A stretch of 64,000 nucleotides of DNA, from NCBI RefSeq assembly GCF_030816935.1, contig NZ_JAUSYO010000001.1:930001-994000 (forward strand). The letters are read 5' to 3'. The notes beneath the pieces are model-generated. The model did no database searches. It worked only from the letters and a program-made list of their open reading frames with translations, and was not told the origin of the DNA. Made by a program: the position numbers and the translations under genes. This document shows positions 1-64,000 of the stretch, one piece after another (position 1 is the first letter of the stretch; each line of letters starts with the position of its first letter). The stretch is from Arthrobacter sp. B3I9. Its GTDB lineage: Bacteria; Actinomycetota; Actinomycetes; Actinomycetales; Micrococcaceae.

Positions 1-293
1 CCGGTTTCCGCGGCGATGTCATGACGACCGCCAAGAAGGACCTCAAGGCCGGCGAAGTGCTGGACGGGGAGGGCGGCTACACCGCCTTCGGAAAGCTCGC
101 CCCGGCGAAGATCTCCCTGGAGCGCAATGCGCTGCCCCTCGGCCTCGCCCACGGCATGAAGCTCAAGCGCGACGTGCCCAAGGACGGGACCGTGTCCTGG
201 GAGGACGTCGACGCCGACGAGACCCTTCTCGCGGTCCAGATCCGTCGCCAGCTCGAGACCGAGTTCCGCTCGGAGATGCTTTTGAGCAGGTAG
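1..293 (+). CDS. SAF-domain NAD(P)-dependent oxidoreductase, C-terminal part (5' truncated)
   Basis: The reading frame is open from the left window edge (first full codon at position 3) and ends at TAG 291-293, so only about the last 96 residues are seen. The segment with DLKAGEVLDGEGGYTAFGKL resembles the SAF-type C-terminal domain of homoserine-dehydrogenase-like oxidoreductases that sit in sugar or polyol catabolic loci and are often mis-annotated as FlgA-like. The N-terminal Rossmann domain would lie outside the window. The substrate cannot be told. It is followed after about 85 bp by a FadR-type regulator that may control it. Confidence 0.6.
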   Translation, partial: GFRGDVMTTAKKDLKAGEVLDGEGGYTAFGKLAPAKISLERNALPLGLAHGMKLKRDVPKDGTVSWEDVDADETLLAVQIRRQLETEFRSEMLLSR

Positions 294-309
294 GTCTGAC
301 CGTCAGGCC
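293..309. promoter_or_regulatory. Candidate FadR/GntR-type operator
   Basis: GGTCTGAC-C-GTCAGGCC is a near-perfect dyad (7 of 8 positions match between arms) starting at the last base of the upstream stop codon and lying about 70 bp before the FadR-type regulator gene. Size and symmetry fit operators of this regulator class. Autoregulation is inferred, not shown. Confidence 0.4.
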
Positions 310-331
310 TACAACTACGATGGAAGGGCCG

Positions 332-356
332 GGCCGCCAGCAGCAGGCTGGCGGCC
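332..356 (+). terminator. GC-rich hairpin between oxidoreductase and regulator
   Basis: A perfect 9-bp stem GGCCGCCAG / CTGGCGGCC with a 7-nt loop lies between the two genes. There is no T tract after it, so it is either a weak terminator/attenuator or an mRNA-stabilising hairpin in the regulator leader. Confidence 0.3.
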
Positions 357-378
357 GGAAATCGAAGGGGTGGTCCGC

Positions 379-1104
379 ATGACGGCCGAAGCATGGGAAC
401 CCGTACAACGGGTCCGTACCTACGAACAAGTGATGGCACAGATCGAGGAGCGGATCCTCGACGGCAGGCTCAAGGCCGGCGACAAACTGCCCAGCGAGCG
501 CGACCTGGCGGCCCTGCTGGGCGTGTCCAGGCCATCGCTCCGGGAATCCCTCCGGGTACTGGAAGCGCTCGGCATCGTGGACATCCGCCCCGGCGGCGGC
601 GCCGACGGCGGGGCTGTCCTGGTGGGGGAGCCCGGTTCCGGTTTTGTGAACCTCCTCAAGCTCCAGCTGGCACTCGGGCAGTTTCATCACATGGAAGTCC
701 TCGAAACCCGGATCGCCTTGGAGACCTGGTGCTGCGAGGAAGCCGCAGTGCGGGCCACCGAGCAGGACCACCGGGAACTTAGCCTGATCCTGGACCGGAT
801 GGACGACCCCGACATCACCACGGACGAGTTCAACCGCCTGGACGCGGCCTTCCACGTCCGGATCGCCGAATCCACCGGGAATACCCTGACATCGCACCTG
901 ATGGGGTCCCTGCGGATCGCCATCAACCGGCAAATGATTGAAGCCTACGCCCGGCTGGAGAACTGGAAAGAAACGGCCACCACGGTGCGGCGGGAACACC
1001 GGGACATCCTGGACGCCCTCCAACGGCGTGAGCCGGGTGCGGCCAGGCAGTGCGTGGGAGACCACATTCGAAGCTTTTACAACATAGGAAACGTCGGGGC
1101 CTGA
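379..1104 (+). CDS. FadR-type GntR family transcriptional regulator
   Basis: This is a DNA-binding repressor or activator. The N-terminal winged helix-turn-helix (about residues 10-75, with KLPSERDLAALLGVSRPSLR) is typical of GntR proteins. The helical FCD effector domain (about 90-235) contains LDAAFHVRIAESTGN, with the Asp and His that usually hold a metal or carboxylate ligand. ATG 379 is chosen because GAAGGGG at 364-370 lies 8 nt upstream; a GTG at 370 would overlap that ribosome site. A dyad at 293-309 could be its operator. It precedes a carboxylate-type MFS transporter gene, so it probably senses a small organic acid related to that substrate. The ligand is unknown. Confidence 0.85.
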   Translation: MTAEAWEPVQRVRTYEQVMAQIEERILDGRLKAGDKLPSERDLAALLGVSRPSLRESLRVLEALGIVDIRPGGGADGGAVLVGEPGSGFVNLLKLQLALGQFHHMEVLETRIALETWCCEEAAVRATEQDHRELSLILDRMDDPDITTDEFNRLDAAFHVRIAESTGNTLTSHLMGSLRIAINRQMIEAYARLENWKETATTVRREHRDILDALQRREPGAARQCVGDHIRSFYNIGNVGA

Positions 1105-1210
1105 ACCAGCCTCGGTGACGCCGGCGGACCCGGCCTCACCTGGTACAGCGTCTGCGGCACGCAGGGGCAGGGATGATCCCGGCCCCATATCGAAGGAGAT
1201 ATGGACGCAC

Positions 1211-2537
1211 ATGAGCGCTCTTACGCAGTCACACTCGAAGCAGGCGGAGCAAGGCTCGCCGGACAAACTCAAGGTCGCCATCGGCAGCGCCGTGGGAACG
1301 ACCATTGAGAACTACGACTTCCTCGCCTACGGCACGGCGGCAGCGCTGTACTTCGGCAAGGCCTTCTTCCCGGGCCAGGATCCGCTGGCGGCAACGTTGC
1401 TCGCCTTTGCAACCCTGGCCGTCGGGTTTGCCATGCGCCCCCTCGGCGGGCTGATCGGCGGTTACCTCGGTGACAAATTCGGCCGTAAGCCCGGTGCTGG
1501 TCGGTGCCCTGCTCGTCATGGGCGCCGCGACCTTCCTGATCGGCGTCCTTCCCACCTACGACCAGGTGGGCGTCCTGGCCCCGATCCTGCTCGTCGCCAT
1601 CCGGATCATCCAGGGCTTGGCCTTCGGCGCCGAATGGGGCGGTGCCATCATGATGACCTTCGAGCACGCCCCCTGGCGTCAGCGGGGACGTTACACGGGG
1701 ATCCCGCAGGCCGGCGTGCCGCTGGGCCTGCTGCTGGCCAACCTGGTCTTCCTCGCCACCACCGGCTGGAACAATGAGTGGTCCTGGCGCGTGCCGTTCC
1801 TTGCCAGCTCGATCCTGATCATCGCAGGCATCATCATCCGCCTGAAGGTCAGCGAATCGCCCGAGTTCGAGGAAACCAAAGCCAAGGGCGAACTGGTCAA
1901 GAATCCGCTCCTCACCGTCATCAAGGACGACTGGCGCAACATCCTGCGGGTGATCGGCCTGCGGCTGGCGGAATCCGGCGGCTTCTACGTCATCGTCACC
2001 TACCTGCTCTCCTACATCACCACGAACAAGATCGTCGACCGCCAGATCGGGCTGACCGGACTGGTGCTGGCAGCAGCCCTGGGCGTCGTCACCACCATCC
2101 TGTGGGGCGGCCTCACAGACAAGATCGGACGCCGCAAGCTCTACATCATTGGCTCGGCGGGCATCATCCTCTTCGGGTTCCCGATGTTCCTGCTGGTCAA
2201 CACCGGGGCGCCGTTCCTGATTGTCCTCGTGTACATCATCGGACTCCCGATCCTCCACGACATGCTTGCCGGATCCCAGGGCGGCTGGTTCTCCGAGCTG
2301 TTCCACGCCAACACGCGAACCTCGGGTGCCTCCATCGGCTACCAGTTCTCCGCGGCGATCTCCGGCTTCATCCCCCTGATCGCAGCAGCCACCGCGGCAG
2401 CCTGGGGCTGGAGCGGCGTGTCAATCGTGTACGTGGCATGCGGAGCCATCGGGCTCATCGCGGCGCTGCTCACCCGGGAAACGTGGGGCGTCCGCGAGAA
2501 GAGCGAAGTCAACGAGCTGATTTCGGCCGGCAAATAA
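1211..2537 (+). pseudogene. MFS transporter (metabolite:H+ symporter type), single-base frameshift
   Basis: Two overlapping frames together encode one 12-TM MHS-family permease of about 441 residues. The first part (ATG 1211, AAGGAG at 1193-1198) runs TIENYDFLAYG to GDKFGRKP. The second begins immediately with VLVGALLVMGAATFLIG and ends at TAA 2537. The join lies at CCCGG, 1490-1494, where one G too many (1493 or 1494) breaks the conserved loop-2 motif GDKFGRKPVLVG. As written, translation stops at about 1777. All the rest of the protein is intact, which suggests either a very recent mutation or a sequencing error. The family imports carboxylates, betaines or shikimate-like compounds; the substrate is unknown. 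It probably forms a regulon with the upstream FadR-type gene. Confidence 0.8.
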
Positions 2538-2543
2538 CCGTGC

Positions 2544-2590
2544 ACGTCCGCCCGGGCCGGCCCTGTGCCGGCCCGGGCGGACGTCTTTTC
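2544..2590 (+). terminator. Strong rho-independent terminator
   Basis: An 18-bp perfect stem (2544-2561 / 2567-2584) with a 5-nt loop is followed by CTTTTCC. It ends the MFS transcript and faces the convergent antiporter gene. Confidence 0.9.
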
Positions 2591-2651
2591 CCAGGACACT
2601 CACCGGGAACATCTGCGGTGCCCGGGGGTTGGTTCTTGAACAAGGAACATG

Positions 2652-4526
2652 TCACCCGAGCAAGTCATCCGCGTAGCACCACCGCCAGTCTTCACCCGGT
2701 TCGATGCTTCGCATCACGGGATGTCCCGTGGCATCGAAGTGCTTCGAGGCGTGGGTCCCCGGGGATGAATCACAGCACCCCACCGTGCCGCAGGACAGGC
2801 ACATCCGGAGATGGACCGTCGTCGTACCTTCGCGCCGGCAGTCCGCGCAGAAGGCGTCGCTGGGGACGGCGGGGGAGCGCGCGGACTCAAGGTGCGCGCA
2901 CACCCCGCCGGGCCGGGCAATTCCTTCCCCGCCGCCGCCTTCGGTGGTGTCCAGCTCATCCAGCGCGATATCCAGCATTGACTCTTCGACGTCGAGTTGG
3001 TCCAGGACGTTGCTCAGGATCTCGTGGGCGTACTCGCCGCCCCGCCGCAGCTCCAGCACCGTGGCCCGCTCGGCTTCCAGCATGGCCAGGCGAAGCCGCG
3101 CATAACGCTGGCTGGGAGTCGCGGCTTCCGCGGACGGGCGCCCGAGCCGTTCCCAGGCCGCAAGGCCGCGCTCCTGGGTACGCCGTTTCAGCATCGCCAG
3201 GACCTCCGGAGGATCGTTCTCGCCGCGCAGCTCCTCCAGGCGCTCCACCCCGGCAGCGGTGGCCAGTTGCACCAGCGATGCCTGGTTCAGCGCGTCCTCC
3301 CGGGGGTCCGGGCCCTGTACCCGGAGCAGCCGGACCAGCGCCGGGAGCGTCAACCCCTGCAACGTCAGCGTGCCCGCCACCACCACCATCGCCGCAAGGA
3401 TCAGCACGGACCGGTGTTCCAGGTCTGCCGGCAGCACGAGCACCGCGGCCAGGGTCACCACCCCGCGCATCCCGGCCCAGGACACGATCGCGGCATATTG
3501 CCAGGGCGGCGCCGGATCGGTGCGGCGCACGGCAGGGATCAGCCGGGGGAGATACGTCGCGGGGAACGCCCAGACCGGCCGAAGCACCAGCACGGCCAGC
3601 AGGATCACGGCGCAGCCGGCCCAGATCCGGTCCATCCCCAGCGAGTCATCCTGGACCCCGTCAATAATGGTCCGTACCTGCAGCCCGATCAGCAGGAACA
3701 CGGAATTCTCCAGCAGGAACTGCACGGTGTTCCAGTTGCTGCGCTGGCTCAACCGGGCGGCGCCGTTGGGCATGGACGGCGCCTTCGCCCCCATCACCAG
3801 GCCGGTGACGACGACGGCGAGAACCCCCGAGGCGTGCACGGCCTCGGCAGGAAGGTAGGCCAGGAAAGGCGCCATCAGCGAAATCGAGGTGTTGATCGCG
3901 ACGTTCCGGATCCGCTTCCGGAACTGCGTGAGAACGTACGCCGCGGCGAGGCCGACCGCGAGTCCGCCGCCGGCGGCAACCAGGAAGTCACCGGCGATCC
4001 GCCCCACGGAGACAGACCCCGACAACGCTGCGATGGCCGCTCTCAAGCACACGAGCGCGGTTGCGTCGTTGACGAGCGACTCGCCCTCGAGGATGCTGAC
4101 AATCCTCCGCGGCATGCCGACCTTGCGGGCGATCGCCGTGGCAGCCACCGCATCCGGCGGGGCCACCACGGCGCCGAGGGCCATGGCTGCAGCCAGCGGG
4201 ATTTCCGGAAAGAGCCACCACACCACCAAGCCCACCGTGATGGTGCCGAAGATGACGTAGCCGACGGAGAGCAGGCCGATGGCGCGCCGGTTGGAACCGA
4301 AGTCGTACAGGGAAATCCGCAGCGCCGCGGCGTAGAGCAACGGCGGCAGGAGCCCCACGAGGACCAGTTCGGGATTCAGCTCGATCCGGGGGACGAACGG
4401 GAGAAAGGACCCCGCGACACCCGCGAGGACGAGGAGCAGCGGGACGGAAACATTGAGCTTCCGGCCCAGGGCGCTCCCGGCACAGACTACCGCGACGAGA
4501 ACCACCAGTCCCAAGGCGACTTCCAT
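2652..4526 (-). CDS. CPA1-family Na+/H+ antiporter with C-terminal UBP-type zinc finger
   Basis: This is an integral membrane cation/proton exchanger of 624 residues. Residues 1-410 hold about 12 hydrophobic segments. PPDAVAATA (123-131) contains the ion-binding Asp, and EGESLVNDATA (148-158) is the second CPA1 signature. A cytoplasmic helical region (about 410-535) follows. The last 85 residues carry a cysteine/histidine-rich ZnF-UBP module (CAHL, CADC, CLSCGTVGCC, HASKH). UBP fingers bind ubiquitin C-termini in eukaryotes; in actinobacteria their ligand is unknown, so a regulatory role in the antiporter is only a guess. It is likely to work in pH and sodium homeostasis. The gene stands alone, convergent to the MFS gene. 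Confidence 0.9.
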   Translation of the reverse strand: MEVALGLVVLVAVVCAGSALGRKLNVSVPLLLVLAGVAGSFLPFVPRIELNPELVLVGLLPPLLYAAALRISLYDFGSNRRAIGLLSVGYVIFGTITVGLVVWWLFPEIPLAAAMALGAVVAPPDAVAATAIARKVGMPRRIVSILEGESLVNDATALVCLRAAIAALSGSVSVGRIAGDFLVAAGGGLAVGLAAAYVLTQFRKRIRNVAINTSISLMAPFLAYLPAEAVHASGVLAVVVTGLVMGAKAPSMPNGAARLSQRSNWNTVQFLLENSVFLLIGLQVRTIIDGVQDDSLGMDRIWAGCAVILLAVLVLRPVWAFPATYLPRLIPAVRRTDPAPPWQYAAIVSWAGMRGVVTLAAVLVLPADLEHRSVLILAAMVVVAGTLTLQGLTLPALVRLLRVQGPDPREDALNQASLVQLATAAGVERLEELRGENDPPEVLAMLKRRTQERGLAAWERLGRPSAEAATPSQRYARLRLAMLEAERATVLELRRGGEYAHEILSNVLDQLDVEESMLDIALDELDTTEGGGGEGIARPGGVCAHLESARSPAVPSDAFCADCRREGTTTVHLRMCLSCGTVGCCDSSPGTHASKHFDATGHPVMRSIEPGEDWRWCYADDLLG

Positions 4527-4586
4527 TGGGCTATCTTCCCTCAGGTCAGGAGGGAGCTCCAGCCGCCGGGGGTGCGTCAGGCATTC

Positions 4587-5942
4587 CTAGACGAGGCTTT
4601 CCTGGTTCTCCCGTTGGGCGGACGCGGCCTCCTGGGCCGGAACCGCAGCCTGGGCCGGCGCCGTCCGGACCGGGTGGGCCTGTACGTGGTGTCCGAAGGG
4701 GTTGAAGCGGCTTTGTCCCAGATCGGCGAAGTCGTAGGCGCTCTCGGCGTGTTCGGAGCGGTCCACTCCGGCAATCTCGTCCTCATGGCTGACCCGGAAG
4801 CCGACGGTCTTCTGAATTGCAGTTCCAATGATGGCCGTTCCCAGCGCGGACAGCACCACGGTGATGACGACGGCAACCAGCTGCGCAACCAGCTGCTGGA
4901 TGCCGCCACCGTACAACAGCCCTCCGCCGGCCCCGTCGACTGGCAAAGCGATGAAGCCCAGAGCGACCGTGCCGATCAGGCCGCCGCCGAGGTGAACGCC
5001 TACGACGTCGAGCGAGTCGTCAAACCCGTAGCGGTACTTCAGGTCCACGAAGATGGCGCAGGCCGCGCCGGCCAGCAAACCCAGGCCGAGGGCGGCGACG
5101 GGGCTGATGTTGGCGCAGGAGGGGGTGATGGCAACGAGGCCGGCGACGACGCCGGACGCGGCGCCGAGGGAGGTGGGGTGGCCGTGGCGGATTTTTTCCG
5201 TGACCAGCCAGCTGAGCATGGCGGCGGCCGGGGCAGCCATGGTGTTGATCCAGATCAAACCGGCCTGCTCGGCCGTGGCGGCTGCGCCTGCGTTGAACCC
5301 GAACCAGCCGAACCAAAGTATGCCGGCGCCCAGCATGATGAAGGGGATGTTGTGCGGGCGGTGGGACGCATCCTTGCCGAAGCCATGGCGGTTGCCCAGA
5401 ATCAGGACCAGGACCAGTGCGGCCGTGCCCGAGCTGATCTCAACCACTGTCCCGCCGGCGAAGTCGATCACCTGGCCGAAGAGCGCGCTGACCGCCCCGT
5501 GCTGGCTCATCAGGCCCCCGCCCCACACCATGAAGGCGAGCGGGCAGTAGACAGCCGTGATCCAGATGGGCACAAAGAGAACCCAGGAGGTGAACTTGGC
5601 CCGGTCGGCAATGGCGCCGCTGATCAGCGCCACGGTGATGATGGCAAAGGTTGCGCCGTAACCGGCCTTGATCAGATCCGGTGAACCGAGGAGGCTCTGC
5701 AGGCCGAAGCTGGCGAACGGATTCCCGAAGATCCCCAGGACGCCGTTGCCGCTGGTCATCGAATAGCCCCAGAGGACCCAGACGACGCCGACGATTCCCG
5801 CAGACACGAAACTCATCATGATCATGTTGAGGGAGGCTTTAGCCCGGGTCATACCGCCGTAAAAGAGGCCCAGTGCCGGGGTCATCAGCAGGACGAGCCC
5901 CGCCGACACCAGCATCCAGACATTTCCCGCAGTGAGTTCCAC
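4587..5942 (-). CDS. amt: Ammonium transporter (Amt/MEP family)
   Basis: This is a channel-like transporter for ammonium of 451 residues with 11 predicted membrane segments and a variable cytoplasmic tail. GTG 5942 is chosen because GGAGAAGGG lies just upstream; an in-frame ATG at 5960 lies within that ribosome-site region. Asp160 in DFAGG is present, and the second pore histidine is His317 (VGVHLGG). The first of the usual twin histidines is replaced by Glu168 (TVVEISSG), as in some fungal Mep proteins. No glnK follows. Two GlnR-type boxes at 6044-6112 indicate nitrogen-starvation control. Confidence 0.93.
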   Translation of the reverse strand: MELTAGNVWMLVSAGLVLLMTPALGLFYGGMTRAKASLNMIMMSFVSAGIVGVVWVLWGYSMTSGNGVLGIFGNPFASFGLQSLLGSPDLIKAGYGATFAIITVALISGAIADRAKFTSWVLFVPIWITAVYCPLAFMVWGGGLMSQHGAVSALFGQVIDFAGGTVVEISSGTAALVLVLILGNRHGFGKDASHRPHNIPFIMLGAGILWFGWFGFNAGAAATAEQAGLIWINTMAAPAAAMLSWLVTEKIRHGHPTSLGAASGVVAGLVAITPSCANISPVAALGLGLLAGAACAIFVDLKYRYGFDDSLDVVGVHLGGGLIGTVALGFIALPVDGAGGGLLYGGGIQQLVAQLVAVVITVVLSALGTAIIGTAIQKTVGFRVSHEDEIAGVDRSEHAESAYDFADLGQSRFNPFGHHVQAHPVRTAPAQAAVPAQEAASAQRENQESLV

Positions 5943-6043
5943 GTGCCGTCCCTTCTCCACTTCGCGTACCGGCGTGCATCTCCGCCGGCCCCCAGTCCGG
6001 CTTCAATGCTCCCGGGTCCGTGTTTCCGACAGTGGGAAGGAAG

Positions 6044-6112
6044 GTTGCAGGGATGTTACGGGAAATGCTCCGGCGTGAAGATCACGTTCCGGTCATGTTT
6101 CAGGAATGTTAA
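6044..6112 (-). promoter_or_regulatory. Two GlnR-type boxes upstream of amt
   Basis: Read on the minus strand, TTAAC-ATTCCT-GAAAC (6112-6097) and GTAAC-ATCCCT-GCAAC (6059-6044) match the actinobacterial GlnR half-box pattern gTnAC-n6-GaAAc with exact 6-nt spacing. They lie 100-170 bp upstream of the amt start codon. This supports activation of amt by GlnR under nitrogen limitation; binding itself is inferred. Confidence 0.6.
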
Positions 6113-6135
6113 CGGCTGCTCATAAGGGGCCCCGT

Positions 6136-7599
6136 TCAGAGCTTGGCCAGTTGGGTCAGATAGCCGTAGTACCGCGCCCCTTCGGGGCGGATCGGATCAC
6201 CCTCGAAGCCAAGGTCGTGGTCCTCCTTGTTAACGCTCTCTGCCTGGTCAAGGAAGTCCTCCATCACTTCTTTGCCCGAGCCGCGGCAGGAGTCCAGGCT
6301 GATGCACCGGGCTACCGATCCTGCCACCGCGGGGCTCGCGAAGCTTGTTCCGTGGTTCACGCTGTAACCACCCGGCGCGGTGGACAACATGCAGACACCC
6401 GGCGCCGCGACGGTATGGCGCTTGTCGCTGGAGTGCGTGGCGAAATTCGAGAAGAAGGCCGGCTGGTCGTCACGTTGTCCGGCACTCGCCCAGTTCTCGG
6501 CTCCGCAGAGCGGCGCGGCCACACCGCCGGGACGGCCGTCAAAGTCTGCCATCGCTGTCGCGGTGAGCACCTCGTGATAGGCGGCGGGTACCGTCCCGGC
6601 GAGGTCTGCGTGGGAGTTTCCGGCGGCGACTGCGTAGGCGACCCCTGCCCGGACCGAGCGGCAGATCGCGTAATGCATCGGATCCGTGCCCTTTCCGCAG
6701 TTGGGAGTGTTGCTGCCGGGCCCGCCGATGCTGATGTTGGCCACCTCAATGTCGTTGCTGTGGTCATCGTCCTTTCGGGTAGAAGTCACCCAGTCGATGG
6801 CACAAATCAGGCTTTCCTCGGTGATCACCTCGTTGTCGTCCACCACCCGGACGGACCACAGCGGTGTGCCCGGAGCAGTGCCGATGATCCCGAGGTCGTT
6901 GTTACGGGCTCCAATGATGCCGGCCACCGAAGTGCCATGACCGAGTTTGTCGACGGGGGCCACCTTGACCGGGGTGCCCGAGGTGCAGTCAACGCCTCCA
7001 CGCACGTTGAGGTCCGGGTGGGCGCCGTCGATCCCGCTGTCAATGACGGCCACGTTCACGTCGACCGAATCCTCCGCCTTTGCGGTGCCGGCAACCCCTC
7101 CCACGGCCTGTTTCTTGGCCTCATCCACGGTCCCGCCGATTCGCAGCCACCAGAACGGGGCGACCTGGGCGTCGGACGGAACGGGGTCGTCGGGTGTGGC
7201 AAAGGTACGGCTCATCGTGACGAAGTCGACCTCCGGATCCACCGCGACCGCCTGCGCCTCGGACGCTGTCATGGTGCCGGCATATCCGCTCACCGCGTGG
7301 CTGTAGACCCTGGCCGCCCTGACGCCGTACTTGCCCTCGTGGGCAACCGCAGCAGCGGAAGCATCCGGCACCGTGTCTTTGAGGACCACGATATAGCTCT
7401 GCTCCGTCCCTGCGCCGAGTGACGGCGCCGCGGCAACTACGCCCCCGCCCACAGCCAATCCGATTCCGGCAAGAATCCCCAGCACCCGACGGCGCAGCAC
7501 CCCTCCCGTGGGCGGATAGGCCGAATTCCAACACCGCCGCGGCGGCGCCGCCGATGATGCTCGGAACTGCGCAAAATGACCGCGGGCTTGGCTGTACAT
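6136..7599 (-). CDS. Secreted subtilisin-like serine protease (S8) with I9 propeptide
   Basis: The protein has 487 residues and an extracellular protease role. The ATG at 7599 has GGGAGG 5 nt upstream, which gives an unusually long (about 33-residue) n-region before the hydrophobic signal core LGILAGIGLAVGGGVVAAA (40-58). An inhibitor-I9-like propeptide starts at SYIVVLKD (68-75). The catalytic triad is Asp187 (VAVIDSGID), His221 (GHGTSVAG) and Ser419 (HGTSFASP), with the oxyanion Asn in AAGNSHAD. Cysteines flank the catalytic regions and may form disulfides. There is no cell-wall anchor. Its target is unknown; general scavenging or processing is likely. Confidence 0.9.
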   Translation of the reverse strand: MYSQARGHFAQFRASSAAPPRRCWNSAYPPTGGVLRRRVLGILAGIGLAVGGGVVAAAPSLGAGTEQSYIVVLKDTVPDASAAAVAHEGKYGVRAARVYSHAVSGYAGTMTASEAQAVAVDPEVDFVTMSRTFATPDDPVPSDAQVAPFWWLRIGGTVDEAKKQAVGGVAGTAKAEDSVDVNVAVIDSGIDGAHPDLNVRGGVDCTSGTPVKVAPVDKLGHGTSVAGIIGARNNDLGIIGTAPGTPLWSVRVVDDNEVITEESLICAIDWVTSTRKDDDHSNDIEVANISIGGPGSNTPNCGKGTDPMHYAICRSVRAGVAYAVAAGNSHADLAGTVPAAYHEVLTATAMADFDGRPGGVAAPLCGAENWASAGQRDDQPAFFSNFATHSSDKRHTVAAPGVCMLSTAPGGYSVNHGTSFASPAVAGSVARCISLDSCRGSGKEVMEDFLDQAESVNKEDHDLGFEGDPIRPEGARYYGYLTQLAKL

Positions 7600-7772
7600 T
7601 GTGGCCTCCCATGAAGCGTCTTCGCTATCGAGTGCCCCCCTCTCCGTATGGTAGGCCCTTTGAAAAACCTTGGACAGCGTTGCGGCCGGTAAAAAAGAGG
7701 CAGGATCCGGCTCGACGGGCCGGTGGACGGGCGGCGTTCCGCATCCGCCGCCGGGGCGGACGCCGGCCCCAC

Positions 7773-8090
7773 CTACAGCTGCAGCCAGCGCTGTTGAAAA
7801 TCAGGGTGGTCCAAATAAGGCAAGGCGAGGGCGTTAAGGGAGCGTGTTGTCCACTCGATGGCCTGCGGACTCCACGGGGAATCGCCGTCGGAATCCCTGA
7901 CCATCGCCGCGAGTGCGGCCTGGCGGGCCGATTCGACGATGCCGATAAGCCTTTTCTTGGCCTCGCATTCCAGCAGGACACGGCGTTCGTACCATTCGCC
8001 GGACTTGGAGAGTGACCTGTCGTTGAGCAGATTCAGCGCCGCGGCCTCGTCTTCGGCGATCCGCTGCGACAGGAATTCGACAACGTCCAC
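7773..8090 (-). CDS. DUF6221 family protein
   Basis: This is a 105-residue soluble protein. The N-terminal DVVEFLSQRIAEDE and the central ERRVLLECEAKKRLI helix are the hallmark of DUF6221, a small actinobacterial family also seen in actinophages. No function is known. It is transcribed on the minus strand downstream of the DUF2630 gene, with a hairpin between them. Confidence 0.75.
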   Translation of the reverse strand: MDVVEFLSQRIAEDEAAALNLLNDRSLSKSGEWYERRVLLECEAKKRLIGIVESARQAALAAMVRDSDGDSPWSPQAIEWTTRSLNALALPYLDHPDFQQRWLQL

Positions 8091-8105
8091 AGTCTGAAGA
8101 TTACG

Positions 8106-8124
8106 CGCCCGGGGGTCCCGGGCG
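8106..8124 (-). terminator. Short hairpin after the DUF2630 gene
   Basis: An 8-bp perfect stem CGCCCGGG / CCCGGGCG with a 3-nt loop directly follows the DUF2630 stop codon. It has no T tract on the minus strand, so it may attenuate rather than end transcription into the DUF6221 gene. Confidence 0.35.
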
Positions 8125-8376
8125 TCAGTTTTCGTAGTCCTCCACCTGCTTCACAGGCCGCGGAGACGCTTCGTCCGGGTTCTCCCCATACTGGCGCTTC
8201 GCCCGCCGCTGCCGGAGGAGGTCCCAAGCCTGGTCCAGGTCCTCTTCCAGCCGCTTCAGCCGCTCATTGTCGGGGCCATGCTCGTAATCCGGCGAGGAGG
8301 ACGGTGCCTTCTCCCGTAGCGTCTGCTCCTCTTCCACCAGGGCTGAGATCCGATTGAGGATGTCCTGTTCGTCCAT
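8125..8376 (-). CDS. DUF2630 family protein
   Basis: This is an 83-residue, highly charged, helical protein (EEEQTLREK, NERLKRLEEDLDQAWDLLRQ RRAKR). The pattern matches DUF2630, a small actinobacterial family of unknown function. A longer in-frame extension to 8607 exists, but its composition is not protein-like and ATG 8376 with AAAGCAGG upstream is preferred. The helical charge pattern suggests a coiled-coil dimer. Confidence 0.8.
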   Translation of the reverse strand: MDEQDILNRISALVEEEQTLREKAPSSSPDYEHGPDNERLKRLEEDLDQAWDLLRQRRAKRQYGENPDEASPRPVKQVEDYEN

Positions 8377-8512
8377 AACTGGCCTGCTTTCTTCGGTAGC
8401 GTCCTCCCGCCAGCGTAGTGAGGCGCACGCCCGGTGGCCAGAGCGGCGGTGAACCGCGCCCACGTCGCTACGAGCGGGAGGCCGCGTGCCCTGGGGTGCG
8501 GGGGTGTGGAGA

Positions 8513-8537
8513 CGGCCCCCGGCAGTGCCGGGGGCCG
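8513..8537 (-). terminator. GC-rich hairpin downstream of hsp20
   Basis: An 11-bp perfect stem (CGGCCCCCGGC / GCCGGGGGCCG, 3-nt loop) lies in the 286-bp gap between the DUF2630 and hsp20 genes, about 125 bp past the hsp20 stop. It is probably the terminator of hsp20, although no clear U tract follows on that strand. Nothing else is evident in this gap. Confidence 0.4.
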
Positions 8538-8662
8538 CTTTACCCGAAGGTGCCGTTCGCTTGCTGCCGGTGCGCTGTCTGGCGCTGTGGCGTGCACAAA
8601 GTGGCAATTCGCCCCAAATAGGCAGTCATCAGAGCGTCCGGACCTCCTGGTCCTCTGGGGAA

Positions 8663-9085
8663 CTAGGCAGCGACCTCGCGCTGTGCCCCCTTGGTTCCTA
8701 TCTCGATCTTGCGCGGCTCGGCCTTCGCGGCGACCGGGATCCGCAGAGTAAGGACACCGCCGTCGTAGGTTGCCTTTACATTCTCGGTGTCGAGGTTCTC
8801 CCCTAGGATCAGCTGGCGGCTGAACACGCCGCGCGGCCGCTCCGAAGCGATTAATTCAGTGTCCTTGCCCGCCGGATCGGGCCGTTCGGCCCTCACCGTC
8901 AGGACATTGCGGTCCAGATCCAGGTCAACTGAATCCACGTTCACCCCGGGCAGATCGAAGGCCACCACAAATTCCTTGTCCTCCTGCCAAGCATCCATCG
9001 GCATCGCCGCCGGCCGCGCTGCCGTGCCGAGGACCTGCTGGGCCAGCCTGTCCAGCTCGCGGAACGGATCGGTTCGCATCAACAT
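8663..9085 (-). CDS. Hsp20/alpha-crystallin small heat-shock protein (copy 1)
   Basis: This is a cytoplasmic holdase chaperone of 140 residues. The alpha-crystallin domain runs from [20 protein letters not shown] (39-58) to [13 protein letters not shown] (109-121), with the conserved hydrophobic G-V-L-T-L strand. ATG 9085 has GAGGAGG about 7 nt upstream; longer in-frame starts lack support. It is closely related over its whole length to the second hsp20 at 26566, starting with the same [12 protein letters not shown] block. A perfect 8-bp dyad at 9125-9150 sits in its promoter region. It is divergent from a DJ-1/PfpI gene, itself a stress family. Confidence 0.92.
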
Positions 9086-9124
9086 GGCTTCCCTCCTCGA
9101 AGAGACGGTCCAACACATCATCCT

Positions 9125-9150
9125 TATCAGCCGATCTGTATTGGCTGATA
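9125..9150. promoter_or_regulatory. Inverted repeat in the hsp20 copy 1 promoter region
   Basis: TATCAGCC-N10-GGCTGATA is a perfect 8-bp dyad 40 bp upstream of the hsp20 start codon. It is a plausible repressor operator. It differs in arms and spacing from the dyad before the second hsp20, so the two genes may answer to different regulators. Confidence 0.5.
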
Positions 9151-9333
9151 CAGATTTTCTAGCACCGGCAGGGGAGGTTTTCAAGGGGCTCCGGTCGAAT
9201 TTTTTCGCCGGTTTTTCCTGCGCAACCCCGCGGGAACTACGTCTAGAGTGGAAAACGTAAGCCGTAACAGTTTCCGCGGGGGCACTTAAGTGGCATGCCG
9301 CCCTCTGGACCCCGCCCGGCACGAGGAGGACAC

Positions 9334-9900
9334 ATGTCAGAGCACAACATTGCAGGCAAGAGGGTCGCGTTTCTGCTGACGGACGGCGTCGAACAGGTGG
9401 AGCTCACCAGCCCCTGGAATGCCGTCAAGGAAGCCGGTGGCCAACCCACCCTAGTGGCGCCCAAGAGCGGCAAGCTGCAGGGCTACGACGGCACCGAGAA
9501 AGGCGAAACCTTCGACGTTGACCTCACGGTGGCCGAGGCCGACGCTGCCGACTTCCATGCACTGGTGATCCCCGGCGGCGTCGTCAACGCCGACCACCTC
9601 CGCGTGGACAAGGACGCCCAGGCCTTCGCCCGCGCGTTTTTCGAGCAGCACAAGCCGGTGGCATCGATCTGCCACGGACCATGGCTGCTGATCGACGCCG
9701 GCGTAGTCAGCGGCCGGAGCGTCACCTCGTACCACACCCTGCAGACAGACCTGAAGAACGCCGGAGCCAACTGGAGCGACGAGGAAGTGGTGGTTGACCA
9801 GGGGCTCGTGACCAGCCGGAACCCCGGAGATCTTGCTGCGTTCAACGACAAAATGCTTGAAGAGATCGAAGAGGGGGAGCACGCCGGGCAGACTGCCTGA
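9334..9900 (+). CDS. DJ-1/PfpI family protein (general stress protein 18 type)
   Basis: The protein has 188 residues and the class I glutamine-amidotransferase-like fold. The nucleophile elbow SICHGPWLL carries Cys113-His114, and Glu20 in DGVEQVEL is the residue that usually polarises the cysteine. Relatives include YfkM/PfpI and YhbO-type proteins, described as deglycases or proteases; the true reaction is debated. ATG 9334 has GAGGAGGA upstream. It is divergent from hsp20 and so probably belongs to a protein-damage response. Confidence 0.88.
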
Positions 9901-10033
9901 ACCGCCACGGAGGCTTGGGTGGACCCCTACCCAGACCGCCCGATCTGGGGCAGGATATGCCCTGTAACTGCACCCGCCCCGCCGAGGCCTTGCGCGTCGT
10001 GGGGGCGCCCCAAGGCCGCTAGGAGTCCAGGAC

Positions 10034-10447
10034 ATGACCACGCTCAATCCCTACTTAAGCTTCCGCGACAACGCGAAAGAAGCGATGACCTACTACCAAA
10101 CGGTGTTCGGTGGTGAACTGAGCATGAGCACCTTCGGCGAGTTCCACGCCAGCGAGGACGCGTCCGAGCAGGACAAGATCATGCACGCTATGCTCACCAC
10201 CGAAAAGGGCATGGTGCTGATGGGTGCCGATACTCCGAACGGGATGGACTTCACGCCAGGCAATAACATCTCGGTGTCCCTCAGCGGGTCCGATGAGGCC
10301 GAGCTCCGCGGCTACTTCGACAAACTGGCCGACGGCGGAACGGTAGCGATGCCGCTGGAGAAGGCACCGTGGGGTGACACCTTCGGGATGTGCAAGGACA
10401 AGTTCGGCATCGACTGGCTCGTCAACGTCGGCGCAAACGCCGTGTAG
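10034..10447 (+). CDS. VOC family protein (PhnB/glyoxalase-like)
   Basis: This 137-residue protein has the vicinal-oxygen-chelate fold: TTLNPYLSFRDNAKEAMTYY at the start and APWGDTFGMCKDKFGIDWLV at the end, typical of the PhnB/YjdN-like branch. Ligand residues for a metal are not complete, and members of this branch often have no known activity. The start has AGGAGTCC upstream. It stands alone between the DJ-1 gene and a convergent acidic protein gene. Confidence 0.85.
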   Translation: MTTLNPYLSFRDNAKEAMTYYQTVFGGELSMSTFGEFHASEDASEQDKIMHAMLTTEKGMVLMGADTPNGMDFTPGNNISVSLSGSDEAELRGYFDKLADGGTVAMPLEKAPWGDTFGMCKDKFGIDWLVNVGANAV

Positions 10448-10464
10448 CCTGGCGGGCGGCGGCC

Positions 10465-10731
10465 TCAGTCCGGACTTGAATCCGTGGTGAGGCCGCGGTC
10501 GTCGCCGGTCTGTGCGTCCTGCTCTTCGGCAGGACCCACCGCCTTGTTGGCCTCCCGGTCGGCGTCCCGGGACCCGGGGTCGGCCTGCTCTTCGGCGGAG
10601 CCGGTCCCTTCCAGGGTGGACTCCTGGCCTTCTTGGCCTTCCTGGCGGGGTACCGGGGCGTTCCCGGCCGAGGTATCACCCTCAAGGCCGTCCTTGACGA
10701 TGTCCTCTGGTTCCTTGGATCCGGTGCTCAT
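10465..10731 (-). CDS. Small acidic hypothetical protein
   Basis: This 88-residue, Glu/Asp/Gly-rich protein with almost no hydrophobic core is likely to be intrinsically disordered. ATG 10731 has GGGAGGAA upstream, which supports translation. Similar short disordered proteins are common in Arthrobacter, but I do not recognise a named family. Convergent to the VOC gene and divergent from the hydrolase pair. Confidence 0.55.
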   Translation of the reverse strand: MSTGSKEPEDIVKDGLEGDTSAGNAPVPRQEGQEGQESTLEGTGSAEEQADPGSRDADREANKAVGPAEEQDAQTGDDRGLTTDSSPD

Positions 10732-10943
10732 CAGTTCCTCCCGTTGCGGGCCGCGGCTCCCGCGGCCCGTGTCCCCGTGGGGCTGTCCGTCCCAAGTTAC
10801 AGGCAGCGGCAGTCCGCGTACAGGACGGGCGGCTATTGTGCGCTCTGGTGGCAACCCGCACCGGCCGGCGGTCCGTGCCGGTCCAAAGAGGTCAGTATGC
10901 TTACTGGAGGCTGCCAAGAGTCCTGAACAGAAATGAGTCCACC

Positions 10944-11768
10944 ATGGCCAGGGCCGTCCGCTCTGAAATCGAGGCCGCGGGTCATCTCGGCCACGTGTAC
11001 GCTTCCCGCCGCCCGCGCGTCCGCCCTGCAGACGCCGACCCCGGCGCGGCGCTGCCCGCGCCCGCCGTCGTGCTGGTCCACGGGATCGGGGTTTCGCACC
11101 GCTACCTGCAACGGCTGCACAGGGAGCTCGCCGAGTCCGTTGACACCTACTCCATTGACCTGCCGGGATTCGGCAGCACGCCCAGACCCGAGCACACCCT
11201 CACGGTCGCGGACCAGGCCTCGTACATCCTCGGGGCAATGGAGCAGTTGGGGGTCCTTGAATTCACGCTGGTGGGGCATTCGATGGGAGTGCAGTTCGGC
11301 ATCGAGGCCGCGATCCAGCAGCCGGGGCGGATACCGCACCTGGTCCTGATGGGCCCGGTGGTGGACACGGAACGGAACACCGTGACGCAGCAGGCCCTGG
11401 CCCTGGGCCGCGACAGCCTGTTTTTTGAAAGCCCCTCCTCCAACGGCCTCGTCTTCACCGACTACCTCCGGTGCGGGCCGTCGTGGTACCTCAAGAACCT
11501 GCGCGTCATGATGGAGTACCCCACGGAACAACGGCTGGCTGCTGTCGAGGCGCCCGTCCTGGTGGTCCGGGGCGGGAACGATCCGGTGGCGCCCGAAGGC
11601 TGGTGCCGGCGACTGATTGAACGCGCTCCGCGGGGAAGGTTCGTGGAATTCCCCGGCAGCGGCCACGTCGTGCAGCACAACCGCTCAGCCGAAGTGGCGG
11701 AGGCCATCCTCGCCTTCACCCGGCAGCCGGGCGCTTGCAGCGAGGCATCCCAGGAGTTCCAGGCATGA
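10944..11768 (+). CDS. Alpha/beta hydrolase
   Basis: This is a 274-residue alpha/beta-fold hydrolase. It has the oxyanion strand VVLVHGIGVSHRYL, the nucleophile elbow LVGHSMGVQFG (Ser), an acid in VVRGGNDPVAP and the His in FPGSGHVVQHN. It resembles haloperoxidase/esterase-like hydrolases; the substrate is unknown. Its last bases overlap the next hydrolase gene by ATGA at 11765-11768, so the two are translationally coupled. The start ATG 10944 has only a weak ribosome site. Confidence 0.85.
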   Translation: MARAVRSEIEAAGHLGHVYASRRPRVRPADADPGAALPAPAVVLVHGIGVSHRYLQRLHRELAESVDTYSIDLPGFGSTPRPEHTLTVADQASYILGAMEQLGVLEFTLVGHSMGVQFGIEAAIQQPGRIPHLVLMGPVVDTERNTVTQQALALGRDSLFFESPSSNGLVFTDYLRCGPSWYLKNLRVMMEYPTEQRLAAVEAPVLVVRGGNDPVAPEGWCRRLIERAPRGRFVEFPGSGHVVQHNRSAEVAEAILAFTRQPGACSEASQEFQA

Positions 11769-12436
11769 GCGGGGCCCTGCAGGCGGCCCGCTGGTGGGCG
11801 CAGGACTATCTCTACGCCGCCGTCCGGCAGGTGCGCAGCGCATTTTCCCGGACCCAAGCGGATGAATTCCTCACCGGCACCGGCCGTCCCGTCGTCGTGA
11901 TTCCCGGTATCTACGAGGACTGGCGCTTCATGCTGCCGCTGGTCCGGCAGCTGCACGAGGCCGGGCACCCGGTGCACGTGGTGACGCTGCTGCAGCGGAA
12001 CCGGCTCGCGGTGCCCAAGGCCGCCGAGCTGATTGCGGGGTACATCCGCGAGCAGGGCCTGGAAGACGTGATGATCGTGGCGCACAGCAAAGGCGGGCTG
12101 ATCGGCAAGTACACCATGATGTCCCTGGACCCTGAGGCGAGGGTGGCCGGCATGGTGGCCGTGTGTACGCCCTTTTCGGGTTCGAGGTACGCGGCGTTCA
12201 TGCTCCTTCCCAGTCTGCGGGCTTTTTCGCCGCGGAACGCGGTCACGCTGCAGCTCGCCCGCGAGGAGCGCATCAACGAACGCATTGTCTCCGTTTACGG
12301 GCTTTTCGATCCGCACATCCCCGAAGGCAGCGTGCTCCCCGGTGCCCGGAACATCCAGCTGCAGACCGGCGGTCATTTCCGTATCCTGAGCCACCAGGAC
12401 ACCATCCGCACCATCCTGGCGGAGACCGCCGCCTGA
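11765..12436 (+). CDS. Lipase-like alpha/beta hydrolase
   Basis: This is a 223-residue esterase/lipase-like protein. RPVVVIPGIYEDWRFMLPL begins the fold. AHSKGGLIGKY is a nucleophile elbow of the AHSxGG type known from triacylglycerol lipases, and the C-terminal GGHFRIL supplies the His. No signal peptide is seen, so it is cytoplasmic. It starts inside the preceding hydrolase gene (ATGA overlap). Coupling of two different hydrolases suggests successive steps on one ester or a partnership, but the substrate is unknown. Confidence 0.8.
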   Translation: MSGALQAARWWAQDYLYAAVRQVRSAFSRTQADEFLTGTGRPVVVIPGIYEDWRFMLPLVRQLHEAGHPVHVVTLLQRNRLAVPKAAELIAGYIREQGLEDVMIVAHSKGGLIGKYTMMSLDPEARVAGMVAVCTPFSGSRYAAFMLLPSLRAFSPRNAVTLQLAREERINERIVSVYGLFDPHIPEGSVLPGARNIQLQTGGHFRILSHQDTIRTILAETAA

Positions 12437-12465
12437 GAAAGCCGGCGCCTGAGAAAGCCGGCCGA

Positions 12466-13230
12466 CTAAGAATCGAAGTGCGTGCGGGCGGGCCCCTGGC
12501 CCAACGACTCCAGGACGCCTGCCGCCACGACCTGCAGCTTGACGTTGCGCGCGCTGGAGGCCGACTTGAGCAGCTCGAACGCCTCGTCCTGGCTGCAACG
12601 GTTCTGCGCCATGATGATGCCCACCGCGACGTCGATGCCCGTGCGCGTTTCGAGCGTGGCCAGCAGATTCGCCGCGGTCTCGCTGGAATGAGCAATCCGG
12701 ACCGCGAGGCGGAGCGCCATGGACGTCTGGTTCACGAAGTCGCGGGCCAGTTCCACGGCCCTGGCGTCGAAACGGCCGGGCCGGTGTGAATAAAGGTTGA
12801 GTGCGGCACGGGTATCTCCGTCGAGCAGGAACGGCAGCGCCAGGATGGAGCGGACGCCCTGCTCCCGGACCGTCGCGGCGTACTGCGGCCAGCGGTCCTC
12901 GGCGTCCAGGTCGGGAACGTGGACCGTTTCCTGCTCCCGGGAGGCCGTCATGCAGGGGCCGTCGCCAAAGGCGTACTGGATCTCATCCATCGCCTGGGCG
13001 GCGGGACTGCTGCTGGCAACCGTGGCCGCCTTCCGACGCCGCAGGAGGGTGATGCCGCAGAGAATCTCGTCCCCGGGTTCAGACAGGCTCCGGGCGGAGA
13101 CCTTCGCCAGTTTGCGCAGAAACTCCTCCACGTCGGCGCTGTTGAGCACCAGCTCGTGCAGGAACTGGTTGATCGAGGATGCATCAAGGGATGTTTCGTC
13201 TTCGGAGGTTGCCGTTGACTCGCTGGCCAC
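12466..13230 (-). CDS. GAF-ANTAR domain RNA-binding antiterminator
   Basis: The protein has 254 residues. The GAF sensor domain covers about 25-175 (EILCGITLLRRRK, AFGDGPCMTASREQ, VRSILALPFLLDG). The ANTAR domain covers about 190-245 (TLETRTGIDVAVGIIMAQN, SQDEAFELLKSASSARNVK). ANTAR proteins bind paired RNA hexaloop hairpins and block termination, and the GAF domain senses a small signal. No target hairpins are obvious beside the gene. Family members in actinobacteria often respond to stress or redox cues. Confidence 0.9.
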   Translation of the reverse strand: MASESTATSEDETSLDASSINQFLHELVLNSADVEEFLRKLAKVSARSLSEPGDEILCGITLLRRRKAATVASSSPAAQAMDEIQYAFGDGPCMTASREQETVHVPDLDAEDRWPQYAATVREQGVRSILALPFLLDGDTRAALNLYSHRPGRFDARAVELARDFVNQTSMALRLAVRIAHSSETAANLLATLETRTGIDVAVGIIMAQNRCSQDEAFELLKSASSARNVKLQVVAAGVLESLGQGPARTHFDS

Positions 13231-13599
13231 TGTTTTCTTCGCACCGTTTCACTCAGGTTCAGTCGATGCGGCGGGCGGCACTTCCGCCTGCGGCAAGCGG
13301 CGGTAAAAGGGGCAGCGGTCAACCGGATCGATGGACAATCCAAACCGGCCCGCTGCAGGACCGAAAAAAATTATATACGGCGAGCGGCGGCTTTCTTCAT
13401 TCGGCTCGGAACGGTGCCCGGAGGACCGACACCGGGCGCCTTTCCAATCCGGGCATTATGGCCCTCACCTGCTCCCGGGCTCCGGACCCATAGTGGAGGA
13501 GAGGCCGTCCGCTCCCTCCCCTGACTTTGGTGTCCTGACTGTGGTGCCCTTTCCGCGAGGAGGCCTTGACGGCTGACCTCTCACGTGGGAAGCCTTGCG
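13231..13599. other. Intergenic region, no convincing gene
   Basis: This 369-bp divergent gap lies between the GAF-ANTAR gene and the phosphoribosyltransferase gene. It contains an AT-rich patch around 13366-13378 (GAAAAAAATTATATAC) that stands out from the GC-rich surroundings and could be a promoter. Short open frames across it have no protein-like composition. Confidence 0.5.
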
Positions 13600-14955
13600 A
13601 TGAGCATTTTCGAGGACAGGGTCGACGCCGGCCGGCAGCTGGGGCGGCAACTCAGGAAACTGCGCGGACAGGACATCGTGGTCCTGGGGTTGCCGCGCGG
13701 CGGGGTTCCCGTCGCTTCCGAGGTTGCTGTCGCGCTCGACGCACCCCTGGACGTGATTGTGGTCCGGAAACTGGGTCTCCCGTACCAGCCGGAACTTGCC
13801 ATGGGCGCCATCGGTGAAGGCGGAACGCGCGTGCTGGAACAACGTGTGCTCGCGCAGTCCCAGATCTCCGAAAAGGAGCTGGAGGCTGTCGAGGCGCGCG
13901 AACGGGCCGTGCTGGAGAACCGGGTGGTGCAGTTCCGGAAGGGACGGAGCCGGCGGGACCTCACCGGCCGCATCGCGGTGATCGTGGATGACGGGATCGC
14001 CACGGGATCCACCGCCCGGGTTGCCTGCCGAATCGCACGGCGGCTCGGCGCCGCGCGGGTGGTTCTGGCCGTCCCCGTGGCCCCCGCGGACACGCTCGGA
14101 GCCCTGACCGAGCCGGACGAAGTGGTCTGCCTGGCAACACCGCGGCACTTTTCCGCCGTCGGATACCACTACCGGGACTTTTCACCGACCGAAGACGAGG
14201 AAGTCGTGCAGCTGCTGGACGCGGCCGCCAGACGGGTGCAGGACTCCGCCCCCTGGGACCGAGACGATGCTGCCGACGGCGGTTTCGCACCGGCGGAATT
14301 TGACGGGGAGGTGGAGATACCGTCCCGGGGCGTCCGGCTCCAGGGCCAGCTGCACCTTCCTGTGCCGATGCGGGGGGTTGTCCTGTTCGCACACGGCAGC
14401 GGCAGCAGCCGGCACAGTCCGCGGAACCGGTTTGTGGCGGGTGTGCTCCAGCAGGCGGGCCTGGGCACCCTGCTGCTGGACCTGCTGACCCCGGGGGAGG
14501 AACACAACCGCGCCAACGTCTTCGACATCGAATTGCTGGCCCGCCGGCTGTCCTCCGCCACAGACTGGCTGGGCACGAGGGAAGACACCGCGTCCTGCAG
14601 GGCCGGTTACCTTGGTGCGAGCACCGGCGCCGGGGCTGCCCTGTGGGCCGCCTCCGAGCCTGTCTCCAGGGTCTCCGCCGTCGTCTCGCGCGGCGGCCGG
14701 CCCGACCTCGCCGGACCGCGGCTTTCGGCCGTGCGGGCGCCGACCCTGCTGATTGTCGGAAGCCTCGACTACGAGGTGCTGGAGCTCAACCGGAAGGCGA
14801 AGTCCCTGATGCGCTGCCCCAACCAGCTGGCCGTGGTGCAGGGCGCCACCCACCTCTTTGAGGAAACGGGCACGCTGGCGGCAGCCGCCATCCTCGCCCG
14901 GGACTGGTTCATGGAATACCTCGACTCCGCTGCGGAGACGCCGACGCAGACCTAG
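13600..14955 (+). CDS. Phosphoribosyltransferase fused to a dienelactone-hydrolase-like domain
   Basis: This 451-residue two-domain protein has a type I phosphoribosyltransferase domain (1-210) with the PRPP loop VIVDDGIATGSTAR (127-140) and the N-terminal LGLPRGGVPVASEVA typical of the orphan PRTases of this group. Residues 238-451 form an alpha/beta hydrolase with a Ser341 elbow (GASTGAGAAL), an Asp in VGSLDYEVLE and His in GATHLFEET. ATG 13600 has GTGGGAAG upstream; the GTG at 13585 overlaps that site. Known homologues are often annotated only as phosphoribosyltransferase. The reaction is unknown. A link between PRPP-dependent chemistry and an esterase step is implied by the fusion. Confidence 0.85.
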   Translation: MSIFEDRVDAGRQLGRQLRKLRGQDIVVLGLPRGGVPVASEVAVALDAPLDVIVVRKLGLPYQPELAMGAIGEGGTRVLEQRVLAQSQISEKELEAVEARERAVLENRVVQFRKGRSRRDLTGRIAVIVDDGIATGSTARVACRIARRLGAARVVLAVPVAPADTLGALTEPDEVVCLATPRHFSAVGYHYRDFSPTEDEEVVQLLDAAARRVQDSAPWDRDDAADGGFAPAEFDGEVEIPSRGVRLQGQLHLPVPMRGVVLFAHGSGSSRHSPRNRFVAGVLQQAGLGTLLLDLLTPGEEHNRANVFDIELLARRLSSATDWLGTREDTASCRAGYLGASTGAGAALWAASEPVSRVSAVVSRGGRPDLAGPRLSAVRAPTLLIVGSLDYEVLELNRKAKSLMRCPNQLAVVQGATHLFEETGTLAAAAILARDWFMEYLDSAAETPTQT

Positions 14956-15033
14956 GGGCCGCGTGGCGGCAGCCACTGTTCTGCAGCCACCGTTCTAAGG
15001 TGGAACCGACCACCCGGCCCAGAGGAGACCCTG

Positions 15034-15906
15034 ATGAGAATTGTTGTAACCGGAGGCAGCGGAAAGCTGGGCCGGAGCGTTGTGCGCCGGCTGCGCGACG
15101 ACGGCCACACAGTCACTAACCTGGACCGCACCGGACACCGCGGGCCCGGCTTCACCGAAGTGGACCTGCGCAACTACGGCCACGTGGTCGATGTGTTCCT
15201 CGGCCTGGAGGACCGCCCCAGCGGTTTTGACGCCGTGGTGCACCTGGCCGCGATTCCTGCCCCGGGGCTGGCCCCCGACGCCGTCACGTTCGAAAACAAC
15301 ATGCTGGCCACCTACAACGTGTTTCAGGCGGCCCGCCGGGCCGGAATCAAGACGATCGTCTACGCCTCGAGCGAGACGGTCCTGGGACTGCCGTTCGACG
15401 TCGACCCGCCGTACATCCCCGTCGACGAGGAATACCCCGCCCGCCCGGAAAGCACATACTCGCTGGTCAAGCACCTTGAGGAGCAGATGGCCATCCAGCT
15501 CACCCGCTGGGACCCCGAGCTCAGCATCACGGGCCTGCGCTTCTCCAATGTCACCGACCCGGACGACTACGAGGACTTCCCTTCCTTCGACTCGGACGCA
15601 ACGCTGCGGAAGTGGAACCTCTGGGGCTACATCGACGGCCGCGACGGCGCCCAGGCGGTTGCCCTCGCCCTGCAGCACGCAAAGCCGGGGTTCGAGGCAT
15701 TCATCATCGCGAACGCCGACACTGTGATGGGCCGGTCGAGCACCAGCCTCGCCGCGGAAGTGTTCCCGGACGTGAAAGTGGTCAAGGACCTTGGCGAGCA
15801 CGAGACCATGCTTTCGATCGATAAGGCCAGGCGCATGTTGGGTTTCGCCCCGGAGCACAGCTGGCGGAGCTACCACCCGCTCCGCACGACCCCCACGGAA
15901 GACTGA
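15034..15906 (+). CDS. NAD-dependent epimerase/dehydratase (extended SDR)
   Basis: The protein has 290 residues and a Rossmann fold. VTGGSGKLGRSVVRRL is the NAD-binding glycine motif, VHLAAIPAPG follows, and the catalytic Tyr-Lys pair is in STYSLVKHLEEQM, with Ser in YASSETV. It resembles extended SDRs that act on nucleotide sugars or uronates. It lies just before the sugar-acid locus but faces its convergent regulator. A uronate dehydrogenase-like role is possible but unproven. The start has AGAGGAGACC upstream. Confidence 0.82.
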   Translation: MRIVVTGGSGKLGRSVVRRLRDDGHTVTNLDRTGHRGPGFTEVDLRNYGHVVDVFLGLEDRPSGFDAVVHLAAIPAPGLAPDAVTFENNMLATYNVFQAARRAGIKTIVYASSETVLGLPFDVDPPYIPVDEEYPARPESTYSLVKHLEEQMAIQLTRWDPELSITGLRFSNVTDPDDYEDFPSFDSDATLRKWNLWGYIDGRDGAQAVALALQHAKPGFEAFIIANADTVMGRSSTSLAAEVFPDVKVVKDLGEHETMLSIDKARRMLGFAPEHSWRSYHPLRTTPTED

Positions 15907-15958
15907 CCCCCAGCCCGATCCTGGAAAGGAGCCGGAACTCCACGGCGGCCGCTGAGGG

Positions 15959-16696
15959 TCACATCGCCTGTGCCTGGTGGTGGCTGGACCAGATGTCACC
16001 CATTTCCTCGGTGGACTGCTCCACAATTCGGCTCATGGCGGCATGCGCGGCACTGGCCTCGCCGCGCTGAATAGCGCTGGCCACGTCCACGTGCAGCTGC
16101 AGGGCCTCGTGCTGCGGCAGCTGCGGCATGAGGCCGTGTTCGGTACGGCCGGTCAGCACCTCGGCCACCAGGTTGTGCAGCTGGGAAAACATGGGGTTGC
16201 CCGAAGCCTGGAGCACCGCGGCGTGGAACTCGATGTCCAGCCGGAGGAACTCGTCCCGGTCGCCGCGCTGGCCCGCTGCCCACAGCCGGGCCGCCTGGGA
16301 CACGAGGCCGCTGCCGGCATCCCAGGAAGCGCGCTCAGCGGCAAGCCGAGCAGCCTGCGGTTCGATCGCGCCGCGCAGTTCGTTGAGCGCCCGCAGCTGC
16401 TCCAGCCGCCGGGGCGAGGCGAGGCGCCAGCGGATGACCTGCGGGTCATAGAGATTCCAGCACTCTTCCGGCTGCACCACCGTTCCCAGCCGCCGCCGTG
16501 ACTCCAGCATGCCTTTGGACGACAGAACCCGGGTGGCCTCACGGACAACTGAGCGGGACACGTTGTGCTGGGTCTCAAGTTCATCCAGCCGCAGGATGGA
16601 GTGCGGCGCCAGGGACCCCTCGGCGATGGCAAACCCCAAAGTGTCGACCAGCACGGAGTGCAGGTCGGCTGAGGTCTCCGCCTTCGGGGATTTCAT
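15959..16696 (-). CDS. FadR-type GntR regulator of the sugar-acid operon
   Basis: The protein has 245 residues. The winged HTH is at about 10-75 (LRLDELETQHNVSRSVVREA) and the FCD effector domain at about 95-235 (RLDIEFHAAVLQASGN). It is divergently transcribed from the ABC-importer/dehydratase operon and shares its promoter region, which strongly suggests it represses that operon. By analogy with DgoR and similar FadR-type regulators, the inducer is probably a sugar acid or its 2-keto-3-deoxy derivative; this is an inference. Confidence 0.88.
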   Translation of the reverse strand: MKSPKAETSADLHSVLVDTLGFAIAEGSLAPHSILRLDELETQHNVSRSVVREATRVLSSKGMLESRRRLGTVVQPEECWNLYDPQVIRWRLASPRRLEQLRALNELRGAIEPQAARLAAERASWDAGSGLVSQAARLWAAGQRGDRDEFLRLDIEFHAAVLQASGNPMFSQLHNLVAEVLTGRTEHGLMPQLPQHEALQLHVDVASAIQRGEASAAHAAMSRIVEQSTEEMGDIWSSHHQAQAM

Positions 16697-16726
16697 GAAT
16701 AAATCATACGGGTGTGCCCTAGGGTC

Positions 16727-16756
16727 TTGTCTATGTCTGCTTTATTTATCTATGAT
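16727..16756 (+). promoter_or_regulatory. Candidate promoter of the sugar-acid operon
   Basis: TTGTCT (16727-16732) and TATGAT (16751-16756) are separated by 18 bp, 80 bp before the binding-protein start. The whole stretch 16697-16760 is AT-rich compared with its neighbours and lies between the divergent regulator and the operon, so the regulator's operator probably overlaps it. Confidence 0.45.
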
Positions 16757-16835
16757 CGCTTTCAGAGCAGATGTAAAGATGCATGTGCGGATGGCCGGGC
16801 GAGCACCGCCGGCCCTGAAAAGCAAGGGAGTCGTA

Positions 16836-18134
16836 ATGAAGCGGCGTTCAATTGTGAAGTACGCGGCCGTTGCTGCGGCCATGTCACTGGGCCTGACCGC
16901 CTGTGGCGGCGGCGGCGGAGGCAGCAGCGATGCGAAGGCAGCGGGCACCGTCCGGGTCACGCTGGCCAACCACGTCTGGACCGAAGGCATCAAGGCAGCC
17001 ATCCCGGAATTCGAAAAGGCAAGCGGCCTCAAGGTCGAACTGACCCAGCTCGGTGAAGACCAGCTCTCGGATCAGTACAACGTCAAGCTCAACGCAGGCA
17101 GCGACGAGATCGACGTCATGATGTACCGCCCGCTGCAGGAGGGCAAGGCGTTCGCAAAGAACGGCTACCTCGCGGACCTGACGTCCAAGGTGTCCTCGGA
17201 CGCCACTTGGGACTGGAAGGATTACCAGGAGGGCCCGGTCAAGGCCTCCACCGTTGACGGCAAGGTCGTGGGCGTCCCGATCATCACCGAACGCGAAGTG
17301 CTGTACTACCGCAAGGACCTGCTGCAGGCCGCCGGACTCCAGGTCCCCAAGACCATGGACGAGCTCGAGGCCGCAGCCAAGGCGATCAAAGCGTCCTCGC
17401 CGGATACCGCCGGTTTCGTGGCCCGCACCGGCAAGTCCGCCGCCGTCACCCAGTTCTCCAGCTTCCTGTACAGCTTCGGTGGCGACTTCACCGATTCCAG
17501 CGGCAAGTCCGCCGTCAACTCCGACGCTGCCAAGAAGGCCTACGCCTTCTACGGCGGCCTGATCAAGAACTACGGTCCGGCCAACGTCAGCACGGACATG
17601 AGCTGGCCCGAGGCGATGGCCATCTTCACCCAGGGCAAGGCCGCCTTCTACACCGAAGCCGACTCGCTCTACAAGAACGCCACCGATCCGGCCAAGTCCA
17701 AGGTTGCTGACACGGTCGGTTTCGCCGCCCTGCCCGCGGGCCCGGCAGGTTCCAAGCCGTACAACATCCCGTCCTGGGGCCTGGCCGTGAACCAGGCCTC
17801 GAGCAACCAGGACAACGCCTGGAAGTTCATCCAGTGGGCCACGAGCAAGGAACGGACCCTGGCCGCACAGAAGGCTGGTGTCCCCGGACCCCGCGCCTCC
17901 GTCTGGTCCGATCCTGCGGGAACCTCGACCTACCCGAAGGATCTTGCGGACGCCATTGCCGCCAGCGCCAAGACCGGCATCGGACATGACCGTCCCGAGG
18001 TTGTCACGGTAGGCAAGGCCCGCGAAATCGTGGGCGCGCCGATCGTCGCCACCATCACGGGCGCAGACGCGTCCGCCGCCGCCGACTCGGCCCAGGACGC
18101 CTTCCAGACGTTCCTGGACAGCGAAAAGAAGTAG
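16836..18134 (+). CDS. ABC sugar transporter substrate-binding lipoprotein
   Basis: This 432-residue cluster-1 solute-binding protein has a lipoprotein signal (MKRRSIVKYAAVAAAMSLGL, lipobox LTAC with the acylated Cys). The mature protein has the usual bilobal signature (VRVTLANHVWTEGIKAAIPE, SWGLAVNQASSNQDNAWKFI). ATG 16836 has AAGGGAG upstream. It is the first gene of the operon and is followed by a stable hairpin that would keep its mRNA abundant relative to the permeases. The ligand is probably a sugar acid (galactonate, gluconate, mannonate or an oligosaccharide of these), inferred from the downstream enzymes. No ATPase gene is present; a shared MsiK-type ATPase is likely. Confidence 0.9.
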   Translation: MKRRSIVKYAAVAAAMSLGLTACGGGGGGSSDAKAAGTVRVTLANHVWTEGIKAAIPEFEKASGLKVELTQLGEDQLSDQYNVKLNAGSDEIDVMMYRPLQEGKAFAKNGYLADLTSKVSSDATWDWKDYQEGPVKASTVDGKVVGVPIITEREVLYYRKDLLQAAGLQVPKTMDELEAAAKAIKASSPDTAGFVARTGKSAAVTQFSSFLYSFGGDFTDSSGKSAVNSDAAKKAYAFYGGLIKNYGPANVSTDMSWPEAMAIFTQGKAAFYTEADSLYKNATDPAKSKVADTVGFAALPAGPAGSKPYNIPSWGLAVNQASSNQDNAWKFIQWATSKERTLAAQKAGVPGPRASVWSDPAGTSTYPKDLADAIAASAKTGIGHDRPEVVTVGKAREIVGAPIVATITGADASAAADSAQDAFQTFLDSEKK

Positions 18135-18178
18135 GGGCCGGGCGGATCCTGCGCCACGTGCACTACGCAGCCCCGGTT

Positions 18179-18203
18179 GGGTCGGCAGCGAACCTGCCGG
18201 CCC
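18179..18203 (+). terminator. Intercistronic hairpin after the binding-protein gene
   Basis: GGGTCGGCAG-cgaac-CTGCCGGCCC forms a 10-bp stem with one wobble pair, in the 113-bp gap between the binding-protein and permease genes. No T tract follows, so it fits an mRNA-stabilising or attenuating hairpin common at this place in sugar ABC operons. Confidence 0.5.
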
Positions 18204-18247
18204 GCCGGGGCCCCTCTTCACTTCACCCCCAACTTTTTAGGTGAATC

Positions 18248-19201
18248 ATGTCTGTACTGAACCCTCCCCGCAGTGCGCCTGCCCCCAGCGCCGGCCGCCC
18301 CTCCGGGGCGCGTGAAAACTTCTCCGCCTGGTCCAACCGGCACCGCAAATGGCTGTTCGCCGCCCCCGCCATGGTCTTCGTCGGTGTCCTCATTGTCTTC
18401 CCGCTGGCGTGGACCCTCTATCTGAGCCTCACCGATTCCCAGGGCTCCGTCCGTGCCGCTGCCGAGTTCATCGGCCTGCAGAACTACATGACGGTCCTCT
18501 CCGACACGGAACGCTTCTGGCCCGCCGTCGGCCGCACGCTGTCCTTCACCGGCGTCGCACTGGTCTGCGAGATCGTGCTCGGCATGTGCATCGCGCTGCT
18601 GCTGTGGCGCCCCTTCCGCGGCGAGAAATTCGTCCGGGTGGCCATCCTGCTCCCACTGGTCGCCACCCCCGTGGCCGTCGGCATGATGTGGCGGCTGATC
18701 TTCGACCCGAATATCGGCTTCGCCAACCAGCTGCTCGGCATGGTCGGCATCCCCGCCCAGCCGTGGCTCTCCGGCCAGGACACCGCGCTGGGCACCACGA
18801 TCTTCATGGACGTGTGGCAGTGGACCCCCATGGTGGTCCTGATCCTGCTCGCGGGCCTGACCTCCCTCTCCGAGGAACCCGATGAGGCAGCCCGGATGGA
18901 CGGCGCCAACTCCTTCCAGCGCTTCTTCTTCATCACGCTGCCGCTCATGATGCCCACCGTGATCGTCGCCATCCTGCTCCGGGGCATTGACGCCCTGAAG
19001 ACCTTCGACATCCTCTATGCCACCAAGGGCAAGGGCGGCGGATCCTTCCACGAGGTGGAGACCCTCAACGTCTACGCCTACGGCCTGAGCTTCGACTACA
19101 ACCAGTACGGGCTCTCCTCCGCGGTGCTGATCCTGTTCTTCATGATCATCATCGGCACCATGTGGCTGCTGACCATGCGCAAGAAAGCGGTAAGCAAATG
19201 A
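18248..19201 (+). CDS. ABC sugar transporter permease (MalF-like)
   Basis: The protein has 317 residues with six membrane segments and a cytoplasmic N-terminus. The EAA-loop motif is EEPDEAARMDGANSFQRFFF (consensus EAA-x3-G), which docks the ATPase. It belongs to the CUT1 MalF/UgpA type. The stop codon overlaps the start of the next permease by ATGA. Confidence 0.92.
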   Translation: MSVLNPPRSAPAPSAGRPSGARENFSAWSNRHRKWLFAAPAMVFVGVLIVFPLAWTLYLSLTDSQGSVRAAAEFIGLQNYMTVLSDTERFWPAVGRTLSFTGVALVCEIVLGMCIALLLWRPFRGEKFVRVAILLPLVATPVAVGMMWRLIFDPNIGFANQLLGMVGIPAQPWLSGQDTALGTTIFMDVWQWTPMVVLILLAGLTSLSEEPDEAARMDGANSFQRFFFITLPLMMPTVIVAILLRGIDALKTFDILYATKGKGGGSFHEVETLNVYAYGLSFDYNQYGLSSAVLILFFMIIIGTMWLLTMRKKAVSK

Positions 19202-20094
19202 CCGTATTGTCCGAAAACACAGACAACACCGGCTCCCGGACCTCCGACGCCCCGGCACCGGTACGGCGCCGCCGGAAGCCCCTGGGCACGCGTGCATACA
19301 AGGTCTTCCGCGTCCTGGCCCTGATTGCCGTGGTGCTCTTCCTGATCGCGCCGCTGATCTGGATGCTGCTTGCCTCCTTCAAGACCAACGTGGACATCTA
19401 CGACACCGGCAAGGCGCTGCTCTTCAGCCCCACCACCGAGAACTACGCCAATGTGCTGCAGCGCAACAACTACTTCATCTTCATCTTCAACAGCTTCTGG
19501 GTGGCCTTCGTCTCCACGGTCCTTTCCCTGGTCCTGGGTGTCCCGGCGGCATACGCAATGAGCCGCTTCACGATGCACCGCTCGGCCCTTGTGGTCCTCA
19601 TGGCCCGCGTCATTCCCGGCGTCTCCCTGCTGGTGCCGTGGTACTACGTGTTCTCCAACCTGAAAATGGTCGGCGGGTTCGAGGTGCTGATCCTCAGCCA
19701 CATGTTCGTTGCCCTGCCGCTGATCGTCTACATCATGATGAGCTACTTCGATTCAATGCCGCTCGAGCTCGAGGAGTCGGCCCAGGTGGACGGGCTCACC
19801 CCGATCGGCGCCTTCCGCCGGATCACGCTGCCGCTTTCGGTCGCCGGCATCGCTACCGCTGGCATCCTGTCCTTCATCTTCTCGTGGAACAACTTCATGT
19901 TCGCCCTGGTGCTCTCCGGCTCCAAGACCAAGACCCTGCCGGTCGCGATCTTCGACTTCGTCTCCTACGCCAGCATCGACTGGGGCGGACTGATGGCGGC
20001 GGCCACGGTTGTCACTATCCCCATCATGATCATTGCGCTCTTCACGCAGAAGTACATCGTCTCCGGCATGACCGCCGGGGCGACCAAGGGCTAG
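19198..20094 (+). CDS. ABC sugar transporter permease (MalG-like)
   Basis: The protein has 298 residues, an Arg-rich cytoplasmic N-terminus and six membrane segments. The EAA loop is LELEESAQVDGLTPIGAFRR. ATG 19198 lies within the stop of the upstream permease, so the pair is translationally coupled and forms the heterodimeric pore. The enzyme genes follow after 7 bp, so uptake and catabolism are one transcription unit. Confidence 0.92.
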   Translation: MTVLSENTDNTGSRTSDAPAPVRRRRKPLGTRAYKVFRVLALIAVVLFLIAPLIWMLLASFKTNVDIYDTGKALLFSPTTENYANVLQRNNYFIFIFNSFWVAFVSTVLSLVLGVPAAYAMSRFTMHRSALVVLMARVIPGVSLLVPWYYVFSNLKMVGGFEVLILSHMFVALPLIVYIMMSYFDSMPLELEESAQVDGLTPIGAFRRITLPLSVAGIATAGILSFIFSWNNFMFALVLSGSKTKTLPVAIFDFVSYASIDWGGLMAAATVVTIPIMIIALFTQKYIVSGMTAGATKG

Positions 20095-20101
20095 GTACCA
20101 G

Positions 20102-21250
20102 ATGACACTCATCAGCAGAATTGAAACCTTCCTCGTCGCGCCGCGCTGGCTGTTCGTCCGGATCGAGACGGACAGCGGGATCGTCGGCTGGGGCGAAGCA
20201 ACGTGCGAGGGCCGCAGCGAAACCGTGCGCACCGCCGTCGAGCAGCTCTCCGAGCTGCTGATCGGCACCGACGCGCTCCGGATCGAGGACCACTGGCAGG
20301 TCATGACCAAGGGCTCCTTCTACCGGGGCGGCCCCATCCTGGCCAGCGCCGTCTCCGGCCTGGACCAGGCCCTCTGGGACATCGCGGGCAAGCACTTCAA
20401 CACCCCGGTGCACCAGCTTCTGGGCGGCCACGTCCGGGACCGGATCCGCATGTACGGCTGGGTCGGGGGAGACGAACCCAACGAAGTCGCCGACCAGATC
20501 AGCGCCCAGCTGGAGGTCGGCCTTACCGCCGTCAAGATGAATGCCAGCGGCCGGATGAGCCCCGTCGCCTCCGTGGCCGAGCTCGACGGCGTCGTCGCCC
20601 GGGTCGCCGCCGCCCGCGAGGTCCTCGGCGAGCACCGTGACGTTGCGGTGGACTTCCACGGCCGCTTCACCCTGGCCAACGCCCGCCGCGTGGCCCCGCT
20701 GCTGGAACCGTACCGGCCCTTCTTCCTCGAAGAGCCCGTGGTCCCGGAAAACACGCACCTGCTGCGTGAGTTCACCTCCTCGACGACGACGCCGGTCTCC
20801 ACCGGCGAGAGGCTCTACAGCCGGCAGGAATTCCTGCCCGCACTGCAGGCCGGCATCGCCGTCGCCCAGCCGGACCTTTCCCACGCCGGCGGCATCACCG
20901 AGGTCCGGAAGATCGCCTCGCTCGCTGAAATCTACGAGGTCCAGCTCGCCCCGCACTGCCCGCTGGGCCCGCTGGCACTGGCCGCCTGCCTGCAGGTGGG
21001 CTTTGCCACGCCGAACTTCCTGATCCAGGAACAAAGCATCGGGATCCACTACAACAAGGGCGCCGAGGTCCTGGACTACGTCGTGGACAAGACCCCGCTG
21101 AAGTTCGTGGACGGTCACATCGAACGGCTCACCGGTCCCGGCCTGGGCATCGAGATCGACGAGGCAGTGGTCCGCGCCGCGGACAAGCGCGGGCACGCCT
21201 GGCGCGGTCCCGTCTGGCGGCACTCCGACGGCGCCTTCGCGGAATGGTGA
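20102..21250 (+). CDS. dgoD: D-galactonate dehydratase (enolase superfamily)
   Basis: This 382-residue enolase-superfamily enzyme likely converts D-galactonate to 2-keto-3-deoxy-D-galactonate. Metal ligands are visible as VDFHGRF (Asp, with the His acid of DgoD), FLEEPV (Glu) and STGERL (Glu); the second His is in LAPHCPLGP. Length, the W-G-E-A-T start region and the C-terminal RGHAWRGPVW motif fit DgoD. It lies 7 bp after the permease gene. Substrate is assigned by motif similarity, so another acid sugar such as arabinonate cannot be excluded. Confidence 0.85.
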   Translation: MTLISRIETFLVAPRWLFVRIETDSGIVGWGEATCEGRSETVRTAVEQLSELLIGTDALRIEDHWQVMTKGSFYRGGPILASAVSGLDQALWDIAGKHFNTPVHQLLGGHVRDRIRMYGWVGGDEPNEVADQISAQLEVGLTAVKMNASGRMSPVASVAELDGVVARVAAAREVLGEHRDVAVDFHGRFTLANARRVAPLLEPYRPFFLEEPVVPENTHLLREFTSSTTTPVSTGERLYSRQEFLPALQAGIAVAQPDLSHAGGITEVRKIASLAEIYEVQLAPHCPLGPLALAACLQVGFATPNFLIQEQSIGIHYNKGAEVLDYVVDKTPLKFVDGHIERLTGPGLGIEIDEAVVRAADKRGHAWRGPVWRHSDGAFAEW

Positions 21251-21302
21251 CGGCCGGCATGACAGCCACAATGACGGACACCCTATGAAGGAGCAGCCCA
21301 GC

Positions 21303-21989
21303 ATGGAGAACAGCCTGACCGCCGAGACCCTGACCCCCGAGACACTGCTCGCCGGGATACGGCAGACCCGCCTCGTCGCGATCGTCCGGGGCACCGACGG
21401 CGCGGCCGCAGCGAAGGCCGCGCTGGCGGCAATGGAGGAGGGCTTCCGCTACGTCGAAATCGCCCTCACCACGCCGGGTGCGCTCGAGGCCATCCGGGAG
21501 GTGCGGGCAGCGGCTCCCGCCGGAAGCTTCGTCGGCGCCGGAACGGTGCTCACAAAGCAGGACGTGGACAACGTCGCAGGGGCTGGCGGCCAGTTCATCG
21601 TCACCCCGTCACTGGCGCCGTCCATCGAAGAGGCGGCCGGCCGGGGCATCCCTGTCCTGGCGGGGGCGCTCACCCCAAGCGAGGCCCTCGAGGCGATGAA
21701 CCGCGGTGCCACCGCGGTGAAGCTCTTCCCCGCCTCGATCGGCGGCCCGGGCTATCTGAAGGCGCTGCGCGACCCGTTCCCGGACATCCCCTTCATTGCT
21801 GTCGGCGGAGTGGGGCTCGACGAGGCGGCCGGCTACTGGGGAGCGGGCGCGATCGCTGTCGGACTCGGTGGCCCGCTGTTCGGCGACGCCGGATCAGGCG
21901 GCGATCTTGCTCCCGTGCGGCAGCGGGCCCGCAGTTTCGTCGCCCTGGCGTCCGACTTTGACCGTCGGCTTGCGGAGAGCGGGCGGTGA
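21303..21989 (+). CDS. 2-dehydro-3-deoxy-6-phosphogalactonate/gluconate aldolase
   Basis: This is a 228-residue class I aldolase of the KDPG/KDPGal family that cleaves the phosphorylated keto-deoxy acid to pyruvate and glyceraldehyde 3-phosphate. The Schiff-base Lys is in ATAVKLFPASIGGPGYLKAL, and the Glu near the N-terminus is in GFRYVEIALTTPGA. ATG 21303 is chosen because AAGGAG at 21288-21293 lies 9 nt upstream; ATG 21285 would sit on that site. The stop overlaps the kinase start (GTGA). Confidence 0.88.
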   Translation: MENSLTAETLTPETLLAGIRQTRLVAIVRGTDGAAAAKAALAAMEEGFRYVEIALTTPGALEAIREVRAAAPAGSFVGAGTVLTKQDVDNVAGAGGQFIVTPSLAPSIEEAAGRGIPVLAGALTPSEALEAMNRGATAVKLFPASIGGPGYLKALRDPFPDIPFIAVGGVGLDEAAGYWGAGAIAVGLGGPLFGDAGSGGDLAPVRQRARSFVALASDFDRRLAESGR

Positions 21990-22975
21990 CTGCCGCCGTC
22001 GGGCTTTCCCCCGTCGACCTCCTGACCTTTGGCGAATCCATGGTCTCGTTGCGCTCGGCGGGTCCGCTGTCCTCCGGCGGCGCACTGACGATGCATGTGG
22101 CCGGGGCGGAGTCGAATGTGGCGGTCGGCGTCGCCCGGCTCGGACACAGCGTCAGCTGGGCCGGCGTGGTGGGTGCCGACCCGCACGGCGAGTTCATCCT
22201 CCGCCAGCTCCGCGCCGAAGGCGTCGGGCTGCAGTACCGGCAGGACGGTATCCGCCGGACCGGCGTGATGTTCCTCGAACAGCGCACGGCCGATGTCACC
22301 CGGGCGTTCTACTACCGGTCCGGCTCCGCCGGGTCCACACTCAGCCGGGAGGACGTGGACACTGCCATGCAGCAGAAGCCGCGCATTCTGCACCTGACGG
22401 GCATCACGGCAGCGCTGGGCCCGGAATCCCGGAAGGCCGTGGAATACGCCGCCGAGCGCGCCGCTGCTGACGGCGTGGTGGTGTCACTCGACGTCAACTA
22501 CCGGAGCAAGCTCTGGTCCCGGGAGGAGGCGCGTGAGGTGCTTCTTCCGCTTGTCCGGCATGCCAGCATCCTGATCGCCTCCGAGGACGAACTCGGACTG
22601 GTGTCGTCGGCGCCTGCGGACACCTCGGACCAGGACGCCCTCGAAACGGCGATGGTCGCCGAGCTGCTGGGCCGGGGCGTGGGCGAAGTTGTGGTCAAGC
22701 GCGGCGCCGCCGGCGCCGGAGTCCACACCGCCGACGGCCGGTGGGAAGCGGCTGCGGTGCCCGTGACCAGCATCGATACCGTGGGAGCCGGAGACGCCTT
22801 CACGGCCGGCTACCTCTCCGCACTGCTCGACGGCGCCGACGTGTCCGGCCGCCTGCAGCGTGGTGCCCTTACCGGGGCCTTCGCCGTCAGCACCGCCGGG
22901 GACTGGGAAGGCCTGCCGCACCGTGCCGAACTTGCGCTGCTGGCGACTACCCCCGGCGGGACCACCCAACGATAA
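21986..22975 (+). CDS. 2-keto-3-deoxygluconate/galactonate kinase (PfkB family)
   Basis: The protein has 329 residues and a ribokinase-type fold. The N-terminal LTFGESMVSLRS and the C-terminal signature DTVGAGDAFTAGYLSALL, with the catalytic Asp, are clear. It phosphorylates KDG or KDGal before the aldolase step. The GTG start at 21986 overlaps the aldolase stop. Because the operon has two dehydratases giving C4-epimeric products but a single kinase, it may accept both. Confidence 0.87.
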   Translation: MTAAVGLSPVDLLTFGESMVSLRSAGPLSSGGALTMHVAGAESNVAVGVARLGHSVSWAGVVGADPHGEFILRQLRAEGVGLQYRQDGIRRTGVMFLEQRTADVTRAFYYRSGSAGSTLSREDVDTAMQQKPRILHLTGITAALGPESRKAVEYAAERAAADGVVVSLDVNYRSKLWSREEAREVLLPLVRHASILIASEDELGLVSSAPADTSDQDALETAMVAELLGRGVGEVVVKRGAAGAGVHTADGRWEAAAVPVTSIDTVGAGDAFTAGYLSALLDGADVSGRLQRGALTGAFAVSTAGDWEGLPHRAELALLATTPGGTTQR

Positions 22976-23035
22976 GCCACCGCGGGCCGGACCCGGCACG
23001 CCTCCATCTCCCGACTAAGAAAGCCTGGAACTGCT

Positions 23036-24265
23036 GTGAAAATCATTGCCGCTGAAGTCTTCGTGACCAGCCCGTCCCGGAACTTCGTGACGCTTCGGAT
23101 CACCACCGAGGACGGCGTGACCGGTATCGGTGACGCCACCCTGAACGGGCGTGAGCTCGCGGTCGCGGCGTACCTGAAGGAGCACGTTGCGCAGTTGCTG
23201 ATCGGAAAGGATCCGCACCGGATCGAGGACACCTGGCAGTTCCTGTACCGGTCCTCGTACTGGCGCCGCGGCCCGGTGACGATGGCGGCGATCGCCGCCG
23301 TGGACATGGCGTTGTGGGACATCAAGGGCAAGCTGGCGGGCATGCCGGTGTACCAGCTGCTCGGCGGGGCGTCGCGGAACGGTCTGCGTGCGTACGGGCA
23401 CGCCTCGGGCTCGGATCTGGAGTCGTTGTTTGATTCCGTGCGGGAGCATCTGGAGCTGGGCTACAAGTCGATCCGGATCCAGACCGCGGTGCCGGGGATC
23501 AAGGCTGTGTACGGGGTCGCGGCGCAGGCGCAGGCCTCGGGCGAGCGCTATGACTACGAACCGGCCGGGCGCGGGGCGTTCCCGCTGGAGGAGGACTGGG
23601 ACACCCGCGCCTACCTGCGGCACCTGCCCACCGTGTTCGAGGCGGTCCGGAACGAGTTCGGTCCGGAAATCCCGCTGCTGCACGACGGCCACCACCGGAT
23701 GACCCCGATCCAGGCCGCGAAGCTCGGCAAGGCGCTCGAACCATACGACCTGTTCTGGCTGGAGGACTGCACTCCTGCGGAGAACCAGGAGGCGCTGCGC
23801 CTGGTCCGGCAGCACACCACCACGCCGCTGGCCATCGGTGAAATCTTCAACACTGTGTACGACTACCAGACCATCATCAAGGAACAGCTGATCGATTACG
23901 TCCGGGCCGCGTCGACGCACTTCGGCGGGATTTCGCCGTTGAAGAAGGTGATGGACTTCGCCGCGCAGTACCAGATCAAGTCCGGCTTCCACGGGCCCAC
24001 GGACATTTCCCCGGTCGGGTTCGCCGCGCAGCTGCACGTGGGCCTGGCGATCCACAACTACGGGATCCAGGAGTACATGCAGCACTCGGACAAGACCAAC
24101 GAGGTCTTCGAGCAGTCGATGACGTTCGTGGACGGTTACCTGCACCCGGGGAACGAGCCGGGCCTCGGCGTCGAGTTCAACGCCGAAGCCGCGGCAGCCT
24201 ACCCCTACCAGCAGGCGTACCTGCCCTACAACCGCCTCGTCGACGGAACGGTCCACGACTGGTAA
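23036..24265 (+). CDS. manD: D-mannonate dehydratase (enolase superfamily, ManD/RspA type)
   Basis: This 409-residue enzyme dehydrates D-mannonate (and in some members D-gluconate) to 2-keto-3-deoxygluconate. Visible ManD features are the [20 protein letters not shown] segment, [11 protein letters not shown] (Asp metal ligand and His), WLEDCTPAE (Glu), AIGEIFN (Glu) and [11 protein letters not shown]. The GTG start at 23036 lies 60 bp past the kinase gene. It ends the operon, before a strong terminator. Its codon choices look slightly less GC-rich at third positions (many GTG/TTG/TCG) than the preceding genes. Confidence 0.88.
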
Positions 24266-24284
24266 GCGTTCCCGCAACCAAAAT

Positions 24285-24332
24285 GGTCCCGGGAGGCGAG
24301 CTTTCGCTCAGCCGCCCGGGACCTGTTTTGTT
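24285..24332 (+). terminator. Rho-independent terminator of the sugar-acid operon
   Basis: GGTCCCGGG (24285-24293) pairs with CCCGGGACC (24315-24323), extended inward by GGCGAGC/GCTCAGCC, and is followed by TGTTTTGTT. It lies 20 bp past the manD stop. Confidence 0.88.
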
Positions 24333-24376
24333 AAGAGGGGTTTCCCTGCGTCCCGTTTACCGGGTCTGCCGGTGGC

Positions 24377-24586
24377 TCAGTGAATGAGTTCCCGGGTCAT
24401 GCCGAAGGGGACCTGGTCGGACAGTGCCGCCGTGTAGTGCCCGGGCTTGTGCCGCGTGAGCAGGATGCCGTGCGTCCCGGTGGTCATGGCGAGCTGCTGC
24501 AGCCCGCGGACTGCCTCGTTGAGTCGTTCGTCGAGGACATGCCGGCTGTCGACTTGGATCTCAATGGAGTCGGTAATCGTGGTCAT
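24377..24586 (-). CDS. Small hypothetical protein
   Basis: The protein has 69 residues. MTTITDSIEIQVDSRHVLD is followed by a helix with ERLNEAVRGLQQLA and a strand-rich end (THGILLTRHKPGHYTAAL). Composition is protein-like and hydrophobic positions alternate regularly. AAGAAAG lies about 9 nt upstream of ATG 24586. I do not recognise a family. It could be a small alpha/beta regulatory or ligand-binding protein. Confidence 0.6.
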   Translation of the reverse strand: MTTITDSIEIQVDSRHVLDERLNEAVRGLQQLAMTTGTHGILLTRHKPGHYTAALSDQVPFGMTRELIH

Positions 24587-24907
24587 TGCTCAGTCTTTCT
24601 TGGAGTACTTCTAGTCGGCCCCAATGGATTCAGGAACCATAACGTCATATTTATTGTCTCGTCAAGTTTCTCCGTTGCCTCCGTCCGGCGCCCAAACCCG
24701 GCCGGGGCCCGGTGCTGGCTACTGACCTGCGGTTCTACTCCGGAACTGGTTCCGATGGTGAAGGTGGTCACCTCGACGCCCCGGGCGGTGCGAGCCGTGT
24801 CAAGGACGGCCGGAACGCCGCCCGTCCGCCGCCCGTCCGCTGCCCGGACAAAGGCGGTAATCTTCAGCAAGGACCTCTATCCACTTCACTAAAGGCGGAA
24901 GCAGAAC
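24587..24907. other. Intergenic region between small protein and PAP2 genes
   Basis: This 321-bp divergent gap contains the leader of the PAP2 gene (GGCGGAAG before ATG 24908) and the promoter of the small minus-strand gene, with an AT-rich patch near 24640-24670. A minus-strand frame from TTG 24870 ends in an ATGA overlap with the small gene, but its composition is not convincing. Confidence 0.4.
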
Positions 24908-25690
24908 ATGGCCGAGGAGCAAGCCCGGACGTCGCAGGGCCGGTGGCGCGTCTTCCATGACAAATTTGTCGTGGAGGAACGCTATATAAGCGCGGCTGCA
25001 CGGAGAAATCTCTTCCGGATCGCCGTCGTCCTGATAGTCGTCGGAATCGTGCTGTTTTCGGTCATCCTGACCGACGTTCTCCTGAGGGACGGCGTCGCCG
25101 ACGCAGATGAGCCCGTGCGCTCCTGGCTCCTGACCCTGCGCTCAGGGCCGCTGACCACCATCATGATCATCCTCGCGATCATCTTCGGCCCGGTTGCCCT
25201 GCCGATCATTGTCCTGGTGGTCACCGTTGCGTGGGGGCTGCTGGCCAAGCACGCCTGGCGCCCCATCCTGCTCGCGGGGGCGATGCTGACCGGCGTGATC
25301 CTGGCCCAGGTGGTGGGCCGGACCGTGGAGCGGCAGCGTCCCCCGTTGGACCTGATGCTTTTTGGCGCCGACACCACTTTCTCTTTCCCGTCGGGGCACG
25401 TCCTCGGTGCGTGTGACTTCCTGCTCGTCACGACGTACCTCGTGTATTCGCGTCGGCGCAATCCGCGGTCCGCCGTGGTCGCTTTCGCCGTCGCCGGAGT
25501 CGGGATCTTCTTTGCCGCGGTCAGCCGCCTCTACCTCGGATACCACTGGACCACGGACGCCCTGGCGTCGCTGTCCCTTTCCTTCGTGGTGCTGGGCGCA
25601 GTGATAGCCCTCGACACCTGGCGGACCGCCCGGATCCCGGGCGAGCGCATCACCGGAACCCTCTCAAAGGCCGAAACCAGCAAGGACTAG
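24908..25690 (+). CDS. PAP2-family membrane phosphatase
   Basis: The protein has 260 residues and about six membrane segments. The phosphatase motifs are present in order: RTVERQRPP (motif 1), SFPSGH (motif 2, His acid) and SRLYLGYHWTTD (motif 3, nucleophile His). Such enzymes dephosphorylate lipid phosphates, for example phosphatidate or undecaprenyl pyrophosphate, at the outer face. The exact substrate is unknown. GGCGGAAG precedes the ATG. It appears to be a single-gene unit. Confidence 0.9.
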   Translation: MAEEQARTSQGRWRVFHDKFVVEERYISAAARRNLFRIAVVLIVVGIVLFSVILTDVLLRDGVADADEPVRSWLLTLRSGPLTTIMIILAIIFGPVALPIIVLVVTVAWGLLAKHAWRPILLAGAMLTGVILAQVVGRTVERQRPPLDLMLFGADTTFSFPSGHVLGACDFLLVTTYLVYSRRRNPRSAVVAFAVAGVGIFFAAVSRLYLGYHWTTDALASLSLSFVVLGAVIALDTWRTARIPGERITGTLSKAETSKD

Positions 25691-25731
25691 TCCGCCCTTG
25701 TCCGGGGCGGCTGCCGATGCCACCATGGGCC

Positions 25732-26040
25732 ATGGCCACCGAAGACGACGTCCGCCGCGCCGCCCTGGCCCTGCCGGGCGTGGTGGAGCGGTCGAGCTGG
25801 GGCCGGCCGGCATGGTTTGCGGCCACCCTGATGGCTCGGATCTGGGACGACGGGGTTCTGACGGTTAAGACGGAGGAGCGCGAGGCGCTGGCCGGTACAG
25901 ACCCGGCAACCTACTTCTGGACGCCGCACCATGACCGGTCACCGCAGCTGGTGCTCGTCCGCCTGGAGCGCATAGGCCTCCAGGAACTCGGCGAGCTCCT
26001 TGACGAATCACACCGGCTCGCCGGGGGCCGACGCCGGTAG
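25732..26040 (+). CDS. MmcQ/YjbR family DNA-binding-like protein
   Basis: This 102-residue protein of the CyaY-like MmcQ/YjbR fold shows DDVRRAALALPGVVERSSWG at the start, then WFAATLMARIWDDGVL and the LERIGLQELGELLDESHRLA helix. The family has a weak DNA-binding annotation and no settled role. Three ATGs (25717, 25725 out of frame, 25732) are close together; 25732 is preferred as it begins the conserved domain directly. Confidence 0.75.
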   Translation: MATEDDVRRAALALPGVVERSSWGRPAWFAATLMARIWDDGVLTVKTEEREALAGTDPATYFWTPHHDRSPQLVLVRLERIGLQELGELLDESHRLAGGRRR

Positions 26041-26092
26041 CGCCGCCATGGGGCGGGGTCAGGAGGCGGGGCGGGTCAGGAGGCGGACCCAG

Positions 26093-26428
26093 TCAGGAGG
26101 CCGGCCCGACGTCGCGGTCCACGTTTGCGGGCCGGGACCGGGACCTTGCCCGCGCCCGTTTCAGTTCCGCGCGGAGCCGCGCGTTGGTGGCTTCCAGCTC
26201 CAGGACCTTGGCCACCCCGGCCAGATTCAGTCCCTCGTCCAGCAGTACGTTGATCCGCCGAAGCACCGCCAGGTCCGCTTCGCTGTACTGCCGCGTCCCC
26301 CCGGCTGTGCGGTCAGGCGTCAGGAGTCCCCGGCGCTCGTACAGCCGGATGTTCTGCTGTCCCGTTCCGACAAGCTGGGCCACCACGGAGATCGCGTACA
26401 GGCCCACCTCCGGTGCACGTTCCTCCAT
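26093..26428 (-). CDS. HspR-like MerR family regulator
   Basis: The protein has 111 residues. The MerR winged HTH is at about 8-75: [20 protein letters not shown] then [19 protein letters not shown], which is close to HspR. A coiled-coil dimer helix follows ([20 protein letters not shown]). The tail is Arg-rich and lacks an effector domain, as in HspR. It is divergent from hsp20 copy 2, and two dyads lie in the 137-bp gap, so it most likely represses hsp20 and itself. Confidence 0.88.
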
Positions 26429-26479
26429 GGTCCTCCCTCAGCCGGCCAAAAATTCCTGTTGCATCAGTTTGGCACTGGT

Positions 26480-26515
26480 GCTATAAAAAATCTATAGCCG
26501 TCACCATAGATATGG
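26480..26515. promoter_or_regulatory. Two dyads between the HspR-like gene and hsp20 copy 2
   Basis: GCTATA-N7-TATAGC (26480-26498) has the 7-bp spacer of the classic HAIR element for HspR, although with different arms. CCATA-GA-TATGG (26504-26515) follows directly. The region is AT-rich and probably holds the promoters of both divergent genes. Confidence 0.55.
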
Positions 26516-26565
26516 GATGGGCGGCTGAAGGAAAATATCTGGATTCTCGTCAGAAGGAGTGGATC

Positions 26566-26994
26566 ATGATGTTGATGCGTACGGACCCGTTCCGCGAACT
26601 GGACCGGCTGACCCAGCAGGTGTTCGGAACGGCGGCTCGGCCCGCTGCGATGCCGATGGACGCCTGGCAGGAAGACGGGGAGTTTGTGGTTGCGTTCGAC
26701 CTCCCCGGCGTCAACGTGGACACCGTCGATCTTGACATCGAACGCAACGTCTTGACCGTCCGCGCAGAGCGGCGTGATCAGACGCAGCCCAACGTTGAGC
26801 TGATTGCTTCGGAGCGGCCGCGTGGCGTGTTTAGCCGCCAGCTGATCCTGGGCGACACCCTGGACACGGAGAAGGTTAAGGCCACCTACGCCGACGGTGT
26901 CCTGACACTCCGCATTCCGGTGCTCGAGAAGGCCAAGCCGCGCAAGATCGAGATCACGAGCACGCAGGACAAGATGCAGGAGATCGGCAAGTAA
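26566..26994 (+). CDS. Hsp20/alpha-crystallin small heat-shock protein (copy 2)
   Basis: This 142-residue paralogue of the gene at 8663 has the alpha-crystallin domain from [20 protein letters not shown] to [20 protein letters not shown]. The conserved start [18 protein letters not shown] is shared with copy 1. AAGGAG lies at 26554-26559; either of the tandem ATGs (26566, 26569) could be used. It heads a small stress cluster with a J-domain gene downstream and the HspR-like regulator upstream. Confidence 0.92.
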
Positions 26995-27108
26995 ACGGAG
27001 ACGGGCAACAGCGGCCGGACCGGCAGCTCCTGGGCGCCGGCCCGGCCGCCCCTGTACCACCCATCCGTCCCGGCCTGCCGGAGAACACCTCGGATGCTGG
27101 AGGCCCCA

Positions 27109-27522
27109 ATGGACAGTGACCCGCGAGGTTACTACGCAGCCCTTCACGTGACGCCGGCTGCCACGCAGGCGGACATCCAGCGTGCCTTCCGGGCATTGAT
27201 CCGCCTGCACCACCCCGACGTCGGCAGCCCTGGACCGCAGGGCGGGGGCTCGGACGTCCGGAGCATCCTGGATGCTTTCGCCGTACTGCGGAATCCGGTA
27301 GCCCGGGCGGAGTACGACCGGAACGGGCGGGCGCCGGACAGCGGTGCGGCCAGCGGCGCGCGGGGGACCGACGGACCCCCGGAGGGCGGCGGACGCCCTG
27401 CGGAGCCGCCCGGCCCGGCCGGCGCGAGGGACATTCCGGTGCGCCACCACCCCGGGCGCGGCCCCGTGCTTCGGGTCACCCCGGTCCGGTGGGAACGCGG
27501 TCCCTGGAAAGGGCGCAGCTAA
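27109..27522 (+). CDS. J-domain (DnaJ-like) protein
   Basis: The protein has 137 residues. An N-terminal J domain (about 5-65) carries the HPD motif in IRLHHPDVGS, which stimulates the DnaK ATPase. A Gly/Pro-rich low-complexity region follows (about 72-115), without zinc-finger or C-terminal substrate domains, so it is a type III J protein. ATG 27109 has GGAGG upstream; ATG 27094 lies before that site. It probably targets DnaK to clients held by the neighbouring Hsp20. Confidence 0.85.
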   Translation: MDSDPRGYYAALHVTPAATQADIQRAFRALIRLHHPDVGSPGPQGGGSDVRSILDAFAVLRNPVARAEYDRNGRAPDSGAASGARGTDGPPEGGGRPAEPPGPAGARDIPVRHHPGRGPVLRVTPVRWERGPWKGRS

Positions 27523-27557
27523 CAAAGCGGAAACAGCACAACAGAAGGAGTCCTGCC

Positions 27558-27947
27558 ATGAGCGCATGGCGCCGCTACGATTCGCATCTGATGCCGGTCT
27601 TCCACGAACGGTTCGAGCAACGGTGGGGGAAAGGCACGGCGCCGTTTCTTGACCCCGAGGCCCACGAGTCCCCCCTTCCACGGGCGCAGTGGATCAACGT
27701 GGACACGGGCGCCGCACTGGCCGTGGTACCCATCTGGACCGACGACGATAGCCAGCACCGCTCCTTCGGCGTTTTCTATCTTCCGCCCACCGGAGACATC
27801 TGGGTCCTGCGCCCTGGCTTCACGGACTACCTGGAGCCCTCCGCAAAGGAGGCCGAACAGCTTTTTTCTCTCCGGAACGACGCCTTCAAGAAAGCGGTGG
27901 GCCATGCCAGGGAATTCATCTACGGCCCGGAAGGCTCCGTTCAATAA
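27558..27947 (+). CDS. Hypothetical protein of the stress cluster
   Basis: This 129-residue soluble protein is rich in aromatic residues (MSAWRRYDSHLMPVFHERF; HRSFGVFYLPPTGDIWVLRP). GAAGGAG lies 7 nt before ATG 27558. I do not recognise a family. It follows the J-domain gene by 35 bp in the same direction and is probably co-transcribed with it and hsp20. Confidence 0.65.
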   Translation: MSAWRRYDSHLMPVFHERFEQRWGKGTAPFLDPEAHESPLPRAQWINVDTGAALAVVPIWTDDDSQHRSFGVFYLPPTGDIWVLRPGFTDYLEPSAKEAEQLFSLRNDAFKKAVGHAREFIYGPEGSVQ

Positions 27948-28051
27948 CGGGGCCGGACTCAGGAGGAGCCAAGCGTGCCTCGTGCCAAGGACAGCCCGTT
28001 CGGCCTAAGATCAAGCGACCACCTGCGCAACTACCCCGGGAGACTCCGCCG

Positions 28052-29623
28052 ATGAAAGCCTCCGCCAAAGAACTGGCCGCCCTGCTTCCGCCCCGCTTCA
28101 CCCTGGGGGTGGCAACTGCGGCCTTCCAGATCGAGGGCGCGCTGGACGAGGACGGGCGCGGGCCCTCCGGCTGGGACGTCTTCGCGGCGAAGCCGGGGTC
28201 GATCGTGGATGACCACAGCCCCGCCGTGGCGTGCGACCACTACCACCGGATGCCGGAAGATGTGGCCCTGATGAAAGAACTGGGCGTCGATTCCTACCGC
28301 TTCTCCCTTTCGTGGTCCCGGATCCAACCCGGGGGCAGCGGTCCGGTAAATCCTGCGGGCCTGGACTTCTACGACCGGCTCATTGACCTGCTGCTGGCCA
28401 ACGGGATCTCGCCCATGGCCACGCTGTACCACTGGGACACGCCGCTGGAGCTGGATGAGGCGGGCGGCTGGATGAACCGGGACACCGCCTACCGGCTGGG
28501 TGAGTTCGCGGCGATCGCCGCCGCCGCCTACGGTGACCGCGTGACGCGCTGGGTCACCGTCAACGAACCTGCCACCGTCACCACCAACGGCTATATGCTC
28601 GGCATGCACGCCCCGGGCGAAACCCTCATGCTGAAGGCGCTGCCCAGCGTGCACCACCAGCTCCTGGGCCACGGACTGTCGGTTCAGGCGCTCCGGGCAG
28701 CCAACGTCCCTGGGGAAATCGGCATCACCAACGTGTACTCGCCGATGGTCCCGGCTTCGGCCAACCCGCTGGACAAGGTCAGTGCCGGCCTGATGGACAT
28801 GGCCCAGAACCGGATCTATGCGGACCCTGTCCTGTTGGGGAAATATCCGGACCTGATCCGGGCCGCCACATTCTTCTCGTCCTTCAGCCCGTCCAGCGAG
28901 GACATGGCGCTGATCTCGCAGCCGCTGGACTACTACGGACTCAACTACTACATGCCCACCCGCGTGGCCTCCGGCCCCGGGGACGGCCCCGTGCCCGAGG
29001 GCATGGCCGCGGCCATGGGCGATGACCTCAGCGGCACGGCCCCCGGGTCCCCGTTCCACATCGCCACCTTCCCGGACACCGAGACCACCGCCTATGGATG
29101 GCCGATCAAGCCCGAGTACATGGCCGTGGCTCTGGCCGAGATGAGCGAGCGCTACCCCGACCTGCCCCCGGTATACATCACCGAAGGCGGGGCGAGCTTC
29201 GAAGACCTGGAGATCCGGGGCGCGGACGGGCAGCTCATCATCCCGGATGAACGGCGGGTGCGCTACCTCGCGGACCATATCGCCACGGCGGTTGAAGCCA
29301 CCTCGCCAGGCGGAGCAGCCGAAAAAATTGATCTGCGCGGCTACTATGTGTGGTCTCTGCTGGACAACTTTGAATGGTCCGGGGGCTACAAGCAGCAGTT
29401 CGGCCTGCTGCACGTAGACCGGGAGACTCAGCTCCGCACGCCCAAAGCCTCGTTCTATTGGCTCCAGGAGCTGCTCGCCGCCCGGTCCACGGACGCGGTC
29501 CCGGAGGTTACCGCGGGGGCGGCGCTCGCCGGCATATCCGACGCCGACGAGCTGGCCGGCGTGCCGGACGAAGGCGAGCTGGCCGGCACGCCCGACGACG
29601 AATGGTCCCAGGCGGTCAACTGA
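28052..29623 (+). CDS. GH1 beta-glucosidase with acidic repeat tail
   Basis: This 523-residue cytoplasmic glycoside hydrolase hydrolyses beta-glucosides or beta-galactosides. The GH1 start is FTLGVATAAFQIEGA, the acid/base is Glu172 (TVNEPATV) and the nucleophile is Glu378 in YITEGGASFEDL. Family members usually read ITENG, so Asn is Gly here. The GH1 end YVWSLLDNFEWSGGYKQQFG is intact. Residues from about 490 form an extra acidic tail with the near-repeat DELAGVPDEGELAGTPDDE that is not part of the catalytic fold. No transporter lies beside it. Confidence 0.9.
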   Translation: MKASAKELAALLPPRFTLGVATAAFQIEGALDEDGRGPSGWDVFAAKPGSIVDDHSPAVACDHYHRMPEDVALMKELGVDSYRFSLSWSRIQPGGSGPVNPAGLDFYDRLIDLLLANGISPMATLYHWDTPLELDEAGGWMNRDTAYRLGEFAAIAAAAYGDRVTRWVTVNEPATVTTNGYMLGMHAPGETLMLKALPSVHHQLLGHGLSVQALRAANVPGEIGITNVYSPMVPASANPLDKVSAGLMDMAQNRIYADPVLLGKYPDLIRAATFFSSFSPSSEDMALISQPLDYYGLNYYMPTRVASGPGDGPVPEGMAAAMGDDLSGTAPGSPFHIATFPDTETTAYGWPIKPEYMAVALAEMSERYPDLPPVYITEGGASFEDLEIRGADGQLIIPDERRVRYLADHIATAVEATSPGGAAEKIDLRGYYVWSLLDNFEWSGGYKQQFGLLHVDRETQLRTPKASFYWLQELLAARSTDAVPEVTAGAALAGISDADELAGVPDEGELAGTPDDEWSQAVN

Positions 29624-29681
29624 CGCTGGCGGGCTGTTGCTGCAGGGGCCCGAGCCCGGCCGGCGGGTACTAGAACGGCGC

Positions 29682-30752
29682 CTAGAGAATTGTCAGTTCC
29701 CGCAGGCCTTTCGCCAGGCCCGCGCCGTCGGGGGAGTAGATCCACGGAACGGACGAACCGGCGTGGTCCCCGGACTCCGTGTGTCCACCGGCCAGCACGG
29801 CTTCGCCGGTGGAGAGCTGGCGGATGCCGATGGCGGCCACGCGGTCTCCGTGCTGCTGGGCGAAGTGGGAGTAAATGGCTTCATCGTGCTGGCCGTTATC
29901 CCCGAAAAGCAGCCAGCGCATGTTCGGGAACTCCTCTGCCAGCAGTTCCAGGTTCCGGCGCTTGTGCTCCTGGCCGCTGCGGAACCAGCGGTCGTTGGTG
30001 AGGCCCCAGTCGGTGAGCAACAGGGGACCCGGCGGGTACATGTTCCGCGTGATGAAGCGCGCCAGGGTGGGCGCCGCATTCCACGGCCCGGTGGACAGAT
30101 AGATCACCGGGGCCTCCGGGTGTTTGACCAGCAGACGGTCCATCAGCACAGCCATGCCTGGCGTCGCCATCCTGGCCCGTTCGCTCAGGACGAAGGTGTT
30201 CCAGAGCGCGAGGAAGGGCCGCGGAAGTGCGGTGACCATGATCGTGTCATCAATGTCCGAGACGATGCCCAGCTCGGTGTCCGGGGAAATGACGAACACC
30301 TGGGACTTCACCGGGTCGGTTCCTTCGGCGCGCAGTTCCGCCGTGTGCCAGCCAGGAGCGAGTGACACCGGCACCACGGTGTCCACCAGGCCGCCGCGGT
30401 CCGCCTGTACCCGGGCAGTGACGCCCCCGATCTCGACTTCCACTTCGGTGAACTGGATGGGCACACTGGTGAAAGCGCGCCAGCCCCGGACATTCTGGTT
30501 GCCGTTCTGGGCGGCCTGCTCCGCCGCGCTTCCGGGCTTCGGCTTGCTTGTCAGCACCACCCGGGCGAGCACACGGACCCAGGTGGTGGAGCCATAGCCC
30601 TGGTAGGCGACGGTCTGCGGAGTGAAGTGCCAGCTCCTGGCAGCCTTCAGCCGCAGCCCGTTGACGCTGTCCGAAATCCAGTGGGCGAGCCTGAAGATAT
30701 TGTTCCCGGAGACCGCTGGCTGCTGGGGTGAGTGCTGCGACACCAAGTTCAT
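29682..30752 (-). CDS. App1-like phosphatase domain protein (DUF2183)
   Basis: This 356-residue protein has a DUF2183/App1 catalytic domain, a HAD-like fold with the nucleophile motif ISDIDDTIMVTALPRPFLAL and the later FGDNGQHDEAIY acid motif. In yeast App1 this domain is a Mg-dependent phosphatidate phosphatase. The N-terminal half (about 60-165) looks like the beta-rich domain usual in bacterial members. No signal peptide is seen. ATG 30752 has GGGAGAG/GGAGG upstream; the longer frame to 30878 has no support. Confidence 0.87.
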   Translation of the reverse strand: MNLVSQHSPQQPAVSGNNIFRLAHWISDSVNGLRLKAARSWHFTPQTVAYQGYGSTTWVRVLARVVLTSKPKPGSAAEQAAQNGNQNVRGWRAFTSVPIQFTEVEVEIGGVTARVQADRGGLVDTVVPVSLAPGWHTAELRAEGTDPVKSQVFVISPDTELGIVSDIDDTIMVTALPRPFLALWNTFVLSERARMATPGMAVLMDRLLVKHPEAPVIYLSTGPWNAAPTLARFITRNMYPPGPLLLTDWGLTNDRWFRSGQEHKRRNLELLAEEFPNMRWLLFGDNGQHDEAIYSHFAQQHGDRVAAIGIRQLSTGEAVLAGGHTESGDHAGSSVPWIYSPDGAGLAKGLRELTIL

Positions 30753-30979
30753 GCCTCCACTCTCCCACAGCCGCCTGCAGTTCGACCGGACTGCCTTGGG
30801 AGGAATCCCAATGTTGTTGTCAACGGTGACAGGGAGGCCCGGGCGGGAACTCCGTCCGCGTCCAGCCTGCTGAAACACTCACAGTCTGTGCACAGCAGCG
30901 CGAAAGTGGTCCGACAGGGTCCCATTCAAAGATAGGAACAACTTCGAAATCCGGAGTGGAACCAGCAAGGAGCATAACT

Positions 30980-31792
30980 GTGAACAACGTCCGGAAAATC
31001 GCGGCAGGCGCCACCCTCATCGGTGCCCTCATCGGCGGCGGCGCCCTCACCGCCATGGCGCTGCCGGCCAACGCCGCCACCACCGACACATCAACCGCAG
31101 CGTCCGACGGCTCAAGCAACATGAAGGAAACGGAACTGACCGGTGACACCGCCACCAAGGTCAAGGACGCGGTGCTGGCCGCCAATGCCGGTGCAACCGT
31201 CAACCGCATGGAAACCGAGGGCGACGGCGGCGCCGCCTACGAAGCCCGCATCACCAAGGCCGACGGCAGCCGCGCCACCGTCAAGCTCGACGCCAACTTC
31301 ACCATCACCGCGACCGAAACCGGCGGCAAGGGTGGCCGCGGGGGCGGGAACGAAACGGAACTGACCGGTGACACCGCCACCAAGGTCAAGGACGCGGTGC
31401 TGGCCGCCAATGCCGGTGCAACCGTCAACCGCATGGAAACCGAGGGCGACGGCGGCGCCGCCTACGAAGCCCAGATCACCAAGGCCGACGGCACCCACGC
31501 CACCGTCAAGCTCGACGCCAACTTCACCATCACCGCGACCGAAACCGGCGGCAAGGGTGGCCGCGGGGGCGGGAACGAAACGGAACTGACCGGTGACACC
31601 GCCACCAAGGTCAAGGACGCGGTGCTGGCCGCCAATGCCGGTGCAACCGTCAACCGCATGGAAACCGAGGGCGACGGCGGCGCCGCCTACGAAGCCCACA
31701 TCACCAAGGCCGACGGCACCCACGCCACCGTCAAGCTCGACGCCAACTTCACCATCACCGCCACCGAAGCAGGCGGCAAGCACGGCCACTGA
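30980..31792 (+). CDS. Secreted protein with three PepSY-like repeats
   Basis: The protein has 270 residues. GTG 30980 follows AAGGAGC and starts a Sec signal peptide (NNVRKIAAGATLIGALIGGG, cleavage near ANA-A at about 34). The mature protein is three 75-residue PepSY-like units, each with KVKDAVLAANAGATVNRMET, YEARITKADG and VKLDANFTITATE, joined by Gly-rich linkers (GGKGGRGGGNE). PepSY domains are often protease-inhibitory or metal/redox-associated; the role here is unknown. It precedes two small genes and a ferric-reductase-like gene in the same orientation, with a hairpin between. Confidence 0.85.
   Translation: MNNVRKIAAGATLIGALIGGGALTAMALPANAATTDTSTAASDGSSNMKETELTGDTATKVKDAVLAANAGATVNRMETEGDGGAAYEARITKADGSRATVKLDANFTITATETGGKGGRGGGNETELTGDTATKVKDAVLAANAGATVNRMETEGDGGAAYEAQITKADGTHATVKLDANFTITATETGGKGGRGGGNETELTGDTATKVKDAVLAANAGATVNRMETEGDGGAAYEAHITKADGTHATVKLDANFTITATEAGGKHGH
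31127..31789 (+). repeat. Three tandem 225-bp coding repeats
   Basis: Units start at 31127, 31352 and 31577 with exact 225-bp periodicity. Units 1 and 2 differ at about four bases. Units 2 and 3 differ at about one base over their first 170 nt and diverge at the very end. Near-identity at silent sites shows recent duplication or ongoing gene conversion. Confidence 0.95.
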
Positions 31793-31806
31793 TCCTGGGG
31801 CACCTT

Positions 31807-31838
31807 CGGGCGGACGCTGCGCTGCTGCCGTCCGCCCG
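31807..31838 (+). terminator. Hairpin after the PepSY-repeat gene
   Basis: CGGGCGGACG (31807-31816) pairs perfectly with CGTCCGCCCG (31829-31838). No T tract follows, so termination may be partial and some read-through to the ferric reductase genes is possible. Confidence 0.55.
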
Positions 31839-31946
31839 GAAACCTCCCTCTAGCCGCGTATTTCGGACCACCCCGCCCCGTGCCAGTCCCAACGACTCAA
31901 CCGCAGCACAGCGGTTGCCGGAACACCCGCTCCAAGGAGGACCCTG

Positions 31947-32135
31947 ATGATCACTTACCGCCCCATTGCCCCGCTGACCACCGGCCGCCCGGGCCTTGTT
32001 TCCGCGTTGGTAGCCATGGCGTTGACCGCTGTGGTCGGCCCTACCTGGCCGGTTTCGACCGCGGCAGCGCCGGACGCGGTTGCGGACACGGCTGGGACCG
32101 CGTCCCCGCTCGCGGCCGGCCGGAACCGAAGGTGA
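31947..32135 (+). CDS. Small putative secreted or membrane protein
   Basis: This 62-residue protein starts at ATG 31947 with CAAGGAGGAC upstream. It has a short polar N-terminus, one hydrophobic stretch (LVSALVAMALTAVVGPTW) and an Ala-rich end. It may be a signal-peptide-bearing peptide. Its stop overlaps the next start by GTGA. I do not recognise it. Confidence 0.45.
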   Translation: MITYRPIAPLTTGRPGLVSALVAMALTAVVGPTWPVSTAAAPDAVADTAGTASPLAAGRNRR

Positions 32136-32431
32136 GCGCGGCTGCGCCCGAGCGTCCAGGACGCGGACCAGCCTGGGCGCCAGCACGACGTCGCCCGCAG
32201 GTATGGGGCAGACTCCAGCAGGCACTGACCATCACGGTCATCGGCGCTGCCGCCATCACCGGTCTGCAGCTCGGCCTCAACGCACCCGCCATCTCGCCGG
32301 TGCAACCCGTTCCCCTCTCCGGCAGCGCAGCCCCCGACAGCTCCTCTGTACTTGCCGCACCGGACGAACAAGCCCTCCCCGAACCCGCCAGGGGCAGGGC
32401 CGCCCGCGGCCGCGGCAGGGGAGGACGCTGA
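32132..32431 (+). CDS. Small single-span membrane protein
   Basis: The protein has 99 residues from GTG 32132, overlapping the previous stop. An Arg/Pro-rich N-terminus is followed by one membrane segment (LTITVIGAAAITGLQLGL), a Pro/Ser-rich external stretch and an Arg/Gly-rich end (GRAARGRGRGGR). It sits 63 bp before the ferric-reductase-like gene and may be an accessory of it. It is also possible that this and the preceding frame are one gene split by a frameshift. Confidence 0.45.
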   Translation: MSAAAPERPGRGPAWAPARRRPQVWGRLQQALTITVIGAAAITGLQLGLNAPAISPVQPVPLSGSAAPDSSSVLAAPDEQALPEPARGRAARGRGRGGR

Positions 32432-32494
32432 GCAATACCCACCAAACAATGGACAGGCGATCGCAGCCACCCGGCCGCCTGAAGAAAGAAGACG

Positions 32495-33862
32495 ATGACA
32501 GTGTCAGCCGACCGTCGATGGAACGGACCAAGTTACGCCGAGGTGTCCGCGAAGACTGCCGCGCGGAGCGTCCCGCCGGCTGTGGCGCTCTGGCTGATTG
32601 CGGCCGGCGCCGCCGCGGCCGTTGCGCTGGCCGGGATCAGTGCGCCCCAACCGCTGCGGTTCAACCTGCCGCTCCTGGCCCACGTGTCCGGCCTGTTTGC
32701 CGGATACGGGGTAACGGTCATGGTGGCCCTGATGTCCCGCGCCCCCGCCCTGGAACGGGGAGTCGGTGCCGACCGGCTGGCCCGATGGCACGGGACTGGC
32801 GGCAGGGCCATAGTCAGCCTGATCCTCATCCACGGCCTTGCCGCGACCGCGGCCTGGGCAATGGGCCGGGGCTCCTCATTATGGGCCGCAACCGTCGACG
32901 TCCTCCACATGCCGGGACTTGTCGCGGCCACAGTGGGAACGGCGGTCTTTCTATCCGTGGGAATCGCTTCGGCGCAGGGCGCGCGCCGAAGGCTGAGGTA
33001 CGAGACCTGGCACTTGCTTCACCTGCTGACGTACCTGGCGATCGCCCTGTCGTTCTCCCATGAGCTGGCTGGACCCGACTTGGCCGGTCTTCCCTTCGTC
33101 CAGGTGGCCTGGAGCCTCCTCTACACGTTCAGCTTCGGGCTGGTCCTGCGATATCGGGTTCTGGCCCCGCTCACACAGGTCTGGCGCCACCGGCTGCGTG
33201 TCGATCATGTTGTCGATGAGGGAGCCGGAGTTGTCAGCATCGTCCTTCGGGGCCGTCACCTCGACGAGCTCAACGCTGAATCGGGGCAATTCTTCCGCTG
33301 GAGGTTTTTGACCAGGACGCTGTGGCCGTCGTCGCACCCCTTCTCACTTTCTGCCCCGCCCCATCAGCAGTTTCTGCGGATAACGGTCAAAGCGGTGGGC
33401 GACGGAACGCAGTTGATCCACTCCGTACGGACAGGTACAAGAGTCCTGGCCCAAGGTCCGTACGGTGCCATGACGAAAGAGCGGCGCCAGGGGCGGGGAG
33501 TCCTCCTGATCGGCGGCGGGGTCGGAATCACCCCGATGCGCGCCCTGTTCGAGACCCTGCCGGTCGCCGGAAACGAACTGACCCTGCTGTACCGGGCCTC
33601 CTCGGCGGACGAGATTCTCTTCCGGGATGAGCTCGAATACATCGCCCGGCACCGTGGTGCGCGGCTGATCTTCCTGACGGGACCGGCGTCGGACCCCCGG
33701 AACGCGATAACCGCCCAAAGCCTGGAGGCCATGGTCCCGGATCTTGTGGCCCGCGACGTCTACCTATGCGCGTCGCCCCGGTTCTCCTCCGCAGTGACGA
33801 CGGCCTTGACGGAGGCCGGCCTGCCCCGGCGGCAACTCCACCATGAGGATTTTGCCTTCTAG
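32495..33862 (+). CDS. Ferric-reductase-like transmembrane flavoprotein
   Basis: This 455-residue membrane oxidoreductase has an N-terminal ferric-reductase-like transmembrane domain (about six helices, 25-220) with histidines for heme in RWHGTGG, LIHGLAAT, TWHLLHLLTY and SFSHELAG. A FAD-binding domain (HPFSLSAPP) and a NAD(P)-binding domain (LLIGGGVGITPMRALFETLP, YLCASPRFSSAV) follow. It moves electrons from NAD(P)H across the membrane, perhaps to ferric iron or a periplasmic acceptor. In related loci PepSY or FMN-binding proteins are partners, which fits the upstream gene. Confidence 0.88.
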   Translation: MTVSADRRWNGPSYAEVSAKTAARSVPPAVALWLIAAGAAAAVALAGISAPQPLRFNLPLLAHVSGLFAGYGVTVMVALMSRAPALERGVGADRLARWHGTGGRAIVSLILIHGLAATAAWAMGRGSSLWAATVDVLHMPGLVAATVGTAVFLSVGIASAQGARRRLRYETWHLLHLLTYLAIALSFSHELAGPDLAGLPFVQVAWSLLYTFSFGLVLRYRVLAPLTQVWRHRLRVDHVVDEGAGVVSIVLRGRHLDELNAESGQFFRWRFLTRTLWPSSHPFSLSAPPHQQFLRITVKAVGDGTQLIHSVRTGTRVLAQGPYGAMTKERRQGRGVLLIGGGVGITPMRALFETLPVAGNELTLLYRASSADEILFRDELEYIARHRGARLIFLTGPASDPRNAITAQSLEAMVPDLVARDVYLCASPRFSSAVTTALTEAGLPRRQLHHEDFAF

Positions 33863-33890
33863 CTCTCGCGCCGGAGGAACAACAGCCTGT

Positions 33891-34622
33891 TCAGGCCCCC
33901 TGAAGCAGATGCCGCAGGGTAAAGGCGTTGCGCACGGCGTTGCCGCCGCCGTCGTTGTTGAAATATACGAAAACGTCCCTTCCGGAACCGCGCCACTCCC
34001 TGATCCGGTCCGCCCACCACCGCAGTTCGTCGTCAGAATACGATCCACCGTAGAGGTGCTGGTGGTCAGGTCCGTGCAGGCGGAGATAGACGAACGGCGC
34101 CGTGGCGCGGAGGATGCAGGGCAGCCCGGCACCGCTCATCACGCAGTACGCGGCTCCGTGCCGTTCCAGGAGCGCATAGACCTCAGGGTGGTCCCAGCTG
34201 GGGTGGCGGAACTCGACACTGACCCGGATCCATTCCGGCAGCGCGGAGAGGAAATAATCCAGCCGGGCGTCGTCGCGCGCGAAAGCCGGCGGCAGCTGGA
34301 CCAGCAGAATGGCCCGCTTGTCGCCCAGTTCGTGCCAGCAGCGGACGATCCGGTCAACCCAGACTTCAGGCGCGTACAGTTTTTTGGCGTGCGTCAGGCC
34401 GCGGGGAGCCTTTGCTGACAGGAGGAAGCCCTCGGGCAAGCGGCGGCGCCAGCTTGCAAAGGAGACCTCGCGCGGCCAGCGGTAGAAGCTTGCGTTCAGT
34501 TCCACCGTGGTGAAGTTCGCCGCGTAGAGCGCCAGCCTGTCCCGCGCCGGGAGGCCCGGCGGGTAGAGCACGTGTTCCCAGTGGTCGTAGCTCCAGCCGG
34601 AAGTGCCGATCTGCAGTGTCAC
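33891..34622 (-). CDS. DUF72 family protein (YecE-like)
   Basis: This 243-residue TIM-barrel-like protein begins LQIGTSGWSYDHWEHVLYPP and contains FTTVELNASFYRWP, LLVQLPPAFARDD, VSVEFRHPSW and YVYFNNDGGGNAV-like motifs (seen here as VFVYFNNDGGG), all typical of DUF72. The function of the family is unknown, with a proposed link to nucleic-acid or sugar-phosphate chemistry. GTG 34622 is chosen because the conserved domain starts there; the open frame continues upstream with no ribosome site. Confidence 0.85.
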   Translation of the reverse strand: MTLQIGTSGWSYDHWEHVLYPPGLPARDRLALYAANFTTVELNASFYRWPREVSFASWRRRLPEGFLLSAKAPRGLTHAKKLYAPEVWVDRIVRCWHELGDKRAILLVQLPPAFARDDARLDYFLSALPEWIRVSVEFRHPSWDHPEVYALLERHGAAYCVMSGAGLPCILRATAPFVYLRLHGPDHQHLYGGSYSDDELRWWADRIREWRGSGRDVFVYFNNDGGGNAVRNAFTLRHLLQGA

Positions 34623-34757
34623 CCTGTCCCTGCCTCCGTCCCTACGCCCGTTGGGTTGCGGGGCGTCCTGCGCTGCCCGGCCCGTTGCCATCGGGGAACG
34701 TGGTCCGGCCTCCTTGGATCCTAGCCCCGGCCAACGGCGTGTGGCACTGTAAGTCCC

Positions 34758-36551
34758 ATGGTACGTATCGAGGATTACGCAATGGTCGGCGACCTCCACA
34801 CCGCTGCCCTGATCAGCACCGAGGGCTCGATCGACTGGCTCTGCCTGCCGCGTTTCGACTCGCCGGCCTGCTTCAACGCCCTCATCGACACGCCGGAGGC
34901 GGGCCGGTGGCTCTTGGCTCCGGAAACCGGCGGGGAGTGCACCCGGCGGCACTACCGCAAGGGGACGCTGATCCTGGAAACGGAGTGGGAAACCCCCACG
35001 GGCAAAGTCAGGGTCATCGACTTCATGCCCCCGCGCGACGGGGTAGCGGACATCGTGCGGATCGTGGTGGGAGTCCGCGGCTCTGTCCGGATGCGCGGCG
35101 AGCTGTCCCTTCGCTTCGATTACGGCCACATCATCCCTTGGGTCCGCCACGACAAACAAGGAATCCACGCGGTCGCCGGACCGGACGCCGCCTATCTCGT
35201 GACGGACGCGCCGCTGCGGGGCGAGCGCATGAAGACGCTCAGCGACTTCACCGTCCACGAGGGGGAGCGGGTGCCGTTCGTGCTGACCTGGACGCCGAGC
35301 CATCTGAAGCGTCCCCGGACCGTGGACCCGGAGAAGGTCCTGGCCTCCACCGAATCCTTTTGGCAGGAGTGGGCCGACCGGTGCACCGTGACCGGCCCGT
35401 ACCGGAAAGTCGTCCAGCGTTCGCTGATCATCCTGAAGGCACTGACGTTCGCGCCCACCGGCGGGATCGTGGCTGCCGTCACCACCTCGCTGCCCGAGGA
35501 ACTGGGGGGCATCCGCAATTGGGACTACCGGTTCTGCTGGCTCCGCGACGCCACCCTGACGCTGCAGGCCCTGCTGGCCGCCGGCTACACCGAGGAGGCC
35601 GCATCGTGGCGGGACTGGTTGCTCCGGGCGGTGGCCGGAGACCCTGCGGACCTGCAGATCATGTACGGCATCCATGGCGAGCGCCGGCTGCCGGAAACCG
35701 AACTTACTTGGTTGCGGGGGTACGAGGGTTCCTACCCGGTGCGTACCGGCAACGCCGCAGCCGGGCAGCTCCAGCTGGATGTCTGGGGCGAAGTCCTCGA
35801 CTGCCTGTCACTGACCAGGAACTCGCTCCTGGAGCACACGGATGAATCCTGGGACCTCCAGGTGGCGCTGATGGAACACCTCGAGAAGGCCTGGACCTGG
35901 CCGGACAACGGTCTCTGGGAAATGCGCGGGCCGCGGCGGCACTTCACGCACTCCAAAATCATGGCGTGGGTGGCGGCGGACCGCATGGTCAAGGGTGTCC
36001 GGGACTTCGGCCTGCCGGGGCCGGCCGACCGCTGGGAGGAACTTCGCGACACCATCCGCGAGGAGGTGATGGAGAAAGGCTTCGACGCCGAACGCAACAC
36101 CTTCGTGCAGAGCTACGGGAGCTCCGAGGTGGACGCCAGCCTGCTGCTCATCCCCCGGGTGGGTTTCCTGCCGCCGGATGACCCGCGGGTGATCGGAACA
36201 ATCGATGCCGTCCAGCGGGAGCTCACCCACGACGGCTTCGTGCGCCGCTACAAGCCGGCCAAAAGCGACGACGGTTTGCCGGGCGGCGAGGGGGTGTTTC
36301 TTGCCTGTTCGTTCTGGCTCGTCGAGGCACTGCTGGGGGCCGGCCGGCGGCACGAAGCCAGGGAGCTGTTCCAGCGGCTGCTGGCGCTGCGCAACGACGT
36401 CGGGCTCCTCAGCGAAGAATGGCATGTCGAGGAGGGCCGGCAGCTGGGCAACACCCCGCAGGCGTTCAGCCACTTCGCCCTGGTCCTGAGTGCCTTGGAA
36501 CTGCAGGAGGATGCCGTGCACCGCAGCGATACCCCGCTGGCGGGCGGCTGA
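34758..36551 (+). CDS. Glycoside hydrolase family 15 protein (glucoamylase/trehalase type)
   Basis: This 597-residue cytoplasmic enzyme has an N-terminal beta-sandwich (about 1-210, beginning IEDYAMVGDLHTAALISTEG) followed by an (alpha/alpha)6 barrel. GIRNWDYRFCWLRDATLTLQ carries substrate-site residues, and SEEWHVEEGRQLGNTPQAF carries the catalytic Glu region. Actinobacterial members of this subfamily include trehalases as well as glucoamylases, so the choice between trehalose and alpha-glucan is open. No signal peptide is present. Confidence 0.9.
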   Translation: MVRIEDYAMVGDLHTAALISTEGSIDWLCLPRFDSPACFNALIDTPEAGRWLLAPETGGECTRRHYRKGTLILETEWETPTGKVRVIDFMPPRDGVADIVRIVVGVRGSVRMRGELSLRFDYGHIIPWVRHDKQGIHAVAGPDAAYLVTDAPLRGERMKTLSDFTVHEGERVPFVLTWTPSHLKRPRTVDPEKVLASTESFWQEWADRCTVTGPYRKVVQRSLIILKALTFAPTGGIVAAVTTSLPEELGGIRNWDYRFCWLRDATLTLQALLAAGYTEEAASWRDWLLRAVAGDPADLQIMYGIHGERRLPETELTWLRGYEGSYPVRTGNAAAGQLQLDVWGEVLDCLSLTRNSLLEHTDESWDLQVALMEHLEKAWTWPDNGLWEMRGPRRHFTHSKIMAWVAADRMVKGVRDFGLPGPADRWEELRDTIREEVMEKGFDAERNTFVQSYGSSEVDASLLLIPRVGFLPPDDPRVIGTIDAVQRELTHDGFVRRYKPAKSDDGLPGGEGVFLACSFWLVEALLGAGRRHEARELFQRLLALRNDVGLLSEEWHVEEGRQLGNTPQAFSHFALVLSALELQEDAVHRSDTPLAGG

Positions 36552-36649
36552 CGGCTGTTTACCTTCTGGTTACCCGCGGGTTTACGCGGGCCCGTCCGTA
36601 AGTATACTTACTAATACCGAAGATGGGGAGAAGACTAAAGGAGTATGCG

Positions 36650-36958
36650 ATGGCTGGACATTTCGAGCTCGTGGACGCGCCCGACGGCGGTTACCGGATC
36701 CGAATGCTGGACGGCGTGGGAGAACTGCTGGCCATCTCGGTGACCTTCCCCACCAAGCGGGCCGCCGTCGCCGGTGTGGCAAAAGCCCGTGAGATTGCCG
36801 GAACGGGCCTGATCAGGGACCGCAGCATGGATGGGCAGCCAGCGGCCAAGGGCATGTTGCCGCGAAGCGTCCGGAGGGCCGCGGGTGCAGCAAACCGCGG
36901 CACTTCGTTGAGCGGGGCGGCACTTTCGGCGGGAAAGAGGGCCCGTGCGCACCGCTGA
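36650..36958 (+). CDS. DUF1508/YegP-like small protein
   Basis: This 102-residue protein has one YegP-like unit: HFELVDAPDGGYRIRMLDGV, then ISVTFPTKRAAVAGVAKARE and GLIRDRS. The C-terminal 40 residues are basic and probably disordered. AAAGGAG lies 7 nt before ATG 36650, and an AT-rich stretch at 36596-36620 may be its promoter. The function is unknown. The 3' end overlaps the HAD gene by 14 bp. Confidence 0.65.
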   Translation: MAGHFELVDAPDGGYRIRMLDGVGELLAISVTFPTKRAAVAGVAKAREIAGTGLIRDRSMDGQPAAKGMLPRSVRRAAGAANRGTSLSGAALSAGKRARAHR

Positions 36959-37679
36959 GACCGCAGGAGACGGCTCGCCGCAGCACGGCGGCGGCCGCAG
37001 GGCGGCGGTACTGTTCGACGTCGACGGAACCCTGGTCGATTCGTCCTATATCCATACCCTGGCCTGGTGGCGTGCCTTCCGCCAGGCGGGTTATGACGTT
37101 CCGATGGCCAGCATCCACCGCTCGGTAGGAATGGGTGGGGACAGGATCCTCGACAGCCTGCTCCCCGCGGACCGGGATACGTCCGAGGACAGCACGATCA
37201 TGACCTCGCATGCGGCGGTGTTCTCCACCTTCTGGCCGTCCCTGCGTCCGCTGGACGGCGCCAAGGAACTGCTGGCGCAGTGCCACGAAAACGGGCTCGC
37301 CGTGGCGTTGGCGTCGTCTGCCCGGGAGCGTGACCTCGAGGCCCTGCGCGCCACGATCGGGGCTGACGCCTTCATCGATGCGGCCACGAGCTCCAATGAC
37401 GCCCAGGAGAGCAAGCCCGCCCCGGACATCCTCGTCGCTGCCCTGAAAGCCCTCGGCGTGCAGGCCTCGGACTCCGTCTACGTGGGCGACGCCGTCTGGG
37501 ACATCTATGCTGCCGGGAAGCTGGATATTCCGACAATCGGACTCACCAGCGGCGGCACCAGCGAAGCGGAACTGCGCGACGCCGGAGCTGTCGAAATCTA
37601 CGCATCCCCCCGGGATCTGCTTGAGAACCTGGGAGCCAGCATGATCGGGAAACTCAGCGCCCGGCGGCAGCAGGACTGA
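36945..37679 (+). CDS. HAD-superfamily phosphatase
   Basis: The protein has 244 residues. HAD motif I is VLFDVDGTLVDSSY (nucleophile Asp), motif II is ALASSARERD, motif III Lys is in ESKPAPDI and motif IV is YVGDAVWDIYAAG. The cap domain between motifs I and II is of the phosphoglycolate/beta-phosphoglucomutase class. The substrate is unknown. The GTG start at 36945 lies inside the previous gene, so the two are coupled. Confidence 0.85.
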   Translation: MRTAETAGDGSPQHGGGRRAAVLFDVDGTLVDSSYIHTLAWWRAFRQAGYDVPMASIHRSVGMGGDRILDSLLPADRDTSEDSTIMTSHAAVFSTFWPSLRPLDGAKELLAQCHENGLAVALASSARERDLEALRATIGADAFIDAATSSNDAQESKPAPDILVAALKALGVQASDSVYVGDAVWDIYAAGKLDIPTIGLTSGGTSEAELRDAGAVEIYASPRDLLENLGASMIGKLSARRQQD

Positions 37680-37700
37680 CGGACGGACGACGGCGGTGCG

Positions 37701-38582
37701 CTACCCGTTGCGGGGGAACCTCCGCCAGGCCTTGAGGAAGTCGGCTTCTGCACCGGCCGCCACGGCCTCCTCCTTGGCATGCAGCCGGCCGTAGCTGAAC
37801 CCGCTCTCTCCGGCGGGCAGGGAACGCAGGCCTAGCTCGGCGAGCAGGGCCCGGGCCATCACGGTGTCATGGTGCAGGCCCAGGATGGTCTGGATGCGGC
37901 GTGCGGCCTTGGCTCTCTTCCGCACCTGCTTGCCGGCGCCGCTGACGGTGGCCGCCAGTTCCGCTGAATAGCGGAGCCGCTTAGCCGCCTTCCGCACCTC
38001 GTGTAGCCCCGCGGCCCGGGCAGGGACGTTGCCGGGTGATGCTGCGGGAAGCCCGGCAACCGCACGGTCCAGGCGGGCAGTATCCCGGGCAAGGATCTTC
38101 TTGAAAGCCTTGCCCGGCCGCCGCGAGGCCCGGTCCGACAGCTTCCCGACGCTGAGCAGGACTTCCAGGCGGGCGATCAGCCTGGTGTAGCGCTCGCTGT
38201 CCAGTGCCGTGACGACGCCCTGGTGTCCGGCCGCAGCCGCCGCGTCGAGCTCCTCGTCGATTTTCCGGTCCGGGCGTCCGTGGCCGAGGTCCCCGGGTTC
38301 AGCGGCGAGCAGGTCCCGGAGCCTCGCCTGGACCACGCGGGGATCACGCGCAGCCCCGAGCTCCACCGAGATCCAACGCAGCTCGGCGCGCACGTCCGAA
38401 GGCTCTGCCGTGGCGAACAGTTTCCGGCCGCTGCCCAGCAGGGACCGGAGCCTGCGGGCCGCCACCCGCATCTGGTGCACGGCTTCCGCCTGGCCCTCGC
38501 GGGCTTCCGGTGCGTGCCGCCGCAATTCACCGAGCTGCTCCCTGAGGTAGCCCAGCAAGACGTCACCCGCGGTGGTTGCCAT
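37701..38582 (-). CDS. CHAD domain protein
   Basis: This 293-residue helical protein has conserved histidines and arginines: AVHQMRVAARRLRSLLG, the ELRWISVELGAARDPRVV block and LHEVRKAAKRLRYSAEL. CHAD domains bind polyphosphate through these basic residues. No CYTH (triphosphatase) domain is fused, so it may act as a polyphosphate-granule protein. Convergent with the HAD gene. Confidence 0.9.
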   Translation of the reverse strand: MATTAGDVLLGYLREQLGELRRHAPEAREGQAEAVHQMRVAARRLRSLLGSGRKLFATAEPSDVRAELRWISVELGAARDPRVVQARLRDLLAAEPGDLGHGRPDRKIDEELDAAAAAGHQGVVTALDSERYTRLIARLEVLLSVGKLSDRASRRPGKAFKKILARDTARLDRAVAGLPAASPGNVPARAAGLHEVRKAAKRLRYSAELAATVSGAGKQVRKRAKAARRIQTILGLHHDTVMARALLAELGLRSLPAGESGFSYGRLHAKEEAVAAGAEADFLKAWRRFPRNG

Positions 38583-38668
38583 GGTTCACTGTACGACGTG
38601 GACGCCAGCCCGGGGTCGCCACGGGCGGACGCCAGCCCGGGGTGCCCGGGCGGCGTTAGAGTGAGTCC

Positions 38669-38983
38669 ATGAATCCAGTGGGGGAACACCGGCCAGGTCC
38701 CGGCCGGAGGAAGCTCGCGGCGGACCTGGCGGCGCCGCTGCTGGCCGTGTTGCTGCTCCTGGCCGGACTGATTCTCACGTCTCTGCCCGTGCGCTCAGAG
38801 AACTTCGGCTGGTTTGCCTATGCGCCGTTGTCACAGCAGACGTTCCAGCTCCAGGGCCTCGTTATGATCGGACCCGAGGCCTGGGCGGGAATCGCGATGA
38901 TCAGCCTGGGGTTGCTGATCCTTGCCTTCTGGTCCGGGTACCGCGTCGGATCGCACCGGCGGCAAGCTCCCGAACTGCAGTAA
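38669..38983 (+). CDS. Small two-span membrane protein
   Basis: This 104-residue protein has two membrane segments ([18 protein letters not shown] and [19 protein letters not shown]) flanking a polar external loop of about 30 residues ([19 protein letters not shown]). I do not recognise a family, but similar proteins are common in Arthrobacter. A duplicated GGACGCCAGCCCGGGGT lies just upstream at about 38600-38645. Confidence 0.65.
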
Positions 38984-39053
38984 AGCCTCCATCGGCCCGG
39001 GTCGGGAAGTCCGGGCCGCTACCATTCCGTTCACCAGCACCGAGGAGTTCCGC

Positions 39054-39815
39054 ATGACACGTCTGCACCAGCCCGGCCCCGTCGCCGTCGTCACCGGCGC
39101 AGGATCGGGGATCGGCCGGGCGGTGGCCCGCCTGATGCTGGCCGAGGGATACCGGGTGGTGCTCGGCGGACGGCGGGAGGCGCCGCTGCAGGAGACCGCC
39201 GCCGGCCATGCCCAGGCGCTCGTCGTGCCCTGCGATGTCACGGTGCCGGACGACGTCGAGCGGCTGTTCGCCGCGGCGCTCGCGCAGTGGGGCCGGGTGG
39301 ACGTCCTGTTCAACAACGCGGGCGTGTTCGGGCCCGCCGCATCAGTGGACGAAATCAGCCTCGCGGACTGGGACGAGACGGTGGCAGTCAACCTCACCGG
39401 GTCCATGCTCTGCGCCGCGACTGCGGTGCGGGCCATGAAGGCGCAGTCCCCGCAGGGCGGCCGGATCATCAACAACGGCTCGATTGCTGCGCACGCGCCG
39501 CGGCCGCGGACCGTGGCGTACACGGTCACCAAGCACGCCATGACGGGACTGACGAAGAGCATCGAACTGGACGGCCGCGGGTTCGGCATCTCCTGCGGGC
39601 AGATCGACATCGGCAACGCGGCCACCGAGCTCATGGACACGATCGGCGTCGGCTCCGGCGCCCTGCAGGCCGACGGCAGCCGGCGCGTGGAGCCGACCTT
39701 CCCGGTGGCGGACGCCGCCCGCGCAGTGCTGCTGATGGCGGGAATGCCGCCGTCGGCAAGCGTCGGGTCCGTCGTGATCACGGCCTCCGGCATGCCGTTC
39801 ATCGGGCGCGGATAA
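39054..39815 (+). CDS. SDR family oxidoreductase
   Basis: This 253-residue classical short-chain dehydrogenase shows [15 protein letters not shown] (NAD(P) binding), [20 protein letters not shown] with the catalytic Ser, and [11 protein letters not shown] with the Tyr-Lys pair. The Arg in LGGRREAP after the second strand suggests NADP preference. The substrate is unknown. ATG 39054 has GAGGAG upstream. Confidence 0.88.
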
Positions 39816-39859
39816 GCCGGCCGCTCCACGCTTCCGGAGGGCCCGTTGAGGCTCCCACG

Positions 39860-40249
39860 CTAAAGCGGCAGCAGCCCGGACAGGTCGGCGCGCAGTCCCG
39901 AGGCGGCCACCCTGCCGCTGCTGACGGCGTCGGCCCAGCTCAGGTGTCCGCAGACCATGGCAAGCCACGTGGCGGCGTCGCACTCGATGACGTTCGGGGG
40001 AGTGCCGCGGGTGTGGCGCGGACCCTGCACGCACTGGGTCACACCGAACGGCGGGACCCGGACCTCGACGGAATTGCCGGGTGCCCGGGCGGTGACCTCC
40101 TCAAGTGAGTAGCGCACCGCCGTCGCGATTGTGATGCGGGGGACGGTGCCCGCATTGCCCGGGGTGGCATCCGGGGTGCCGGCCTGACGCCAGGCGGCCA
40201 GCGCCGAGCGGCCTTCCTCGACTGCAATCCGGCGTCGTTGAATTGCCAC
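39860..40249 (-). CDS. Sterol-carrier (SCP2-like) family protein
   Basis: This 129-residue protein contains the SCP2-like block VEVRVPPFGVTQCVQGPRHT followed by TPPNVIECDAATWLAMVCGH, LSWADAVSSGRVAASG and LRADLSGLLPL, as in actinobacterial sterol carrier family proteins that bind hydrophobic ligands. The GTG start at 40249 lies 8 bp after the asparaginase stop, so the two form an operon. The ligand is unknown. Confidence 0.78.
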   Translation of the reverse strand: MAIQRRRIAVEEGRSALAAWRQAGTPDATPGNAGTVPRITIATAVRYSLEEVTARAPGNSVEVRVPPFGVTQCVQGPRHTRGTPPNVIECDAATWLAMVCGHLSWADAVSSGRVAASGLRADLSGLLPL

Positions 40250-40257
40250 GGTCCCGC

Positions 40258-41274
40258 CTAGTCCAGCAGCGCCGAGACAGCGCGCCCCAAGCGGATTTTG
40301 CCCACTTGCCGGCCGCCGCCCAGCACAGGGTCCACAACTTTCTCCAGCACGCTGGAGACCTCCGGGATTTCGACGGCGCCGGCGGCCGCGAGCATCGTAA
40401 GGCCCACCAGCGTCGTGGCGCGGATGTTGCCGTCGAGGACCTTGACGGCAACGGAGACGCCCTGGCTCGTGGCCATCACCAGGACGCCCTCGGCGCCGAT
40501 CTTGGCGAGGACCCCGAGCTCGTCCATGACGATGGTGTTCGACTCGCCGCGGCCCTGCACCGCCCACGGGTAGTCAAGCATGGACGTGGCGATGGTGGCG
40601 GCCCGGGCGTTAGAGTGTTTGTCCCCGGGGGCCTTGGCCAGCTGTGAGTATGCCCGTGCCAGACCCGTCAGCGATACGGCCGCCACCGGGGCGCCGCAGC
40701 CGTCGATCCCGAGGTGGGCGATGCTTTCGCCGCAGTACTCCTCGATGACAGACCGGATCCGCTGCTGCAGGGGATGGTTCGGTTCCAGGTAGCTGTGGGT
40801 GTCCCAGCCGTTCTCCGTGCAGGCCCACAGGAAGGCGGCGTGCTTGCCGGAGCAGTTGAAGGCCAGACGCGACTTGCCGCGTTCGGAGTGCACCAGCCAG
40901 TTCCTGGCGGTTTCGTCCTGCGGCCAGTCCGCCGGGCACTGCAGCTGTTCTTCCTTCACCCCGGCGGCCTTGAGCATGCCCTCGACCACATCCATGTGAT
41001 CCAGGGAGCCGACGTGGCTGCCGCAGGCAATCGCCACCTGCGCTCCGCGGAGGGGGACGCCGGACTGCATCGCCGCCAAGGCCTGCAGCGGCTTGAGGGT
41101 TGACCGGGCGAAGATCGGGTTGGTGATGTCGCCGAGTTCGGTCACCACGGTGCCGTCGGCGGCCAGCACGACGGCGGAGCCGATGTGGCGGGACTCAACG
41201 AAACCGCTGCGTTCCACCACTGCCAGTTCGACGGCGGACTCGACGGTGAAGGTGGCGTGCGAATTCAGGGGCAT
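40258..41274 (-). CDS. L-asparaginase, Rhizobium etli ReAV type
   Basis: This 338-residue enzyme hydrolyses L-asparagine to aspartate and ammonia. It belongs to the structurally distinct class 3 (ReAV) asparaginases rather than the AnsA/AnsB fold. The Ser-x-x-Lys pair is Ser58-Lys61 (ARSTLKPLQ). The zinc-site residues Cys141 and Lys144 (FNCSGKHAAFL) and Cys193 (GIDGCGAPV) match the ReAV layout. It is cytoplasmic and co-transcribed with the SCP2-like gene. Confidence 0.9.
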   Translation of the reverse strand: MPLNSHATFTVESAVELAVVERSGFVESRHIGSAVVLAADGTVVTELGDITNPIFARSTLKPLQALAAMQSGVPLRGAQVAIACGSHVGSLDHMDVVEGMLKAAGVKEEQLQCPADWPQDETARNWLVHSERGKSRLAFNCSGKHAAFLWACTENGWDTHSYLEPNHPLQQRIRSVIEEYCGESIAHLGIDGCGAPVAAVSLTGLARAYSQLAKAPGDKHSNARAATIATSMLDYPWAVQGRGESNTIVMDELGVLAKIGAEGVLVMATSQGVSVAVKVLDGNIRATTLVGLTMLAAAGAVEIPEVSSVLEKVVDPVLGGGRQVGKIRLGRAVSALLD

Positions 41275-41309
41275 ATCGCAAGTCTATGGTGCCTCCGGGG
41301 ATACTCCCG

Positions 41310-42908
41310 TTATTGCACGGTCACCATGACCGACTGCCAGCCCGAGGCGCCGTCGGGAACCGGATCAGCACGTTTTCCCGTCTGGACTTCACCCGTGCCA
41401 TCCGTGGCCCGGGCTTTCAGGTAGTGCGGACCCGGAGTCGCGTCCCAGTCGAAAGACCACTGCCGCCATGTGATGAGCGAGGCTTCGTCGGAGAGCGTCG
41501 CCTCGGTCCAGGGGCCGTCGTCGACCTGGACCTCGACCTTGGTGATGCCGCGGGTCTGGGCCCAGGCGGTGCCGCCGATAGCCACCCGCCCGGCGGGGAC
41601 CTGGGCGAAGGACTTGGGAACTTCAATGCGGGCCATGGTCTTGATGGGGCCGTGCTCGGACCAGCCGCGCTGGGTCCAGTACGCCTTGCTGTCTGCAAAG
41701 CGGGTGACCTCAAGGTCCACCACCCACTTGGTGGCCGAGACGAAACCATAGAGCCCGGGCACCACCATGCGCACCGGGTAGCCGTGTTCGAGCGGGAGGG
41801 CCTCGCCGTTCATCCCGATGGCCAGCATGGCGTCACGGTCATCCTGCAGCACCTCCAGCGGCGTCGAAGCGCTGAAGCCGTCGATCGAGGTGGAGAGCAC
41901 CATGTCCGCGCCATCCTTCGGTCCGGCCATCCGGAGCACCTCCCGGATGGGCAGGCCGAGCCACTTCGCGTTGCCGGCGAGGTTACCTCCTACCGGATTG
42001 GAGACGCAGGTCAGGCTTACGTGCGATTCGATCAGCTCGGCGTCGAGCAGGTCCTGGAAGGTGAGTCGGACCTCCCGCTCGACGAGCCCGTGGACGCGCA
42101 GCTCCCAGTCCCGGGCGTTGATTTCAGGCACGCTAAGGGCGGTGTCAATGCGGTAGAAATCCTTGTTGGGTGTCAGCCATGGTGTGACGCCCGGCGCCTT
42201 GGACTGCACGCCGGCGGGCACCGGTTGGGCCGCCCTGGCCGGCGCGGGCAGCTTGAGGGATTCGCGGGCCTGGGTCACGTTGCTGCGGGCTGCGCTGAGC
42301 AGGCGGCCCCCGGCCGCGGCGACGGCCGAGGCCGTCACGGTGATGCCGATCCCGCCGAAGAAGGCGCGCCGGCTGGTGGCGGGCCGGTCCGGTTCTTTCG
42401 CGGCGGCGTCGGCGGCCACGTCCGGCCATGCCCGCATCCGCCATAGCCGGCTGACCAGAAGCCGGAGCACGATGAGCCCGGCGGCTGTGCCGATCAGCGA
42501 GGGAATCGCGTCCAGCGGCCTGACGCTCGCCCGGGTGACCACGCTGGCCACGATTACGGTTCCCAGTAACAGCACGCCTGCTACGCCCAGGGCCCACTTG
42601 CGGTAAGCGACGACGCCGAGCACGCAGGCGAGCACCAGGATGGTCACCGCCATGCCGACGAATAGCGCGGCCTTGTCGTTGGTCCCGAAGGTGGCGATCG
42701 CGAAGTCCTTCATCCATGGCGGCGTGAAATCGATGAAGGTGGACCCAAGGGCGATCAGCGGTGTTGCCCGGGCCGTGAAGAAGGCGCCGACCAGTTCGGC
42801 CACGGACAGGACCACCCCCGCCGCCGCCACGCCGGCCAGGGCTGTGGCGGCCCCATGCCGCTGCCGGGGCTGCTGCGGGGACGGCTTCTGGGTGCTGGGC
42901 TTCTTCAT
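41310..42908 (-). CDS. Membrane-anchored molybdopterin-dependent oxidoreductase (sulfite oxidase fold)
   Basis: The protein has 532 residues. Four membrane segments lie in 20-165, followed by a Tat-like SRRAFFGG segment and another hydrophobic stretch (about 185-205), then a sulfite-oxidase-type Mo-pterin domain. SLTCVSNPVGGNLAGNAKWL holds the Mo-ligand Cys, and YPVRMVVPGLYGFVSATKWV and the C-terminal Mo-co dimerisation domain (about 440-525) are clear. The enzyme acts outside the membrane; the substrate may be sulfite or an S/N-oxide. The start is set at ATG 42908; the longer frame runs into the intergenic repeats. Confidence 0.88.
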   Translation of the reverse strand: MKKPSTQKPSPQQPRQRHGAATALAGVAAAGVVLSVAELVGAFFTARATPLIALGSTFIDFTPPWMKDFAIATFGTNDKAALFVGMAVTILVLACVLGVVAYRKWALGVAGVLLLGTVIVASVVTRASVRPLDAIPSLIGTAAGLIVLRLLVSRLWRMRAWPDVAADAAAKEPDRPATSRRAFFGGIGITVTASAVAAAGGRLLSAARSNVTQARESLKLPAPARAAQPVPAGVQSKAPGVTPWLTPNKDFYRIDTALSVPEINARDWELRVHGLVEREVRLTFQDLLDAELIESHVSLTCVSNPVGGNLAGNAKWLGLPIREVLRMAGPKDGADMVLSTSIDGFSASTPLEVLQDDRDAMLAIGMNGEALPLEHGYPVRMVVPGLYGFVSATKWVVDLEVTRFADSKAYWTQRGWSEHGPIKTMARIEVPKSFAQVPAGRVAIGGTAWAQTRGITKVEVQVDDGPWTEATLSDEASLITWRQWSFDWDATPGPHYLKARATDGTGEVQTGKRADPVPDGASGWQSVMVTVQ

Positions 42909-42955
42909 ACAGGCTCTTCGTAGCTGCAGGCCCCGCGGATTGTCCCTGCCCCACC

Positions 42956-43248
42956 GGACATGCCCTCCGCTCACGCCTAGGAGTGGACATATCCCGTGGT
43001 CACGGGCCTGAAGACTGGGCATGTTCTCCCGCTGCGTCCAGGGATGGGCATCATGCCATTGTGCCCGTTGCTCGCGGCAAGGACTGGGCTTGCCCCGCGC
43101 TCGCGGCAAGGACTGGGCTTGCCCCGCGCTCGCGGCAAGGACTGGGCATGCCCCGCGCTCGCGGCAAGGACTGGGCATGTCCCGTGACGATGCGCGCCAA
43201 GACTGGGCATGTCCAGCGGCGGTCACAGCTTAGGAGCCTGCCCAGTCC
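42956..43248. repeat. Intergenic array A of GGGCATGYCC-centred repeats
   Basis: The 360-bp gap between the oxidoreductase and purD genes is filled with variants of the motif AAGGACTGGGCATGYCCCG. Three adjacent 29-bp units start at 43079, 43108 and 43137, with further copies at 43166 and 43199 (29- and 33-bp steps). Looser copies lie at 43013 and 43046. On the left, GGACATGCCC (42956) and GGACATATCC (42985) are in the opposite orientation, as is TGCCCAGTCC (43239). The core GGGCATGCCC at 43144-43153 is a perfect palindrome. Spacing is close to three helical turns. Open frames across the array are by-products of its periodicity. Confidence 0.85.
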
Positions 43249-43268
43249 ACAAAGTACCCTTGAGAACT

Positions 43269-44579
43269 GTGAAGGTACTCGTCATCGGCCCCGGCGGCCG
43301 CGAACACGCCATTGTCCGATCCCTGCTCGCCGACCCCAACGTTTCGGAGGTCCATGCGGCCCCGGGCAACGCCGGCATCAGCAAGCTGGTCCCCACGCAC
43401 GCGATCGACGCGAACGACCCCGACGCCGTCGCCGCCCTGGCCACCAGGCTCTCGGTCGACCTCGTCGTCGTAGGACCCGAGGCCCCGCTCGCGGCGGGCG
43501 TCTCCGATGCCGTGCGCGATGCGGGCATCCTGGTGTTCGGGCCGAGCCAGGCCGCCGCCCAGCTGGAAGCGTCCAAGGCGTTTGCCAAGGAAGTCATGGC
43601 TGAAGCCGGAGTCCCCACCGCCATGGCGCGGGTTGCGGGCACCGCGGAGGAGGCCGCCGATGCGCTCGACACCTTCGGCGCTCCCTACGTGGTGAAGGAT
43701 GACGGGCTTGCGGCGGGCAAGGGCGTGGTGGTCACCAACAGCCGCGACGAGGCCCTTGCCCACGCGCAGAGCTGCTTTGACGCCGGCGGCACGGTGGTGA
43801 TCGAGGAGTTCCTGGACGGCCCCGAGGTTTCGGTATTCGTCCTCTGCGACGGCAGCAACACCGTCGCGTTGTCCCCGGCGCAGGACTTCAAGCGGATTTA
43901 CGACAACGACGAAGGCCCCAACACCGGCGGCATGGGCGCCTACACCCCGCTGGAGTGGGCCCCCGAAGGCCTCGTCCAGGAGGTTCTCGACCGCATCGCG
44001 CAGCCCACCGTCAATCAGATGGCCCACCGCGGTACGCCGTTCGTCGGCGTGCTCTTCGTCGGCCTGGCCCTCACCGCCCGGGGCACCCGCGTCATCGAAT
44101 TCAACGTCCGCTTCGGCGATCCGGAGACCCAGGCTGTCCTGGCCCGGCTCAAGACCCCGCTCGGCGGCCTGCTGATGGCGGCTGCGAAGGGCGAACTGGA
44201 CAAGGTCCAGCCGCTGCGCTGGTCCAAGGACTCCGCCGTCGCCGTCGTGGTCGCCGCGGAAAACTACCCGGCAGCCCCGCGGACCGGTGACCGGATCCGT
44301 GGGTTAAAAAAGGTCGAAGCGATCGAGGGCGTCCACGTCATCCACGCCGGCACCAAGCTCGACGCCGAGGGCAAGGTGGTGTCCGCAGGCGGCCGCGTCC
44401 TCGCCGTGGTGGCGCTGGGAACCGACCTTGTCGAGGCCCGGGAACGGGCGTACGACGGCGTCGAACTGGTCCAGCTGGAGGGCGGCCAGTTCCGCACTGA
44501 TATCGCCGGCAAGGCGGCCCGCGGAGAAATCAAAGTCAAAACGGCCGGCGTTCCTGCCGCGACGAAAGCGAAGGCCTGA
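43269..44579 (+). CDS. purD: Phosphoribosylamine-glycine ligase
   Basis: This 436-residue ATP-grasp enzyme performs the second step of purine synthesis, joining glycine to 5-phosphoribosylamine. VKVLVIGPGGREHAIVRSLL is the N-terminal signature. ATP-grasp motifs include APYVVKDDGLAAGKGVVV and RVIEFNVRFGDPETQAVLARL. The GTG start at 43269 begins the conserved domain; an upstream in-frame ATG would translate the repeat array. The purC gene follows after 2 bp. Confidence 0.95.
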   Translation: MKVLVIGPGGREHAIVRSLLADPNVSEVHAAPGNAGISKLVPTHAIDANDPDAVAALATRLSVDLVVVGPEAPLAAGVSDAVRDAGILVFGPSQAAAQLEASKAFAKEVMAEAGVPTAMARVAGTAEEAADALDTFGAPYVVKDDGLAAGKGVVVTNSRDEALAHAQSCFDAGGTVVIEEFLDGPEVSVFVLCDGSNTVALSPAQDFKRIYDNDEGPNTGGMGAYTPLEWAPEGLVQEVLDRIAQPTVNQMAHRGTPFVGVLFVGLALTARGTRVIEFNVRFGDPETQAVLARLKTPLGGLLMAAAKGELDKVQPLRWSKDSAVAVVVAAENYPAAPRTGDRIRGLKKVEAIEGVHVIHAGTKLDAEGKVVSAGGRVLAVVALGTDLVEARERAYDGVELVQLEGGQFRTDIAGKAARGEIKVKTAGVPAATKAKA

Positions 44580-44581
44580 GC

Positions 44582-45538
44582 ATGACCGGCTCCGATTCCT
44601 CCCTGTCCGGCGACGCGCCGAAGGGCCTGGATACCGCCACCCTGGAGCTGCCGGGCTGGAAGCACGTCTACTCCGGCAAAGTCCGGGACCTGTACGTTCC
44701 GGCGGATGAGGCCATCACCGAGCGGATGGGACGCGACTGCGTCCTGGTGGTGGCGAGCGACCGGATCAGTGCCTTCGACCATGTCCTCGCCAGCGAGATC
44801 CCGGACAAGGGCCGCATCCTCACCCAGCTGAGCCTCTGGTGGTTCGACCAGCTCGGCGTGGAGCACCACGTGCTCGCGTCCACGGTCGACGGCGGTGTCC
44901 CCGCCGCTGTGGAGGGACGGGCGATGATCTGCAAGAAGCTGGACATGTTCCCCGTCGAGTGCATCGCCCGCGGCTATCTCACCGGCTCCGGACTCGCGGA
45001 ATACCGGCAGACCCGCACGGTGTGCAGCATCGCGCTGCCGGAGGGCCTCGTCGACGGATCCCGGCTCGACCCGGCGATCTTCACGCCTTCGGCCAAGGCC
45101 GAGGTGGGCGAGCACGATGAGAACATCACCTACGACGCCGTCGTTCAGATGGTGGGCGACGACGTCGCGGCGCGGCTGCGCGAGCTCACTCTGGAGATCT
45201 ACACCAAGGCGGAGGCCACCGCGCGGGGCCGCGGCATCATCCTGGCCGACACCAAGGTGGAGTTTGGTGTGGACGCCGCCACCGGCGCCATCACCCTTGG
45301 CGACGAGGTGCTGACCCCGGACTCCTCCCGGTTCTGGGACGCAGCCACCTACGAGCCCGGCCAAGCCCAGCCGTCCTACGACAAGCAGTACGTCCGCGAC
45401 TGGCTGACCTCGGCCGCGTCCGGCTGGGACAAGTCCTCCGACGTGCCCCCGCCTCCGCTGCCGGCCGACGTCGTGGCCCGCACACGGAGCCGCTATGTCG
45501 AGGCCTACGAAAAGCTCACGGGCCGGACGTTCGTCTAG
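44582..45538 (+). CDS. purC: Phosphoribosylaminoimidazole-succinocarboxamide synthase
   Basis: This 318-residue SAICAR synthetase ligates aspartate to CAIR in purine synthesis. The VYSGKVRDLY start motif, VVASDRISAFDHVLASEIPD and the FPVECIARGYLTGSGLAEY block are diagnostic, as is the LADTKVEFGVD metal site. It is in an operon with purD (2-bp gap). It is convergent with the XRE-TPR gene, 8 bp away. Confidence 0.96.
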   Translation: MTGSDSSLSGDAPKGLDTATLELPGWKHVYSGKVRDLYVPADEAITERMGRDCVLVVASDRISAFDHVLASEIPDKGRILTQLSLWWFDQLGVEHHVLASTVDGGVPAAVEGRAMICKKLDMFPVECIARGYLTGSGLAEYRQTRTVCSIALPEGLVDGSRLDPAIFTPSAKAEVGEHDENITYDAVVQMVGDDVAARLRELTLEIYTKAEATARGRGIILADTKVEFGVDAATGAITLGDEVLTPDSSRFWDAATYEPGQAQPSYDKQYVRDWLTSAASGWDKSSDVPPPPLPADVVARTRSRYVEAYEKLTGRTFV

Positions 45539-45545
45539 CCTGCTG

Positions 45546-46814
45546 CTAGGCTTCGGCCGACGCGGCAGCCGCGGCGCGGCGCTGCGCCAGCCGGATTTCC
45601 AGCACGGCATCCATGGCCTGCTGGACCCGGTCGGAGGCGCCGGCGGCGCTGAACTCTTTCTGGGCCTCCTCGAGGTAGACGAGGGCATCGGACGCTTCCC
45701 CGGCGGCTTTGAGGGCCTTTCCCAGCAGCAGCGACACCTCCCCGGCGGTGTGCTGGGCCAGTGCGTCGCGCTCGGCATGGATCTCGCGGAGCTTCTGTAC
45801 GGCCGCGACAATGTCACCGGTCAGGTAGAGCCAGCGGGCGCGGATGAACGCGACCTCGAGCTCGTCCGTCCGGGTGCCGCCCACGATCGAAAGCGCCAGC
45901 TCGGCCCGTTCGATCGAGGACAGGGTCTCCGGTTCGACAATCCCGGAGGACAGCCGGACGGCGGCCGACGCCTTATTGAACCGTGCCCAAAGATCGATGT
46001 CATTGGCGGGGGAGAGCAGCCTGGCGGCGCGCTCGTGATACTTGACCCCTTCCGCATAGTCGTGCCGCATGAAGGCGACATTCCCGATGACCCAGGCGAC
46101 TTCGCCGGCGAGCTGCGTCATGGAATGCTCGTTCATCCGCTCGTTCATGTCCTGGCAGTACTCCCAGGCCTCATCGAGCCGGCCGCTCTCGGCCAGGGCG
46201 CCAATGAGCGCCCGCAGCGCGCCGATGATCATCGTCGAGTCCTGGGGCAGTCCGGCGCAGAGGCGTACGGCCTCCTGCGCGTGGCTGACGGCGGTGGTCA
46301 GCTGCCCCTGCCCCTGTGCGGCCGCGGCGAGCATCTGCTGGGCCCTGACGCCCAGCCCGGCCGATTCCGCGGCCATGGGGTGGTCCAGCAGGTGCTGGAC
46401 GACGTTCTTGCACTCCTGCCACAGCCCCTGCTTGATGAGGCATTCGGCCTGCATGTACGTCATGTTCCACCAGGCGCTGGTGTTTTTTGCGTCCTGGGCA
46501 ATACGGGCGGCGGCCGCGGCGTGGGTTGCCGCCACCGGATAATCGCGGAGATCCCAGGCCTGCCTGGCATACAGTCCGGCGAGGACATACTCCGCGTCGC
46601 TCACGGACACGGGCTGGCTCCAGGCCTCCAGTGCTTTGGGTGCGAGTTCGAGCCTGTGGGCCAGCTCCTCTATGACGTCCGCGGTCGGCTCGCGGCGCCC
46701 GGTTTCCAGCAATGAGATGTAGCTGGGTGAGTACAGGTCCTTGCCCAGCTCCGCCTGGGTCAAGCCCCGATCCAGCCGTTCCGCGCGGAGCTTTTCCCCA
46801 AATCCGTTCCCCAC
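45546..46814 (-). CDS. XRE-family regulator with TPR domain (putative peptide receptor)
   Basis: The protein has 422 residues. The HTH is at about 5-60 (RLDRGLTQAELGKDLYSPSY, ISLLETGRREPTADVIEEL). From about 75 to 410 it is all helical, with repeated TPR-like pairs (AWWNMTYMQAECLIKQGLWQ; VAWVIGNVAFMRHDYAEGVK; RARWLYLTGDIVAAVQKLRE). This is the architecture of RRNPP receptors such as PlcR, Rgg and NprR, which bind short secreted peptides in the TPR groove. GTG 46814 has AGGAGG 6 nt upstream. It is divergent, over 127 bp, from a secreted precursor with three identical octapeptides, so a cognate receptor-pheromone pair is the favoured reading. Peptide binding is not proven. Confidence 0.88.
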   Translation of the reverse strand: MGNGFGEKLRAERLDRGLTQAELGKDLYSPSYISLLETGRREPTADVIEELAHRLELAPKALEAWSQPVSVSDAEYVLAGLYARQAWDLRDYPVAATHAAAAARIAQDAKNTSAWWNMTYMQAECLIKQGLWQECKNVVQHLLDHPMAAESAGLGVRAQQMLAAAAQGQGQLTTAVSHAQEAVRLCAGLPQDSTMIIGALRALIGALAESGRLDEAWEYCQDMNERMNEHSMTQLAGEVAWVIGNVAFMRHDYAEGVKYHERAARLLSPANDIDLWARFNKASAAVRLSSGIVEPETLSSIERAELALSIVGGTRTDELEVAFIRARWLYLTGDIVAAVQKLREIHAERDALAQHTAGEVSLLLGKALKAAGEASDALVYLEEAQKEFSAAGASDRVQQAMDAVLEIRLAQRRAAAAASAEA

Positions 46815-46853
46815 GGACGCCTCCTAATCCCGGACAATCTTTGTACTAAATCC

Positions 46854-46893
46854 TTGACAGGCTCTGTGGAAATCATTTTACAATGTGTGTCAA
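46854..46893 (+). promoter_or_regulatory. Promoter and dyad upstream of the repeat-peptide gene
   Basis: A perfect -35 TTGACA (46854-46859) and a TACAAT -10-like box (46879-46884, 19-bp spacer) precede the peptide gene. TTGACA forms a dyad with TGTCAA at 46888-46893 flanking the -10 region, and ACAA-N3-TTGT lies just upstream (about 46834-46844). The region is AT-rich compared with its flanks. A regulator bound here could control both divergent genes. Confidence 0.5.
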
Positions 46894-46941
46894 CAAGCTA
46901 GTGCCGATTTGTTTAAGACCCGACCCCTAGTGAGGATCTCT

Positions 46942-47160
46942 ATGTTGAAGAAGATAGCAGCCGGTGCCGTTCTGGCCGGCGCCCTGGCTTTCTCCGCGGC
47001 GGCTCCGGCTGTTCTGTCCGCCGCCACCATCGCCGACAACGCAGGCATCACGGCAGTCGGCAACTGGCCGGATCCGATGAAGGCGCCGCAGGCGGTCGGC
47101 AACTGGCCGGACCCGATGACCAACTCCACCAACGTCGGCAACTGGCCTGATCCCATGTAG
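46942..47160 (+). CDS. Secreted repeat peptide precursor (three VGNWPDPM units), putative pheromone
   Basis: The protein has 72 residues. A Sec signal peptide (MLKKIAAGAVLAGALAFSAA, cleavage near residues 27-28) is followed by a short spacer and three copies of VGNWPDPM at residues 39-46, 52-59 and 65-72, separated by five-residue linkers KAPQA and TNSTN. The last copy ends at the stop codon. The copies use different synonymous codons (GAT/GAC, CCG/CCT/CCC), so the peptide sequence, not the DNA, has been conserved. ATG 46942 has GAGGA about 7 nt upstream. Length and layout fit a multi-copy propeptide that is cut to release a small signal. It is followed by a strong terminator, so it is monocistronic. 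Confidence 0.88.
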   Translation: MLKKIAAGAVLAGALAFSAAAPAVLSAATIADNAGITAVGNWPDPMKAPQAVGNWPDPMTNSTNVGNWPDPM

Positions 47161-47177
47161 CTCTTCAGCCAGGCGTG

Positions 47178-47225
47178 ACAGCCCCGGGACATGCGCAAAC
47201 CATGTCCCGGGGCTGTTTCTTTTTG
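47178..47225 (+). terminator. Strong terminator of the peptide gene
   Basis: A 16-bp perfect stem (ACAGCCCCGGGACATG, 47178-47193, with its complement at 47201-47216) and a 7-nt loop are followed by TTCTTTTT. The stem contains the CGGGACATG core seen in the intergenic repeat arrays. Confidence 0.92.
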
Positions 47226-47260
47226 CTCCGGGACCCAGGCTGCTACCCGGGCGGCACGCA

Positions 47261-47296
47261 AAGAAGAGGGCCTTCCGGATGGAAGACCCTCTTCTT
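47261..47296 (-). terminator. Terminator downstream of tRNA-Pro
   Basis: AAGAAGAGGG (47261-47270) pairs with CCCTCTTCTT (47287-47296), with an inner CTTCC/GGAAG. On the minus strand the second arm ends in TTCTTT, so it terminates the tRNA transcript and can act in both directions. Confidence 0.7.
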
Positions 47297-47299
47297 GAT

Positions 47300-47376
47300 T
47301 GGTCGGGATGACAGGATTTGAACCTGCGACCTCGTCGTCCCGAACGACGCGCGCTACCAAGCTGCGCCACATCCCG
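47300..47376 (-). tRNA. tRNA-Pro(CGG)
   Basis: The minus strand folds into a full cloverleaf: acceptor CGGGATG/CATCCCG, D stem GCGC/GCGC, anticodon stem CGTCG/CGACG with loop TTCGGGA (anticodon CGG) and T arm with TTCAAAT. The discriminator is A and CCA is encoded. The length with CCA is 77 nt. Confidence 0.95.
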
Positions 47377-47499
47377 ATCCGCTGCTGCAAAAGCAACTTC
47401 ACAAGAGTATCCGATGTGTGCCCCGGATGGGAAATCGGCCGGGAACGCGTCCGGCCACGCGGCGTCCGAACGACGAGGCCCGCGGCCGCGGCCGGCGGT

Positions 47500-49329
47500 T
47501 CACACCAGCGAATCCCGCCATGCCCCGTGGAGCCTGGCGAAGCGCCCGCAGCCGCCGATCAGCTGCTCCGGCGTTCCGTCCTCGACCACGCGCCCGTCGT
47601 GCACCACCAGGACCCGGGCGGCGGTCTCCACCGTGGACAGCCGGTGCGCGATGATGAGCGCGGTCCGGCCGTCGTGGCTGCCGTTGCCCTGCAGGAGCCG
47701 GGCAAGGCCGTTCTGCACGAGCCGTTCGGACGGGATGTCCAGCGAGGACGTCGCCTCATCGAGGATCAACACGGCCGGGCGCGCCAGGAAGGCCCGGGCG
47801 AAGCTGATCAGCTGGCGCTGCCCGGCGGAGACCCGGCCGCCGCGCTTGTTGACGTCGGTGTCGTAGCCCTCCGGGAGTTCCTGGATGAACTCGTGGGCCC
47901 CCACGGCCCGGGCGGCATCCTCGATCTCCTGCCGCGAGGCCTCGGGCCGGCCCAGGGCGATGTTGTCCGCCACGGAGCCGCTGAACAGGAACGCCTCCTG
48001 GGTGACCATCACGATGTTCCGCCGCAGGTCCGCCGTCGCGAGCTGGCGCAGGTCGACGCCGTCGAGCGAGAGGGACCCGGAGGTGACGTCATAGAACCGG
48101 GCAATGAGCTTGGCGAGGGTCGATTTGCCGGCTCCGGTCTGGCCGACCAGGGCCACGGTCTGGCCGGCGGGGATGTGCAGGTCCAGGGTCGGGATGACCA
48201 CCGGACCGTCACCGTAGCGGAATTCAACCCCGCTGAAGTCGATGGTGCCCTTCGCGTCGCGGAGTGCCACCGGGTTCTCGGGCGGCCGGACGGTGGGGAT
48301 TTCCTCCAGCAGGCCGGACACCTTCTCCAGCGCGGCCTGGGCGCTCTGGAAGGAGTTGTAGAACATCGCCATCTGGTCGACGGGCTGGAAGAAGCGTTTG
48401 GTGGACAGGATCAGGGCCAGCAGCACGCCGACGGCGAGCTCCCCGCCCAGCACCCGGAAGCCGCCGAAGAGCAGCACGACGGCGACGCAGACGTTGCCGA
48501 TCAGCACCAGGCCGGGCTGGAAGATGCCGTTGAGGTTGATCGACCGGACGGTGACCTTGCGGTAGTCGTCGGCGAGTTCCGAGTAGCGGGCCGAGTTCTC
48601 GCGTTCTTTGCGGAAGGCCTTGACGGCGCGGATGCCGGTCATGGTCTCGACGAAGTGCACGATCAGCCGAGCGGACACCACGCGCGATTCGCGGAAGACT
48701 ATCTGGGAGTGGTTCTGGTACCAGCGGGCCAGGAAGTACATCGGAACGCCTGCTGCCAGCACCAGCAGGCCGCTGCGCCAGTCCAGGGCGAACACCGTTG
48801 CGGCCGTGAACACCATGAACAACAGCCCGGACGCGAGGGAACTGACCCCGGAGTCCAGCAGCTCCCGGAGGGCCTCGAGGTCCGAGGTCTGCCGGGCGAT
48901 GATCCGCCCCGAGGTGTACTTCTCGTGGAACTCCAGGCTCAGCCGCTGCGTCTGCCGGAAAACCCGGACGCGCAGGTCGAGCAGCATCGCCTGGCTGAGC
49001 TTCGCCGTCGAGGTCACATACAAAGCCGTGAGGCCCGCGGTCGCGAGGGCGGCCGCAAGGTAGGAGGCACCGGTGAGCGCCAGCGGGAGGCTGTCACCGG
49101 CCCGGAGGGCGGGGAGGGCCCGGTCGATGCCGAAGGCGATCAGCGCCGGGCCTGCCGCCCGCGCCGCCTGGGACAGCACGACGGCGGCGATGGTCAGCCA
49201 GAAGCGGCGGAGGACCGGCCGGATCAAGGACCGCAGCAAGGCCAGGGAGCGGCGCCGGACGGTCCTGCTCTCGCTCTTGGACAGGTGCGCGTTGTCCTCG
49301 TTTGCGGTGCCGAAAGTGGCGCTGCTCAT
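47500..49329 (-). CDS. ABC exporter subunit, canonical NBD
   Basis: This 609-residue half-transporter has six membrane helices (about 40-320) fused to an NBD. Walker A is [13 protein letters not shown], the signature is [14 protein letters not shown] (with S-A-G-Q in place of the usual SGGQ) and Walker B is [12 protein letters not shown] with the catalytic Glu present. It starts with ATGA overlap on the upstream half-transporter gene, so the two form a heterodimeric exporter. Substrates are unknown; the class includes multidrug exporters. Confidence 0.9.
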
Positions 49330-51173
49330 CGGGAGATCTCCTCCGCGTCGAGGTCTGACAGGTCCGGGTCGTGCAGTTCCGAGTCCAGGTCCCGGGGCTC
49401 GGGGTCCAGGCTGGCGATGACGTAGCGGTAGTGGCTGTCCCGCGCCAGCAGCTCGGCGTGGGTCCCGACGGCGGCGATCCGGCCGTCCTTGAGAAGCGCC
49501 ACCCGGTCCGCCAGCGCCACGGTGGACGGGCGGTGGGCGACGATCAACGTGGTGGTGTCCGCAAGGACCTCCCGCAGCCTGTGCTCGACCCGTTCCTCCG
49601 TGTTGACGTCCAGAGCGGACAGCGGATCGTCGAGGACCAGCACCTTGGGGCGGGCAGCGATGGCGCGGGCCAGGGCGATGCGCTGGCGTTGGCCGCCGGA
49701 GAGGCTGAGTCCTTCCTCGCCGATCAGCGTGTCCACCCCGTCGGGCAGCGAGTAGGCGAAGTGGGCCTGCGCGACGTCGAGCGCTTCTTCCAGCGCCTCG
49801 TCGCGGTTCGCTTCCTCGCGGTGCGCCTCCGAGCTGGCGCCCGGGGCGCCGAGGAGGACGTTGTGCCGCACCGAACTGGAGAACAGGGTGGTGTCTTCGA
49901 AGGCCACTGCGACGACGGTGCGCAGTTCCTCGACGCTGAACTCGCGCAGGTCCACGCCGTCGATCGTGATCGCGCCGGCAGTCACTTCGTAGAGCCGGGG
50001 GACCAGCTGGAGCAGCGCGCTTTTGCCGCTGCCTGTGATGCCGACCAGCGCCATGGTCTCACCCGGTGCGATGTCCAGGGTGATGTCCTTGAGGATCGGC
50101 TTGTCCGGGGCGTCCTGGAAGGCGAAGGCAACGTTGCGGAAGCTCACCGCGCCTTTGAGCACGTCGGGACGGCGCGGGTCCTCGGGGCTGGTGATGGTGT
50201 TCATTGCGTCCATGACCTCGTAATGGCGGTCGATGGCAGTCTTGGCGGTAAGTGCCATGGCCAGCAGCATGCCGCAGAACTCGACCGGTGCGGCAATCAC
50301 GGCGGCGGTGGCGAAGAACGCCACGAGGGATCCGATGCTGAGATCTCCGTTGGAAGCCAGCAGCACGCCGACGACGAGTCCGGAGCCGAGGGCGAGCTCG
50401 GGCAGCAGGGTGACCACCAGGCTGAAGACGGCCAGGTGTTTTGCTTTGGCGATCTCGGTCTGGCGGAGCTCTTCGGCCTGTTCGTTGAAGTTCTCCAGCG
50501 CCTCCCGGCTGCGGCCGAATGCTTTGAGGACCCGGATGCCGTGCACGGACTCTTCAACCGTCGTGGCAAGGTCCCCGGCTTGGTCCTGGCTGCGGCGTGC
50601 CACCTTGCTGTACCGGGTGCGGAAGCGGAAGCCGTAGATCATGATCGGCACCGCGGCGGCGAGGAAAATCAGGGCCAGCTGCCAGCTCATCGAGAACATC
50701 ACGACGACGCCGATCACCACGGTCAGGGTGGTGACCACGAGCATGATGGCGCCGAAGGCCATCCAGCGGCGCAGGAAGTTCAGGTCTGTCATGGCGCGGG
50801 AGAGCAGTTGGCCCGATCCCCAGCGGTCATGGAAGGACACCGTGAGGTCCTGCAGGTGGCCGTACAGGGACACCCGCATCCGGGTCTCCACCGTTGTGGC
50901 CGGGTTGATGACAAACTGCCGCCGGAGCGCCACCAGGCCGGCCTCCGCCACACCCAGGCCAAGGATCACGAGGGAGGCGCTCCAGACCGCATCGGCGCGC
51001 CCGCCGGGACGGAGGGATTCATTGACCAGGACGCGGAGGACCTGCGGGATGGTGAGGGCCACGACGCTGGCGAGCAGCGCGCTGAGCAGGCCCAGGACGA
51101 GTCGCGGCAGGATCGGCCTGACGTGCGGGTAAAGGCGGCTGATGGAAGAGAAAAAGGGAGTCTGCGTGGCCAT
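49326..51173 (-). CDS. ABC exporter subunit, degenerate NBD
   Basis: This 615-residue half-transporter has six membrane helices (about 20-300) and an NBD. Walker A is [13 protein letters not shown] and the signature [15 protein letters not shown] is canonical. Walker B reads [12 protein letters not shown], with Asp replacing the catalytic Glu, as in the non-catalytic half of heterodimeric exporters such as TM287/288 and BmrCD. ATG 51173 is the preferred start; a longer frame to 51236 has no ribosome site. A dyad at 51220-51240 lies in its promoter region. Confidence 0.9.
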
Positions 51174-51219
51174 GCCTGCTTCTTCAAACGTACCTGCGGA
51201 GTATCTAACGCAACTGGAT

Positions 51220-51240
51220 GTAGTTTCCTGTAGCAACTAC
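51220..51240. promoter_or_regulatory. MarR-like dyad before the ABC exporter operon
   Basis: GTAGTT-N9-AACTAC is a perfect 6-bp dyad 47 bp upstream of the exporter start, overlapping a second AACT...AGTT pair. Arms of this kind occur in MarR-type operators of drug exporters. No MarR gene is adjacent in the window. Confidence 0.4.
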
Positions 51241-51333
51241 CCTAGGCCATCGGGTGACGGGGTCACAGGAAATCACAGGGCGTCCGGACTCTGCCGCCGG
51301 TACCGGGGCAGGGATGTCCGCCGCGGGAAGGGA

Positions 51334-52281
51334 TCAGGAGCGGGACGTGAGGTTCAGCAGCACGGCCTCGGGCCTGCAGGCGATACGGACGGGGGCGAAG
51401 CGCGAGGTGCCGATGCCGCCGGAAACGTTTACCGGCGTCGTGCGTCCGTTGCTGTGCCACTCGTTCAACCCCCTGGCCCGCCAGGTGGGCAGGTCGCAGT
51501 TGGACACCAGGGCGCCGTAGCCCGGGAGGCAGATCTGGCCGCCGTGGGTGTGTCCGGCGAACAGCAGGTCCGCACCGTCCTCGGTGAAGTGGTCCAGGAC
51601 GCGCTGGTACGGGGCATGGGCGACGGCAATGCGCAGGTGTGCGGACGCGTCCTGGCCCCTGGTGCCGCGCGGCCAGCCGGCGTAGCGCTCTCGGCCCAGG
51701 TGCGGATCGTCCACTCCGGAGAAATCCACACGCAGGCCCTTGACCACCAGCGACTGGGTCCTGTTGGTGAGGTCCACCCAGCCGCCCATTCCGAAGCCGG
51801 AGCGGAGCCGTGGCCAGTCCAGTTCGACGGCGTTCTGGCGCTCGCCCGACGGCCCCCGCAGGTAGGATGCGGGGTTCTTGAGCGTCGGTGCAAAGTAGTC
51901 GTTGGACCCGGGCACGAAGACGCCCGGGAACCGCATCAGGGGCTGCAGCGCCTCCAGCAGCGGATCCACCGCCTTGGCATGGCTGAGGTTGTCGCCGGTG
52001 TTTACGACCAGGTCAGGCGCCAGGTCCGCCAGCGAGGCGAGCCACCCGGCCTTCCGGCGCTGGCCGGGCACGAAGTGGATGTCACTGAGATGCAGCACCC
52101 GGATCGGTCCGTGGCCCGCCGGGAGAATGGCCAGCGATTCCTCGCGCAGGACGAACTGGTTCTTTTCCCACATCCCGTAGCCTGCGGCTGCGGCACCGGC
52201 GGCGGCGCCGAATGCAGCGGTTGCGGCCAGGCCGCGCCCGACGCTCCGGACGCGGCCTGCCAAAGTCATTCCCCCGTCCAT
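51334..52281 (-). CDS. Metallophosphoesterase
   Basis: This 315-residue calcineurin-like phosphoesterase has an N-terminal membrane-anchor-like hydrophobic stretch (about 13-37). Metal-site motifs in order are LHLSDIHFVPG, VNTGDNLSH, PGSNDYF, AVAHAPYQ and FAGHTHGGQICLPG. It resembles YkoQ/YkuE-type enzymes. It lies 2 bp after the PBP stop on the same strand, so it is co-transcribed with that gene. A role in cell-envelope phospholipid or lipid-carrier turnover is possible but not shown. Confidence 0.9.
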   Translation of the reverse strand: MDGGMTLAGRVRSVGRGLAATAAFGAAAGAAAAGYGMWEKNQFVLREESLAILPAGHGPIRVLHLSDIHFVPGQRRKAGWLASLADLAPDLVVNTGDNLSHAKAVDPLLEALQPLMRFPGVFVPGSNDYFAPTLKNPASYLRGPSGERQNAVELDWPRLRSGFGMGGWVDLTNRTQSLVVKGLRVDFSGVDDPHLGRERYAGWPRGTRGQDASAHLRIAVAHAPYQRVLDHFTEDGADLLFAGHTHGGQICLPGYGALVSNCDLPTWRARGLNEWHSNGRTTPVNVSGGIGTSRFAPVRIACRPEAVLLNLTSRS

Positions 52282-52283
52282 GG

Positions 52284-54626
52284 CTACTTCTTCTTGTCGC
52301 TGGAGTTGTCGCTGGCGCTCGGGGACGGCTCCGGGTTCTCGGTGGGCACAGTGGGAGCGGGAACCGATTCCTTCGTCGCGGGCGGCATGGTGGGACGTTG
52401 GATGGGCGCCGGGGCCTGCCCGCCGACCAGGTTCGACGGCGGGGCCGGGAACGGGTTTGTCCCGTACGCCGGGGCCACGGCCGACATGAAGTTCGAGAAC
52501 TGCGGACCTGCGATCATGTAGCCGTCGATCCCCCTGTAGAACTTGCCGTTCACGGTGACGTTCTGGCCCGCCCGCCCCTGGTCACCCAGTGCGTCGCCGA
52601 ACCAGGAAGCGGTCGCGAGGCCGCTGGTGTGGCCCACCACCCAGGTGGAACCGTTGTTGTTCGAGGTACCGGTCTTGGCCGCGATCGGGAAGGAGGTGCG
52701 GGTGGAGATCCGCGGCTGGATCAACGCGCCGGAGCCGCGGTTAAGGACTTCCTGGAGCGCGTAGTTCACGCCGCGGGCAACCTCGGGCGTGAGCGCGTCG
52801 CGGCAGCTCGTGGTCTGGGCGGGGAGTTGCGCGCCTGTCTGGTCCGTCACCTCGGTGATGGCGATCGGCTCGCAGTACTTGCCGTCATTGGCGAAGGTGG
52901 CGAAGGCGGTCGCCATGGTCAGCGGCGAGGTCTGCGTCGAGCCCAGCAGGTTGGCCGTGGTGAACATGTTGACCTTCGGATTGGGGTCGGTGAGCTTGCC
53001 CGAGCTATCGCGCATGGGCCTTCCGTCTTTGTCCCGTGCGGGCAGGCCGGAGTGGAGACCCACCGAGTCGACGGTCTTCTGGATGCCGCAGAAGTCCAGC
53101 TGGGAGGCGGACGCGAAGGTGATGGTGTTGATCGAGTTGTAGAGGCCCTCCAGCACCGTCATGTACCGGTAGTGGTTCTCGTCAGCGTTCTGCAGGTCCT
53201 CTGCCGCGCCGAGACCCTTTTCGGCGGTGTTGTAAGCGCCGGTGGTCACGCCGCAGGAGTTCCGCCACCTGAAGTTCAGCGGATACCGGCGGACGGCCCC
53301 GTTGAGGATGGTGTTCATCGACTTACCCTCGTTCAGCCATTCGGCGAACGTGAAGGGCTTCATGGTGGAGCCCGGCTGGGCACCGCCGAGGCCGTTCAGG
53401 TCGTTCCCCTGGGCGTCGTACTGGTCGACGCTGAAGTTCAGCTGGGAATCGAATTTGCCGTCGGCGGGGAACCACACGGTGTTCTGGGCCATGTTGGTGA
53501 TCTTGCCGGTGCCCGGCTGGACGGAAACAAGGGCCGCACCCCACTTGTCCGGGTTGGCGCCGGCGGATCCGTCAACCTGGGCCTGCGCCGCGGCCTGGGC
53601 CTTCGGATCGAGGGTGGTCTTGATGGTCAGGCCGCCGCGGAAGACCTTCTTGGTCCGCTCGTCGGCGTCGGCGCCGTACGCGGGGTTGTTCAGGAGCAGG
53701 TGGAGCACATAGTCGCAGAAATACGGGGCCGTCGTCGAGTACGCGCAACCCTGCCGCGCCGGGGTGACCTTGGTTTCGACCGGGGTGGCGACGGCGGCGT
53801 CGTAGTCGGCCTGCTTGATCTTTCCGGTGCTGAGCATCGCGTTGAGCACGAGGTCCCGCCGGTTCTTGGCGTTTTCCGGATTGGTGATGGGATCGTAGAA
53901 CGACGGGCTGTTCACGACGCCGGCCAGCAGTGCGGCCTGCGGCAGCGTGAGGTCCTTGGCCGTGGTGCTGAAGAAGAACTTTGAGGCGGCTTCAATGCCG
54001 TACGCGTCACGGTTGAAGAACACGATGTTCAGGTAGCCCTCAAGGATCTGCTCCTTGGAGTACTTCTTTTCCAGCGCGATGGCCAGCTTCATCTCGCGGA
54101 GCTTGTCCCCGACACCCTTGTTGACGCCGTTCAGGAGAACCTGGTCGCCCTTGCCCTCGGCCTCGAGGGAGGAGTTGATGACGTTGTTGACGTACTGCTG
54201 CGTGATCGTCGACGCGCCCTGCTTGTTGCCGCGGGCGGTGCTGACGAGCGCGCGCATGATGCCGGTGGTGTCCACGCCGCCGTGCTCGTAGAAGCGGTTG
54301 TCCTCGATGGCGATCACCGCATCCTTGATGAACGGCGACATCTGGTCCAGGGACACCTTCGTGCGGTTCTCGGCATAAAGGTTGGCGATGACGCTGCCGT
54401 CCGCGGCCAGCACGGTGGTGGACTGGCTCGGCGGATCCACCTGCAGTTCGGCCGGGAGGGTATCAAAGAACTTGATCGACCCGCTCGCCGCGCTGCCGGA
54501 AACGGCAGCGGCCGGGACCAGCAGCCCCGCCACCAGGACGCCACAAATGGCGCTCACGCCCAGGAAAAGAAAGATCTTTCCGAGGGTGGTGGCCGTGTTG
54601 AATATAGGGTTTTTGCCAGTCGCCAT
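52284..54626 (-). CDS. Bifunctional class A penicillin-binding protein (PonA-type)
   Basis: This 780-residue protein has a short cytoplasmic N-terminus, one membrane anchor (about 15-45), a GT51 glycosyltransferase domain (EDNRFYEHGGVD, GASTITQQYVNN) and a transpeptidase domain with PGSTMKPFT (SxxK), SINT (SxN) and AAKTGTSNN (KTG). A Pro-rich tail ends in Lys. It polymerises and cross-links peptidoglycan. ATG 54626 is chosen for GTGGAAA upstream and because it begins the conserved anchor. Next to a metallophosphoesterase and opposite DUF4177/RidA, it matches the ponA2 neighbourhood. Confidence 0.93.
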   Translation of the reverse strand: MATGKNPIFNTATTLGKIFLFLGVSAICGVLVAGLLVPAAAVSGSAASGSIKFFDTLPAELQVDPPSQSTTVLAADGSVIANLYAENRTKVSLDQMSPFIKDAVIAIEDNRFYEHGGVDTTGIMRALVSTARGNKQGASTITQQYVNNVINSSLEAEGKGDQVLLNGVNKGVGDKLREMKLAIALEKKYSKEQILEGYLNIVFFNRDAYGIEAASKFFFSTTAKDLTLPQAALLAGVVNSPSFYDPITNPENAKNRRDLVLNAMLSTGKIKQADYDAAVATPVETKVTPARQGCAYSTTAPYFCDYVLHLLLNNPAYGADADERTKKVFRGGLTIKTTLDPKAQAAAQAQVDGSAGANPDKWGAALVSVQPGTGKITNMAQNTVWFPADGKFDSQLNFSVDQYDAQGNDLNGLGGAQPGSTMKPFTFAEWLNEGKSMNTILNGAVRRYPLNFRWRNSCGVTTGAYNTAEKGLGAAEDLQNADENHYRYMTVLEGLYNSINTITFASASQLDFCGIQKTVDSVGLHSGLPARDKDGRPMRDSSGKLTDPNPKVNMFTTANLLGSTQTSPLTMATAFATFANDGKYCEPIAITEVTDQTGAQLPAQTTSCRDALTPEVARGVNYALQEVLNRGSGALIQPRISTRTSFPIAAKTGTSNNNGSTWVVGHTSGLATASWFGDALGDQGRAGQNVTVNGKFYRGIDGYMIAGPQFSNFMSAVAPAYGTNPFPAPPSNLVGGQAPAPIQRPTMPPATKESVPAPTVPTENPEPSPSASDNSSDKKK

Positions 54627-54663
54627 GTTTTCCACTTTACCGGCAAGTACTAGGCTTACGCTC

Positions 54664-54819
54664 ATGACCAAATGGGAGTACGCCACGATTCCGCTCATTA
54701 TCCATGCCACAAAGCAGATCCTGGACCAGTGGGGGGACGACGGCTGGGAGCTTGTCCAGGTTGTTCCCGGCCCGGACGGAAACGGCCTCGTGGCCTACCT
54801 GAAGCGGGAGAAGCAGTAG
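54664..54819 (+). CDS. DUF4177 domain protein
   Basis: This 51-residue protein consists wholly of the DUF4177-like pattern WEYATIPLIIHATKQILDQW followed by GDDGWELVQVV and YLKREKQ. It starts at ATG 54664, 37 bp from the divergent PBP gene, and ends 2 bp before the RidA gene. The same small gene occurs beside crp-linked ridA in many actinobacteria. The function is unknown. Confidence 0.85.
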   Translation: MTKWEYATIPLIIHATKQILDQWGDDGWELVQVVPGPDGNGLVAYLKREKQ

Positions 54820-54821
54820 CC

Positions 54822-55394
54822 ATGAGCACCCCAGCAGCGGCCGCGCCGGACGCCTCAGCCTTCCCCGCCCAGCAGCAGAACCCTGCCGCCAATGCCTCCG
54901 CCGCAACGTCCGCCGTCGAACAGCGCCTGGCCGAGCTCGGGCTGAAATTGCCCGAGGTCGCCGCCCCGGTGGCCGCCTACGTCCCGGCGGTCGTCTCCGG
55001 CAACCATGTCTACACCTCCGGGCAGTTGCCGTTCATTGACGGCAAGCTCCAGGCCACGGGCAAAGTCTCCGCCGGCACGGAAGGAACCTCGGACGAGCCG
55101 ACCGTTTCCCCCGATGCAGCGCGGGACTTCGCCGCCGTGTGCGCCGTGAACGCCCTGGCCGCAGTGAAGAGCGTCATTGGCGACCTGGACCGCATCACGC
55201 GGATCGTCAAGGTGGTCGGTTTCGTCTCCTCCGACCCCTCCTTCACGGGACAGCCGGGCGTCATCAACGGTGCCTCGGAACTGCTGGGCCAGGTTTTCGG
55301 CGACGCCGGGCAGCACGCGCGGTCCGCCGTCGGCGTCGCTGTTCTGCCGCTCGACTCTCCCGTTGAGGTCGAACTCATAGCCGAATTCGCCTAG
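54822..55394 (+). CDS. RidA/YjgF family protein
   Basis: The protein has 190 residues. An Ala-rich N-terminal extension of about 35 residues precedes the RidA fold: YVPAVVSGNHVYTSGQLPFI, INALAAVKS-like helix (here VNALAAVKSVIGDLDRITRI) and the C-terminal VEVELIAEFA. RidA proteins hydrolyse reactive enamines/imines from PLP enzymes; in this YjgF-like subgroup the Arg that defines true RidA activity is not evident, so activity is uncertain. It is coupled to DUF4177. Confidence 0.88.
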   Translation: MSTPAAAAPDASAFPAQQQNPAANASAATSAVEQRLAELGLKLPEVAAPVAAYVPAVVSGNHVYTSGQLPFIDGKLQATGKVSAGTEGTSDEPTVSPDAARDFAAVCAVNALAAVKSVIGDLDRITRIVKVVGFVSSDPSFTGQPGVINGASELLGQVFGDAGQHARSAVGVAVLPLDSPVEVELIAEFA

Positions 55395-55411
55395 AGGCCC
55401 GGTCGCTTCCC

Positions 55412-56326
55412 TTGCCTAAGCTAGCCCGCCGACTGTTCGTTCTTCCCGCCGATCTGGAGGGGGCGGCTCGCAGCTGGCTTGAGCACGGCGAACGAACGCC
55501 CCGTGCGGCCCGGTACGCGTCCTCGGTGGTCCTCCTGCGGGATTCCCCGATGGGGCTGGAGACCTGGCTGGGTTACCGACCGGGGTCCTCGCCGCTGGGT
55601 GTCGTCGCCTTTCCGGGCGGGTCCCTTGAGGCCTCCGACGACGACGCCATCGGCTGGCTGGGCCCCTCGCCCAAGCACTGGGCCGAGCAGCTGGGAACGG
55701 ACGACGTCGGGCTGGTGCGCCGCCACGTGGTGGGCGCCATCCGTGAGCTCTTCGAGGAGACCGGCGTCCTGTTGGCCGGACCGGACCTGTCGAGCACCGT
55801 GGAGGGGACGTCCACCCCGGAGTGGATGCGTGCACGCGAAGCCGTGGCCGGGCAGGAGAAATCCTTCACCGAGGTGTTGGCTAAGCGCGGTCTGTCGGTG
55901 CGGACTGACCTGCTGAAGCCGCTGGTCAACTGGCTCAGCCCGGACTTTGCACACCGTCGTTTCAATACCCGCTACTTCGCGGCCACGGTCCCGATGAACC
56001 AGCAGCCCTCGCTGCTGGCGAGCAAGGGTGTCTGGGGGCGGTGGCTAAGCGTCCGAAAGCTCATTAACGAGCGCGACACCACGGCCCTGGGCGACGAGGT
56101 GGGCCAGGCCAACACCGTCGGGCTGCCCCTGAGCCAGCTCCTCGTTCCGGGCTCCGAGATCATGCTGGAGAAAATGGCCGCCGCCAACGGCTGCATCGCG
56201 TACCTGAGCTACAAGCGCAAAGCCCACGTCTACCAGCCCAAGCTCGTTGAGGAAGAGGACGGCACCCTCATGCTCGAGGTGGAAGCCGCGACCACCGTCG
56301 CGGGGGAGCCCCAGCGGGAACGCTGA
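55412..56326 (+). CDS. NUDIX hydrolase
   Basis: This 304-residue protein has a NUDIX fold with an insertion: AFPGGSLEASDDDAIGW, then HVVGAIRELFEETGVLLAGP, which gives the RExxEE metal motif. It resembles the large NUDT7/8- or NUDT19-like actinobacterial NUDIX proteins that hydrolyse CoA- or nucleotide-type diphosphates. The only upstream start is TTG 55412; the true start may lie there or a few codons inside. It follows ridA by 17 bp. Confidence 0.82.
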   Translation: MPKLARRLFVLPADLEGAARSWLEHGERTPRAARYASSVVLLRDSPMGLETWLGYRPGSSPLGVVAFPGGSLEASDDDAIGWLGPSPKHWAEQLGTDDVGLVRRHVVGAIRELFEETGVLLAGPDLSSTVEGTSTPEWMRAREAVAGQEKSFTEVLAKRGLSVRTDLLKPLVNWLSPDFAHRRFNTRYFAATVPMNQQPSLLASKGVWGRWLSVRKLINERDTTALGDEVGQANTVGLPLSQLLVPGSEIMLEKMAAANGCIAYLSYKRKAHVYQPKLVEEEDGTLMLEVEAATTVAGEPQRER

Positions 56327-56372
56327 CCCGGCACGTATGAGCCACGGCCCGGGCACCGGCGCAGAGACGCCC

Positions 56373-56635
56373 GGACATGCTCCGTCCTGGGCCTGGCCAA
56401 TGGACATGCCCTCCTCTGCTCCTGCCCGCAGGGGACATGCTCCGCCCTGGGCCTGGCCAATGGACATAGCGGCATTATCTCCACTCCTCGACGCCAGGAC
56501 TGGGCATGTCCCGCGCAGCCCGGTGCCAGGACTGGGCATGTCCCGCGCAGCCCGGTGTCAGGACCGGGCGTGTCCCGCGTAGCCGGTGTCAGGACTGAGC
56601 ATGTTCCGTCACGGGCCCAGCCATTGGACTTGCCC
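56373..56635. repeat. Intergenic array B of GGGCATGTCC-centred repeats
   Basis: This array fills most of the 388-bp gap between the NUDIX gene and the convergent crp gene. On the left, a 36-bp block beginning GGACATGCTCCG and ending TGGACAT occurs twice (56373 and 56433, 60-bp period), with GGACATGCCC at 56403 between. On the right, four copies of GCCAGGACTGGGCATGTCCC start at 56493, 56525, 56557 and 56588 (32, 32 and 31-bp steps). Left copies and right copies are in opposite orientations. The consensus is the same as in array A at 43 kb. Confidence 0.85.
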
Positions 56636-56662
56636 CGCTGAAGGGTCCGCAAGTTTAAACAC

Positions 56663-56696
56663 CGAAGGCCGGTCCCGTTCGCCGGGCCGGCCTTCG
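56663..56696. terminator. Bidirectional hairpin between the repeat array and crp
   Basis: CGAAGGCCGG (56663-56672) pairs with CCGGCCTTCG (56687-56696), with an inner CCCG/CGGG. It lies 19 bp past the crp stop and could terminate both convergent transcripts. T tracts are weak on both sides. Confidence 0.6.
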
Positions 56697-56714
56697 TGAT
56701 GCTGCTTGCTGCTG

Positions 56715-57392
56715 CTAGCGGGAGCGCTGCCGGAGGCGCTGCATGTCGAGGATGACGACGGCGCGGGCCTCCAGGCGCAGCCAGCCGCGCTGGACAAACT
56801 CGGCGAGGGCTTTGTTCACGGTCTCGCGGGACGCGCCGACCAGCTGGGCCAGTTCTTCCTGCGTGAGCTCGTGGGCCACCAGGACGCCGTCGGTCGCGGG
56901 ACGCCCGAAACGGTCGGCCAGGTCCAGCAGCGCTTTGGCCACTCGGCCGGGCACGTCGGAGAAGACGAGGTCGGAGAGGGAGTCGTTGGTGCGGCGGAGG
57001 CGGCGTGCCAGGGCCTGCAGCAGCTGTGCGGACACCTCAGGACGGGTGCGCAGGAGCGCGTTGAGGCTTTCATTCTTCAGCCCCGCGAGGCGGGTTTCGG
57101 ACACGGCCGTCGCGGTTGCCGTCCGCGGGCTCGGATCAAACAAGGCCATCTCGCCGAACAGCTCGCCGGGGCCAAGGATGGCCAGGAGCGATTCGCGGCC
57201 GTCCGGAGAGGTCCGGCCAAGCTTCACCTTGCCGGAGACGATGAAGTACAACTGGTCACCCTGATCGCCTTCCCGGAATACCGAGGCTCCGCGTGAGAGG
57301 TCCACCTCGGTGAGTTCGTCCGTCAGCAGACGGAACGCCTCGTCGTCGAGCGTGGCGAAAAGTGGTGCGCGGCGCAATACCTCGATGTCCAT
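56715..57392 (-). CDS. Crp/Fnr family regulator (GlxR type)
   Basis: This 225-residue global cAMP-type regulator has a cyclic-nucleotide-binding domain (about 10-125) with GELFGEMALFDPSPRTATAT, which supplies the cAMP-binding Glu and Arg. The winged HTH is LTQEELAQLVGASRETVNKA (176-195). ATG 57392 has AGGAG 6 nt upstream; the longer frame is not supported. The match to GlxR of Corynebacterium and Crp of Mycobacterium is strong, and a GlxR-like site at 57458-57473 suggests autoregulation. Confidence 0.93.
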   Translation of the reverse strand: MDIEVLRRAPLFATLDDEAFRLLTDELTEVDLSRGASVFREGDQGDQLYFIVSGKVKLGRTSPDGRESLLAILGPGELFGEMALFDPSPRTATATAVSETRLAGLKNESLNALLRTRPEVSAQLLQALARRLRRTNDSLSDLVFSDVPGRVAKALLDLADRFGRPATDGVLVAHELTQEELAQLVGASRETVNKALAEFVQRGWLRLEARAVVILDMQRLRQRSR

Positions 57393-57457
57393 GAAATCTC
57401 CTGACTTACTGTGTCGGCTGGGGCGCTTCAGCCATTCTTCCAGAATTTTGGCGCTCC

Positions 57458-57473
57458 TGTGACGTAGTTGGCA
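57458..57473. promoter_or_regulatory. Candidate GlxR/Crp binding site
   Basis: TGTGACGTAGTTGGCA matches the GlxR consensus TGTGA-nn-TA-nn-TCACA in the left half and centre and in three of five right-half positions. It lies 66 bp upstream of the crp start and about 140 bp before marP, so it could serve either gene. Confidence 0.4.
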
Positions 57474-57609
57474 CCGAAACGCGCGAAATGGAACCGCCGT
57501 TGCCAACCCCGGGGGTATTCGGCACCCGCGCCCCGGCTGCCCTCCGGCGCGCGGTAAACCGTCGGCCCCGCCGGTAGAATTACTTTCTACCCGCCCCAAA
57601 GGAGGCCCA

Positions 57610-58794
57610 GTGTTCGGCATGACCATCCTGGACCTGGCATTGCTCCTGACGCTGCTGTCCTACCTGATCTATGGCCTGCGCAACGGCTTCCTGGTGACCC
57701 TTGGCGGCATTGCCGGCTTCGCCGCGGGCGCGGTGGCCGCATTCCTTTCCGTCCCGGTAGTCAGTGACCTTGTGGACGACGCCGGCTGGCGGCTGGCTGC
57801 CGTCGTCGCCACCGCTGTGGTGCTGATGGTCCTGGGCCACGCCCTCGGTACCATGATCGGGCGCAGGATCCGCAACGTCGTGAAGATCCGCCCGCTCCGG
57901 GCCGTGGACCGGGTGGTCGGCGGCGGAGTGAACGTGGTCGTGTCGGCCCTCATGATGTCGTTGCTGGCCTTCAGCATTGGTGCCCTGGGCGTTCCGTTTG
58001 TGTCCCAGCAGATCGCCGAGTCCAAGGTGATCCGGTTCATCGACGGCGTGACGCCGGTCCCCATCAAGGCGTCGATGGCGCAGCTCCGGTCTGCCGTCAT
58101 CGGCGAGGGGATCCCTACGCTTTTCGAGGGCTTCGCCGAGGGCCAGCCCGTGTCCGTCCCGGATGCCAGCACCGACACCCCTGCACTGAACGCCGCCGCG
58201 GACTCCGTCCTGAAGATCGTGGGAACCGCTTATCAATGCGGACAGAACCAGACCGGCACCGGCTTCGTGGTGTCCCCGTCCCGGGTGGTGACCAACGCTC
58301 ACGTCGTCGCCGGCGTGGCGGAGCCCGTCATCGAGGTCCCCGGCGGTGGCGCCCTCCCCGGACGCGTCGTGTACTTCGACAGCCAGCACGACCTCGCGGT
58401 CCTGGCGGTGGACGGGCTGCGCTCCTCCCCGCTGCCGCTCGGTTCCGATCTTCCGCCCGGCAGCCCGGCGGCGTTTGCCGGCTATCCCCACGGCGGTCCG
58501 TTCCAGTCCAAACCCGCGACGGTGCAGGACATCACCACCGTGCTCGTCCCGGACATCTACGGCAACAACGCGGCGCCGGAGGACGTTTACCGCCTGGCCG
58601 GAGACGTGCAGCCTGGCAACTCCGGAGGGCCCCTGCTGACCACGGACGGACAGGTCGCCGGCGTCGTGTTTGCCAAGTCGACGACCGGGTCCTCGCTCGG
58701 CTTCGCGATCACGATGGCGGATCTGGGTCCGGTGGCCGCCCGGGCGCCGGGACTCGACAACCCCGTCTCCGCGGGGCAGTGCATCAGGAAGTAG
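57610..58794 (+). CDS. marP: MarP-type periplasmic serine protease
   Basis: This 394-residue membrane-bound protease has four N-terminal membrane helices (about 5-130, CvpA/colicin V production domain) and a trypsin-like domain with His231 (VVTNAHVVAG), Asp261 (QHDLAVL) and Ser338 (GNSGGP). Cys210 and Cys391 correspond to the disulfide that controls MarP in M. tuberculosis, and the triad positions agree closely. MarP is needed there for acid and oxidative resistance through activation of RipA. The GTG start has AAAGGAGG upstream. Its 3' end overlaps the convergent DUF2332 gene by 11 bp. Confidence 0.92.
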   Translation: MFGMTILDLALLLTLLSYLIYGLRNGFLVTLGGIAGFAAGAVAAFLSVPVVSDLVDDAGWRLAAVVATAVVLMVLGHALGTMIGRRIRNVVKIRPLRAVDRVVGGGVNVVVSALMMSLLAFSIGALGVPFVSQQIAESKVIRFIDGVTPVPIKASMAQLRSAVIGEGIPTLFEGFAEGQPVSVPDASTDTPALNAAADSVLKIVGTAYQCGQNQTGTGFVVSPSRVVTNAHVVAGVAEPVIEVPGGGALPGRVVYFDSQHDLAVLAVDGLRSSPLPLGSDLPPGSPAAFAGYPHGGPFQSKPATVQDITTVLVPDIYGNNAAPEDVYRLAGDVQPGNSGGPLLTTDGQVAGVVFAKSTTGSSLGFAITMADLGPVAARAPGLDNPVSAGQCIRK

Positions 58795-59845
58795 GCAGCT
58801 GGAGCCATTCCAGGCTTTGGCCGTGCGGTCCGGTGATGGCGACGGGATCGCCGTTGTGCAGCAAGAGGAACCGGCCCTGGAGCCGGGCGTCATCCATTTC
58901 CGGAACAACGCTGGAACCGTCCGCCTGGATGACCACCGTGTGCCCCTCGTTGGACAGCCAGTGGCAGCGGCGGTGTGCGGCAAGGCCCGCCATCGTCCCG
59001 CGGAACCGTTCCCGGGCGCCGGCGTCCAGATAGGCCATGACGGCGCTGTGGAACACCACCAGCGCGGCGTCCGGGGGCGCCTGCGCCACGAGGGCGAGCA
59101 GTTCTTCGTTGAGGTCCCCGGCGACGAGCACTGGCGGCTCCGCCCGGGCAATGGCGATGGCTTGCCGCAACCGCTCGCGGCGGAACTCCTGCTCGGGCCA
59201 GATGAGGGCCTGCAGCCAGGCGACGTCGTCCGGATCGCGGATATCGAGCGGATGAAGGTCGATTCCGGCGCGCCACACCACCCGGGGCAGCTCGGCGGGA
59301 AGGGGCACCGGGCCGGTGGTGGTGCAGCCCAGGACCGGAAACGTGCCGGGTTCCGCCCCGGCGGGAGACAGCGTCGTCGCGGCGCCGGGGCTTTCACCGA
59401 AATCGCCGGCGGAGGCGCGGAACTCGTAACCGTAGCGGTCCGGAAAGAGGGCCAGTCCGGCTGAGGCGCCGACTTCGATCAGCGCAAGCGGCCGTCCCTC
59501 GGCGGCGGCGATCCCCGCCAGCGAAGGCAGAAGTGTGGCGCAACGGCCGGCCTCGTTCGTTTGCGTGGAGCGGGACAGCACGACCCGGGAAACATCGTCC
59601 CAGTGCTCATCCAGGAACTGCCGGAACTCCCGGTAGGGGCTGATCTGGGCACCAAGATAGCGGGCCGCAGCCAGCACGAGCAGTGGCTGGCGCTTGCTGT
59701 AGGGCCACCGGTCGATGCGCCGGATCAGCTCGGTATCATCGGCGATGCCCACGGCCCACCGGGCATAGCACTCCGAGTTGCCCGGAGCATCGAAGGTGCC
59801 GAAATGCCGGTACCAGTCCGCGGTTGCCGGCTGCTCGGGCGACAT
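58784..59845 (-). CDS. DUF2332 family protein
   Basis: This 353-residue cytoplasmic protein contains motifs of DUF2332: WYRHFGTFDAPGNSECYARW, IEVGASAGLALFPDRYGY, VVFHSAVMAYLDA and the GRFLLLHNGDPVAI end. The VGASAG glycine motif resembles a methyltransferase-like nucleotide site. The function is unknown. It lies 2 bp downstream of the aroQ gene in the same operon. Confidence 0.88.
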   Translation of the reverse strand: MSPEQPATADWYRHFGTFDAPGNSECYARWAVGIADDTELIRRIDRWPYSKRQPLLVLAAARYLGAQISPYREFRQFLDEHWDDVSRVVLSRSTQTNEAGRCATLLPSLAGIAAAEGRPLALIEVGASAGLALFPDRYGYEFRASAGDFGESPGAATTLSPAGAEPGTFPVLGCTTTGPVPLPAELPRVVWRAGIDLHPLDIRDPDDVAWLQALIWPEQEFRRERLRQAIAIARAEPPVLVAGDLNEELLALVAQAPPDAALVVFHSAVMAYLDAGARERFRGTMAGLAAHRRCHWLSNEGHTVVIQADGSSVVPEMDDARLQGRFLLLHNGDPVAITGPHGQSLEWLQLPTS

Positions 59846-59847
59846 GC

Positions 59848-60321
59848 TCAGTCCTGGCTGGTCTGTAACCCGGCGAGGTAGTCGACGGCGAAGCGGTAGC
59901 CAAGGACTCCGGCCCCGGCAATCACCGCCCGGCTGACGTCCGAGAGGTACGAGCGGTGCCGGAATTCCTCCCGGGCATGGACGTTGGTGATATGGACCTC
60001 GACCGTCGGCAGATGCACCGCGGAAATCGCGTCCCGGATCGCGACCGAGGTGTGCGTGTACGCGCCGGCGTTGATGACGATACCCATCGCCTTGCCGCGG
60101 GCTGCATGGATGGCGTCGATCAGGGCGCCTTCATGGTTGGACTGGAAACACTCGACCTCCAGTCCGTGGGCCACCGCGGCGTCCTTCGCGAGTTGTTCGA
60201 CGTCGGCCAGGGTGGCCGTGCCGTACTTCTCCGGTTCGCGGGTGCCGAGCAAATTCAGGTTCGGTCCGTTGAGGACCAGGATGGTGCCGCGGCCGGCGCC
60301 GGCAGGGGTGGCTTCGCTCAT
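59848..60321 (-). CDS. aroQ: 3-dehydroquinate dehydratase, type II
   Basis: This 157-residue enzyme of the shikimate pathway converts 3-dehydroquinate to 3-dehydroshikimate. [20 protein letters not shown] has the active-site loop with its Tyr and Arg; [22 protein letters not shown] and [18 protein letters not shown] complete the type II signature with the catalytic His. ATG 60321 is the natural start, as the upstream extension is not conserved. Confidence 0.95.
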
Positions 60322-60384
60322 GCCTGCCAATGTATCGCAGGGAGCCCGGGATTTCCTCTGCTGCCGCCGGCCGCGTCCCAACCG

Positions 60385-62433
60385 CTACTTCCTCAGCGAC
60401 TGCGCAATCTGGGACATCACAGTGTTGTCGGCAAGGGTGGTGGCATCGCCGACTTCGCGTCCTTCCGCGACGTCCTTCAGCAGGCGGCGCATGATCTTGC
60501 CGGAGCGGGTCTTCGGCAGTTCCGGCACCACCATGATGGTCTTGGGCTTGGCGATCGGACCGATTTCCTTACCCACGTGGTCGCGCAGTTCCTTGACCAT
60601 CGCGTCACCGGAGTCCACGGCGTCCCCGCGCAGGATCACGAACGCGACGACGGCCTGGCCGGTGGTCTCGTCCGTTGCCCCGACGACGGCGGCCTCCGCG
60701 ACCGCGGGGTGGCTGACCAGGGCGGACTCGATCTCGGCGGTGGAGAGGCGGTGTCCGGAAATGTTCATCACGTCGTCCACCCGCCCGAGCAGCCAGACGT
60801 CCCCGTCCTCGTCCTTCTTCGCACCGTCACCGGCGAAGTACATGGTCTCGAAGCGGGACCAGTAGGTTTCCTTGAAGCGCTCCGGGTCGCCCCAGATGCC
60901 GCGGAGCATGGCCGGCCACGGTTCGCGGATCACCAGGAAGCCGCCATGGCCGTTGGGTACGGATTCGCCAAGCTCATCCACCACATCCACAGCAATGCCG
61001 GGGAGCGGAACCTGTGCGGAGCCGGGCTTCGCGGCAGTGACGCCAGGAAGCGGGGCGATCATCTGGGCGCCGGTCTCGGTCTGCCACCAGGTGTCCACGA
61101 CCGGGGCCGGGACCTCTTTCCGTTCGCCGTTCTTTCCGGCGTTGCCGCCAATGACCTCGCGGTACCACATCCAGGCTTCGGGATTGATGGGTTCGCCCAC
61201 GGAACCGAGGACACGGATCGAGGAGAGGTCGTACTTCGCCGGGATCTCCTTGCCCCACTTCATGAAGGTGCGGATCGCGGTCGGGGCGGTGTAAAGGATG
61301 GAGACCTTGTACTTTTCCACGATCTCCCACCAGCGGCCCTGGTGCGGGGAATCCGGGGTGCCCTCGTACATGACCTGGGTGGCTCCGTTGATGAGCGGCG
61401 CGTAGGCAACGTAGGAATGCCCGGTGACCCAGCCGACGTCGGCGGTGCACCAGTAGACGTCCGTCTCCGGGTGCAGGTCGAAGACTGCCTTGTGCGTGTA
61501 GGCGGTCTGGGTAAGGAAGCCGCCGGTGGTGTGCAGGATGCCCTTGGGCTTGCCGGTCGTGCCAGAGGTGTAGAGGATGAAAAGAGGGTGCTCGGAGTCG
61601 TGCCCCACTGCGGCATGCTCCGGGGAAGCCAGCCCCACCGTGTCCTCCCACCAGTGGTCGCGGCCCTCCGTCCAGTCCACCTTCTCGCCGTTGCGCTTGA
61701 CGACGACGACGTTCTCGACCGTATGGCCGCTGTGCCCCAGGGCTTCGTCGACCGCCGGCTTCAGGGCGCTGGGCTTGCCCCGGCGGTAGGTGCCGTCCGC
61801 AGTGACCACGAGCTTGGCCTCGGCGTCGTCAATCCGGGAGCGCAGGGCCTCGGCGGAGAACCCGCCGAACACGACCGAATGGATGGCGCCGATCCGTGCA
61901 CACGCCAGCAGCGTGATCACGGCTTCAGGAATCATGGGCAGGTAGACGGCCACGCGGTCACCCTTGGCCACGCCGAGGGATTCGAAGGCGTTCGCCGCCT
62001 TCTTCACCTCTTCGGTCAGCTGGGCATAGGTGTAGGTCCGGGTGTCACCCGGTTCACCCTCGAAGTAAATCGCCACCCTGTCCCCGTGCCCGTTCTCCAC
62101 ATGGCGGTCCAGTGCGTTGTACGCGGCGTTGATTTCACCGCCGACGAACCATTTCGCGAACGGAGGGTTGGTCCAGTCGAGTGTTTCGGTGAAGTCTTTG
62201 TCCCAGCTGAGGAGGTCGCGGGCCTGCTTGGCCCAGAAGGCGGGGCGGTCTGCGTCAGCCTCCGCGTAGTCGGCAGCGGTGACCACGGCGTTGCGGGCGA
62301 ACTCCTCCGAGGGCGCAAATTTGCGGTTCTCGTGCGACAGGTTTTCAAACGCGTCACCCTGCTGGGGCGTGCTGGCCGAAGCCGTGCTGCCGGAGGCCTG
62401 GGTGGTCGTGGCGTCGGGGGTCTGCTGAGACAT
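60385..62433 (-). CDS. acs: Acetyl-CoA synthetase
   Basis: This 682-residue AMP-forming enzyme activates acetate to acetyl-CoA. The AMP-binding motif is [12 protein letters not shown]. The Acs N-terminal block [19 protein letters not shown] and the C-terminal [15 protein letters not shown], with the Lys that is acetylated in regulated Acs proteins, are present. The first 25 residues are a Thr/Ser/Gln-rich extension. ATG 62433 has GAGG 7 nt upstream. The leader holds a 10-bp inverted repeat at 62555-62626. Confidence 0.96.
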
Positions 62434-62554
62434 GGTGAACCTCATCATTCATCGATCCGTGCTGCGCGGGGCGTCCGGTTCTCCTCCGCGCCGGGCCGCC
62501 AGGGGCGACGTCGGACGGCGGGTCGATCACGGGCGTTCCGCTAGAACTGTTCCG

Positions 62555-62626
62555 CAACAAACACTAATACCTAGTGCGCCATATGGTGTGCCCAGTCACA
62601 CCGGGAGCCGTAAACGGTGTTTGTTG
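62555..62626. promoter_or_regulatory. Dyads in the divergent acs control region
   Basis: The 367-bp gap 62434-62800 contains no gene. CAACAAACAC (62555-62564) is perfectly inverted as GTGTTTGTTG (62617-62626). Between them GGTGTG-CCCAGT-CACACC (62585-62602) is a second dyad that looks like a Crp half-site pair, but with 6 rather than 8 bp between TGTG and CACA. Both lie 120-190 bp upstream of acs and are plausible carbon-source operators. Confidence 0.45.
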
Positions 62627-62800
62627 AGCGCCGAATGGCACCGCTCCGCACGGCTTGTCAGCTAGTGATCACCCGGCCACTTGGCTAGGCTGGGAAGGAG
62701 TTGCGACATCCGATGGGGGCGCCAGGGCCGCCCGCGGACCCAGGTCCGTCTGCCGTTCCGCGGCGCCGTCCAGGGTTGCGCCATGCTAAGGAGAACAAGA

Positions 62801-64000
62801 ATGAACGAGCAAGATAACGGGCAGCTCCACGCGCCTTCCGACGGCGGTTCAGGACCCGCCCGTCCTGCCGGCTTCGGGGACGCTCCCCGTTTCACGGCGG
62901 ACAAGGCAAAGGGAAAGCCGGGCATGAGGAACGAGGCAGTCCTTGGTCCGTTCACCGTCCGGGATCTGACCGTTTTCGGCTCCACGCTGATTCTGTTCAT
63001 CGCCTCGCTGATTCCGATGTTTGCCATCCGCTACAACCTGTGGAACCTGGGGAGTCTGTTCTTTCTGGGCCTTGGCATCCTGCTGCCGTTGATTGTCTGC
63101 GCCCTGTTCGTCGCACGCCGCCTCAGCCCCGGAACGAAGATGCGGATCGGCTCGTTGTCCGTGGACCAGTTCGCCTCCGTGGTGGCGTCCTTCGCCGTCG
63201 CGTTCTTCTTCCTCGCCGTGGCGGTTGCTTATGTGCCCAGCATGCTCCTGGCCCTCGTAGGTGCACTGGGACTCTTTGCAGGAACCGTCCTCGCCCGCTT
63301 TGTCCCGTACCTCGCCGGGGACTTCCTGGACCGCGCGGAAACCCCTGCGCATGTGGCCGCCCGCGACGCGGCGGCGCCGGTCCGCAAGCCCCGCACTCCT
63401 AAGGCTCCGGCCGAGGCGAAGGAAGCGAAGGACCAGGGACGCGGTAAGGAGACCGTTTCGGGCTGGGCTAAGCGGATACGCCCGGGCGGTCCGGCGGCAA
63501 CGCCTGCCCCGGCCGAGCGCGACGCCGAGCCGCGCGACGCCGAACCGCGCGTCCCAGCTTCGGACGACGCCGTTCGCGGCACCGCCGCTGGCGGTTCCGG
63601 GGGAGCCACCGCTGTAGCGGCCGGCTCTCCGGAGCCCGCGGCTTCGCAGACCCCGCCGGCGCAGGCCGAGGCGGCACCCCACGCCGTTCCCTCCTCGGGG
63701 CACGGCGCCACGGCAACGGGCGCCCCGGCCACGCAGCTTTCCGGCGTGGTTCCGGCCGCCACGGCCTCCTCGACGACGGCCCCGGCCGCAGCTGCCACGA
63801 CGCCGGCCGCCGCAGAGCGCGCCACAGCGGCTGCCGAAGAGACCCGCGCGGCGGAGGTGCCGCCAGCTGCAAGCACCAGCGCGCCGACTACCGTCAACCC
63901 CCAGGTGCGCGCCCAGGAGCCGATCGGTGCAACCGTCGATCCGGCGCAGCGCACAGCATCGAACCAGCCCCGGACGGTACAGGAGGCCTTCTGGTTCGCC
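62801..64000 (+). CDS. Membrane protein with Ala/Pro-rich tail (3' truncated)
   Basis: The frame from ATG 62801 (AAGGAG at 62788-62793) is open to the window edge, so at least 400 residues are present and the C-terminus is cut off. After a polar N-terminus (about 1-55) there are four membrane segments in two pairs (about 60-110 and 125-180; TVFGSTLILFIASLIPMFAI; VASFAVAFFFLAVAVAYVPS). From about 190 the chain is Ala/Pro/Glu-rich and probably disordered, then becomes ordinary again near the edge (QEAFWFA). It is similar to large uncharacterised Arthrobacter membrane proteins. The function is unknown. Confidence 0.75.
   Translation, partial: MNEQDNGQLHAPSDGGSGPARPAGFGDAPRFTADKAKGKPGMRNEAVLGPFTVRDLTVFGSTLILFIASLIPMFAIRYNLWNLGSLFFLGLGILLPLIVCALFVARRLSPGTKMRIGSLSVDQFASVVASFAVAFFFLAVAVAYVPSMLLALVGALGLFAGTVLARFVPYLAGDFLDRAETPAHVAARDAAAPVRKPRTPKAPAEAKEAKDQGRGKETVSGWAKRIRPGGPAATPAPAERDAEPRDAEPRVPASDDAVRGTAAGGSGGATAVAAGSPEPAASQTPPAQAEAAPHAVPSSGHGATATGAPATQLSGVVPAATASSTTAPAAAATTPAAAERATAAAEETRAAEVPPAASTSAPTTVNPQVRAQEPIGATVDPAQRTASNQPRTVQEAFWFA

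Follow-up and report, generated by a model that had tools for sequence, protein, structure and literature searches.

A putative peptide-pheromone module of an XRE-TPR regulator and a divergent Trp-Pro repeat precursor in Arthrobacter

Introduction

A divergent gene pair in Arthrobacter sp. B3I9, coding for an XRE-TPR regulator and a short precursor that repeats the octapeptide VGNWPDPM, is proposed to be a peptide-pheromone module that works like the RRNPP systems (probability about 0.8). The pair lies in a stretch of 64,000 nucleotides, referred to here as the window, of which receptor, promoter and precursor together occupy 1.7 kb. RRNPP systems have been described in Bacillota and in the mobile elements of that phylum (PMC12700828, PMC9765709, PMC10075063), and one of these papers presents actinobacterial signals as typically small molecules and peptide sensing by intracellular TPR proteins as a Bacillota trait (PMC10075063). 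An earlier note on this DNA knew of no described system of this type in Micrococcaceae; in agreement with it, searches of the open PMC literature found no actinobacterial RRNPP-type system.

Results

Organization of the locus

The regulator and precursor genes are divergent, with 127 bp between their two start codons. Their coordinates and ORFs match the 422-residue HTH-TPR regulator and 72-residue divergent precursor that the earlier note had described. The features of the locus, in window positions, are as follows.

44582-45538: purC, flanking the receptor side of the locus
45546-46814, minus strand: XRE-TPR regulator (receptor), 422 aa, GTG start, from ORF reading
45552-46604, minus strand: predicted TPR superhelix, residues 71-421, from the helix list of an AlphaFold2 model
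46623-46802, minus strand: HTH domain, residues 5-64 (PF13560 E 5.9e-11, PF01381 E 4.5e-10, above cut-off)
46845-46902: inverted arms ACTAAATCCTTGACA / TGTCAACAAGCTAGT around the conserved block, 73% complementary and 28 nt apart, candidate operator
46853-46896, no strand assigned: conserved block CTTGACAG.CTCTGTGGAAA.CATTTTACAATGT.TGTCAACAA, kept across 70 distinct sequences
46854-46859 and 46879-46884: putative promoter, TTGACA and TACAAT with a 19-bp spacer, by eye
46942-47160, plus strand: putative pheromone precursor ORF, 72 aa, from ORF reading
46942-47022, plus strand: Sec-type leader with a putative cut after ..AVLSA, from the sequence by eye
47056-47079, plus strand: VGNWPDPM copy 1, from the sequence
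47095-47118, plus strand: VGNWPDPM copy 2, from the sequence
47134-47157, plus strand: VGNWPDPM copy 3, abutting the stop codon, from the sequence
47177-47217, plus strand: terminator-like hairpin and T-run (scan: 1 found, 0.4 expected in shuffles)
47303-47376: tRNA gene (Pro), flanking the precursor side of the locus

Because the hairpin lies directly 3' of the precursor ORF, the precursor looks monocistronic. The genes that follow it, tRNA-Pro and an ABC pair, are on the opposite strand. The names purD, purC, ABC and EAL were assigned by a gene scan, in which the four neighbours are purD, purC and two ABC half-transporters. The latter two are adjacent (window 47500-51236, beyond the tRNA) and show no sign of membership in the system. 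A 29-bp tandem array of 4-4.8 copies (window 43070-43214, 92-97% match) has its end at the earliest start that the purD ORF could use; text resembling it was seen by eye near L002:1120-1320.

Selection on the repeated peptide

The precursor starts with MLKKIAAGAVLAGALAFSAAAPAVLSA... and carries VGNWPDPM at residues 39-46, 52-59 and 65-72. Inspection of the spelling of the three copies, GTCGGCAACTGGCCGGATCCGATG, GTCGGCAACTGGCCGGACCCGATG and GTCGGCAACTGGCCTGATCCCATG, upheld the earlier note's statement that they are exact, that the last ends at the stop codon and that they differ only synonymously. For the precursors of the genus as a whole, [VIT]G[NI]WP[DNY]P[MAV] is a better formula for the core; across the family, Trp-Pro is the constant element, a place taken in many further lineages by a C-terminal Cys-Cys. 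Leaders were called with a home-made hydrophobicity score. Some precursors read ..VSA/IGNWPDPM (the slash marks a cut placed by eye), in which case the putative leader cut would free the N-terminus of the first copy directly.

To compare the copies, 219 repeat units with 108 distinct DNA spellings were collected from the window's gene and those of 80 named loci (81 in all) with the pattern G.WP.P, which fixes G, W, P and P and leaves more degenerate copies uncounted. The free positions are near-constant (Asp in 219, Asn in 216 and Met in 214 of the 219 units), the residue before the unit is Ala in 128 of the 219, and the spacers between copies are variable. Between copies within one gene, the codon differences across the 81 genes amount to 502 synonymous against 21 nonsynonymous. 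The conservation of the repeat across genes excludes chance, and these counts, read at the level of sequence, establish the claim of the earlier note that selection acts on the peptide.

The peptide also switches between species, with GNWPDPM, ..PDPA, ..PDPV, ..PNPM and GIWPDPM as its 7-mers; the receptor tree requires 7 changes of pherotype. Of the 117 distinct receptors compared, 112 are accompanied by a multi-copy precursor, and in 106 of these 112 one 7-mer is common to all copies; the six exceptions comprise five genes whose last copy deviates and one in which the copies are mixed. (For this comparison 21 identical receptors were merged, and the pairs L165 and L406 were left out, the start pattern having missed the receptor.) The shared 7-mers reveal concerted pherotype switches. 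If the peptide is released and sensed, just this would be expected: copies that are constant in protein, drift in DNA and change in concert.

Alternatively, the small ORF might encode a Sec-monitoring arrest peptide or serve as an attenuator leader, since it shares with SecM-like arrest peptides a leader followed by a conserved proline-rich motif. The terminator-like hairpin directly after the ORF and the opposite orientation of the next genes speak against such a role, as does a motif that is repeated one to four times with copies that change together, and we regard it as very improbable.

Conservation of the pair in the genus

The receptor is found in 101 of 101 genomes of the genus, although three of them (G053, G073, G093) have no more than fragments of it. 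In 81 of the 101, the DNA matches an exact pattern for GNWPDPM. The loci of the other 20 genomes were read, and in 20/20 a divergent precursor with a changed core is seen: GNWPDPA in 9, GNWPDPV in 6, GNWPNPM in 3, GIWPDPM in 1 and, in the last, one degenerate unit, SGNWPYPV. Both copies carry the identical variant core in 19 of these 20. Counting loci that were read and motifs located up to about 400 bases upstream of a receptor, the precursor stands beside the receptor in at least 89 of the 101 genomes; the remaining 12 have two or more motif matches each. In another set, which has some overlap with the first and comprises 80 named Arthrobacter, Pseudarthrobacter and Paenarthrobacter loci (the best 80 of 298), a precursor with one to four copies is present at 80/80 loci (79/80 with a stricter filter). 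The receptor-linked precursors read in the genus keep a Sec-type leader. The receptor had no match in phages, plasmids or viral contigs; the system is chromosomal.

The shared intergenic region

The conserved block between the two genes holds the putative promoter, which a promoter scan with 16-18 bp spacers did not list. With up to 2 mismatches, the core of the block occurs once per genome in 31/31 genomes, always at this locus, and the same pattern read backwards, used as a control, gave 1 match in the 31 genomes. A precursor is present at 30/30 loci around the block. Since no second operator-like site was found within 2 mismatches in 31/31 genomes, no regulon is visible; nor did a 21-base form of the core, allowing as many as 6 mismatches, turn up at the TPR-only locus L002 or near any of the orphan precursors L112-L119. 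The single site agrees with a role in controlling the divergent pair itself and points to no further targets.

Structure of the receptor

For the window's regulator, TPR matches in Pfam are below cut-off. An AlphaFold2 model from 26 sequences (mean pLDDT 81.6, pTM 0.63, with the HTH part lower) has paired helices over residues 71-421, which are read as eight TPRs and a C-terminal cap. The A helices of TPR superhelices line the concave face. Across 28 diverse receptors, the residues W241, N245, W276, N280 and R287 are near-invariant on the A helices of the model, and N245 (93% of the aligned receptors) and N280 (96%) are both placed on the concave TPR face. An asparagine in the pocket is a common RNPP feature, less clearly so for ComR, according to PMC5131902. 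Within the genus, A-helix columns are less variable than B-helix columns (mean entropy 0.22 over 137 columns versus 0.67 over 123); across the family, this contrast is small (mean conservation 0.59 versus 0.50, 28 sequences).

The earlier note had suggested a test for co-variation of the repeat with the TPR groove. Within the genus, none of the receptor columns follows the pherotype more closely than common descent would explain, and the differences run along clades. One candidate marker, Val for Ile at residue 257, recurs with several non-GNWPDPM pherotypes and was rejected, since the window's own receptor combines Val with GNWPDPM.

Fold matches of the model include RapH, PlcR, NprR and Rap, but TPR proteins unrelated to PlcR and NprR (those of LGN, APC/C and CRL2) rank equal or higher; the matches therefore support a peptide-binding TPR groove in general, as modelled, and not RRNPP ancestry. 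Comparison with the PDB by phmmer gave PlcR (residues 5-57, E 0.038) and ComR (4-56, E 0.34), in the HTH only, and a match to Lmo0325 (4ryk, E 0.012). The NsdA family model (NF053720, cut-off 75 bits) gave no match to the window's regulator at E up to 1.

Spread beyond the genus

In a search of the family, a match was found in 96/197 genomes and 22/32 genera, some of them HTH-only. The associated peptides depend on the genus and include VGNWPDP[SAFT], VGIWPNS, PGNWPD[SGA], FVGNWPDAV and VWIWPD[SA], as well as VG[DEN]WPH (up to nine units), VNNWP[YG], NNNWP[FL], LIDDWPH and others. Ten loci were read from a second family of the order (L230-L239): four have a secreted WP precursor (for example TVGGSWPTSQDP in three copies), two a leaderless ..ARGDWP and four none. 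In the class, XRE-TPR receptors occur in 78/296 genomes (E up to 1e-15, the window's relatives counted in). Many distant receptors have a secreted ORF of 40-55 aa that ends in CC, with WPGMCC and NWPKCC as bridging forms, and many distant loci have a single C-terminal motif in place of repeats. Protein names place distant receptors in Streptomyces, Micromonospora, Kitasatospora and Streptosporangium. In a Streptomyces-like clade, 1 of 8 rows has a precursor (L265, DIGWP in two copies), and along its whole length the L265 receptor shows full identity with a protein of Streptomyces ficellus. By sequence similarity, then, the receptor class is not confined to Micrococcaceae, and in the sample read outside that family many receptors stand alone.

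To control for the pairing, 314 receptor ORFs were reduced at 75% identity to 116 clusters, 112 of which are flanked on either side by 300 bp or more. Small ORFs scored as positive when they passed the leader score and had WP in the last 16 residues or CC in the last 6. Such an ORF is located divergently upstream in 52/112 clusters (WP 37, CC 17), compared with 3/112 co-directionally upstream, 1/112 co-directionally downstream and 7/112 convergently downstream. Six of the seven convergent matches are of the CC type, several of them ..WCC, and could be genuine precursors that lie downstream of their receptor. The test is weaker when the leader score is dropped (ORFs ending near WP: 51/112 divergently upstream versus 16, 16 and 30), which indicates that the leader carries much of the signal.

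The earlier note had named homologues that consistently lack a nearby repeat peptide as what would refute it. In the genus the outcome was the opposite, with a precursor at 80/80 named loci; counting against the note's reading, 60 of the 112 clusters have no WP or CC secreted ORF divergently upstream. Sixteen precursor-less receptor loci read by hand gave nothing convincing. Six purC-linked receptors with no detectable precursor (L061, L063-L066 and L132, five of them read by hand) form one clade, in which loss or listening only is possible. On the receptor tree (built with FastTree; weakly rooted, its branches long) precursor presence versus absence needs 23 changes, so that loss, or receptors that listen without speaking, is common. 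WP versus CC type needs 1 change once rows that have both types, no type or a leaderless peptide are excluded, and peptide type roughly matches receptor clade in these sequences. At 15 of the loci that represent the 116 clusters, the purD-purC synteny is found again.

Some distant receptors resemble the NsdA family, named for a Streptomyces regulator, with matches to NF053720 that are all below cut-off (L346 E 4.9e-11, L269 1.2e-8, L334 3.2e-8, L354 8.1e-5, L355 3.6e-4). The loci L346-L349 place the receptor also in genomes of about 1.5-2.2 Mb, with a secreted ..CC ORF at three of the four and ..WCCDAIPA at one, and may point to signalling in small genomes. At L354 and L355, where the NsdA-family similarity is weak, similar divergent secreted ORFs have neither WP nor CC and are possibly a third peptide type.

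TPR-only paralogues

The window's genome, like many others of the genus, also contains a paralogue that lacks the HTH (G000:C1:3686580-3687560), with a divergent secreted ORF whose C-terminus is AVNWWPNSTPKN. At the TPR-only loci fetched from other genomes of the genus, a secreted Trp-Pro precursor is present in 20/20, with GWWP in 15 and up to five copies. The TPR-only receptors of Micrococcaceae group on the tree (22 rows, 21 with a WP peptide, by eye).

These paralogues bear on a second alternative, in which the repeated peptide is an effector (an antimicrobial, a RiPP or a surface peptide) whose production the XRE-TPR protein merely controls. The single operator-like site per genome would suit this, as the precursor may be the regulator's only target, and multi-core precursors have precedent among RiPPs. 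Yet a tailoring enzyme is absent from the four neighbours scanned, among which purD-purC recur as noted above, and the peptide type roughly tracks the receptor clade. A simple regulator model also leaves unexplained why HTH-less paralogues keep a divergent precursor in 20/20 cases. An effector role is accordingly judged quite unlikely, and a sensed peptide remains the preferred reading.

Leaderless precursors

At L077, L078, L081 and L083, in two genera, leaderless ORFs of 21-40 aa with GDWP-type C-terminal cores replace the secreted precursor beside HTH-TPR receptors. Other leaderless ORFs are orphans. Those of L115 (G063) and L116 (G020) alternate RIGNWPDPM with RIGWWPD[AL]M, and at the TPR-only loci of the same two genomes (L431 and L430) the secreted peptide ends in IGWWPD; both peptides are thus present in one cytosolic ORF. 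Further leaderless GNWPDPM orphans lie far from the receptor (L112, L113, L117, L118, L119), the shortest being MNRIGNWPDPM. The neighbours of the orphans (TenA, MarR, a histidine kinase, a nuclease and, at L115, a glycosyltransferase) have no common theme.

The peptide could accordingly be read inside the cell that makes it, as a self-sensing of export, growth or proteolysis, and not between cells. Both kinds of leaderless ORF, those with the same core beside receptors of two genera (L077, L078; L081, L083) and the orphans elsewhere in genomes of the genus (L112, L113, L115-L119), would agree with this. For a purely cytosolic ligand, however, the Sec-type leader that the receptor-linked precursors of the genus keep would be needless, and self-sensing is considered unlikely.

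Discussion

The earlier note's RRNPP-like reading gains support from the leader, the tandem identical copies and their concerted change, the shared promoter region and the fit of a TPR superhelix. In the mechanism proposed for signalling between cells, the precursor would be exported by Sec and its leader taken off by signal peptidase, and proteases would then free the [V/I]GNWPDPM copies or a shorter Trp-Pro core. The peptide would be taken up via an oligopeptide permease; the window's genome has nine SBP_bac_5 peptide-binding proteins, which are common (11/14 control genomes) and permissive only for such import. Inside the cell, the peptide may dock in the concave groove of the receptor's TPR superhelix, and the peptide-bound receptor would alter the action of its HTH on the shared divergent promoter. 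Peptide and receptor would so form a feedback loop through that promoter.

The module shares with the RRNPP/RRNPPA receptors (Rap, Rgg, NprR, PlcR, PrgX, AimR) an XRE HTH with a TPR superhelix, or a TPR part only as in Rap, and with their propeptides an adjacent small secreted gene, a C-terminal pheromone and tandem copies, of which up to six are reported in PMC9765709. Unlike those systems, it belongs to Actinomycetota, is chromosomal and divergent, has Trp-Pro or Cys-Cys peptides, keeps purD-purC synteny at 15 loci and, in the phmmer comparison, shows sequence similarity in the HTH only. The NprX peptide of NprR-NprX, SKPDIVG, has no Trp-Pro core, in contrast to the peptides found here; the same is true of the PapR7 peptide of PlcR-PapR, ADLPFEF. 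As in LCP/RopB, the leaderless forms at L077, L078, L081 and L083 are short peptides beside a TPR regulator, but here such forms are a minority and share their G[DN]WP core with the secreted ones.

A wider reading, to which we give even odds, is that Actinomycetota own a large chromosomal class of peptide receptors, from relatives of Arthrobacter to Streptomyces and small-genome lineages, with Trp-Pro and Cys-Cys dialects, parallel HTH-TPR and TPR-only channels, species-level pherotype switches and leaderless two-channel precursors (RIGNWPDPM/RIGWWPDAM). If this is true, the two-channel precursors could let a cell feed its own receptors from inside. Corresponding gene pairs in numerous relatives point to a peptide language in a phylum for which the open literature searched yielded no system of this type. 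Direct experiments on how peptides govern the behaviour of actinobacteria would become possible with such a pair, which is testable, belongs to the core of a soil genus and has counterparts in other orders: its putative ligand is short, and natural variants of it are catalogued.
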